DNA from: Candidatus Omnitrophota bacterium
GTDB lineage: Bacteria > Omnitrophota > JACPQZ01
Direction of reading: 5' to 3'
Assembly: GCA_016190205.1 (NCBI GenBank)
Contig: JACPQZ010000030.1
Location: 1-37,726, forward strand
Length of the DNA: 37,726 nt
Under the pieces are notes generated by a model. It was not told the origin of the DNA. It was given only the letters and a program-made list of their open reading frames with translations, and did no database searches. Positions 1-37,726 of the stretch are shown piece after piece. Each line of letters starts with the position of its first letter. Position 1 is the stretch's first letter. Both the position numbers and the translations under genes were made by a program.

Positions 1-142
1 ATACGTAGTATACCGGCCGTTTCGCGGAGAAGGGTGCCGGCCCCGGGTGCTGTATCCTGGCTGCTTGAGATCGGCCCGCGTGGGGGCCAAGGGGACGAGA
101 CGGGTGTTTAAATTTGATAGCCTGGTTAAGGAATACTTGTAT
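1..142. other. 3' flank of the giant gene, no gene seen
   Basis: This stretch lies downstream of the 2414-residue gene, which ends in TAG at 143-145. It contains GC-rich inverted patches (for example gccggccccgg around 36-46) but no convincing stem followed by a T-run on the minus strand. A small plus-strand frame running from 47 into the giant gene has no ribosome binding site or recognisable product. I see nothing here I would annotate as a gene. Confidence 0.5.
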
Positions 143-3100
143 CTAGGCGTAGCTAGAGAGGACTTTCCGGAGGGTTTCGCGCAGCTGGTCGCTTGCGGGG
201 AATCGGTCGATGAAGCGGTCAAGCTGCTCAAGGATGCGCTGGGTTACCACGCGCACGCTGGAGGCGAGCTCCCCTGTCCAGCTATGGATTGAGGGGGAAG
301 GGAGAAAAATATGGAGCGGAAAGCCCAATTCTTTTACCTTGCTTTCCAATTTAACAAGATCCACTGCGCCGCCCGCGTGATCGTCCGCCCAATCCGAATA
401 GGCAATTTGGATGGTGCTGGCATTCACCTGCCCAGTAATACCGTCACCCTGGCCTAAGAGCTCGACTCGCACCAAGCCCAGATGGGGCAGTTGAATTTCC
501 GGCGAGGCGGCTACCGTCAAGAGCTCGTTTATATCTGCCGGCTGCATCAGGATCCCTTCAACCGTCTCCTTGAGACCGTCTCCTGACGCCGTATCTGCGG
601 GCCTAACGGCAGGAGTCACGTAAGACCTAAGTGTCGCGGCGACATCGACTTTACGTCCTGACCCAAACAGGATGATGTGCTCCTGCCCCAGCGTTGAAAG
701 ATATTCGATTGCTCCCTTGAGCGCCTGCACCTCACGATACAATTCTCTGTTGTCTGACGTACCGCGATCGCGTTCCATCGCGGCTATCACACGGTCTTTT
801 ACCAGATTGACAACAAGGCTCTCGCCCAACCCTTTCGGAAGAGCATCTCCGGCCCGCGCGTTTTTACTGACCCTATCAGTCGCCTCAAGTATTTTCTCCA
901 AGGCCCCTACATATTGTAACGGGGACCCTGGATCCGACACGACATCAACTGGAACCTGATCGAAAAGGGGAACGACCTGCGACCCGATCTCCGACAATAC
1001 CTCATGCACCCGCCGCGCCTCGTCAGCCGTCGCGGTGCGCAACCCGGCACCGTCCACACCGTCGCCTTGCGTTTCCTCCACCTGAACGCGCGATTCAATG
1101 TTTCTAAGAGTCCTATCCAAAATCACCATGTTGAGCTTAGTGTCGATGACGATATCGGAGGGATGGGCCCGGCCCAACAAGTGGATACGCATCTTGGTAT
1201 CATTTAAACTTTGCAATGCACGGTCATATATTTTGTTTTTGACGTAGCTTTCTGACAGGTGATTTCTCTCTGCTACAGCGGCGGCCTTCTCTGGAAAATG
1301 AGTAACCAATACATGGATGATAGTCAGGCGGTCCCGGAACAGGCCCCGAATCAGCTGGGCGCCCAGGTCCGGTGACGGGATTCGAACGTTCTCTCGGATC
1401 CCATCTTCTAAATCTGCCACTTGGTTCACCAGTTCTCTAAAGACCTGGTGATATGCTTGCTCGGCACCCTCTTCTGCTTCCAGACCCTGCCCGTTCACAG
1501 ACCGAAGTTTCCTGACGGCTGCTTCGACACGCTTTAATTCCGCAGCGGTATACATGACCAATGGAATGAGCGCCCTGATGGTTTCGTACGCTCCCACTTC
1601 CACCCCGTCTCCAGCTGCCTTCTGCGGCCGGGCTTCCTCGAACGCATTTTCCAGGGCCCGTTCGGCGCCCAGACAGACAAATTTATGCAGAGGGTTACCC
1701 GCCTGCCCGGCATGAACAGACTCAAGGAGCAGGAGTTCCCCGATGGCCTCAATTTCATCTTCAGTCGGTTTAAACCAGAAGTCCTCCCCTTTGAGCAACC
1801 GGACCAAGCGCTCGTAATGTCTTCTTTTTAGGGCTTCCGTCGAGTCAGCGTCATTCTGCGCCAAGCCCTTTTCCACTTGGCTTAAGATGGCGAAGGCAGG
1901 CTTCAGATGCGAGCTCACCCTGCTTTCAACCTCATCCAGCGGCACGTAGCGCATAAACAGAAAGGGTTGATCATAAACCGGGCTATTCAACCAGTCATCT
2001 CCTGCAACACCGTCCCCCGCCGCGCGATGTTCAGGCAGCTTTATGCTCGGATTAATTTTCTGCATAGTCTCCGCTAATTGAATCATCTTGAGCTCTTGAT
2101 CGAAAACGAGCTGGCCCGGCCCCAGTGCCGTGAGCGCGGTGAGAATGCCCCCGATGTAGCTCACAACCTGGATGGCTTCTTCGTAACTATCCGGATCGTC
2201 TCGGCCTACCAGAAAACTGATCCGCGCCAGCGTCCCGTAAAAAATATCGCTGATGAGCTGGGTGGAGACTTCGTGCGGTCCTGCCATGCGATGATACTCC
2301 CTCTCAAGGGATTTCACATGACCTTCGAGCAACTTCCGGAACGACGAGTACTCATGTAACGCAACATCGTAAACCCCGCGTCCCGATTCTGAATCCTCGT
2401 CCTGCGAGCCCCTCAAATAAATAAGGGCTGATTTGAGTTCTTTGAGATCGTGCACCAAGGGATAAAATCTCCAGCCGAGTTGAAGAACGCTTCTATCAAG
2501 TGCGGTGTAGCGGCTATCCCGTCCAAACCTCATGGGAGAAATTTCTGCTAAGACCTCCGAGGCCAGACCCATGATGAGGGCCTGTCGTTCATGCCCTTGG
2601 TCTAAGGCCTTTAAATGAAGGTAAACTGTGCGGCGGTAAAGAGCGGCAAGGGCCTGAACATCCAAGCCATTTTTTTCTATCGTCTCATCGAAGAAAGTGC
2701 GGAACGCAGCTCTCGAATCGTCTGCATCTAGGGCCTTAGGACCCGCGTATCGCATCTCTAACACAAAATTAAAAAATTCGCGCAGTACCCTGTCCCCTGC
2801 TAAATTCCCCGTGTCCGAAATCTCGCGCAGGTACCAACCTTTAATTCGCCCGCGATGACGGTACGCCAGCCAGACCGCAATAGGAAGGGTTATCACGAAC
2901 AGGAGGAGGGCCGCCGGCTGGATGAAGTATTGGGCGTATAAAGACACGCGCTCGCGGGACCTGTCTTGCAAATAACTATCGTGGTAGGGCTTGAAGCTGT
3001 CGGTTTCAGGACGAGGACCCAGCCCTTTCTCGTAAAGCGCCTGGGCCACTTTTTCCCCGGTTAGGCGCGCGTGGTGTTCATCCTCCATTAAAATGTCGTT

Positions 3101-6100
3101 CATCTTTAGCTCTAGGCGAGCGTTCGCGTACCGGTTCCAGAACCAGCTCGGAATTCGCCCGGCAGTGCGGGCCCGGATCCCACGTTCCGCATCATCGCGG
3201 GTCTTCACGTGCTCGAGCTCATGCGCGATAGTGGTTACTGCGATGGGGGCCTCACGATACACGTAATGTGGAAATGGCTCTCTGTCTTCTTCCTGAATCA
3301 TTCGCCGGGCCGCTTCCCATTTCGCACGCTCTTCGGGTTGGGCGGGATCCGGCCAGTTGGCGTAAGCAACCACAATCTCAAAAGTGCGGGTTCTGTGGTC
3401 GTAGGTACTCGTGTAAATACTCCCATCCAGCGCTTCGTTGCTGGTGTCGATTTTGGGAACTATTTTTATGCCCAGCCTTGAGATTTGATGACGAACATCG
3501 GGCATAACATCTTCCAAAAGATTGAGGGCTTCTTCAATCCGCTGTCGGCCCCACTCCATGTTCCACCCCTTCCAAACCCCCGAATCCTCCTCGGCAAGCT
3601 CCGAATAGCCGATGGTTCTTTCCTTGTAGAGAGGCGCATATTCCGTTTCCCAGCGTTCACCGCGCGCAATTTCCGCCTGGATCTTCCGCTCGCGCTCTTC
3701 CTCTTCCTGTTTCAGTCTTGCCAGCTCTTGATTCTTATATTCAATCCATTCCGGGGAGGGCTCCATCCCAGCATCTTCCAAAACCTCTTCCACCCGCTCT
3801 TCACCTGCAGGAATGATCGGCACGGTTGGTCCCTGTGCCGGCGCGCGTCCGGCCGTAAGAGCCATCACAGCCAGCGCCGCGGCGGCGAGAGGGGCACGGA
3901 TATGCCCTATGAGGCCGTCGCCCTGGCTTCCTCCGGAACGATCCGAGTCGTCCGGCCGGCCGGATCGCAGGCGCTCAACCCCAGACTTGGCTGCCGAGAC
4001 GATAACGGGTGACAGTACGGCTAAGATTATTAGACTCATGACTCCAAAAAAGGTCCACATCTCCCGGCGGATCTTCCGAACTTGCGCGGACTGGACGGTA
4101 TCCCACGCTTTTAACAAAATGTGATGGCCCAGTGCCGGCGGGGTATAAAACACGTAATGGGATCTTGGATCCTCTCCTGTCATCCGGGCCTCTTTCAAGG
4201 AGTCCGTCTCCCAGGGCACGGCAACCAGGGCATGAAGCGTCTTCGTCTTTGGATCGTACCATGCGGTTGGAATGGCGGGGTCCAGCACGAAAGGTTTTAG
4301 CTCAAAGGATACCTCCGGGCTAACGGTAATTCCGTGCTCGCGCAATAGCCCCATCACTTCCGAATCTGCCCGGTCAATAACGGTCGTGGTCCTCTTAAGT
4401 CGTGCGGCCTGCCAAGTGGATGAGGTGACCGTATCATATGAAAAGAGCTCGACTTCTCTTTCCTTCATCTCTCGTTCAAAGCGCTCCAGTGACATGCCTG
4501 CGGGAGGCGGGCCTGTATATCGCACCACGAGCGCCTTGCCATCCTCCCGCAGCTCGATCGTCCGGGTCGTGGCCTCCGAAACGGTTGACGGCCGCTCCTC
4601 ACGCTTTTCCGCCCCTTCGCGTAACAATGACTGCGTGTTCAACTCGAAAGCTCTTTGGAGCGGGCTGCCAGGGCTAAATGGCTGTGCGTATAACACAGCA
4701 CCCGTATTTAAAGCAAAGCCGGCCGCGAGGGTTAGCGCCGCAAACCGCGCCGCGCGCATGAAGCCGCCCGGCGCCCCGCTTAAGCCATCGCCAGCGGCCT
4801 CTACCCGCACTACCCTTCGCTCGCTCGCGCGGTAGATGTAGCGGGCCGGCTGGTTTCTCCAGCCATGTCTTTCAGCCAGGGTTTCGAGTGGTACTTCAAA
4901 CGCCTCTTTGAGACCCTGTGATGCTAAATCCGGCAGGCCGTGTATCAAGCGGTTCATGTGCAGGATGCGTGCGCTGATAGGTATGGGGCCATTCTCATCG
5001 CCGAAGCCTTCTACGACAAACTCTTCGGGTCCCACGCGCGTAACCGCCGTGAGCTTGGCTGCGCGATCAGGGCCGCGGATCTCATACCTCTTTCCGATCC
5101 GGAGGGGCCCTCGGGGCTCATGGCCGGGTCTTGCGAGGAATGTGGGTTCCCCATTCGTTACGCGGATATTTACGTCGGTGGCAAGCGTGCGCTGCGGATC
5201 ACCCTCCCACCAAAGCGGGACGGTGTAATAACCTGTTTCTAGGATTTCGTCGAAGCGGTCAAAGGGTTCGTAACCGCGAAGCATGATGGTATTCTGAAGC
5301 TCCCCTCCTGCAACCAGGCGCACGTCCCCACCCTCGTCTCCTTCCCCGACGACGAACATCTCATCCCCCACGGCCCTTAATACCAAGTAATTTTCTAAGT
5401 TCTCGGTTTCACTGATAAGGAGAAGTTCGCTGGCAAAATCTGATTTGCCTTGACTGCGCGTGATGGTCACCTTTCCCTCGCCGCGGCCAGCATAGTAGTC
5501 AGGCAGGATAAGCCTTTTCCCACTAAAATGTACGTAGGTCACGTCCAGCGTCCTGGGGAGGATGCCTATGTCTCTTATCCAACGGGCTAGCAACTCCCTA
5601 CGGTCGCTCCCACGCCCCGGCACTCCCAATACCCTGTCGCGGAAGTCGACAAATTCTGTATATCGGGTCAGTATCTGACGGTTCCATTCCAGCGGCCGTT
5701 CAGCCGATGATTCGCCTGGAATATTGACCCGCATGAGCGCCTTCGCACCCTGATCTTCGAAGATCACCTGTTGAGACACGTTGTCGGGATTGAACAGGAT
5801 CAAGCGGGGGTCTCCTCCTACCACCTCCCTCTTGACACGAACGCGCCCCACAAGCTCGTCCGGCAGGACAAGCATTTTCCTGTTTTTTGAAAAACCCAGC
5901 TCGGGGTAGAACACAACCCCTTCAGGCCCCTTGTCATAAAACGCCGCCTTCCGGTGCGTAACCTCCTGCTCGGCCAATCGCAGGGCTTTAGCCGGATCGT
6001 TTCCCCGGTATGGCGCGAGGGCCTTGGCGATCATTTGTTCCGGATTCAGTTCACGGATCTTACTTGCGAAATGACGAGCGCTTTGGGACCGGGGATCCTC

Positions 6101-7387
6101 ACCAGATGGGGCCAGTCGGATGTATCCCTTCGCAGCCTCCCCGCCCTCCTCGGCCGTGCTGGGATTTATGCGAGTTCGCTCACGCACGAGGTATAAAACC
6201 GGCTTTTGCACTTTTTTTCTTGATAGGGATTGAAAGTTCCTCACTCCCATAGCCACAATCACCGTGGCTTCATTCCAGGCTTCCTGAAATGTCGTTCCAA
6301 CTCCGGATTGGACGACTGAAAAAACGGTGTCTTCAGGCAACGCAAGGTTCCGGTCGAGGGTCTGCGCATTTTCGGACAGCCATGACCTTGCCTCCTCTGC
6401 TTGCATGGCGAGCCCTGCAGGACTTCCCTCAAGAGCCAGGGTTACCTGATGACCGGCCCGCACCAATTCGGACAGCAGGATAAGATCCACCGCAAATCCA
6501 CCCGCATGATTGGGGAACACTAACACATTCTGCTTGCGGCTGAAAAAATGATCCACTTCATCTTCCGGTGTGACCCAAACCCACTTTTCAGCTTTCAGCA
6601 AATCGGATGCATTATTCAGGAAGCGGTGTATTTCCCAACCCAGCAGCCTGGAAGGATCAGCCCCTTCGATCTTATTTAGCTCGCCGGGTATTCCGAGATC
6701 CAAGCCCGAGAACCACATGGAAAGAGCAAGCGCCCGGCTGATAGCCGTCGGCAAGGGCGCATGCGCAGTAGGCAATCGCCGAATGCGGAGGCTCGTCCGC
6801 TTGAGGTGGGGGAGAACAGTGTCATTGAGGAAACGTTTGGCGAGCCCAGGCGATCGGGTTTCTTCAAATGACTGCGGTTTTCCTTTTCGCTGAGCTGTGG
6901 TCTCAACCCCATCCCCAGCCAGCGGGGCACCGCCCCTCCGATTGAATTCATTGAATTCATCGTAGCCCGTCTCAACAGGACGGGCCTGGTGAGAGCCAGG
7001 GTCAATCTCAAAATACCCGTTCGGGGTAATTTGAATGGTGGATAGTCCGTTTTGGCGGGCGAGAAGCACTCCGTCGCCCTGAACGGATACCGACTCTATT
7101 TGGTTGAATTGTTCAAGATAGGTTGGATGAAGAGGTCTGTCTTCGCCGCTCCCGGCATGAAGAGGAAGCAAACGCCTGCGCAGTTCAGCGAGATCGGTTA
7201 CTCCCTGCTGGGCAAGTTGATAGATTCCGTCTCCCACTGCCTTTAAGGCATAGGCGCGTTGGAAGGACCTGTCTTGGGTTTGATCAGTGGGTGCGAGAGC
7301 TAAAGCAGGTTCAAGACCTATGGAGGTGAGGAAGAAGGCTTGGCAGACAAAGGCTGCGATACTTTTGAAAAAGTAATTGTAGGACAT
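143..7387 (-). CDS. Giant exported multimodule protein with GDG-motif linkers, degenerate DUF89-like domain and HExxH peptidase-like module
   Basis: The 2414-residue product has an N-terminal signal peptide (residues 1-31, ending ALALAP). Modules in order: a short region (32-160) with three GDG motifs; a DUF89/ARMT1-like fold (about 215-460) followed by beta-rich sequence to 865; module 2 (870-1155), with a signal-peptide-like segment at 877-902 and a membrane segment at 1110-1133; module 3 (1160-1515), with a second signal-like segment at 1162-1186, the zinc-peptidase motif HELEH at 1389-1393 and a membrane segment at 1485-1508 followed by RHRGRIKGW; then about 900 helical residues holding at least three degenerate copies of one domain. 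Ten x-G-D-G-[VLI] motifs punctuate the chain. Modules 2 and 3 are paralogous, but only module 3 has HExxH. The gene is last of four in an apparent operon, 39 bp after the previous stop. Function is not known; a cell-envelope peptidase or scaffold is a guess. Confidence 0.85.
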   Translation of the reverse strand: MSYNYFFKSIAAFVCQAFFLTSIGLEPALALAPTDQTQDRSFQRAYALKAVGDGIYQLAQQGVTDLAELRRRLLPLHAGSGEDRPLHPTYLEQFNQIESVSVQGDGVLLARQNGLSTIQITPNGYFEIDPGSHQARPVETGYDEFNEFNRRGGAPLAGDGVETTAQRKGKPQSFEETRSPGLAKRFLNDTVLPHLKRTSLRIRRLPTAHAPLPTAISRALALSMWFSGLDLGIPGELNKIEGADPSRLLGWEIHRFLNNASDLLKAEKWVWVTPEDEVDHFFSRKQNVLVFPNHAGGFAVDLILLSELVRAGHQVTLALEGSPAGLAMQAEEARSWLSENAQTLDRNLALPEDTVFSVVQSGVGTTFQEAWNEATVIVAMGVRNFQSLSRKKVQKPVLYLVRERTRINPSTAEEGGEAAKGYIRLAPSGEDPRSQSARHFASKIRELNPEQMIAKALAPYRGNDPAKALRLAEQEVTHRKAAFYDKGPEGVVFYPELGFSKNRKMLVLPDELVGRVRVKREVVGGDPRLILFNPDNVSQQVIFEDQGAKALMRVNIPGESSAERPLEWNRQILTRYTEFVDFRDRVLGVPGRGSDRRELLARWIRDIGILPRTLDVTYVHFSGKRLILPDYYAGRGEGKVTITRSQGKSDFASELLLISETENLENYLVLRAVGDEMFVVGEGDEGGDVRLVAGGELQNTIMLRGYEPFDRFDEILETGYYTVPLWWEGDPQRTLATDVNIRVTNGEPTFLARPGHEPRGPLRIGKRYEIRGPDRAAKLTAVTRVGPEEFVVEGFGDENGPIPISARILHMNRLIHGLPDLASQGLKEAFEVPLETLAERHGWRNQPARYIYRASERRVVRVEAAGDGLSGAPGGFMRAARFAALTLAAGFALNTGAVLYAQPFSPGSPLQRAFELNTQSLLREGAEKREERPSTVSEATTRTIELREDGKALVVRYTGPPPAGMSLERFEREMKEREVELFSYDTVTSSTWQAARLKRTTTVIDRADSEVMGLLREHGITVSPEVSFELKPFVLDPAIPTAWYDPKTKTLHALVAVPWETDSLKEARMTGEDPRSHYVFYTPPALGHHILLKAWDTVQSAQVRKIRREMWTFFGVMSLIILAVLSPVIVSAAKSGVERLRSGRPDDSDRSGGSQGDGLIGHIRAPLAAAALAVMALTAGRAPAQGPTVPIIPAGEERVEEVLEDAGMEPSPEWIEYKNQELARLKQEEEERERKIQAEIARGERWETEYAPLYKERTIGYSELAEEDSGVWKGWNMEWGRQRIEEALNLLEDVMPDVRHQISRLGIKIVPKIDTSNEALDGSIYTSTYDHRTRTFEIVVAYANWPDPAQPEERAKWEAARRMIQEEDREPFPHYVYREAPIAVTTIAHELEHVKTRDDAERGIRARTAGRIPSWFWNRYANARLELKMNDILMEDEHHARLTGEKVAQALYEKGLGPRPETDSFKPYHDSYLQDRSRERVSLYAQYFIQPAALLLFVITLPIAVWLAYRHRGRIKGWYLREISDTGNLAGDRVLREFFNFVLEMRYAGPKALDADDSRAAFRTFFDETIEKNGLDVQALAALYRRTVYLHLKALDQGHERQALIMGLASEVLAEISPMRFGRDSRYTALDRSVLQLGWRFYPLVHDLKELKSALIYLRGSQDEDSESGRGVYDVALHEYSSFRKLLEGHVKSLEREYHRMAGPHEVSTQLISDIFYGTLARISFLVGRDDPDSYEEAIQVVSYIGGILTALTALGPGQLVFDQELKMIQLAETMQKINPSIKLPEHRAAGDGVAGDDWLNSPVYDQPFLFMRYVPLDEVESRVSSHLKPAFAILSQVEKGLAQNDADSTEALKRRHYERLVRLLKGEDFWFKPTEDEIEAIGELLLLESVHAGQAGNPLHKFVCLGAERALENAFEEARPQKAAGDGVEVGAYETIRALIPLVMYTAAELKRVEAAVRKLRSVNGQGLEAEEGAEQAYHQVFRELVNQVADLEDGIRENVRIPSPDLGAQLIRGLFRDRLTIIHVLVTHFPEKAAAVAERNHLSESYVKNKIYDRALQSLNDTKMRIHLLGRAHPSDIVIDTKLNMVILDRTLRNIESRVQVEETQGDGVDGAGLRTATADEARRVHEVLSEIGSQVVPLFDQVPVDVVSDPGSPLQYVGALEKILEATDRVSKNARAGDALPKGLGESLVVNLVKDRVIAAMERDRGTSDNRELYREVQALKGAIEYLSTLGQEHIILFGSGRKVDVAATLRSYVTPAVRPADTASGDGLKETVEGILMQPADINELLTVAASPEIQLPHLGLVRVELLGQGDGITGQVNASTIQIAYSDWADDHAGGAVDLVKLESKVKELGFPLHIFLPSPSIHSWTGELASSVRVVTQRILEQLDRFIDRFPASDQLRETLRKVLSSYA
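638..2359 (-). repeat. Three degenerate copies of a helical domain at the giant protein's C-terminal part
   Basis: Around residues 1677-1775, 1978-2095 and 2160-2250 the same helical pattern recurs. The first two copies share a FR.L...V..LE core, then STQLISDIFYGTLARISFLV in copy 1 and GAQLIRGLFRDRLTIIHVLV in copy 2; copy 3 has GESLVVNLVKDRVIAAMERD. Copies 1 and 2 both end near an L..L...(I/V)..D.KL.MI.L..T pattern. Each copy is followed by a GDG motif at 1791, 2108 and 2269. Found by eye; divergence is high. Confidence 0.5.
6008..6745 (-). other. DUF89/ARMT1-like domain with altered metal-binding residues (inside the giant gene)
   Basis: Residues 215-460 of the giant protein follow the DUF89 (damage-control phosphatase) pattern: an ALALS..FSGLDLG helix where the family has a GNxxDxG-like site, FPNHAGGFAVDLILL where it has a DNxGExxFD strand, EGSPAGLAMQAEEA where it has a GxPxxNDAxxxDA motif, and AMGVRNFQSL where it has KGxGNFExL. 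The asparagine-aspartate pairs and lysine expected at the metal and phosphate site are mostly replaced. The fold is probably kept and catalysis probably lost. The assignment is by motif recall, not by a profile search. Confidence 0.55.
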
Positions 7388-7426
7388 AATGGGGGGTCTC
7401 CCACCACCCCGTGAACATAATAGCTT

Positions 7427-10426
7427 TTACGCCTTGATGATAAGTTTGGCGTTGCCGATCCTGATGTGATGGAGCTTGAGCCGCTCCTGCTCGATCGAGG
7501 GAGGGGGAAGCGCCTCTACCGCTTCGCCGATCAAGGCCAGGAAGTAAGCGCGGATGTTAATATCCTTGATGTCCCGAACATCCTCAACCTTGATGAGTTC
7601 GTTCAAGAGCTCTATATCGCTCACGACGCTATATGGATTCAGGAGATAAAATTCGAGGCCGAACGCCTGGTGGCGCGTGCCCAGCTCGAAGTCCCTAAAG
7701 CGGGAGGACTGGATTTCAGCCGGAGTGAGTATGAAAACGGCCGTGGTCCCTTCGAGGGCTTTGACGATTCCCGTTTCATCCTCCGAATCCCATTCGACGA
7801 TGGCGCCCTGCGGCACCTCGGTACGTATTTCGGTGAAAAGGGCGCGCTGTTCGCCCACCAACGACTCATGGCTATAAACGATGCGCGCGCTGGAAGGCAC
7901 GAGGGGCTTGATCACAACACCCCTGGCCCCTTCCAGAGTCTCCAACGCGCGCGCCGCGAATAACCTGTCTAAGATGCGGGAGCGCGTATCTTGAACCACG
8001 CGGGCGAGCGCCTCAACAGCACGCCCCAGTTTCGTTCGCAGGACTGTGGCTGGGACACCAGGAATAGAAAGCCCCGTTGTAGTTTGTCCCTGCCCTGCGT
8101 CAGTCGGCGCGACGCCGAACCCTTTAAGTATGTCTTCAGCGATCCGCGCGTTTTGCGGCCGGTCTTCAAGTTCAAGCCTTACCACAGCTTCAATCGCCTC
8201 CCTCTCCTCGGCCGGTTGGGCGGAAAGATCCACTTCCTTGAGTTGATTAAGGGACGCTTCTCTCACTTCAGGCTCCGGGTGGAAAGCGAACGCTCGGGCA
8301 AGCTGTACCTTCTGCGGCGTCTCGGCGTTGGGGCCCAATCCTTCCAAAACGGCGAGCGCTGTTCGGGGAGGAACCGTCTCCGGCCCTGTCACGAGCGCCG
8401 TGATTTGGGCACCCACCTCACCCTCAAGCGCGCGGGCTTCCTCAAGCTTTCCAGATTGTGCAAGCGTTCCAAGCTCACGCGCCAGCTCCTCCGCAGCCCT
8501 TAAGTTTAGAGTGCGTGGAGCCCCGGAGTCAGCCAAAAATTCCCGTGCGAGTTCCACCCTTCCCTGCCCTGTGGTCAATACGGTTTCAAACGCGATGAGC
8601 CGGAGCGGCTCCGGAACTTCGGGACTGCGCAGGATGCGATCAAGAGTCCGCCGTGCGCCTTCCGTAACTCTCTCCTGCGGAGGCGCCAACCGTTCCACCT
8701 GCGCGCGCTCGGCTAAAGCAATCAAGGCCTCCTGAACAGCCTCTTCCTGCCCCGCTTCAAAAACCGCGACCATGCCGCGTACGAGTGTTTCCTCCGTTGC
8801 TAGGTCTATAACCGGTGATTCACGAACGGTCTCGACGACGGCACTCTGCGCCACTGCTTGCACCGCAGTGATCCTGGAAACTTGCCCCGGCGTGGCAAGG
8901 CTTACAAATGGGGACATCTGCAAAAATGCCGCCTGGGGTCCCAGGACTCGTTGAATCGCCTCACCCGCCGCATTCCCGAATTCCGGACTTTCCAAAATCT
9001 GTCTGGCCTCTGCCGCTTCTTCTTCTGCCCGCGCAACGAGACGAGCAAACTCTGCAGGCGAAGGCGCTTGCACGGTGACCACGCTTGTTGCGATCTGCGG
9101 ACCTCCCCTCGTTCCCAACGGCCCGCCCAGGAGCGCGAGCTCCTGTCCCGCGCGCCCGACCTCTTTCCCGAAACCAGTCAGGCGTAGACTGGGTTCAGCG
9201 GAAATCCCTGCCCGGCCTTCCTCGAATTCGACCAGCCCGCGCTGCTTAAGCCTTTCCGCGGCCTCCAAAACTACCCCTGACGGTTCTACAGGGCCCTCCA
9301 GCCCAAAGCCCATGCCGACCATCTGTGCCGTCACTTCACGCAAAGAAACCGGAGCCTCTGCTTCCCCCAGCACACCCAAAAGGGCGCTTTCCGTCTGGAG
9401 AGAAAAATTATTCCCGGAAGCTCGCGTCCCAGGACTCGTCCCAGCAGAACTTTGTGCAACGCCCTGCGAAGATTGCCCCAGCTCTCTGGCGCCCTCCTTT
9501 AGGGCAAGCAAATCCACGGTTCCGCCCAGACGGATACCTAAAGCGATGAGTTCGGAGTCAGACTCTGTGGTCGCTCTTTCGACCTTCTGAAAATCCTCCG
9601 GTGAGAGAACTATGAAAGGTTGCGCTTCCTGCGGTGCGGCCAAACCCACGGCGGCCGCGGGAAGTCCCTGTCCGGGAATAGGCTCCTGGCCCCTGACAAA
9701 ACGCTCGATAATTCCGGGTGTTCGTAATGTGGGCTCGATACGCTCATAGGAAACCTCCCCAACCCGCCCGACTCCAACGGGGTAAATGACTTCGATGGGC
9801 TTCTCGCCTGCCAATCTCCTTGCCTCATTTACCGCCGAAAGGGCTTCGCCCTCACTTAAGCCCTCAAACGCCTCCACCACCTCCTGTTGAGTTACGCCCG
9901 TCTCATCGGCCAAAGCATCCAAAGAGACCACAGGCTGGCGCATATTTACAAATATGCGGGTAAGGAGCGGGGAGATCATCGCGGGCGTTCCCTCCGCCTG
10001 CCCGGGAGGTACCACGGGGAAAAGCCCCGGTCTCGCGGGACCTTCTCCGCCCGGAGGAGCAGGCAGGACCGTGCGCGTTACTTTAATCCCCTGCCCGGCC
10101 TGGCGGCTTGCTTCCGCAAGGCGTGCAGCCAGGGTATCCCGGATCTCGGCCAGTTCCCGGCCCCTCGGGTCAAGCTCTTCATCCAGGCTGATCTCAAGTT
10201 TTGCCAGTTCATTTTCTACCAGACGGAGACCATCCCCAAAGGCCTGCGCCGCCTCGACGTAGCGCCCCTTTTGGACCAAGACATCTCCCTCGGCCTGAAG
10301 AAAACGGGCCTGGGTGGCCACTTCCCCCGTCGCCGTCTCCGGCGCGATGGCCTGGGCATAATCCGCGTTCATCACGCTGAAGGTTATGAGACAAGGCAAA
10401 CATAAAATCTTCCAAAGTGCTTTCAT
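7427..10426 (-). CDS. Exported helical-repeat protein (TPR/HEAT-like) of unknown function
   Basis: About 999 residues. I chose the ATG at 10426: AAGGAG lies 8 nt upstream, whereas the alternative TTG at 10432 is only 2 nt from it. The ATG also overlaps the previous stop as ATGA. A signal peptide (first about 28 residues, ending AQAIA) is followed by a TPR-like helical stretch (about 40-110) containing FGDGL, a proline-rich linker, a helix-turn-helix-like segment (about 167-190, SLDALADETGVTQQEVVEAF), a winged-helix-like segment (about 346-425), a long HEAT-like alpha-repeat region (about 455-775) and a mixed alpha/beta end (about 830-1001). No catalytic motif was recognised. The HTH resemblance may be coincidental, since the protein looks exported. 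It lies between the 65-residue membrane protein and the giant gene in one operon. Confidence 0.8.
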   Translation of the reverse strand: MKALWKILCLPCLITFSVMNADYAQAIAPETATGEVATQARFLQAEGDVLVQKGRYVEAAQAFGDGLRLVENELAKLEISLDEELDPRGRELAEIRDTLAARLAEASRQAGQGIKVTRTVLPAPPGGEGPARPGLFPVVPPGQAEGTPAMISPLLTRIFVNMRQPVVSLDALADETGVTQQEVVEAFEGLSEGEALSAVNEARRLAGEKPIEVIYPVGVGRVGEVSYERIEPTLRTPGIIERFVRGQEPIPGQGLPAAAVGLAAPQEAQPFIVLSPEDFQKVERATTESDSELIALGIRLGGTVDLLALKEGARELGQSSQGVAQSSAGTSPGTRASGNNFSLQTESALLGVLGEAEAPVSLREVTAQMVGMGFGLEGPVEPSGVVLEAAERLKQRGLVEFEEGRAGISAEPSLRLTGFGKEVGRAGQELALLGGPLGTRGGPQIATSVVTVQAPSPAEFARLVARAEEEAAEARQILESPEFGNAAGEAIQRVLGPQAAFLQMSPFVSLATPGQVSRITAVQAVAQSAVVETVRESPVIDLATEETLVRGMVAVFEAGQEEAVQEALIALAERAQVERLAPPQERVTEGARRTLDRILRSPEVPEPLRLIAFETVLTTGQGRVELAREFLADSGAPRTLNLRAAEELARELGTLAQSGKLEEARALEGEVGAQITALVTGPETVPPRTALAVLEGLGPNAETPQKVQLARAFAFHPEPEVREASLNQLKEVDLSAQPAEEREAIEAVVRLELEDRPQNARIAEDILKGFGVAPTDAGQGQTTTGLSIPGVPATVLRTKLGRAVEALARVVQDTRSRILDRLFAARALETLEGARGVVIKPLVPSSARIVYSHESLVGEQRALFTEIRTEVPQGAIVEWDSEDETGIVKALEGTTAVFILTPAEIQSSRFRDFELGTRHQAFGLEFYLLNPYSVVSDIELLNELIKVEDVRDIKDINIRAYFLALIGEAVEALPPPSIEQERLKLHHIRIGNAKLIIKA

Positions 10427-10620
10427 TTCCAAATCTCCTTAAATGCCGCCAGGACAAGAAACGACAGCGCGTATATTCCGACCACAATAATGGGGCGTCC
10501 CATCACGAGGCTCATGACGATCAAGTTGACAGCGGCCGCATGGGAAGGGTGGCTCAAGAGGCCTGGTCTAAGTCCAGTGTAGTCCTGGGCGGTGCGCCGG
10601 TACCAGGGTTTAGATGTCAT
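10423..10620 (-). CDS. Small membrane protein, 65 residues, unknown function
   Basis: The start codon overlaps the previous gene's TGA (ATGA at 10620-10617) and its own TGA overlaps the next start (ATGA at 10426-10423). Translational coupling on both sides supports a real gene. The N-terminal half is polar with several Arg and His; residues about 30-60 are hydrophobic (VNLIVMSLVMGRPIIVVGIY onward), giving one long or two short membrane segments, and the end is KEIWK. No family recognised. The position suggests a membrane partner of the exported proteins on either side. Confidence 0.7.
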   Translation of the reverse strand: MTSKPWYRRTAQDYTGLRPGLLSHPSHAAAVNLIVMSLVMGRPIIVVGIYALSFLVLAAFKEIWK

Positions 10621-11873
10621 GGCATTTCTCCATAAAGCGGCGTGACGTCTCCCTCATGTTCGCCGATCGAAAATATAAGCCAAAGACCCGGGCTGGGTTG
10701 TTCACCGGTCCCGAGGCCAACGTTGGAGCCCTGTTCCAGGGCGTATTGGTAACCCCCGTCCCCGTCGTTATCCCTGCCCACCGTAGAAGGGTCATCGCTC
10801 TTCAACAAATTCCCGCGCAAGTCCTCCACCATCTTTTTGAAAAGCTCGCTCGCGCGCAGCGTTGACTTCTCACTGGGAACGGGATTTGAATCCCACCTCT
10901 CCCGAAGCCTGACCGAGAGCCGGTCAAAGCTCAAAGAGGCCTGGGCCGCTCCTTCCCACCAAAGGCTTCCATCCCCATCTTCAAACTCTGTTCCCAAATA
11001 ACTCTCCTGCCTGCGCCCTTCACGAATCCAGATCCGGTTTAAGAGCCTCTTAACAACAACCGCTCCCGCTGACCAGGCCTCAAGATCAAGACCCCGGTCG
11101 AGCAAAAAAAGAATTCCGCCCGTCTGCGCATCCAGAGACAGCACCGAATCCCCTTCGCCGCGGTTGAAATACCGCTTCTCGGGATTCCAGCCCCTCGTGA
11201 TGAGCCAGTCCGCGCACCCCTCCGATACTTCGTGGTACGCCGCAACCGGATCAACGGCAAAGAGCTCCTTAAAAGCAAAATAGGCGATGACATTATGCTC
11301 CGTGGCCGTCCAGGGCCGGTCGGTGCCATTGGAATTCAGGCCGCCTCGTATGCCGCCATCTGCTGCATCCAGCCGCCTTTCATCCATAAGCCAGCGGGCC
11401 GCCGACCGGGCGAGAGCAAGATAATGCGTCTCTCCGGTTGCGCGCATGAACCGGGCCAGCGTATAAAGTGCCCATGCCTGATTCCCGCTTGAGACGGCCA
11501 CCTGCGGCAGGCTCGCGCCATCCGCACCAACCTTATCTAACCAATAGGACGCGAGTCCGTCCGTTACCGCGTGGTCCTCCAAAAAAGCCAAAATTTTTCT
11601 GGCATCCCCGAGCGCCACTGTGTCACCCGACTCCGCCGCCTGCAGGAAGGAAAGAACGGCCAGACAGTTATCGTACACATAACCTTCCTGACTGGCCTCG
11701 GAAACCCTAACCCACCCGCTGGAAGATTGAACCTCCTGCCGGACCCAGCGCAAGGCATCCGTGCGCGTCGCATCTGGGAAGGCATAGCATATATGTGTCA
11801 GGGAAAAAAAGAGAGCGATGAGGAGTGGTGACACATGCAGCCTCCAACCACCGCTTTGTGTCCCTTTTGCCAT
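10617..11873 (-). CDS. Exported six-hairpin ((alpha/alpha)6) glycosidase-like protein
   Basis: 418 residues with a signal peptide (about 1-31, hydrophobic core LLIALFFSL, ending CYAFP). The rest shows repeated helical hairpins with aromatic and acidic motifs typical of (alpha/alpha)6-toroid carbohydrate enzymes: YVYDNCLAVLSFL (about 65), GNQAWALYTLARF (about 130), TEHNVIAYFAF (about 191), DGSLWWEGAAQASLSF (about 301). I cannot place it in a numbered GH family, and an enzyme is likely but not certain. It is the first gene of a four-gene operon with a sigma70-type promoter immediately upstream. The ATG starts only 9 nt after the -10 element and has no Shine-Dalgarno sequence, so its mRNA leader would be about 0-3 nt. 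Confidence 0.75.
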   Translation of the reverse strand: MAKGTQSGGWRLHVSPLLIALFFSLTHICYAFPDATRTDALRWVRQEVQSSSGWVRVSEASQEGYVYDNCLAVLSFLQAAESGDTVALGDARKILAFLEDHAVTDGLASYWLDKVGADGASLPQVAVSSGNQAWALYTLARFMRATGETHYLALARSAARWLMDERRLDAADGGIRGGLNSNGTDRPWTATEHNVIAYFAFKELFAVDPVAAYHEVSEGCADWLITRGWNPEKRYFNRGEGDSVLSLDAQTGGILFLLDRGLDLEAWSAGAVVVKRLLNRIWIREGRRQESYLGTEFEDGDGSLWWEGAAQASLSFDRLSVRLRERWDSNPVPSEKSTLRASELFKKMVEDLRGNLLKSDDPSTVGRDNDGDGGYQYALEQGSNVGLGTGEQPSPGLWLIFSIGEHEGDVTPLYGEMP

Positions 11874-11882
11874 AGTGTGTTC

Positions 11883-11911
11883 AGTTTAGCACACAAGAAA
11901 TTGCTTGTCAA
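11883..11911 (-). promoter_or_regulatory. Sigma70-type promoter of the four-gene exported-protein operon
   Basis: On the minus strand TTGACA (11911-11906) is followed by a 17-nt spacer and TAAACT (11888-11883). The start codon at 11873 is 9 nt past the -10, so transcription would begin at or within about 3 nt of the ATG. No ribosome binding site precedes the ATG. Confidence 0.7.
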
Positions 11912-11937
11912 GTATTTGTATAATATATTAATACTTG
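11909..11937. promoter_or_regulatory. Inverted repeat overlapping the -35 box, candidate operator
   Basis: CAAGTATT (11909-11916) and AATACTTG (11930-11937) form a perfect 8-bp dyad with a 13-nt AT-rich spacer; arm centres are 21 bp apart, about two helical turns. The left arm overlaps the -35 hexamer. A second, weaker dyad TAACAT/ATGTTA (11938-11943 and 11957-11962), also with a 13-nt spacer, lies next to it and overlaps the trpF stop. Together they suggest a regulator site. AT-rich DNA can produce such dyads by chance. Confidence 0.4.
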
Positions 11938-11959
11938 TAACATACTGTGTCTAAACATG

Positions 11960-12592
11960 TTATGTACTATACGACTGTCTGAACAGGTCATGAAGGAGTT
12001 CTGCGGACTTTATCCCGGGGGCGGTTTCAACACCGCTTGAAACGTCAACAGCATAGGGTTTCACTTCTTGGATACAGCTTATGAGATTTTCCGAGCTAAG
12101 TCCGCCCGAGACAATCACGGGCCTACCCGTTTTTTCTATAGCCTGCTTCGCCCAGCTCCAGTCGAAGACGAGTCCCGTTCCACCCCGCTTATCCTGTGTA
12201 AAAGAATCCAGCAGGAAAAAATCGCAAACTTCCTCATATTCGGGCAGGACATCCAGGTCCTGGGGTCCCTGCATGCGAAAGGCCTTGATCATCCGCAGAC
12301 GCTTTTCGCGGATTTTAAGACAGAGAGAGGGGCTTTCGTCGCCGTGGAGCTGTACCGCATCCAATGAAGCAGCCGAAGAACATCGAAGGACTTCTTCCGG
12401 GGTCGGGTTTACAAAAACCCCGACTTTGAGGACATGCGGGTCGAGGCCTCGTAAGATCTTTCTTGCCTCATCTTTTCCCACGTTCCTCGGGCTCTCCTCG
12501 TAAAACACGAGCCCGACGGCCCAGGCGCCGAGGCGTGCCGCAAGCCGGGCATCCTCGGCGCGCGTGATGCCGCAAATCTTAATGCGGACCAT
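11960..12592 (-). CDS. trpF: Phosphoribosylanthranilate isomerase
   Basis: Converts phosphoribosylanthranilate to CdRP in tryptophan synthesis. The start MVRIKICGIT at 12592 matches the conserved TrpF N-terminus (KICG with the catalytic Cys), giving 210 residues; the frame stays open further upstream into trpC, but that part is not TrpF-like. Family motifs include VGVFVN, VQLHGDE, the conserved Asp region FFLLDS, GGTG and the phosphate-binding SGGLSSEN. The start overlaps the trpC stop by 14 nt, so the two genes are coupled. It is the last trp gene here: trpB and trpA, which often follow, are absent and an unrelated promoter comes next. Confidence 0.95.
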   Translation of the reverse strand: MVRIKICGITRAEDARLAARLGAWAVGLVFYEESPRNVGKDEARKILRGLDPHVLKVGVFVNPTPEEVLRCSSAASLDAVQLHGDESPSLCLKIREKRLRMIKAFRMQGPQDLDVLPEYEEVCDFFLLDSFTQDKRGGTGLVFDWSWAKQAIEKTGRPVIVSGGLSSENLISCIQEVKPYAVDVSSGVETAPGIKSAELLHDLFRQSYST

Positions 12593-13364
12593 GCACGATT
12601 TCACGCACGCGGCCGCGCAGGTCCAGGGCCTCCATAAAGGCCTCACCGATCAAAACGCCGTGCGCGCCCAGGGATTTAAGCCTTAAGATCTGCGCGTGGG
12701 TCCTGATCCCGCTTTCGCACACCACCCAAACCCCCTTGGGAACATGAGGGATAAGCCGCTCACACGTGCTCGTGTCCACCTCCATGGTGGAAAGGTCGCG
12801 ATTATTGATCCCAACAATCTTCGCGCCCGCCTGGACCGCCCGCTCGAGCTCCTCCTCGTTGTGCACCTCGACCAGGGCCTCCATCCCCAGCTCATGGACC
12901 AGATTCACATACTTCCCCAGTTCGCTCCCCTCTAAGACGCGCACAATGAGGAGCACGGAGTCCGCGCCGGAGGCAGCCGACTCATACACCTGATAGAGGT
13001 CGATCAAGAAATCCTTACGCAGGACCGGAATCCGAACCGCCTGCCGTACTTGGTTTAAGACGGCCAGGCTCCCTCCGAAAAAGGGGGCATCCGTCAAGAC
13101 GCTTACGGCGCTGGCCCCTTCATCCTGGTAGATCTGGGCGGCGGCGAGCGGATTGAAATCCCTGGCGATGAGACCTCTCGAGGGAGAGGCGCGTTTGATC
13201 TCGGCTATGAGCGCTATTCCGCCCACCGGGTTTTTGAGAGCCTGTTCCAGCGATCGAACCCTGCGGCCGGGCTCGATCCTGCGCGCCATCTCTTCCTCAG
13301 GGCATTTGGCCCGCGCCTCCTCCACCTCTTTCCGCTTCGACGTGATAATCTTTTCAAGGATCAT
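12579..13364 (-). CDS. trpC: Indole-3-glycerol phosphate synthase
   Basis: Closes the indole ring from CdRP, the step after TrpF. The 261-residue TIM barrel starts at MILEKIITSKRKEVEEA, the usual beginning of the family; the open frame continues upstream to 13658, but that Arg/Gly-rich sequence is only the other frame of the neighbouring gene. Visible motifs: IALIAEIKRASPSRG, FFGGSLAVL, LRKDFLIDLYQVYESAASGAD, EVHNEEEL, IVGINNRDL, CESGI and GVLIGEAFM, so the catalytic Lys and Glu residues are present. It is separated by 16 nt from the preceding four-helix-bundle gene and overlaps trpF. Confidence 0.95.
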   Translation of the reverse strand: MILEKIITSKRKEVEEARAKCPEEEMARRIEPGRRVRSLEQALKNPVGGIALIAEIKRASPSRGLIARDFNPLAAAQIYQDEGASAVSVLTDAPFFGGSLAVLNQVRQAVRIPVLRKDFLIDLYQVYESAASGADSVLLIVRVLEGSELGKYVNLVHELGMEALVEVHNEEELERAVQAGAKIVGINNRDLSTMEVDTSTCERLIPHVPKGVWVVCESGIRTHAQILRLKSLGAHGVLIGEAFMEALDLRGRVREIVHGPH

Positions 13365-13380
13365 ATGCGCGTCAAGCCGA

Positions 13381-13938
13381 TTAAGGTTGCGATCCCCCGC
13401 TGCCCTCGCCGTGCGCGGCCTCGGTCTGGGACCAATCCCCCCCCCTCGGCTCCTCGCTCCTCGGCTCCTCGCTCCTCTGCTCCTCCCGAGGCTGGGACGG
13501 TCTATCTCCCCCGCCCTGATGCGGTCCATGGGGCGGTCGGTTACGGCGTCCCCTCCACCGGTGCATAGGCCGCTCATGGCGCCCGGAAAGAAAATGCCTC
13601 TGCGAATCGATGACCTTGCGCGTCTTCTGGATGTGATCGTAAAGCCCCATAAAGTCATTCTTGCCGATCAACTTAAGATCCAGTGCCGCGTACAGAGACG
13701 TCTGGACCTCGGAAACGGAACGCAGCGCATACTTGAGCGTTCGGATAAATTCCGAATCCGAGCCCGTCACAAATCCTTCGCTTATGGCGTTCATGACATC
13801 CAGCGCCGCGCCGGTCACGTGTCCGCGCAATTGCGTTTCCTTCCGGAACGCGCGGCCTTGACTTTTCTTAAAAACCATATTCACCAAGACCCGGGCTTCT
13901 CTCCAGCAATCCAGGTCTTCTACTCTTTGTGCCTTCAT
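13381..13938 (-). CDS. Four-helix-bundle (23S rRNA intervening-sequence type) protein inside the trp operon
   Basis: Residues 1-118 resemble the S23/IVS four-helix-bundle family (typically about 110-130 residues): an N-terminal VEDLDCWREARVLVNMVF helix, then AISEGFVTGSDSEFIRTLKY, then a helix with ALRSVSEVQTSLYAA. The start overlaps the trpD stop (ATGA at 13938-13935), so it is translated as part of the trp operon. The C-terminal about 65 residues are atypical and low-complexity (Arg, Gly, Pro, Glu), encoded partly by a GCTCCTC heptamer tract. The family's function is unclear; members occur inside rRNA intervening sequences and as free-standing genes. No link to tryptophan synthesis is known to me, so this looks like an insertion between trpD and trpC that kept the coupling. 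Confidence 0.75.
   Translation of the reverse strand: MKAQRVEDLDCWREARVLVNMVFKKSQGRAFRKETQLRGHVTGAALDVMNAISEGFVTGSDSEFIRTLKYALRSVSEVQTSLYAALDLKLIGKNDFMGLYDHIQKTRKVIDSQRHFLSGRHERPMHRWRGRRNRPPHGPHQGGGDRPSQPREEQRSEEPRSEEPRGGDWSQTEAAHGEGSGGSQP
13449..13485. repeat. GCTCCTC heptamer tract in the four-helix-bundle gene
   Basis: Five copies of GCTCCTC at 13449, 13456, 13464, 13471 and 13479, with single extra bases between some. In the minus-strand gene they encode the REEQRSEEPRSEEPR region. Loss or gain of one 7-bp unit would shift the reading frame. Confidence 0.8.
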
Positions 13939-14954
13939 CGTCTTCCTCCCATGCTCTCTTGTTTCAAGAGCGTCAGTTTTTCGAGGGCGCGTCCCGAATC
14001 AATCGCCTCTTGAGCGGCGGAGACACCTTCCCGGATCGTCCGAACCCGGTCGCCGGCATAGAGGGCGCACCCTGCGTTGAGCACAACAATATCCCGGGGC
14101 GGCCCTTTGCGCCCCTTCAGGATTCCTAAGGCAATACGCGCATTGCGGTCACACGATCCCCCGGTCAGGGCACTCAAGGGGACCTGCCTCAACCCAGCGT
14201 CCCGGGGGGTGAGCGTAAACCTGCTGATCTTCCCCCCCGCGACCTCCGCTATCCGCGTTCGACCTGTCGTGGTCACCTCATCCAACCCGTCTTCGCCATG
14301 ACATACAATGGCATGGCGGGAACCCAAGGCAAGGAGGGCTTGCGCCACGAGCGGAACCAGCCGCTCTTCGTACACGCCCACCAGTTGATGCCTGGCCCCG
14401 AACGGATTGGTCAAAGGGCCCAAGAGATTAAAAAGCGTCCGCACGCCCAGCTCACGCCGGGGCGCAGCCGCATACTTCATCGCCGTATGAAAAAGAGGGG
14501 CGAACAAAAACCCCACGCCCACGCGCGTGACGCAGCGCTCTACCACCCGCGCAGGGGCCTCAATATTCACCCCCAGCGCCTTGAGGACGTCGGCGCTGCC
14601 GCAGCGGCTGGATACAGCCCGGTTGCCATGCTTGGCGATGCGCGCCCCCGCTCCTGCCGCAACGAGCGCGCTCACGGTCGAAATATTGAACGTGCGCGCG
14701 CCGTCGCCTCCCGTCCCGCAGGTGTCGACCAAATCCCGGCCATCCAGCCGCGGGGCGCGCACAAGCTCGCGCATGACGCGCGCGCAGCCCACAAGCTCCG
14801 AGACGGTCTCGCCCTTCATCTTGAGGGCTACGAGCCATCCCGCAATCTGCGCAGGGGTAGCCCGGCCCGTCATGATCTCGTCCATGACGGCCTTGGCCTC
14901 ACGCTCCGTCAAGTCCTTACCTTGCAACACGCGGCGAATGGCTTGGACTATCAT
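13935..14954 (-). CDS. trpD: Anthranilate phosphoribosyltransferase
   Basis: Transfers phosphoribose from PRPP to anthranilate, the second committed tryptophan step. 339 residues, normal length. The PRPP-binding [17 protein letters not shown] motif (about 77-93), the [21 protein letters not shown] stretch, NLLGPLTNP and a late HGEDGLDE motif are all intact. The start overlaps the trpG stop by 4 nt (ATGA at 14954-14951), and its own stop overlaps the four-helix-bundle gene in the same way. Confidence 0.97.
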
Positions 14955-15541
14955 CGGCAGTGCGTGAGAAAATTCTTTAAAAGGCGTTTGCCCGGCATGG
15001 TTAAGATGGACTCGGGGTGGAACTGAACACCCCAGACCGGGTGCGTCTTATGGGCCAGCGCCATGATCTCTCGCGCGGGCTCGCCGCCCACGAGATCACG
15101 CGTTTCGGCAATGACTTCCAGCGTGGGCGGGACGCTCCCGCGTTCCACAAGCAATGAATGATAGCGGGTGGCCTCAAAGGGATTCTCCACACCCTCAAAA
15201 AGCGGATGCCCCGAGTGATAAACCCAGGATGTCTTTCCATGCATGAGCCTGTTGGCCCGCACCACGCGGCCCCCGAACACGGCCCCGATACATTGATGCC
15301 CCAGACACACGCCCAGGATGGGGACCTTCCCCGCAAATTGAAGGATGACCTCATTGGAAATCCCCGCCTCACGGGGCGTGCACGGACCCGGGCTTATGAC
15401 GATCTGGCGCGGTTTCAAGCGCCGGATCTCGCCCACCGTGATCTTATCGTTACGATAGACGATCGGGTCCGTACCCAGCTCGCCCAGGTACTGGACCAGA
15501 TTATACGTGAATGAGTCGTAGTTATCGATAACAAGAATCAT
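14951..15541 (-). CDS. trpG: Anthranilate synthase glutamine amidotransferase subunit
   Basis: Supplies ammonia from glutamine to TrpE. 196 residues, with the class I amidotransferase triad visible: nucleophile Cys79 in LGVCLGHQ, and His175 and Glu177 in FHPES. The N-terminus [20 protein letters not shown] and the SPGPCTP oxyanion-region motif are typical. AGGA sits 7-8 nt upstream of the ATG, directly at the edge of a palindromic repeat element that separates this gene from trpE. It overlaps trpD by 4 nt. It may also serve as PabA, since no other copy is visible here. Confidence 0.97.
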
Positions 15542-15552
15542 TTTTGTTTCCT

Positions 15553-15664
15553 CGTCATTGCGAGACCCGCGCCTCCGGCCCTTGCGGGCCGAAGGCCCGG
15601 AGGGAAGCGGGGCGAAGCAATCTCATGAGATTGCTTCGGTCGCCTTCGCGACCTCGCAATGACG
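15553..15664. repeat. Palindromic MITE-like repeat between trpE and trpG
   Basis: A 112-bp element bounded by perfect 12-bp inverted repeats CGTCATTGCGAG (15553-15564) and CTCGCAATGACG (15653-15664). Inside are a GC-rich hairpin region, a perfect 24-bp palindrome (15614-15637, half GAAGCAATCTCA) and a GGTCGC/GCGACC hairpin (15638-15653). CGTCATTGCGAG-ended elements with an internal GAAGCAATCTC motif are dispersed in many bacterial genomes. Here it splits the trpE-trpG pair and ends at the trpG ribosome binding site. Confidence 0.85.
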
Positions 15665-15674
15665 CGCCTATTGC

Positions 15675-17162
15675 TCATTTCCGAGCCATCTCAATCGCTT
15701 TAAAAAGCGCCTTCGCCTTGTTCACCGTCTCCTCATACTCCCTGGCAGGGACAGAATCGGCCACGATGCCCGCACCGGCCTGGACATAGGCCGTCCTTCC
15801 CTTGACGATAATTGTGCGTATCATGATACACGTGTCAAAATTCCCTGAAAAACCAAAGTAGCCCACCATGCCTGCATACGGCCCGCGCCGGTGGTGTTCC
15901 AGCTCATCGATAATCTCCATCGCGCGCACCTTGGGGGCCCCCGTGACGGTGCCGGCCGGAAACGCCGCCCGAATGAGGTCCATGCGCCCGCGTCCGGAGG
16001 CAAGCTTGGCCTTGACGTCGCTCACGATGTGCATGACATGGGAGAAACGCTCAATGCGCATGAAGTCTTCAACCCGAACGCTTCCGAAGCGCGAGACGCG
16101 GCCCAAGTCGTTCCGGCCCAGATCGACGAGCATCACGTGCTCGGCCCTCTCCTTGGGGTCTTGAAGAAGTTCCCGCGCCAGCCGCCCGTCCGCGCGCGCG
16201 CCCCGTCCCCGCGGACGGGTGCCCGCAATGGGGCGCGTCCTGACCCGGTCCCCCTCACAACGCACCAAGAGCTCCGGACTGGTCCCGATGAAGGTGCAGG
16301 GACCGAACGAGAGATAGTACATGTAGGGCGATGGGTTTAAGACCCGAAGCTTGCGGTACACCAGAAAGGGATCCGCGCCCAGAGAGGTACGAAACCGTTG
16401 ACTCAAGACCACCTGAACCACATCCCCCGCATGGATGTATTCCTTGGCCCTCCGGACCTGTTTTTCAAAAGCCGCCCGTGAAAAATCAGACGAAATCTTC
16501 ATGGCCCCCGCGCCCCGGCGGCCGCGTCTCGGCCGGTTCAATTTCGAGCCAGGGTCATGGATCAGCTTCACGATTTCGTCGATCCGTAAAAGGGTTTCTT
16601 CGTACCGCTTCTTAAGAACGCTCGCTGAACGAGCCGATTTGATCCGCACATTCGAAACGACGGAGATCTCTTTTCTAAGATGGTCGAAGATCAAAAGTGT
16701 ATCGGTCAGGATAAAAAGGGTGTCGGGGAGTTTAAGATCATCCGGATTATCATCGGGGAGCCTTTCCCAAAAGCGGACGCAGTCATAGCCCATATACCCC
16801 ACAAACCCTCCCGAAAAACGCGGCAGGCCCGGTGTAGGCACATACTTAAATCCCGAAAGATACCGTTTGAGCACTTCCAGGGGATCGCTGATCCGGAGAG
16901 ACCTCCGCACCCCGTCTTCCTCGATGACCGCCTTCCGTCCCTTGCTGGAGATGACGAGGCGGGGGCCAAAGCCCATGAAGGAATAGCGGGCAAATTCACG
17001 GCTGCCCTCCACCGATTCCAGAAGATAGGCATTGGGCATATGGCGTATGCGTTCAAAGAGCGAAACAGGAGTTTCACCCCGCGCCGGAATCTTCCGGAAA
17101 ACAGGGATTAAATTTCCCCGGCGCGCCAGTTTCAGAAATCGCTTCTTGTCAGGGCTTGTCAT
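15675..17162 (-). CDS. trpE: Anthranilate synthase component I
   Basis: Makes anthranilate from chorismate with ammonia from TrpG. 495 residues, normal length. The N-terminal LLESVEG (about 47-53) matches the element that binds feedback tryptophan, which favours TrpE over PabB. The chorismate-binding domain carries VLSQRF, SPELLVR, RPIAGTRPRG, HVMLVDLGRNDLG, SDVKAKL, FPAGTVTGAPKVRAMEIIDELE and a C-terminal VQAGAGIVADS. The start codon at 17162 overlaps, on the opposite strand, the region of the divergent oligosaccharyltransferase promoter. AGGA lies a few bases upstream. It is the first gene of the trp cluster; no leader peptide or attenuator was seen. Confidence 0.96.
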   Translation of the reverse strand: MTSPDKKRFLKLARRGNLIPVFRKIPARGETPVSLFERIRHMPNAYLLESVEGSREFARYSFMGFGPRLVISSKGRKAVIEEDGVRRSLRISDPLEVLKRYLSGFKYVPTPGLPRFSGGFVGYMGYDCVRFWERLPDDNPDDLKLPDTLFILTDTLLIFDHLRKEISVVSNVRIKSARSASVLKKRYEETLLRIDEIVKLIHDPGSKLNRPRRGRRGAGAMKISSDFSRAAFEKQVRRAKEYIHAGDVVQVVLSQRFRTSLGADPFLVYRKLRVLNPSPYMYYLSFGPCTFIGTSPELLVRCEGDRVRTRPIAGTRPRGRGARADGRLARELLQDPKERAEHVMLVDLGRNDLGRVSRFGSVRVEDFMRIERFSHVMHIVSDVKAKLASGRGRMDLIRAAFPAGTVTGAPKVRAMEIIDELEHHRRGPYAGMVGYFGFSGNFDTCIMIRTIIVKGRTAYVQAGAGIVADSVPAREYEETVNKAKALFKAIEMARK

Positions 17163-17175
17163 GAAATCCTATAAT
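17146..17175 (+). promoter_or_regulatory. Sigma70-type promoter of the oligosaccharyltransferase gene
   Basis: TTGTCA (17146-17151), an 18-nt spacer and a perfect TATAAT (17170-17175). Only 6 nt separate the -10 from the ATG at 17182, so the predicted first base of the transcript is the A of the start codon. The promoter overlaps the first codons of the divergent trpE, so the two genes could interfere at initiation. Confidence 0.65.
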
Positions 17176-17181
17176 GAGGCT

Positions 17182-19407
17182 ATGCGCATTCTGTGGGCGG
17201 CCATACTGGTACTCGCCTTCCTTGTCCGTATCTATGACTGGCACTCCGTTTTCCCCGCGCCCGGCGAGATCGTCTTTGTCTTCGACGATCCTTATTACCA
17301 TATGCGCCGCGCGGAACTTGCCCTTCAGAACTTTCCCCAACTCGTCGGCCTGGATTATTATTCCAACTACCCGCAGGGGGCCCTCGAGGTCTGGCCCCCT
17401 TTATTCGACCACTGCATCATCTGGCTTGGCTGGGCCCTGGGGCTGGGACACCCCACCCTCTATTCCATCCGCCTGGCGGGCGCCTTCATAGCTCCGCTGT
17501 TTGCCCTCGCCACCCTCGCCGTACTCTTCGCCTTCTCGCGGCGCTTCTTGGGAAGCCGGGCGGCCCTCATTGCCTCCCTCCTGCTTGCCGTCATCCCCTC
17601 CCACGTCAGCCGCTCGCTCCTCGCCCGCCCGGACCACCACGTGGCAGAGGCTTTTTTCTTTTTGTGCTCTGCCGGACTTTTTCTCGCCGCCTTGAATACG
17701 GGCGGGCCAAGACGCCGCCTCTTTTGCTCCTTCGGGTCGGGCCTCGCGCTTGGCGCGTCAATACTTTCTTCCGTAGTCTCCATCGGCTTTCTCCTGCCGG
17801 GCCTCGTCCTCCTGGCAGGGGTGCGCCTTATGCGCCTGAAAGATAAGGACCTTCTGCGCCGGGCGGCCGAGGCCCACACGCTCATGTTACTCTCTGCCCT
17901 CGCGCTCGTCGCGCCCATCGCCCTGACTTCTGCGCGGGCGCGGCAGTGGCTTTTCGATTACGAGCACTTTTCCTGGTTTCAGCCCGCCGCCCTCGTGGGG
18001 GCGCTGGCCGTCTCGGGCCTCTTCCTGCTGACCGCCCCTTCGGCCCACGCCAACTTGAAGAAAAGAGCGGCAGCGTTCGCCCTGGCGTGCGCAGGGCTCG
18101 CGGCAGTGGCGTTCGTGTCCCCTGTGCGCCACGCCCTCAAGGATTCGCTCAACTTCCTAAGCCGCTCCGATCCCGTCATTGCAACGGTGCTGGAGGCTCG
18201 GCCCCTCTTGTATCTCACCGGCCCCTTCAGCCTGAAGGGTCCCTGGCAGGCCTTCGGGCTGCTGCTCCCTTTGCTCGTCCCGGCCTTCGTCACCCTATGG
18301 AGGGTGCGCAAGGAAAAACCATCTCCTTATTCCCTGCTTCTGCTCTATCTCCTGGCATGGACCGTGACTACTCTAGGGCTTACCCTCTGCCAGATCCGTT
18401 TTGAACTCTGGGCGGCGTTTCCGGTCATTCTGATCACCGCTGCCGCGCTCTCCGAATGGTGGCCTAAACTGGCTAAGATACGACGCGGCTGGGCCGCCGT
18501 CGTGATGCTCGCCATCGTCCTCGCCCCTTTTGCCCAAGAGTTACGGTTTTCCATGAGGGCATCCTTTGTCCCCAATGAAGACCTTAAGGAAACCTATCTT
18601 TGGCTCAAAGAACATACCCCATCACCCGGAGACTACAACCGGCCCGGCGAACCACCTGCCTGGGCTGTGCTCGCCCCCTGGGAAGTGGGACACCACCTCA
18701 TGTATTATTCCCAAAGACCCGTCGTGGCGGATAACTTTCTCTGGAATGCGCCCAAGTCCATCCGCTTCTATCTGGCTCAAGAAGAAGGCCCGGCCTACAG
18801 CATCCTGGAGGAAACCCGTGCGCGTTATATCCTCACCCAGTGGATGCCGCCCGCCGAGGGCCAGTTCCAGGGCATGATCCGCGTCATGGGCGGCCGGCGG
18901 GCGGATTATTTTGAACTCATCCGCTCGGCGCCCGGAAAAATGAAATTAGATTTCAAAGAGCCTTTCCAAAAGAGCCTCTACGCGCGCCTGCACCTCTTTG
19001 ATGGAAACCGCATGGAGTTGGGCGAGCTCACGTTAAATTCGGCATCGCGCCTGCGGCTCGTGTACGAATCCGCCACCGCCGTGATCGGGGTGGAGGGCGT
19101 ACCCACGCGCGGATCAAAGGTATTCGAATTCGTGCAAGGGGCCGAACTCATAGGCGCGGCGGACCCAGGGACGCACGTCACACTCGCCTTACCCGTGCGC
19201 ACAAACCACCTGCGGGGCTTCGTTTGGCTTGAGGAAACGACGGCCGACGCCGAGGGCCGGTTCAAGGTTCGTGTGCCCTATGCCACCCGCGGGACGCCCT
19301 ACCGCACGCGCCCCACCGGGCCCTACCAGGTGAAAATCCAGGATAAGACGCACCTCGTTGAGGTGACAGAGCAAGAAGTTCAAACAGGGACTCAAATCTT
19401 TTTGTAA
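17182..19407 (+). CDS. STT3/AglB/PglB-type oligosaccharyltransferase
   Basis: A polytopic membrane protein (about 741 residues), probably the catalytic subunit that transfers a lipid-linked glycan to Asn of exported proteins. After the first membrane helix comes FDDPYYHMRRAEL, matching the family's first-loop acidic motif. A dozen or so hydrophobic segments follow to about residue 480. The soluble C-terminal part has WAVLAPWEVGHHLMYYSQRP followed by VVADNF, a variant of the WWDYG sequon-recognition motif with PWEVG in its place. The last about 120 residues look beta-rich. I chose the ATG at 17182 because a TATAAT promoter sits just before it; 17161 is the alternative, and the open frame to 17032 is not STT3-like. 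It is the only plus-strand gene and converges on hisI with a 16-bp overlap. The exported proteins nearby contain many N-x-S/T sites. Confidence 0.85.
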   Translation: MRILWAAILVLAFLVRIYDWHSVFPAPGEIVFVFDDPYYHMRRAELALQNFPQLVGLDYYSNYPQGALEVWPPLFDHCIIWLGWALGLGHPTLYSIRLAGAFIAPLFALATLAVLFAFSRRFLGSRAALIASLLLAVIPSHVSRSLLARPDHHVAEAFFFLCSAGLFLAALNTGGPRRRLFCSFGSGLALGASILSSVVSIGFLLPGLVLLAGVRLMRLKDKDLLRRAAEAHTLMLLSALALVAPIALTSARARQWLFDYEHFSWFQPAALVGALAVSGLFLLTAPSAHANLKKRAAAFALACAGLAAVAFVSPVRHALKDSLNFLSRSDPVIATVLEARPLLYLTGPFSLKGPWQAFGLLLPLLVPAFVTLWRVRKEKPSPYSLLLLYLLAWTVTTLGLTLCQIRFELWAAFPVILITAAALSEWWPKLAKIRRGWAAVVMLAIVLAPFAQELRFSMRASFVPNEDLKETYLWLKEHTPSPGDYNRPGEPPAWAVLAPWEVGHHLMYYSQRPVVADNFLWNAPKSIRFYLAQEEGPAYSILEETRARYILTQWMPPAEGQFQGMIRVMGGRRADYFELIRSAPGKMKLDFKEPFQKSLYARLHLFDGNRMELGELTLNSASRLRLVYESATAVIGVEGVPTRGSKVFEFVQGAELIGAADPGTHVTLALPVRTNHLRGFVWLEETTADAEGRFKVRVPYATRGTPYRTRPTGPYQVKIQDKTHLVEVTEQEVQTGTQIFL

Positions 19408-19784
19408 ACCTGCTTCGGGTCAAAAACCTTTTTTCCAACGACCCGGGCCGATCGGCCTTTAGGATCGATCTGGGTAAAAAAGCAGCTCTCGTAACCCTCA
19501 TGGCAGGCGCCGCCCGTCTGCTTCACCTTGACGAGCACACAGTCGCCGTCGCAATCCAGATAAACGGCCCGAACCTCCTGGAAGTGCCCCGATTCCTCCC
19601 CTTTAAGCCAGAGCCGGCTGCGGGAACGCGAGAAATAATGACACTTACCCGTGCTCATGGTCTTGTCGAAGGCCTCGCGATTCATGTACGCCTGCATGAG
19701 CACCTGGCCCGTAGCATCATCCTGAACCACCACGGCCACTAGCCCTTGCTCGTTGAACTTAGGTTCACGCACCGTGGAACTCAT
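19392..19784 (-). CDS. hisI: Phosphoribosyl-AMP cyclohydrolase
   Basis: Opens the adenine ring of PR-AMP in histidine synthesis. About 130 residues starting MSSTVREPKFNEQGL; GGAGGG stands about 5 nt before this ATG, which favours it over an upstream start in the repeat tract. Motifs: VVVQD, LMQAYMNREAFDKTM, TGKCHYFSRSRSRLWLKGEESGH and the metal-binding DCDGDCVLVKVKQTGGACHEG. The HisE pyrophosphohydrolase domain often fused to HisI is missing and no hisE gene is present. The 3' end overlaps the convergent oligosaccharyltransferase gene by 16 bp, with no terminator between. Confidence 0.95.
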   Translation of the reverse strand: MSSTVREPKFNEQGLVAVVVQDDATGQVLMQAYMNREAFDKTMSTGKCHYFSRSRSRLWLKGEESGHFQEVRAVYLDCDGDCVLVKVKQTGGACHEGYESCFFTQIDPKGRSARVVGKKVFDPKQVYKKI

Positions 19785-19797
19785 GCCAACCCTCCAC

Positions 19798-19844
19798 ACG
19801 CAATACGCAATACGCAATACGCAGTACGCAGTACGCTGTACGCT
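19798..19844. repeat. ACGCAAT/ACGCAGT heptamer tract between hisF and hisI
   Basis: Three ACGCAAT, two ACGCAGT, one ACGCTGT and a partial ACGCT follow each other in perfect 7-bp register. The tract fills most of the 64-bp gap between hisF and hisI and lies just upstream of the hisI ribosome binding site. Confidence 0.9.
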
Positions 19845-19848
19845 CTCT

Positions 19849-20607
<759 letters not shown>

Positions 20608-20610
20608 CCT

Positions 20611-21330
20611 CTAGCACCGGCTGATGGCTTCTCCGAGGTCTATTCTCCCCTCGTACAGAGCCCGTCCCAAGATCGCGCCCACCACGCCGTCCCCTTCATA
20701 TTTTTTAAGCTGCTGTAGATCATCGAGCGTAGCTACCCCGCCGGCCACGATCACCTTGAGCCTGGTGAGTTCCAGAAATTTGCGGATCTCGTAAAAATCC
20801 AGCCCTTCCAGGGTGCCATCCCGCGCGCAATTGGTGTGGATGACCGTCTCAACACCCATGCCTTTCAGCATGTTGGCAACCGTCTCCACCTTGAGCGGGG
20901 CGCTCGACTGCCAGCCCCTCGCCTTGACCAGCCCTTCTTTGGTATCGATACTCACGAGCACCCTGTCGCCATACGCCTCAACGGATTCTCTCACCATATC
21001 GAGGTCGGTGAAAACCGCGGTAGACAGAATGACATACCGCGCCCCCATTTCAAAGAGCTGATCCACGGAAGCGCGGGTGCGGATGCCGCCGCCGCACTCA
21101 ACCGGGACATCCACCGCCTCCACGACGCCCTTGAGAATGGAAAGGTTTCTAAGCTCCCCCGACTCGGCCCCGTCCAGATCGACGAGGTGTATCCTTTGCG
21201 CCCCTTTAAGCCTCCATTCTCGGGCGATCTGGACAGCATCATCGGAGTAGACGCTCACCTTATCAAACTCGCCTCTATAAAGACGGACGACCTTGCCGCC
21301 CTTCAAATCAATGGCCGGAATTATTAGCAT
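20611..21330 (-). CDS. hisA: ProFAR isomerase
   Basis: Opens the ribose of ProFAR to give PRFAR, the substrate of HisF. 239 residues with the HisA start MLIIPAIDLKGGKVVRLYRG (Asp8 in IPAID), VECGGGIR, VLVSIDTKEG and IVAGGVATLDDL. The family is a half-barrel duplication related to HisF, and the two genes are adjacent with a 3-nt gap. The start codon is preceded by about 200 bp of heptamer repeats and only a weak GAGTGAG-like ribosome binding site. It could also act as a PriA-like dual isomerase, but a dedicated trpF is present. Confidence 0.97.
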   Translation of the reverse strand: MLIIPAIDLKGGKVVRLYRGEFDKVSVYSDDAVQIAREWRLKGAQRIHLVDLDGAESGELRNLSILKGVVEAVDVPVECGGGIRTRASVDQLFEMGARYVILSTAVFTDLDMVRESVEAYGDRVLVSIDTKEGLVKARGWQSSAPLKVETVANMLKGMGVETVIHTNCARDGTLEGLDFYEIRKFLELTRLKVIVAGGVATLDDLQQLKKYEGDGVVGAILGRALYEGRIDLGEAISRC

Positions 21331-21349
21331 ATCTCACTCTGATAAGTAA

Positions 21350-21527
21350 CCAGATACCAGTTACCAGATACCAGAAGATTCCAGCTACCAGAGACCAGAA
21401 GGCATCGATGACCGAACTTCGGACCTCGAACTTCGGACTTCGTAGGTCGATGTTCGTAGTTCGAAGTACGTACTTGGTATCTGGTTTCTGGTTTCTTCTG
21501 GTTACTGGATTCTGGTTTCTGGTATCT
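21350..21527. repeat. 178-bp array of degenerate heptamers between hisH and hisA
   Basis: The gap is filled by units in 7-bp register: seven CCAGNNN (21350-21401, with a 3-nt slip), an 11-nt break, nine CGNNNNT/A units (21413-21475), then seven GGNNNCT (21476-21527, with a 3-nt slip). The left and right blocks are inverted relative to each other (AGATACC against GGTATCT), so the array can fold into a long imperfect hairpin. Confidence 0.9.
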
Positions 21528-21534
21528 CACGGTC

Positions 21535-22224
21535 TCACAGCTCAACAAAGTTCTTTAGTAACTGAAGGCCCACGGCCTGGCTTTTCTCCGGGTGAAACTG
21601 GGTTCCGAAGACAGCGCCTCCCCACAACGCAGAGGCAAAGCCCACGCCATACTCCGTTTCCCCTGCAACAACACCCCGGTCCGTGCAGTCCGCATAATAC
21701 GAGTGCACAAAATAAAAAAAACTGTCGTCGGGCACGCCTTTAAAAAGGGGACAGCGCCCTTTTTTGTAGGTCACGGTGTTCCAGCCCATGTGCGGGATCT
21801 TCAGTCGCTGGTCGCTGGTCGCTGGTCGCTGGTCTCGGGCTTTGCGTCCCACGTCCCACGTCCTTCGTCCCACGTCCTTCGTCCCACGTCCCTCAAACCG
21901 GAAGCGCCGGACTCGCCCCCTGAACACACCCAAACCTTCCGCCCCCTGACCTTCCTCGCTGGACTCAAAGAGGAGCTGAAATCCCAGACAGACCCCGAGA
22001 AATGGCTTCCCGGCCCTCACAAAGCCTTGGAGCGGATCCCAAAGCCTTCGGGTGCGGAGCTCCCGAATAGCTTGATCAAAGGCCCCCACGCCCGGCACTA
22101 TCACTTTATCTGCGCCCTCCACCTGCGCAGGGTCTGACGTGACCAGGGCCTTGCCACCTACGTGCTCCAGGGCCTTTTCCACACTCCGCAAATTGCCCAT
22201 GCCATAATCGACGATAGCGATCAT
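21535..22224 (-). CDS. hisH: Imidazole glycerol phosphate synthase, glutaminase subunit, with heptamer-encoded insertion
   Basis: Provides ammonia to HisF. The glutaminase triad is present: Cys79 in LGVCLGF, and His211 and Glu213 in FHPEKSQ. The start MIAIVDYGMGNLRSVEKAL and the PHMGWN motif are typical. At 229 residues it is about 30 longer than usual. The extra part (about 110-141) sits between GRVRRF and KIPHMGWN, where normal HisH has only a short link, and is encoded by two 7-bp repeat blocks (CGTCC-type and GTCGCTG). The insert is Arg/Asp-rich (GTKDVGRRTWDVGRKARDQ) and probably forms a surface loop. The start codon directly abuts another heptamer tract and has no Shine-Dalgarno sequence. 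Confidence 0.95.
   Translation of the reverse strand: MIAIVDYGMGNLRSVEKALEHVGGKALVTSDPAQVEGADKVIVPGVGAFDQAIRELRTRRLWDPLQGFVRAGKPFLGVCLGFQLLFESSEEGQGAEGLGVFRGRVRRFRFEGRGTKDVGRRTWDVGRKARDQRPATSDQRLKIPHMGWNTVTYKKGRCPLFKGVPDDSFFYFVHSYYADCTDRGVVAGETEYGVGFASALWGGAVFGTQFHPEKSQAVGLQLLKNFVEL
21804..21893. repeat. Two heptamer blocks inside the hisH coding sequence
   Basis: GTCGCTG four times plus GTCTCGG (21804-21838), six other bases, then seven units of CGTCCCA, CGTCCTT or CGTCCCT (21845-21893). The whole stretch is 90 bp, a multiple of three, so the reading frame is kept and adds about 30 residues. Confidence 0.92.
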
Positions 22225-22396
22225 GTTCGTACTGCGTACTGCGTCGTGCGTACTGCGTAACGAAAATAACCACCCTGCCTCTCGCCTAATTCAACTACCC
22301 CACTCATGCAACGGATGTTAGAAGAAGGCTGCCCAACTGGCGCCGTACGCAGTACTCCGTACGCAGTACGCCGTACGCTGTACGCTGTACGATCCT
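22225..22396. repeat. Gap between hisB and hisH with two inverted heptamer tracts
   Basis: Directly before the hisH start (22225-22261) lie GTTCGTA, CTGCGTA, CTGCGTC, GTGCGTA and CTGCGTA; near the hisB stop (about 22344-22390) lie GTACGCA, GTACTCC, GTACGCA, GTACGCC and two GTACGCT. The two tracts are reverse complements in type (TGCGTAC against GTACGCA) and flank about 80 bp of unique sequence without a recognisable gene. They could pair as a hairpin. Confidence 0.85.
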
Positions 22397-23044
22397 TCAT
22401 ATCACTCCTTTCGTGGACGGCACCCCCTGCCGCCTTTCATCTACCTGTGTCGCCATGTCCAGGGCCTTGCCCAGGCCCTTAAAGATCCCTTCCAGAACAT
22501 GGTGGACATCACGCCCCGCAATGATCTGGACGTGCAGGGTAATACCCGCATGCCGGGCGAGTTCCGTCAAAAAATTTTCCGCGTCCTGAAGCGTGTAGGC
22601 CACTTCGCGCCCTCTTTTGGAAAGCCCCCTCACCGCCTGGCCCCGCACCTTATTTCCACCCGTGATGTGAAAAGACGGGCGCCCGCTGATATCCAGGGCC
22701 ACGACCGACTTGACCAGGGCCTCGTCCATCGGAAGGTAAAAAAACCCGTACCGGCGGATGCCCCGTTTGGGTCCCAAGGCCTTCTTGAGCGCCTGACCCA
22801 GGGTAATCCCCACATCGTCATTGGTGTGATGGATATCCACCGCGAGATCTCCGCGGGCCGCAACGTCTAAGTCCATCATCCCGTGATAACTCAACAGGGT
22901 GAGCATGTGGTCCAAAAACCCAATGCCTGTATTGACGCGGGCCTTTCCCCGCCCAGGCAGCGCCACTCGGACGCTCACCCGGGTTTCCTTTGTCTTCCGG
23001 ATAACGGCCGCCCGATAAAGGGGTCTAACTTTTATCTTCTTCAT
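22397..23044 (-). CDS. hisB: Imidazoleglycerol-phosphate dehydratase
   Basis: Dehydrates imidazole glycerol phosphate to imidazole acetol phosphate. About 215 residues starting MKKIKVR; GGAAGG lies 5 nt upstream, so I prefer this ATG to the one ten codons earlier. The two manganese-binding repeats are intact: FLDHMLTLLSYHG with DIHHTNDDVGI, and ITLHVQ...GRDVHHVLEGIFKGLG. The N-terminal 30 or so residues before GIGFLDH are normal for the family. No histidinol-phosphatase domain is fused, so that activity must be encoded elsewhere. The start overlaps the hisD end by 20 nt. Confidence 0.96.
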   Translation of the reverse strand: MKKIKVRPLYRAAVIRKTKETRVSVRVALPGRGKARVNTGIGFLDHMLTLLSYHGMMDLDVAARGDLAVDIHHTNDDVGITLGQALKKALGPKRGIRRYGFFYLPMDEALVKSVVALDISGRPSFHITGGNKVRGQAVRGLSKRGREVAYTLQDAENFLTELARHAGITLHVQIIAGRDVHHVLEGIFKGLGKALDMATQVDERRQGVPSTKGVI

Positions 23045-24281
23045 TTGAGCCTTCCTTGTTAAAACGCACTTCAACGGACCGGCGATGGAGAGGCAATCCT
23101 TCCATCTCGGTCAGCTGGCCGACGATCCCGCGCGCCCTCGAGAGGGCCTCGCGCGTGTAACCGATCACATGGGAACGCTTCAGAAAATCTTCCACCCCTA
23201 AACTGGAATAAAACCTGGCGCTGCCGCCCGTGGGCAGGACGTGGCTCGGGCCCGCCACATAGTCGCCCAGGACGGCGGGAGAGAACGGACCTAAAAAGAT
23301 TGCGCCGGCGTGGCGGATCTCTTTCAAAAGCCTCCTGGGATTTTTGGTCATGATCTCCAGGTGTTCCGGGCTGATCCTGTTGGCTATGCGCGCCGCTTCA
23401 TTCAGGCTCCGGGTCAAAACACAGGTCCCCCCCGCGAGACTGCGCTGGACCTTGAGGGCCAGCCGTCTGGAATTCGTAATGAGAAACATCCTGCCCATGT
23501 GGTGCTCCCCTTGCGCCGCGAGATCTGCCGCGACCCAATCGGGGTCGGCGTCATCATCTGCGATCACGGCGATCTCGCTCGGTCCCGCCACCATATCCAC
23601 CGCACAGTAGCCGTACGCCTGGCGCTTGGCTTCAGTCACGTAGGGGTTGCCGGGCCCCACAATCTTGTCCACCTTCCGGATCGTGCGCGTTCCAAAGGCA
23701 AGGGCTGCCACCGCCTGGGCGCCCCCCACCCGGTAGATCTCGCGCACGCCCAGGAGATTGGCTACCGCGAGGATATGGGGGTCGATGTCGCGGCGCGCGG
23801 AAGGAGGCGAAACCAGGGCGATCTCCTTCACCCCGGCCATCTGCGCCGGCAGGACCGTCATATAGACCGTCGAGACGAGCGGCCGCGTTCCCCCCGGGAT
23901 ATAAATCCCCACGCGTTCGATCGGGCCCGAAATCTCCTCGAGCTCTACCCCGTCTTCGGAGCAGATTTTGAGCGTGCGCTCCGCTTCCCGCCGGTAAAAA
24001 CGTCGGACACGTTCAGCCACCTGCTTCAAGAGGGGTATCAGAGACACGTTGAGTTCGTTAAAGGCGCGATTGATATCCCCCTCAGCTACGCGCAGCCGCT
24101 TTGGTTTAAGAGCAACGCCGTCAAACTGCCGGGTGTACTTAACGAGGGCCCTGTCGCCTTTTTTCCGCACGTCCGCCAGGATTCTGGCCACGGTCTTGGC
24201 CACCGCAGGGTCCACATCGTAAGTCCGCGCGGCACTTGCCCACTGCTTGGTAAACGCATCCGCCGTAATAAGCTGCATCAT
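23025..24281 (-). CDS. hisD: Histidinol dehydrogenase
   Basis: Oxidises histidinol to histidine in two NAD-dependent steps. 418 residues, normal length. Conserved features include GGTRPLVSTVYMTVLPAQMAG, VGGAQAVAALAFGT, KIVGPGNPYVTEAKR, VDMVAGPSEIAVIAD, the catalytic NRISPEHLEIMT with its Glu-His pair, and the zinc-site GPSHVLPTGGSARF. The ATG overlaps the alaS stop (ATGATG with TGA inside, 24281-24278); a second ATG one codon later is equally possible. It is coupled to alaS upstream and hisB downstream. Confidence 0.96.
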   Translation of the reverse strand: MMQLITADAFTKQWASAARTYDVDPAVAKTVARILADVRKKGDRALVKYTRQFDGVALKPKRLRVAEGDINRAFNELNVSLIPLLKQVAERVRRFYRREAERTLKICSEDGVELEEISGPIERVGIYIPGGTRPLVSTVYMTVLPAQMAGVKEIALVSPPSARRDIDPHILAVANLLGVREIYRVGGAQAVAALAFGTRTIRKVDKIVGPGNPYVTEAKRQAYGYCAVDMVAGPSEIAVIADDDADPDWVAADLAAQGEHHMGRMFLITNSRRLALKVQRSLAGGTCVLTRSLNEAARIANRISPEHLEIMTKNPRRLLKEIRHAGAIFLGPFSPAVLGDYVAGPSHVLPTGGSARFYSSLGVEDFLKRSHVIGYTREALSRARGIVGQLTEMEGLPLHRRSVEVRFNKEGSNEEDKS

Positions 24282-26872
24282 GTGCCACGCCTTAACTGCT
24301 GTTCCAGAATGGTCCTCGCCGCCTTCAATGCCTCGTCCAATTTTGAAGGATCCTTTCCCCCCGCCTGGGCGAAGTCCCGCCTGCCTCCCCCTGACCCGCC
24401 CAGCCGTTCCGCAAAAGCGCTGGCCAGGAGACCGGCGTCCAGCGTTGAGTCTTTAAGATCGCGCGACAAGGAGACGATGACAGTGGCCTTCTCCCCGTCC
24501 GAGCTCCCTAAAATGGTCACAGAGCGCGGCGTGCGCTCGCGCAGGCGGTCGGAGAGATCGCGCAATTCTTTGAGGCCGTATCCATCCACTCGACCTGCCA
24601 CAAGAGTCATTTCCCCAACACGAACGGCATTCTTAAGAAGGGTGTCCAGCACTCCGGATCCGGCCCCCGTACGCAGACGGCTTACCTCCCGCTCCAGATT
24701 TTTCACCTGCTCCACCAGTTCTCGGACACGCCCGGCGCTTTTATCCGGCGCCACGTTTAATTCGCCGGCTACCTCCCTGACCCTCGCTCCGTCTCGCCGG
24801 GCCTGGTCAAACACCCCCCAGCCCGTGACCGCTTCGATGCGCCTCATCCCCTGACCAACCGAGCCCTCACTCACGATCCGAAATAGGCCGATGTCTCCGG
24901 TCCGCCGGCAGTGCGTCCCTCCGCACAGCTCCTTGCTGAAACCGGGCACGTCCACTACCCGTACGCGTTCACCATATTTCTCGCCGAAAAAGGCGATCGC
25001 CCCCTCGCGCTGGGCGGCTTGAGGTTCCATCTCCCGGGTGCCCACCTCATGATTCTCAAGAATCTTCTGATTGACGAGCCTCTCCACGCGATCGAGATCC
25101 TGTACAGCTACCGGGCGGGGGTAGTTAAAATCAAAACGGAGCTTTTCGTCGCTCACGAGGGAACCTGCCTGCCGAACCTCTTTTCCCAACACCTCCCGCA
25201 GAGCGGCGTGGAGGAGATGGGTCGCCGTGTGGTTGCGCCGGATATGCCAGCGCCTTTCATCATCCACCTCCGCCTCGACGGTATCCCCGACGCGAAACGT
25301 GCCGCCCGCCACCCTCCCCACATGCACAATGGCCGAGCCGGCATACTGCGTGTCTTCCACTTCAAACCTAGCTGATTGAGGGCCATTCAAAACACCTCGG
25401 TCGCCGATCTGCCCGCCCTGCTCGGCGTAGAATGGAGTCTCATTCAAAACCACCTGGCTGCGGGCGCCTTGGCGAAGCTCGTCTACGCGCCGGTCTCCCT
25501 CTTCAAATAGCGCGAGGACGCGCCCGCTCGCGCGTGCCGTTCCATAGCCTAAAAAGCGGCTCTCAAGCCCTGCGCCCTTCATCACCTTAGGATCGAACAC
25601 AGCCTCCGAGATCTGACTCGCTTGCCGGGAACGCTCCCGCTGTTTCCCAAACAATCTTTCGACTGCTTCCACATCCAGGGCAAGACCCCTTTTCTGCGCC
25701 AAGAGCAGGCTTGCCTCAAACGGGAAACCATGTGTGTCATGGAGCCGGAAGACAAATTCCGGGTCGGCGGCCCCACACCCCTTTGCCTGAAGCCTCCTGG
25801 CCTCCTCATGCCACCGATTTTCACCTTCAACGAAGATCCTGCTGAAGCTCGCCTCATCCTGCTCGACCACGCGCCGGATGCGTCCTTCCTCCTTCCGCAA
25901 TGCGGGATACGAGCTCCCCATGACGCGAACCACTTCCGGGATAACCAACTGATGTAAAAACGGACGCGCCGAGCCTGAAACATACCAGGCGTGCGTCATG
26001 CACAGCCGGATCAATTTCCGTATGACATAACCCCGCCCTTCATTGGACGGAGCCACACCCTCCGCTACAGCAAAGGCAATGGCGCGCGCATGATCTGCAA
26101 TCGCGTGGGCGTGCATCCGGTCTTCACCCGACCGCTGACCTTTCGGGAAGCCTTGAAGAACCTTCTCGACGATGGGCTCAAAGATATCGATCTCAAAATT
26201 GGTTTTCTTTCCCTGCAAGACGCAGGCCAATCGCTCAAGCCCCATCCCCGTATCAATATTTTTTTTAGGGAGGGGCGCCAGGCTCTTGTCAGACTTGCGC
26301 TCAAACTGGGTGAAGACGAGATTCCAGACCTCCATGTCCTCGTAATAAATTTCCGAACAAGGCCCGCAGGGCCCATCGGGGCCTTCCTCGCGGGCATTGG
26401 CGGGCCAGAAGTTTTCTTCTGCGCCCAGCCTGCGGATGCGCCCCTGCTCAACAAGGCCCACATCCTTTCTCCAGATCTCGTAGGACTCCTCGTCATCCTG
26501 ATACACCGACACCGAGAGCTTGGGTTCAGGAATGGAGAGCTCACGGGTTAAAAACTCCCATGCCCATAGGATAGCCTCCTTCTTAAAGTAATCCCCGAAA
26601 GAGAAATTCCCCAGCATCTCAAAGAACGTGTGGTGGCCCGGCGTTTTTCCCACCTGCGCGAGATCCGGCGTCCGCAAACAGATCTGGCAGGATGCCGCGC
26701 GGCTCAAATCCCTGCGCGTGCCCAAGAAATACTCCTTGAACTGATTCATCCCGGCCCCCGTGAAAAGGAGGGTGGGGTCGCCGGCCGGAACCAGCGGCGC
26801 GCTCGGGACAATGCAATGCCCCCGCGCCTCGAAAAACTTAAGAAACCGCTCGCGTACCTCGTCCGTCCTCAT
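24278..26872 (-). CDS. alaS: Alanyl-tRNA synthetase
   Basis: Charges tRNA-Ala. 864 residues, full length. The class II catalytic part holds LLFTGAGMNQFKEYFLG and GPCGPCSEIYY; the editing domain has the zinc ligands in HTATHLLH (H548, H552) and CGGTHC (C650, H654); the C-terminal DHHA1-type end has GGSGGGRRDFAQAGG. The ATG is preceded directly by a GTACGCA heptamer tract and no Shine-Dalgarno sequence, which is surprising for a housekeeping gene. It heads the alaS-hisD-hisB series and starts 37 bp after htrA. Confidence 0.98.
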   Translation of the reverse strand: MRTDEVRERFLKFFEARGHCIVPSAPLVPAGDPTLLFTGAGMNQFKEYFLGTRRDLSRAASCQICLRTPDLAQVGKTPGHHTFFEMLGNFSFGDYFKKEAILWAWEFLTRELSIPEPKLSVSVYQDDEESYEIWRKDVGLVEQGRIRRLGAEENFWPANAREEGPDGPCGPCSEIYYEDMEVWNLVFTQFERKSDKSLAPLPKKNIDTGMGLERLACVLQGKKTNFEIDIFEPIVEKVLQGFPKGQRSGEDRMHAHAIADHARAIAFAVAEGVAPSNEGRGYVIRKLIRLCMTHAWYVSGSARPFLHQLVIPEVVRVMGSSYPALRKEEGRIRRVVEQDEASFSRIFVEGENRWHEEARRLQAKGCGAADPEFVFRLHDTHGFPFEASLLLAQKRGLALDVEAVERLFGKQRERSRQASQISEAVFDPKVMKGAGLESRFLGYGTARASGRVLALFEEGDRRVDELRQGARSQVVLNETPFYAEQGGQIGDRGVLNGPQSARFEVEDTQYAGSAIVHVGRVAGGTFRVGDTVEAEVDDERRWHIRRNHTATHLLHAALREVLGKEVRQAGSLVSDEKLRFDFNYPRPVAVQDLDRVERLVNQKILENHEVGTREMEPQAAQREGAIAFFGEKYGERVRVVDVPGFSKELCGGTHCRRTGDIGLFRIVSEGSVGQGMRRIEAVTGWGVFDQARRDGARVREVAGELNVAPDKSAGRVRELVEQVKNLEREVSRLRTGAGSGVLDTLLKNAVRVGEMTLVAGRVDGYGLKELRDLSDRLRERTPRSVTILGSSDGEKATVIVSLSRDLKDSTLDAGLLASAFAERLGGSGGGRRDFAQAGGKDPSKLDEALKAARTILEQQLRRGT

Positions 26873-26875
26873 TGC

Positions 26876-26903
26876 GCAGTACGCAGTACGCAGTACGCTG
26901 TAC
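26876..26903. repeat. GCAGTAC heptamer tract upstream of alaS
   Basis: Three GCAGTAC and one GCTGTAC in perfect 7-bp register fill the 37-bp gap between htrA and alaS and end about 3 bp from the alaS start codon, occupying the ribosome-binding region. Confidence 0.9.
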
Positions 26904-26909
26904 GCACCC

Positions 26910-28355
26910 TTATTGCGCCTCTTTAATCAGGATATACCCCCGGAGCGTGCGCAAAAGGACGTCGCCTTTAAGCTGCGAGGTCAGCTTCGCAAAGCCCTCG
27001 ACGCTCGCGACAGACTGCCTGTTAACTTGCGTAATGACGTCTCCATGCTCCAGTCCGGCGGCCCCCGCAGGGGACTTGGGTTCCACCTGCGCGACGAAAA
27101 CGCCTTCCGTGTCCGTGATGTCGAGCTCCTTCACGAGCTCCTCCGTGAGCGGCGCCACCGTAATCCCGCGCCAGGGCGTCACGGCTGTTTCGGGTTCCTG
27201 CTCGACCGCGGCCTGCTGGCTTGGCCTGGGTTCTATCAGGATCTGGAGTGGCAGGTTCTGGCCTTCGCGGATAACCACGACGGACACGGTCCTGCCGGGG
27301 GTCGTGCGGCCCACCCGCTGAATGAGACCCGTAGTGTCGACAACCTTATCGCCATCATAGAACCGGATAATGTCCCCCTCGCGCAGCCCGCCCTGCTCGG
27401 CAGGGCTTGCCGGATGCACCCGCGCCACGAGCACCCCGTCGGTATCGGCCAGCTTGAAATATTCGGCGAAGTTCTGATCGATATCCTGAACATTTACCCC
27501 CAGCCACCCGTACAGCACCTGCTTGCCCGCCACAAGTTCGCTCAAGACCTCCTTCGCGCGGTTGATGGGAATGGCAAAACCGGCTCCGATATAACCTCCC
27601 CCGGGAGTCGCAAAAATGGCTGTATTGATGCCGACCACCTCCCCTTTGGCGTTGACCAGGGGGCCGCCGCTATTGCCCCTGTTAATCGCGGCGTCCGTCT
27701 GGATGAGATTCCCGTAGTAGCGGTCGCCCTCCTGGTATTGCGGGAGGGCCCGATTGAGCGCGCTCACCACGCCCACCGTCATGGAAGGCTGGGGGTCATT
27801 TAAGAAACCGAAGGGGTTACCGATCGCAATCGCCCAGTCCCCGATCCTGATCTTGTCGGAATTACCCAAAGGCGCTACGGGGAGTTTGCTCGCATTCACC
27901 TTGACCACGGCGAGATCACTGCGCCGGTCGGTCCCCCTGATCTCGCCCTTGAACTCCCGCCCGTCCGGGAGACGCACAGTCACCTCGTCGGCGCCTTCCA
28001 CCACATGATAATTGGTCAGGATAAACCCCTGCTCATCGATGATGACCCCTGAACCCAGGCCCGTATAACGAAACTCCCTGTCCGGCACGTCTCCGAAAAA
28101 CTCCCGGAAAAACTGATCAAAAAACTCATCGCCGTGCGGTCCCTGTGGAATACCCAGGGCCCGCATGCGCTGGACATGAACCGAGATGATGCTCACCACG
28201 GAAGGGTAGACCTTCTCGGCCACATCGGCAAAAGTGGGCAGGGCGCCCGGCTCGGCCGTGCCCGGCGGTTGAAACAGGGCCGCCTGCACTTGAAATGCCG
28301 CCGCAAGCACCACGAGCACACATGTGATCCATATAACTACCGGCTTTGCCTTCAC
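26910..28355 (-). CDS. Periplasmic HtrA/DegP-type serine protease-chaperone
   Basis: 481 residues with an N-terminal signal peptide (about 1-25, ending FQVQAA). The trypsin-like domain has the full catalytic triad: His117 (LTNYHVVEG), Asp147 (RRSDLAVV) and Ser229 (NRGNSGGPL). Two PDZ domains follow (about 283-375 and 393-478), the DegP arrangement, so protein quality control in the periplasm is likely. The start is GTG (28355-28353) with GGAGGA 7 nt upstream. It lies downstream of recA, after a probable terminator, and just ahead of alaS. Whether it has its own promoter is unclear. Confidence 0.95.
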   Translation of the reverse strand: MKAKPVVIWITCVLVVLAAAFQVQAALFQPPGTAEPGALPTFADVAEKVYPSVVSIISVHVQRMRALGIPQGPHGDEFFDQFFREFFGDVPDREFRYTGLGSGVIIDEQGFILTNYHVVEGADEVTVRLPDGREFKGEIRGTDRRSDLAVVKVNASKLPVAPLGNSDKIRIGDWAIAIGNPFGFLNDPQPSMTVGVVSALNRALPQYQEGDRYYGNLIQTDAAINRGNSGGPLVNAKGEVVGINTAIFATPGGGYIGAGFAIPINRAKEVLSELVAGKQVLYGWLGVNVQDIDQNFAEYFKLADTDGVLVARVHPASPAEQGGLREGDIIRFYDGDKVVDTTGLIQRVGRTTPGRTVSVVVIREGQNLPLQILIEPRPSQQAAVEQEPETAVTPWRGITVAPLTEELVKELDITDTEGVFVAQVEPKSPAGAAGLEHGDVITQVNRQSVASVEGFAKLTSQLKGDVLLRTLRGYILIKEAQ

Positions 28356-28378
28356 TTTGAAATCCTCCCTAGAAAACA

Positions 28379-28419
28379 GTGAGAGACCACGCCCCCTTGG
28401 AGGCTCTAAGGTCTCTCAC
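28379..28419 (-). terminator. Probable recA terminator
   Basis: A perfect 10-bp stem (GTGAGAGACC at 28379-28388 and GGTCTCTCAC at 28410-28419) with a 21-nt loop lies between recA and htrA. On the minus strand the stem is followed by TGTTTTC, a weak T-run, so termination may be partial and allow read-through into htrA. Confidence 0.5.
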
Positions 28420-28442
28420 AGCAAAGGTCCCGGATGCAGCCC

Positions 28443-29459
28443 TCACACAAGGGCCGTCATCTTCTCCTTCACCTTTAGTTCGATCTCTTCCAAGAGTTTG
28501 GGATTTTCCCGCAAAAAGAGCCTCACCTTTTCACGCCCCTGGCCCAGCTTCTCGCTTCCGAACAATAGCCACGCCCCCGACTGCTGGACCACCTGGTGCT
28601 CCAGGCCAAGATCAATGACGCCTCCTTCGCGCGAGATGCCCTGGTCAAAAAGGATGTCGAACTCGGCATTGCGGAAGGGCGGGGCGACTTTATTTTTGAC
28701 CACCTTGACCCGCACGCGGCTCCCGACCGTGACCTCGCCCTGTTTGATGAGGCCTATCTTGCGGATATCCAGGCGCACCGAGGCGTAGAACTTAAGCGCA
28801 CGGCCGCCGGAGGTCGTCTCGGGATTGCCAAACATGACGCCGATCTTCTCGCGTATCTGATTGATAAAGATACAGCAGGTCTTCGACTTCGAAATGGACG
28901 AGGTGAGCTTCCGCAGCGCCTGGCTCATGAGCCGCGCCTGAAGCCCCACATGGGTGTCGCCGATCTCGCCCTCGAGTTCGCTCTTGGGGACCAGGGCCGC
29001 CACAGAGTCCACGACCACCACATCCACGGAATTGGAGCGTATGAGCATGTCCGCAATTTGGAGGGCCTGCTCCCCGGAATCCGGCTGTGAGATTAGAAGA
29101 TCCTTAAGCCGCACGCCCAGCTTCATGGCATACGCAGGATCCAGCGCGTGCTCCGCGTCGATAAACGCTGCGACGCCTTTCCGGGCCTGCACCTGCGCGA
29201 TGATGCTTAAGGTGAGTGTGGTCTTCCCGCTCGCCTCCGGCCCAAATATCTCAATCACGCGCCCGCGCGGGACCCCTCCAACGCCGAGCGCCCAATCCAG
29301 GGCGATCGCCCCAGTCGGGATCACATCCACATCCTTGGGCCGCTCTGAACCGAGCCTCATGATCGCTCCCTTCCCAAACTGCTTCTCAATTTGGCTCAAC
29401 GCAAGCTCGAGATCCGACTTTCTTCGATCAGCTTCCGATGTTTCATGCACACTTTTCAT
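28443..29459 (-). CDS. recA: Recombinase A
   Basis: Forms ATP-dependent filaments on single-stranded DNA for strand exchange and SOS signalling. 338 residues, normal length. Walker [10 protein letters not shown] (73-81), Walker B-type [33 protein letters not shown], the [22 protein letters not shown]2 region and the [16 protein letters not shown] motif are intact. AGGAG stands 7 nt before the ATG and a sigma70-type promoter lies upstream. I see no E. coli-type LexA box (CTG-N10-CAG) in the leader. The C-terminal part lacks a long acidic tail. Confidence 0.98.
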
Positions 29460-29530
29460 GTAAGCACTCCTAGTTTGATTCGGATGGCGCGAAGAGGACC
29501 TCGGGCATCATGGTTCAATCGGGGATATAT

Positions 29531-29559
29531 AGTATAAGGCGTTAGCGCGTAAAGGTCAA
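29531..29559 (-). promoter_or_regulatory. recA: recA promoter
   Basis: TTGACC (29559-29554), a 17-nt spacer and TATACT (29536-29531) on the minus strand. The -35 lies inside the 3' end of the upstream GH51-like gene (stop at 29544-29542). The predicted leader is about 65 nt and contains the AGGAG ribosome binding site. Confidence 0.7.
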
Positions 29560-32500
29560 GCGCGTAAGGGATTTGGGAGGAAAGACGAGTGCTTGGGAGG
29601 GGTTGGGGATAAGCTCCTCGGCCTCTGCAGAATCAAGATCGGGACCGGTCACCACTTTGACATTATCAAGACGCCACGCTGGGTCAGGAAGCCGAAGCTC
29701 CAAGGGATAACTCATTAGGGGGTCTGGATTGACTACAAAAATTGAAAGTGTGCTCTGGTCCGTGTGGACGACCGCGAGCGAGGAAAGCCGAACCGTTTCC
29801 GGAAGAACCACGTCCACGATCTGGCCGCCCTCCAGTCCCGCCTCGGCAAAGGCCCGCAGAACGTAATACTTCGGATACACCGTAACGCTCCGCTCGCCAT
29901 CGTCTCCCTCCGCTTCCACGTAGAGGGAGCTATAAGGCCGCGCCCCTTCACTAAAATTGAGAAGGTTCCAATTTTCTGCGGAGGCAACCCCTGCCTTGGC
30001 GAAGGTGAAGATCATCTCCGCGACCTTAAGTGCGGACCTAAGGTACGTCAAGCGGAGTGACGGCTCGTCCGTCCGTCCGTCTCCGTCCAGGTCCTCCACG
30101 TCCTTTAGATGAGTGTTATACTCCGTCACATGAAGGTCTATCTGCTTTTTAAAAGGGACGAGCTCGACGCCTTCCACGCGCAAATTGTCGAAAAAGACTT
30201 CACCCTCGGCTCCCTCGAGTCCCAAGCGCCACGCGACATGGTCTGCGCCCGCAGGAATGTCGACATCCAGCTCCTTCTCGATCCAACCCCTTTCGTCACC
30301 GTAAGCTTCGTCCAGATCGGCCTCCTGGAGCGCGCCGCCTGCATCCCGCCACGTCACCTTAAAAACGGCGCGCCCGCGCGCGGAATCACCCGGGCGGTCT
30401 TGGAACCGGGTATACAGTTCGCCGCTCAACCTCACGCGGCGCCCGGAGACAGCCGTGCCGTCCAGGGGAATGGAGATATGCGCGTCGGGACCTACCTTGA
30501 GCGCGCGGCTGTTTCCATCCGTGGCCTGAACACGGATCTTCCCTCCATTAACGCGCCTTTCCCACCCTGGCAGGGCCGCATCCTCAAACATGTCTTCAAA
30601 AATGAGTTTCCCATCACTTTCCACGCGCACCTCATCCACCTTGATGGCACCTACCGCATTTTTCACACCGACGGTTAAGATGGCCCAGGTGGCATGGGAA
30701 GGCACGGAAACGGTGAAATACACCGCTTGGGCCCGCAGCCCCGTGCCGTCTTGCGGGGTTCTTTTATAACCCGAGTATGTCCAGCGGCCGTCCGCTTTGT
30801 AAGCAAGGGTTACGTGCGCGCCCGCTCGGACGGCCTCCTCCCTGCTTTTTACGTCGGAGACATGCACCTTCGCACGCACCCGAACGGTCTTGCCCTTGAG
30901 ACCTCGCGCATGAGGAAAAGTATGTATGATGAGCGTCGCCAGATCCGCATCCTGGCGGCTGATCTCACAGCCGGACGATTTGTGGTACTGGGACGAAGCA
31001 GAAGACGGTATAAAGGGATGCGCGTGTGCCGGAACGTCCGCACCGGCTGCTACACTGGTCCCCATTTCCATCCAGGGCACCGCCCCCCGCCCTTCTAAAT
31101 TCTCCGCAAACAAAAGCTCCCGCGGCTCGTACACTTGTGTATCTGTAAAAGCGGACCGGATGTGAGTAACCTTCTCCTCCAGATAGCGGAGCGCAGACTC
31201 CGGACCGAGCCCGATATAGAAATGGGGCGCGAGCGCGTCTACGGCGTTTCCCGCGACCTTAATGAGATGCTCGTTCCAGCTTAACCCCGTGCCCCTCACG
31301 ACGTCCACATCGCCCACCGTGAACCACTCGCCGGGGTTCCCCTCCCAGTTCCGCCGGTCAGGAAACGCAGTCGCCAGCACGTGGATGTTCGGGTCTACCC
31401 ACTTCATAAGACCTGCCGTCTTGACTACCTCTTGGGCGTAGTCGTCAACCGTGAGGCGGCCCTGTTTCCTGGCCGTAAGCTCCCACCAGGGAAGCGTGGT
31501 GTCCCCGACGGGCCGCGCCGACTGGTGGAGATACTGCTCATTACCCAGCCCCCAGAACTTTACGCCGTACGGCGTGAAACGCCCGTTTTTTGCGCGCAGA
31601 CGCGCCCAGTAACCCACCGTCTTCCAGTCCCGCAAAGGCCGGTTGAGCTCCACGTATTTTCCCGGCGTATCCCATCCAATCATACGGTTATCGTTTGTCC
31701 GCCCGTTGCAATAGGCCACCCATGCCGCGTGCTCCTGGGGGGTTCCCCAACTCCAGTTGAGCTGCATCACCGCCGCGGCACCCCACCTCTCAACGAGACG
31801 CAGAAACTCATCGGTCCCGAAATGGAGCGGGAAGTAATTTATGTTATTCGGCGGCTGCACTGATTCCCTCGGATAGCGCGGGTCGTACCAGACGGTAATC
31901 CCGAAAGGCCGGGCGTCACGCTCTTCAGAAAAATCCACGCTGTCCAGCCAGAAAAATCTGGCCGACTTATTCCCCCCGGGAAAGCGGATCAGGGAAGACC
32001 TTGCCCCGCGGATCGCCTCCGGCAGGGAAATCTCAAGGGATTCCACCTCAATGGCCTTGTTGGGTGCACCCCGCTCCGCATCCCAAACATAGGCCCCATC
32101 GACTGCCCGAAGATTATGTCCAAAGAAACGGGATGGAAAGCGCCGCGCCGGAGCGCTTCCATCTAATGGAACGGTTTCCTCGACATGAAAAGGCACCGGC
32201 ACCCGGATCGTGACCGTCGCCCGGGCAGTGAGCCCCTCATCCGCCCCTTCCACCACCAACAGGCGGTCCGTCAGCGTGTAGGTGAAGTTGTCCACTCCGT
32301 AAAATCCATCTTCCGGCCTATACTCAAATACCGTCCGGCCGCGCCCGCCTCCCAGGGGCAACCCCCCTCCCGTGTGTGGAACTGGAAGCTCATACTGTGA
32401 GAGGGTTCCGTGACGAGGAAGGTCGAACGAGACGATGCCGATGGGGTCCCCATCCGGGTCGCTGTCGTTCGCCAGGACGTCGATCGTAATCGCCTGGCCC

Positions 32501-32646
32501 GGACGCGCATTGACCTCGTCATCCACCGCCTGCGGCGCGCGATTGAGGGCAGTCCCCTGCTCTTCCGCCCCGGCGGAAGACACTATAACAAGCAACACCG
32601 CCATCGCGACCAAAAGAACAAACACCCAAATCAGATCTTTCAGCAT
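29542..32646 (-). CDS. Exported GH51-like alpha-L-arabinofuranosidase with nested carbohydrate-binding domains
   Basis: 1034 residues. An N-terminal membrane or signal segment (ending SSAGAEEQ) is followed by an Ig/cadherin-like domain (about 36-150, VLANDSDPDGD). The GH51-type barrel begins near 170 (FFGHNLRAVDG, LIRFPGGNKSARFFW). The acid/base candidate is Glu370 in WGLGNEQY and the nucleophile candidate Glu842 in HVTEYN. These are about 470 residues apart, whereas GH51 enzymes usually have about 120; two beta-sandwich, CBM4/9-like domains (about 545-830) lie between them. A beta-rich C-terminal domain (about 930-1034) is typical of the family. The gene starts directly at the stop of the preceding gene (TAGATG), so the two are coupled. 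Substrate is inferred from family only. Confidence 0.75.
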   Translation of the reverse strand: MLKDLIWVFVLLVAMAVLLVIVSSAGAEEQGTALNRAPQAVDDEVNARPGQAITIDVLANDSDPDGDPIGIVSFDLPRHGTLSQYELPVPHTGGGLPLGGGRGRTVFEYRPEDGFYGVDNFTYTLTDRLLVVEGADEGLTARATVTIRVPVPFHVEETVPLDGSAPARRFPSRFFGHNLRAVDGAYVWDAERGAPNKAIEVESLEISLPEAIRGARSSLIRFPGGNKSARFFWLDSVDFSEERDARPFGITVWYDPRYPRESVQPPNNINYFPLHFGTDEFLRLVERWGAAAVMQLNWSWGTPQEHAAWVAYCNGRTNDNRMIGWDTPGKYVELNRPLRDWKTVGYWARLRAKNGRFTPYGVKFWGLGNEQYLHQSARPVGDTTLPWWELTARKQGRLTVDDYAQEVVKTAGLMKWVDPNIHVLATAFPDRRNWEGNPGEWFTVGDVDVVRGTGLSWNEHLIKVAGNAVDALAPHFYIGLGPESALRYLEEKVTHIRSAFTDTQVYEPRELLFAENLEGRGAVPWMEMGTSVAAGADVPAHAHPFIPSSASSQYHKSSGCEISRQDADLATLIIHTFPHARGLKGKTVRVRAKVHVSDVKSREEAVRAGAHVTLAYKADGRWTYSGYKRTPQDGTGLRAQAVYFTVSVPSHATWAILTVGVKNAVGAIKVDEVRVESDGKLIFEDMFEDAALPGWERRVNGGKIRVQATDGNSRALKVGPDAHISIPLDGTAVSGRRVRLSGELYTRFQDRPGDSARGRAVFKVTWRDAGGALQEADLDEAYGDERGWIEKELDVDIPAGADHVAWRLGLEGAEGEVFFDNLRVEGVELVPFKKQIDLHVTEYNTHLKDVEDLDGDGRTDEPSLRLTYLRSALKVAEMIFTFAKAGVASAENWNLLNFSEGARPYSSLYVEAEGDDGERSVTVYPKYYVLRAFAEAGLEGGQIVDVVLPETVRLSSLAVVHTDQSTLSIFVVNPDPLMSYPLELRLPDPAWRLDNVKVVTGPDLDSAEAEELIPNPSQALVFPPKSLTRLTFTR
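32562..32579. repeat. Copy 1 of a duplicated signal-segment palindrome
   Basis: CTTCCGCC-CC-GGCGGAAG is a perfect dyad that encodes part of SSAGAEEQ at the end of the signal segment. The same dyad lies at 37269-37286 in the neighbouring gene, and the roughly 90-bp signal-segment coding sequences around both copies are clearly similar at DNA level. Confidence 0.75.
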
Positions 32647-35600
32647 CTAACGCCCCGCAAAGCCACCCAGCCCATCAGACTCTTTCGCGGGCACAAGCTT
32701 CACCGCCCAATCCGTATCCCAGGACGGGTCGTGCCGGGAGCTGGCCGCGTTCTGATCCGGGTAAACCGGTGCCTGGCCATAGGCATGGACGCGCCCTCTT
32801 GCATCCATGAGATAGTACCCTCTTATTGCGTTTTCATTATCGTATGCGAGCTCGAAATCCACATAGCGGTTGTACGCATCGAGGGGTTCAAAAGTTGTGG
32901 TTAATGAAAACGGACTAAGATCCGGCACCTCCCCCACGAGCCCGACGACACCGGCGTCCATCAAAAGATAGTAGCCCTTCACTTCCCGGGTCAGAGGGTC
33001 TTGGTACAGCTCAAAATCTCGGGCGGCATCCAGCTCAAATTGGGCCCCTCCGCGAAAGTTTGGAACGCTCCCGAACGAATGGACCGCTCCGGCGGCGTCC
33101 AAAATATAGTAGCCCATGACATTTCCCAATGAATCCTCGGCCAGCTTGAGCGCGCGGCCCATGTCTCCAAAGGGGACTTGAGTAGGGTGGTTTTCACCCG
33201 AACCGATGTAGATTTTCCTGCGGTCACGCTGGCCATCTACAGTGAAATCCCATAAAAGCGGACAACGCGCCGCTGTAACAAGATCAAAAGATACGCCCTG
33301 GTCCGCTTCAAGATTCAATTCCCCCATGCGCACCTGTCGCACGGTAGGCTCCGCGCGCGGCAGGAGGCTCAAGACACGATTAGACTCCAGCGACATAAGC
33401 TCACGGCTCTTGTAGATCTGCTCGACCGAAGCGATTCGTGCCGATATTTTCGCTGGGCCTATGAGCCGGACATGCCATGTCGTGAGGGCCCCCGGACTCT
33501 GCCATAGATACACACCCCCTCCACGGTCGAACGCAGGTGCGCCGGCCGCTGCGGCGTCCGGAGACCACCACTTTCCGCCGTGATATCTTCCGGTCGTGTG
33601 CACGGCGCCAAACGCGTCCAGAAGATAGACAGCTCCGCGCACACCCACGGCGGCATCCCGGGCCACATCCCAGTTCCAGCGCGGCAGGCCGATGACCTGG
33701 ATGGAGGGGTCTCCGATGACTTGAAGCCGTCCGAACCCGTCCATCAGCAAAAGCCCCTGCCGGGGATTGGGCGAGTAAAGCTCAAGATCCCGGGCAAGAT
33801 CAAGATCCGGCCACTGCGGAACCGGCGCGCCCGGACCTCTGTAAAAGGACTGGATCTGGAGCGTGGTGGGCAGGGCGGGTGCCAGTGGGTCTTCGACCAC
33901 CCGGTGACCGGCCCCGGACCGGTCCAAAATATAATAGCCGGCTAAATCGGGCGTCCTATCAGTATCATGATCCGGCTCAATTAAAATCCCCTCTTGCCTT
34001 ATGTCGCTCGCGCCCTGATCGTCTACGACTTCAAGCGCGACCCAATAGATTGCGGGCTCTTTGTAGCGGTGAACGGGATTCCAAAGATTTTCATCGAGAA
34101 AGGGGCCCTCGAATATCGTATGAGAGCCGTTCGACACCACCCCTACCTTCCCGCTATTGTCGGAGAGATTCGCGGCGTGCATCTTGAGTACCTCATCCAC
34201 ATAAAACTCAAGCGTGTGGTTATTCACCACCTTGAGTTCCAACTGATAAGTACGATCGCTCTGAAGTTCAGGCATGGAGACGACCAATAAGCCTTTATGA
34301 ACGCCTTCGCGCAGCTCTTCTAATTCGATGGTCTTCCTTCCGATGTATAAACCAATCGTTTTGTAGTTTCGCGGATCTTTATAGCCAAAGACTGTTAGGG
34401 CATTGTGATAGCCGGGCGGTTGGCGTGGTATGGAATTCACTTTCCAGCCGATGGTGTAGGTATTGAGATCACTCGGGGTCAAAATGGGTTCGTCCTTGAC
34501 GATAATCGATTTATGATTTACGGACGAACTGCCAATAAGTCCTTTTCCTGTTTGAATCGCCCACTCCCCGCCGTCATCTCTAACCACCGTCCAGCCGGGG
34601 ACGGCACCGCCGGCGCCGGGCACAGTTTCCCTCGTGATAGCGCCTCCCAAGGTGCCCTCCAAAACCGTCCCGTCTTGAAACCGCCAAATAATACGGCGGA
34701 TCTCGCCGTCGGGATCGGAGGAGCGGGAAGCGGAAAATTGAATGGGCACACCTATTGGGTGTGGCCGGTCAGCGAAGACCAGTACTGCCTGCGGCGGGCG
34801 GTTTGGCGGGAGACCCTGATCTGCGCTCCTCACATAAATCAGCGATTGGACCACCACGCCCTGCCGGTCTGACACACTCACGGTATCGATTCCGCTCCTT
34901 ACGCCATTAAATAAAAAGGTGCTCCCCGTCAGTTTTTCCTCATTTGCCTTCTGCTGTAACTCTCGTCCGTTTAACTGCCATTCATAAGGCTCCGTACCGC
35001 CACGGGCAAAAAACTGCACCGTTCCCCCCACCGCAATGGTCGGGTTGAGCGGCTCAATCGATAAGGGCGCGACGTTTTCGTCAATTCCCAGCGCCCCGAT
35101 GGTCTGGCCGTCTTTTCCTGCACGCACGAGCGGCGAGGCGGGTTGCAAATAATAATTATCTTCTTCAGAATCTACAAACAAAGGATTCATGTACCCGCCC
35201 GCATAATGAATCACCCATCTGTCCAATGGGGTACTGTGGTTTAACGCGTTCTGAAAAAACCAGTTGTACTGGATGTCTGAAGCAGCTGTATCCGCCGGTG
35301 AATATATCCCCGTGCCATTATTCATGAGAACCGTATGCCGTATGAAAGACCACCGTGCGCTGGCACCGAGCGCGATGCCTTTCTCAAAACCCATGATATC
35401 CAAATGATTCGCCACCAGGCCTTCGCCGTCAGCGGCAATCCCTATACTACCTCCTGACCCATTGCCCAAGAGTATGCAAGATGTAAGGGCGATGGCCTGG
35501 CTCGCGCGAACCGCTGTTTGGCCTCGAGCAGGTCTCAAATCCAAGGTGAGGCCTTCGAAAGAAACGCCGCCTGACGACACGTAAAAAAGGGGCCCCGAGC

Positions 35601-37362
35601 CCAGCAAGCGAATGTCGGTCTTATCGGCCCCCGCGCCTGTCAACACTATCGGTTTCTTGAGCTCAATCGTTTCATCCACGAGATACTCTCTTGCCTCTAA
35701 TCGAAGTGTGGAGCCTTCTGCCGTTATCCGGATGAGTCCGGCTAGATCCGTAATTTTTTCCTTATCCAGGCTTGTCTGAAGCGTATAAACCGCAGATTCC
35801 GTTTCGCCCGCCCAATAGGCCATATTGAGATCGAGCAGCATGAAAACAAAAAGGCCTTCCCGGTCATCCTTGATGACTCTTCCCAGCATCGTACCGTTTC
35901 TGCCCACGAAATCTATTTGTCCAAAAGGATTGGGTCGCAGGGTGTGGCCCGTCGCGGTCGTCACGGGATCAACGGGGCGCTCGGGCAAGAGGAGAGTCCC
36001 GTCGTCATCCGTCACGCCTTCTATTTCCGGCACATCGTCCACCCACTTATATTTGCGGGAGCTTTGATATAGCTTGATTTGGGCCCCCCCAATCGGCCTG
36101 CCGGACTTGTCCACAATCCGCAGGGCATTTCTGCGGGGGGTATCAAAAAGATATTCCCCGAAATATCCCCTCCTCATACCGGCATGCCGGTTCATGGCTG
36201 CCGCGGTGTGGCTGGAAAAATAGGTGTTGTTCGGGTAACTTCCTCTGTCCCCGCCCCCCATGCGGCCGGGATTAGTGAAAAACACGTGCTTCCTAACCGG
36301 GGCAAAGGCCTCGGACGGGATGACTTGACCGTTTAGATCTTTAACCCGCACACCGTGGTTTGGCAAATTCACGCCCTTTTGGGGATTCGCCAGATTGAAG
36401 CGATAGAGATCAATGACCCCCAACTGATGCGTGAGCTCATGGACGAGCCCCCAGTCGATTCCTCTGGCGTGCTTGTCTATAAACTTCTGCCACTTGCCGC
36501 CTGACCCCTTTGCATTGGTCGGATCCTGGTCCCTAAAAGCCCAGCTTCCGTCTATGAGTTGGCGGTCAGGATCGATACCGGGGATCATGTGCTTTCCGTC
36601 CAGCCCGTCCAGATTTTCCAAAATAAGAATCTTGTCTATGCGGGCCCGGTCGAGGATGCCGTCCGGGGTCAGGGGAAACTTTGCCTCCCCCAGACGCTGA
36701 TTCCACATGGCAAACTGCGCCTTGATCCAGTCTTCGAATGAGCGCGTGCCCACAAGATTCTGAGTTTGCCGAAAAAGGTCACAAAAACCCCGCTCCGCTA
36801 ATATAGAGATGGTGAGATCATGAGAGCCTATCGAGAGGGAGTTATTTGCGGCGTATGCGTCTGGGACCGGACCGCCCAGCAAGAACCCGCTTTCGTTCGG
36901 AAGGATCGGCTGGATGCTGAACGTAATCTTTTGCGGCTGGTTGCTCCAGACGGTGTGGAAAGACACCGTGGCCTCCCCGCGCGGATAAAGGGCCTGAGCA
37001 AAGCCATGATCAACGACCGCGTTATCCACCCGCCATTCATAGGAATACCCTGCGGGCACATCGCCCTGATTGAGGACGTGCGCGACATAGGTGACCCTCT
37101 CCCCTCTATCCGGCCAGCGCTTGTTGTTTTCAGTGCCGGTCTGAAGGTAGGGAATTTCAACATCTTCGTCATTCACTTTGCGGTAACGCACATCGTAGCG
37201 CGGGTAGCGGGGCAGGCGCTCGATGTAGGGCACGTTGAGGTCCGGAGCGGCCGCTTGAGCCGACTGCTCTTCCGCCCCGGCGGAAGACACGATAAGAAGC
37301 AGTACCGTCAACGCGACCGCAAGGACAAAGATCCAGAACATGTCTTTCCACATTTTTGTCAC
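32647..37362 (-). CDS. Exported giant protein: HExxHxxGxxD peptidase-like domain, beta-helix, nested PKD/lectin-like domain, GYYxLD repeats
   Basis: 1571 residues. Order: signal/anchor segment (about 9-30, then SSAGAEEQ); a CARDB-like Ig domain (about 85-190); a metallopeptidase-like domain with HELTHQLGVID (308-318), which fits HExxHxxGxxD as in snapalysin-type enzymes; a small carboxypeptidase-regulatory-like domain (about 410-510); a right-handed beta-helix (about 540-760); an Ig-like domain (765-845); a PKD domain (855-1128) interrupted by a lectin-like insert (about 904-1093); and six GYYxLDxxGxVHxxG-type units (about 1141-1530), possibly a propeller. The start is GTG at 37362 with AGGAG 10 nt upstream; ATG at 37353 aligns with the paralogous leader of the next gene. 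At least nine N-x-S/T sites are visible. Function is unknown; a cell-surface adhesin-protease is plausible. Confidence 0.75.
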   Translation of the reverse strand: MTKMWKDMFWIFVLAVALTVLLLIVSSAGAEEQSAQAAAPDLNVPYIERLPRYPRYDVRYRKVNDEDVEIPYLQTGTENNKRWPDRGERVTYVAHVLNQGDVPAGYSYEWRVDNAVVDHGFAQALYPRGEATVSFHTVWSNQPQKITFSIQPILPNESGFLLGGPVPDAYAANNSLSIGSHDLTISILAERGFCDLFRQTQNLVGTRSFEDWIKAQFAMWNQRLGEAKFPLTPDGILDRARIDKILILENLDGLDGKHMIPGIDPDRQLIDGSWAFRDQDPTNAKGSGGKWQKFIDKHARGIDWGLVHELTHQLGVIDLYRFNLANPQKGVNLPNHGVRVKDLNGQVIPSEAFAPVRKHVFFTNPGRMGGGDRGSYPNNTYFSSHTAAAMNRHAGMRRGYFGEYLFDTPRRNALRIVDKSGRPIGGAQIKLYQSSRKYKWVDDVPEIEGVTDDDGTLLLPERPVDPVTTATGHTLRPNPFGQIDFVGRNGTMLGRVIKDDREGLFVFMLLDLNMAYWAGETESAVYTLQTSLDKEKITDLAGLIRITAEGSTLRLEAREYLVDETIELKKPIVLTGAGADKTDIRLLGSGPLFYVSSGGVSFEGLTLDLRPARGQTAVRASQAIALTSCILLGNGSGGSIGIAADGEGLVANHLDIMGFEKGIALGASARWSFIRHTVLMNNGTGIYSPADTAASDIQYNWFFQNALNHSTPLDRWVIHYAGGYMNPLFVDSEEDNYYLQPASPLVRAGKDGQTIGALGIDENVAPLSIEPLNPTIAVGGTVQFFARGGTEPYEWQLNGRELQQKANEEKLTGSTFLFNGVRSGIDTVSVSDRQGVVVQSLIYVRSADQGLPPNRPPQAVLVFADRPHPIGVPIQFSASRSSDPDGEIRRIIWRFQDGTVLEGTLGGAITRETVPGAGGAVPGWTVVRDDGGEWAIQTGKGLIGSSSVNHKSIIVKDEPILTPSDLNTYTIGWKVNSIPRQPPGYHNALTVFGYKDPRNYKTIGLYIGRKTIELEELREGVHKGLLVVSMPELQSDRTYQLELKVVNNHTLEFYVDEVLKMHAANLSDNSGKVGVVSNGSHTIFEGPFLDENLWNPVHRYKEPAIYWVALEVVDDQGASDIRQEGILIEPDHDTDRTPDLAGYYILDRSGAGHRVVEDPLAPALPTTLQIQSFYRGPGAPVPQWPDLDLARDLELYSPNPRQGLLLMDGFGRLQVIGDPSIQVIGLPRWNWDVARDAAVGVRGAVYLLDAFGAVHTTGRYHGGKWWSPDAAAAGAPAFDRGGGVYLWQSPGALTTWHVRLIGPAKISARIASVEQIYKSRELMSLESNRVLSLLPRAEPTVRQVRMGELNLEADQGVSFDLVTAARCPLLWDFTVDGQRDRRKIYIGSGENHPTQVPFGDMGRALKLAEDSLGNVMGYYILDAAGAVHSFGSVPNFRGGAQFELDAARDFELYQDPLTREVKGYYLLMDAGVVGLVGEVPDLSPFSLTTTFEPLDAYNRYVDFELAYDNENAIRGYYLMDARGRVHAYGQAPVYPDQNAASSRHDPSWDTDWAVKLVPAKESDGLGGFAGR
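37269..37286. repeat. Copy 2 of the duplicated signal-segment palindrome
   Basis: The same perfect dyad as at 32562-32579, at the same place in the signal segment of the 1571-residue protein. The two leaders (FWIFVLAVALTVLLLIVSSA and IWVFVLLVAMAVLLVIVSSA) are near-identical while the mature proteins are unrelated. Confidence 0.75.
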
Positions 37363-37488
37363 AGGCCTCTTGCTCCTAAATACATAACAAGTTGCGGGGG
37401 GTTTCTATTCCCTGGGGCTGTGAGACGGTTTAAAGATTATTAAAGGTGCTAAAAATAGTCTAAAAAAATACCCTCATTAAAAAACCTG
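37363..37488. other. AT-rich upstream region of the 1571-residue gene
   Basis: Between the start codon and the bidirectional terminator lies AT-rich DNA likely to contain the promoter for the coupled 1571- and 1034-residue genes. TAATAATC-like and TTTAAT-like -10 candidates can be seen around 37430-37445 on the minus strand, but none has a good -35 at the right distance, so I do not call a precise promoter. Confidence 0.35.
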
Positions 37489-37498
37489 TTAATGAGGG
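37471..37498. terminator. Bidirectional rho-independent terminator
   Basis: A perfect 10-bp stem (CCCTCATTAA at 37471-37480 and TTAATGAGGG at 37489-37498) with an 8-nt loop. On the plus strand it is followed by CGGTTTTTC, on the minus strand by TATTTTTTTAG, so it can stop transcription in both directions. It insulates the 1571-residue gene from whatever lies to the right. Confidence 0.85.
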
Positions 37499-37623
37499 CG
37501 GTTTTTCATTCTGTCGACGTAAGGATACCATGAAATATCTTCTTGGGCAATACGTTCGGAACATTCTTTAACTGGCCCAAGTACGACAAAAAGATTGCCT
37601 GCTGATATTAGAGGTGGTTTCAT
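37489..37623 (-). CDS. Possible 44-residue ORF or 3' gene remnant
   Basis: A frame starting MKPPLISAGNLFVVLGPVKE and ending SWYPYVDRMKNRPH has its stop codon inside the terminator stem, as a real 3' gene end would. Its base composition is more AT-rich than neighbouring genes. There is no clear ribosome binding site, and the frame extends upstream into GC-rich repeat DNA. It could be a short gene, the remnant of a longer one, or chance. I do not recognise a family. Confidence 0.25.
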   Translation of the reverse strand: MKPPLISAGNLFVVLGPVKECSERIAQEDISWYPYVDRMKNRPH

Positions 37624-37637
37624 AAGTGGTTTCGTCG

Positions 37638-37726
37638 CGAGGTCGAGCGAAAAGGCCGAGGTCGAGGCCGCAGGGGCCAAAGGCCCGGAAACGTAGCCGC
37701 AGCGCTACGTTGAGGACCTTTGGTCC
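37638..37726. repeat. GC-rich hairpin-bearing repeat at the window edge
   Basis: After an AT-rich stretch the sequence becomes GC-rich with several short hairpins: GGCC-AAA-GGCC (about 37675-37685), AACGTAGC/GCTACGTT (37690-37697 and 37704-37711) and GGACC-TTT-GGTCC (37714-37726). This looks like the edge of an interspersed palindromic element that continues beyond the window. No gene is seen. Confidence 0.5.

Follow-up and report, generated by a model that had tools for sequence, protein, structure and literature searches.

The window, a stretch of 37,726 nucleotides from an Omnitrophota genome (G000), carries on its minus strand a 2414-residue exported protein (P0001) in which the short motif GDG[VLI] occurs ten times. 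What does this motif mark, is it confined to one protein, and what could read it? A sequence-only reading took it for a mark of module borders and proposed a processing site for a dedicated protease, a structural hinge or the scar of a gene-joining mechanism. Our results suggest lineage-specific tags as the places where giant bacterial proteins are recognised and probably divided into separate proteins.

Motif copies and modules of the window protein

P0001 has no Pfam match at E<0.1. GDG is found in its minus-strand ORF at residues 52, 104, 158, 866, 1156, 1791, 1926, 2108, 2269 and 2314, exactly where the sequence-only reading had listed it, and each of the ten has V, L or I as its next residue; the codons used vary from copy to copy. 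Less than one copy had been expected by chance, and 5000 shuffles of P0001 agree (mean 0.17 GDG[VLI], maximum 4). The preceding position, assumed to be arbitrary, does vary (A four times, Q four times, V and S in P0001) but is not fully free: small and polar residues dominate, with S in 12, Q in 12, A in 10 and R in 10 of the 66 sites found genome-wide. The features of P0001 are as follows.

143..7387, minus strand: P0001, 2414-aa exported mosaic protein with ten GDG[VLI]
7295..7387, minus strand: signal-peptide-like N-terminal segment, residues 1-31, ending LEPALALAP (hydropathy peak at 7-31)
7223..7234, minus strand: GDGI, residue 52
7067..7078, minus strand: GDGV, residue 104
6905..6916, minus strand: GDGV, residue 158, border preceding the ARMT1-like module
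6176..6619, minus strand: ARMT1-like (damage-control phosphatase-like) stretch, residues 257-404
4781..4792, minus strand: GDGL, residue 866, border followed by a signal-like hydrophobic segment (FMRAARFAALTLAAGFALNTGAVLYAQ)
3923..4780, minus strand: module with a degenerate metallopeptidase region (ALGHHILLKAWD) and a C-terminal transmembrane segment (residues 1112-1130)
3911..3922, minus strand: GDGL, residue 1156, border, with a hydrophobic segment starting at residue 1159
2798..3910, minus strand: metallopeptidase-like module with an intact HELEH (residues 1389-1393, HExxH scan) and a transmembrane segment at 1489-1507
2006..2017, minus strand: GDGV, residue 1791, border, predicted coil (low-confidence model)
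1601..1612, minus strand: GDGV, residue 1926, border, predicted coil (low-confidence model)
1055..1066, minus strand: GDGV, residue 2108, border, predicted coil (low-confidence model)
572..583, minus strand: GDGL, residue 2269, border preceding the C-terminal module (low-confidence model)
437..448, minus strand: GDGI, residue 2314
167..505, minus strand: C-terminal module, residues 2295-2407, common to another GDG protein of the genome

The ARMT1-like stretch resembles ARMT1-like proteins of relatives (E 1.6e-5 to 9e-4) and has weak matches to NCBIfam NF041594 (E 0.0098) and PDB 2ffj (E 0.08). The modules at 3923-4780 and 2798-3910 are related (24% identity, E 1e-4), and both open with hydrophobic segments directly after GDGL 866 and GDGL 1156. 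These tandem membrane-anchored metallopeptidase-like modules look like a dead/live pair, the zinc motif being lost in the first (ALGHHILLKAWD) and HELEH kept in the second. Weakly similar modules also flank GDGV 2108, each ending at its own GDG. The C-terminal module has a homologue at G000:C34:125038-125370 (33% identity, E 9e-7; E 2e-12 in a second comparison).

Comparison with proteins of the same genome helps to sort the copies. A 1142-aa protein (L033) has GDGLY matching residue 52 of P0001, likewise located past a signal peptide, and in its related N-terminal region it carries GEGV in place of GDGV 104. GEG also replaces GDGI 2314 in the homologous C-terminal module of a 984-aa protein (L033), and 2314 is placed between two strands in a low-confidence model. 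Two AlphaFold models were built without alignment (pLDDT 41.5 and 31.7) and used for secondary structure only. From these comparisons copies 104 and 2314 are probably intradomain (2314 in a turn) rather than borders. Since they match intradomain GEG of same-genome homologues, about eight of the ten P0001 copies are good border candidates.

The neighbouring ORF (7427-10432, minus strand) codes for a 1001-aa, exported-looking protein with a signal-like start (..YAQAIAPE), no Pfam family except a weak TPR match, and a single GDGL within the TPR-like region.

The GDG tag throughout the genome

The assembly of G000 comprises 1.65 Mb in 76 contigs. Scanning all of it at the DNA level with the pattern GGNGAYGGNNTN gave 264 matches against 125 for the reversed control, and this is the unbiased figure for the genome. 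In the 629 kb sampled, a class of 14 proteins (22,342 aa) contains 66 GDG[VLIM] against 2.1 by shuffling (maximum 6). The number of these proteins is not an unbiased rate, because the class consists of ORFs with at least two GDG[VLIM] and the sampled stretches were partly picked by GDG matches. The most enriched word in the GDG set has p 8e-42, while ordinary G000 proteins go down to 2e-9. None of GGD, DGG, GEG, GSG, ADG and GDG[ASTP] is enriched in the 14 proteins. V, L, I or M follows 66 of their 68 GDG, while the fourth residue is free in the remaining proteins.

Most complete GDG proteins start with a hydrophobic signal-like segment, as judged from hydropathy, and cysteine makes up 0.17% of the 14 proteins versus 1.03% of the others. 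Hydrophobic N-termini and cysteine depletion together suggest that these large proteins are mostly exported. A related alpha/beta module recurs at the C-termini of GDG proteins. Their ends are mostly small residues (..WWAA, ..LSA, ..FSA, ..SSYA, ..IAA), and giants of other lineages likewise often terminate in AA or SA; such termini could act as a C-terminal sorting signal. The 14-mer CGCTCCGAAGGGCG is repeated many times in this genome on both strands, in several cases at contig ends (C5, C8, C24, C30, C36, C49, C59, C70 and others). It is an interspersed DNA repeat and may have broken the assembly.

Tags lie between domains

The claim that the motif marks module borders is strongly supported and reaches at least 13 further proteins of the genome. 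In eight proteins, none of 39 GDG sites falls within a Pfam domain against 11.4 expected (0 of 20000 permutations gave as low a number), and eight sites lie within 25 aa past a domain end against 1.8 expected (P 0.00035), several times only 3-15 residues downstream. Residues flanking the sites are depleted in order-promoting types (p 1.6e-9).

Individual proteins illustrate the arrangement. In the 1142-aa protein (contig C34) four domains occupy separate intervals between tags, namely two tandem CsrA copies, a receiver and NAGPA. Acetyl-CoA synthetase (2154-2791) of a 4268-aa protein occupies the interval between tags 2115 and 2832; a glutamate-dehydrogenase-like domain and PGM of the same protein end 15 and 14 residues upstream of a tag. 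A tag at 1511 comes 3 residues after the end of PanB (1508), and one at 1627 comes 6 residues after the end of ROK (1621). Thus several unrelated Pfam enzyme modules share one ORF, as independent units of a polyprotein would. Some tags are paired, 5-19 residues apart, with no module in between. Not all borders are tagged; in L050, for example, GAPDH and TIM adjoin with no tag between them. N-terminal GDG copies in several other proteins correspond to GEG in related proteins or lie in strand-like surroundings within a conserved terminal domain, so some copies beyond P0001 also look intradomain by comparison with homologues.

The L050 protein (L050:112-6006, G000:C31, 1965 aa) unites phosphoglycerate-mutase-like (His_Phos), GAPDH and TIM modules in one ORF, like a fused glycolysis operon. 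Its TIM module looks circularly permuted: the active-site motif EPVFAIGTG (residue 1570) stands ahead of NWK (1710), which is the N-terminal motif, and the module begins with Pfam TIM positions 113-243. Stand-alone ordinary GAPDH and TIM are also encoded in G000; the copies in the 1965-aa protein match far more weakly and retain SCTTN and EPVFAIGTG. Judging from such matches, part of the modules can be regarded as divergent second copies. CsrA was found in G000 only within the 1142-aa polyprotein. Our guess, which agrees with what has been published about the phylum, would be that the exported modules target a partner or a prey cell.

A strict motif maintained at the protein level

The 57 one-residue variants of GDG followed by [VLIM] occur 78 times against 83.9 expected, i.e., at background. 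The 66 GDG are encoded by 28 different 9-mers with codons matching genome usage, and 25 tags of another genome (G055) have 25 different DNA words. The background level of the variants shows the motif to be strict, and the ordinary codon usage shows that it is maintained at the protein level; the sequence-only reading had proposed the latter from differing codons, and the genome-wide data strongly support it. The flanks of the sites are not similar to each other and no halo of decayed motif copies surrounds them; the lack of decaying copies speaks against a scar as well as against a loosely constrained linker.

Other lineages of the phylum use other tags

Relatives were searched within the same phylum, none of them being from the same family. 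Raw DNA counts of GDG[VLIMF] in 58 relatives were ambiguous, as composition and ordinary proteins dominate them, so the giants themselves had to be searched. These were located via the ARMT1 and NAGPA families and then searched de novo for enriched words. The resulting table of tags over 23 genomes is nearly block-diagonal (observed against expected counts):

GDG[VLIM]: 66 against 2.2 in G000; at most 2 in other genomes (both in G077, 0.2 expected)
R[SAPT]E[LVAMTI]R: 125 against 2.5 across seven genomes of families f2, f7 and f15; 0 in the other sixteen genomes
[AS]SLG: 14 against 1.1 in two f12 genomes
[GA]LE[EK]: 26 against 2.2 in two f25 genomes
SSSP (tag SSSP[LIF]): 19 against 0.2 in G126 (f16) and G106 (f38)

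All 14 SSSP in G126 are followed by L, I or V. As a whole-genome pattern RSExR gave 158 matches versus 24 for the control in G055 and stayed at background level in the other tag lineages. The relatives' tags also avoid Pfam domains: 0 of 12 GLEE (P 0.011), 0 of 8 SLG, 0 of 8 ELR and 0 of 14 SSSP/SSP sites, overlapping matches counted (SSSP P 0.003), lie inside one. ARMT1-like modules recur in giants bearing four tags (ELR-type, GLEE, SLG and SSSP). For G027, G043, G058, G077, G004 and G085 it is the match with their relatives' tags that carries weight and not the p-values of these genomes themselves, since the best word of ordinary proteins in control draws already reaches p ~2e-9. The same search found no clear tag in about ten genomes with giants (G022, G081, G090, G122, G125, G127, G131, G020, G129 and G010), where it may be absent or too variable. 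Enriched words in G017 (RCC1-like repeats), G129 and G093 were rejected as coming from repeats, not borders.

The window was placed by a RecA tree that included own-phylum genomes. Twenty own-phylum genomes and two named Omnitrophota form one clade in it (100/100), separate from the 27 RecA sequences that represent other phyla. In the same tree G029, G055 and G049, the genomes with RSExR, form a clade adjoining the SLG genomes G027 and G043. The window protein had no match in a scan against the named genomes.

Absence of the motif from homologues had been named as grounds for abandoning the border idea. For GDG this absence is literally what we see, yet at comparable positions the relatives carry another tag, and this speaks for a border that is recognised.

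Very long ORFs also surround some ARMT1-like or NAGPA modules: those in G106:C3, G078:C2, G093:C3 and G076:C5, with 44,856, 42,913, 37,731 and 33,383 aa respectively, are among the longest ORFs reported.

How the tags could be read

Unrelated modules share one strict tag per genome and this tag changes between clades, so we infer a reader acting in trans. Each genome would have one such factor reading its own tag, most likely an endoprotease cutting the linkers after or during export. Once cut, enzyme-like modules such as CsrA, receiver, NAGPA, acetyl-CoA synthetase, PGM, GAPDH, TIM and the metallopeptidases would become proteins of their own, and where tags are paired the linker between them would be excised. 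The tag would be uniform within a genome because one enzyme reads all sites, and would shift between clades as the enzyme changes or gets replaced. HExxH modules within two of the polyproteins are possible candidates for the protease, and candidates only. On balance we lean towards GDG[VLI] being the lineage's module-border tag in large, mostly exported bacterial polyproteins, probably cut by a protease. The broader proposal is a phylum-wide system. In it, exported enzyme modules would be synthesised as giant chains, a dedicated protease would cut these at a tag used throughout the genome, and as the phylum evolved tag and protease would have switched in concert several times, yielding orthogonal pairs; we would put this slightly short of an even chance.

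Cleavage is the simplest reading, as it explains the border position, the independent enzyme modules, the internal signal-like segments past tags and the close tag pairs. It is nevertheless our interpretation, and binding or modification in trans would fit the same data. The tag could be read uncut as a docking, anchoring, cross-linking or modification site, one per border, for instance in assembly of a surface coat such as the one suggested for the giant protein of V. archaeovorus (PMC10066038). This would account equally well for the strictness, the single tag per genome and the switch between lineages, but by itself it leaves unexplained why tags stand between independent enzymes and why close pairs exist, and the tags have no side chain in common on which one chemistry could act (GDGV lacks S, T, K and C); we regard this alternative as rather unlikely. 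Chemical diversity of the tags bears on cleavage too: they are so different that one protease family shifting its specificity is not self-evident.

A mere structural linker or hinge, with GDG as a favoured turn between domains, would agree with the shortage of order-promoting residues around the sites and with the coil predicted in the low-confidence model. Linkers tolerate substitution, however, and the one-residue variants are at background; moreover, RSExR, GLEE and SSSP are no turn equivalents of GDG, and each is exclusive to its own clade. We therefore consider a plain hinge improbable. The scar of DNA-level gene joining or module shuffling (a recombination site, mobile linker or uptake sequence) might seem to suit modules with a shuffled, operon-like appearance (a single ORF holds His_Phos, GAPDH and TIM), but it is contradicted by the variety of DNA words behind the GDG and G055 tags, the dissimilar flanks and the missing decayed copies, which makes it hardly credible. 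Least credible of all are chance and the known calcium-binding loops (dockerin, thrombospondin type 3, FG-GAP). An unrelated G000 protein (L040) does have RDGDGLPD of the loop type, but the tag sites lack the DxDxDG pattern and lie outside such Pfam domains, and the shuffled counts given above dispose of chance. Among the three mechanisms offered by the sequence-only reading, a dedicated protease is thus the best remaining one, deduced as it is from the pattern of sites; the scar is at odds with the data and a plain hinge fails to explain strict, clade-specific tags.

Few known proteins are as long as the giants of Omnitrophota, and the literature leaves open whether these stay intact and what they do. 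With a strict border tag they can be split into units for annotation, expression and structure solving, and whether giants are ever one molecule becomes testable using existing mass-spectrometry data; proteome data of V. archaeovorus are public (PXD025008, cited in PMC12583861). Should a protease read the tags, these proteins would count as bacterial polyproteins, and the system would offer new site-specific proteases with differing specificities.

Comparison with known systems

The window protein belongs to the same phylum and the same very long, poorly annotated type as the giant ORFs described in Omnitrophota, such as the 39,678-aa one of V. archaeovorus, many of which have transmembrane segments and for which adhesion, coat or polysaccharide degradation was proposed (PMC10066038). 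The accounts compared here (PMC10066038, PMC12057145, PMC11573180) describe how large these proteins are, how few domains they have and which roles were suggested for them (adhesion, coat or predation); none of the three speaks of a border motif, of polyprotein processing or of a tag specific to a lineage. We found no literature on Omnitrophota and polyproteins; the original V. archaeovorus paper and a giant-gene preprint lie outside this comparison, and earlier priority is possible.

Polyproteins with peptides at unit borders are known from plastids. Those of Euglena (RbcS, LHCP) have an N-terminal signal sequence and several mature units, with decapeptide linkers excised by a peptidase (PMC4938576). 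The Omnitrophota giants are alike in having an N-terminal targeting-like segment, several units per chain and a conserved short peptide between units: the segment is seen here from hydropathy and cysteine depletion, and the peptide is shared by different polyproteins. Euglena is eukaryotic, its units are copies of one protein, the linker has ten residues and cleavage was demonstrated, whereas the system described here is bacterial, with unrelated modules, a tag of 3-5 residues varying by clade and cleavage deduced from sequence. Light-harvesting polyproteins of dinoflagellates carry SPLR at unit borders, cut at the arginine in Amphidinium and common to several polyproteins (PMC3480386). The likeness lies in a four-residue border motif shared among several polyproteins; the differences are that the units are homologous and plastid, that one motif serves across the genera named there and that the organisms are not bacteria.

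The dependence of the tag on clade resembles that of cleavage sites in viral polyproteins. For nepovirus 3C-like proteases, for example, cleavage specificity is reported to be uniform per virus and to differ between clades (PMC9741568). The viral protease is known and is encoded within the polyprotein, whereas one tag is common here to many bacterial genes.
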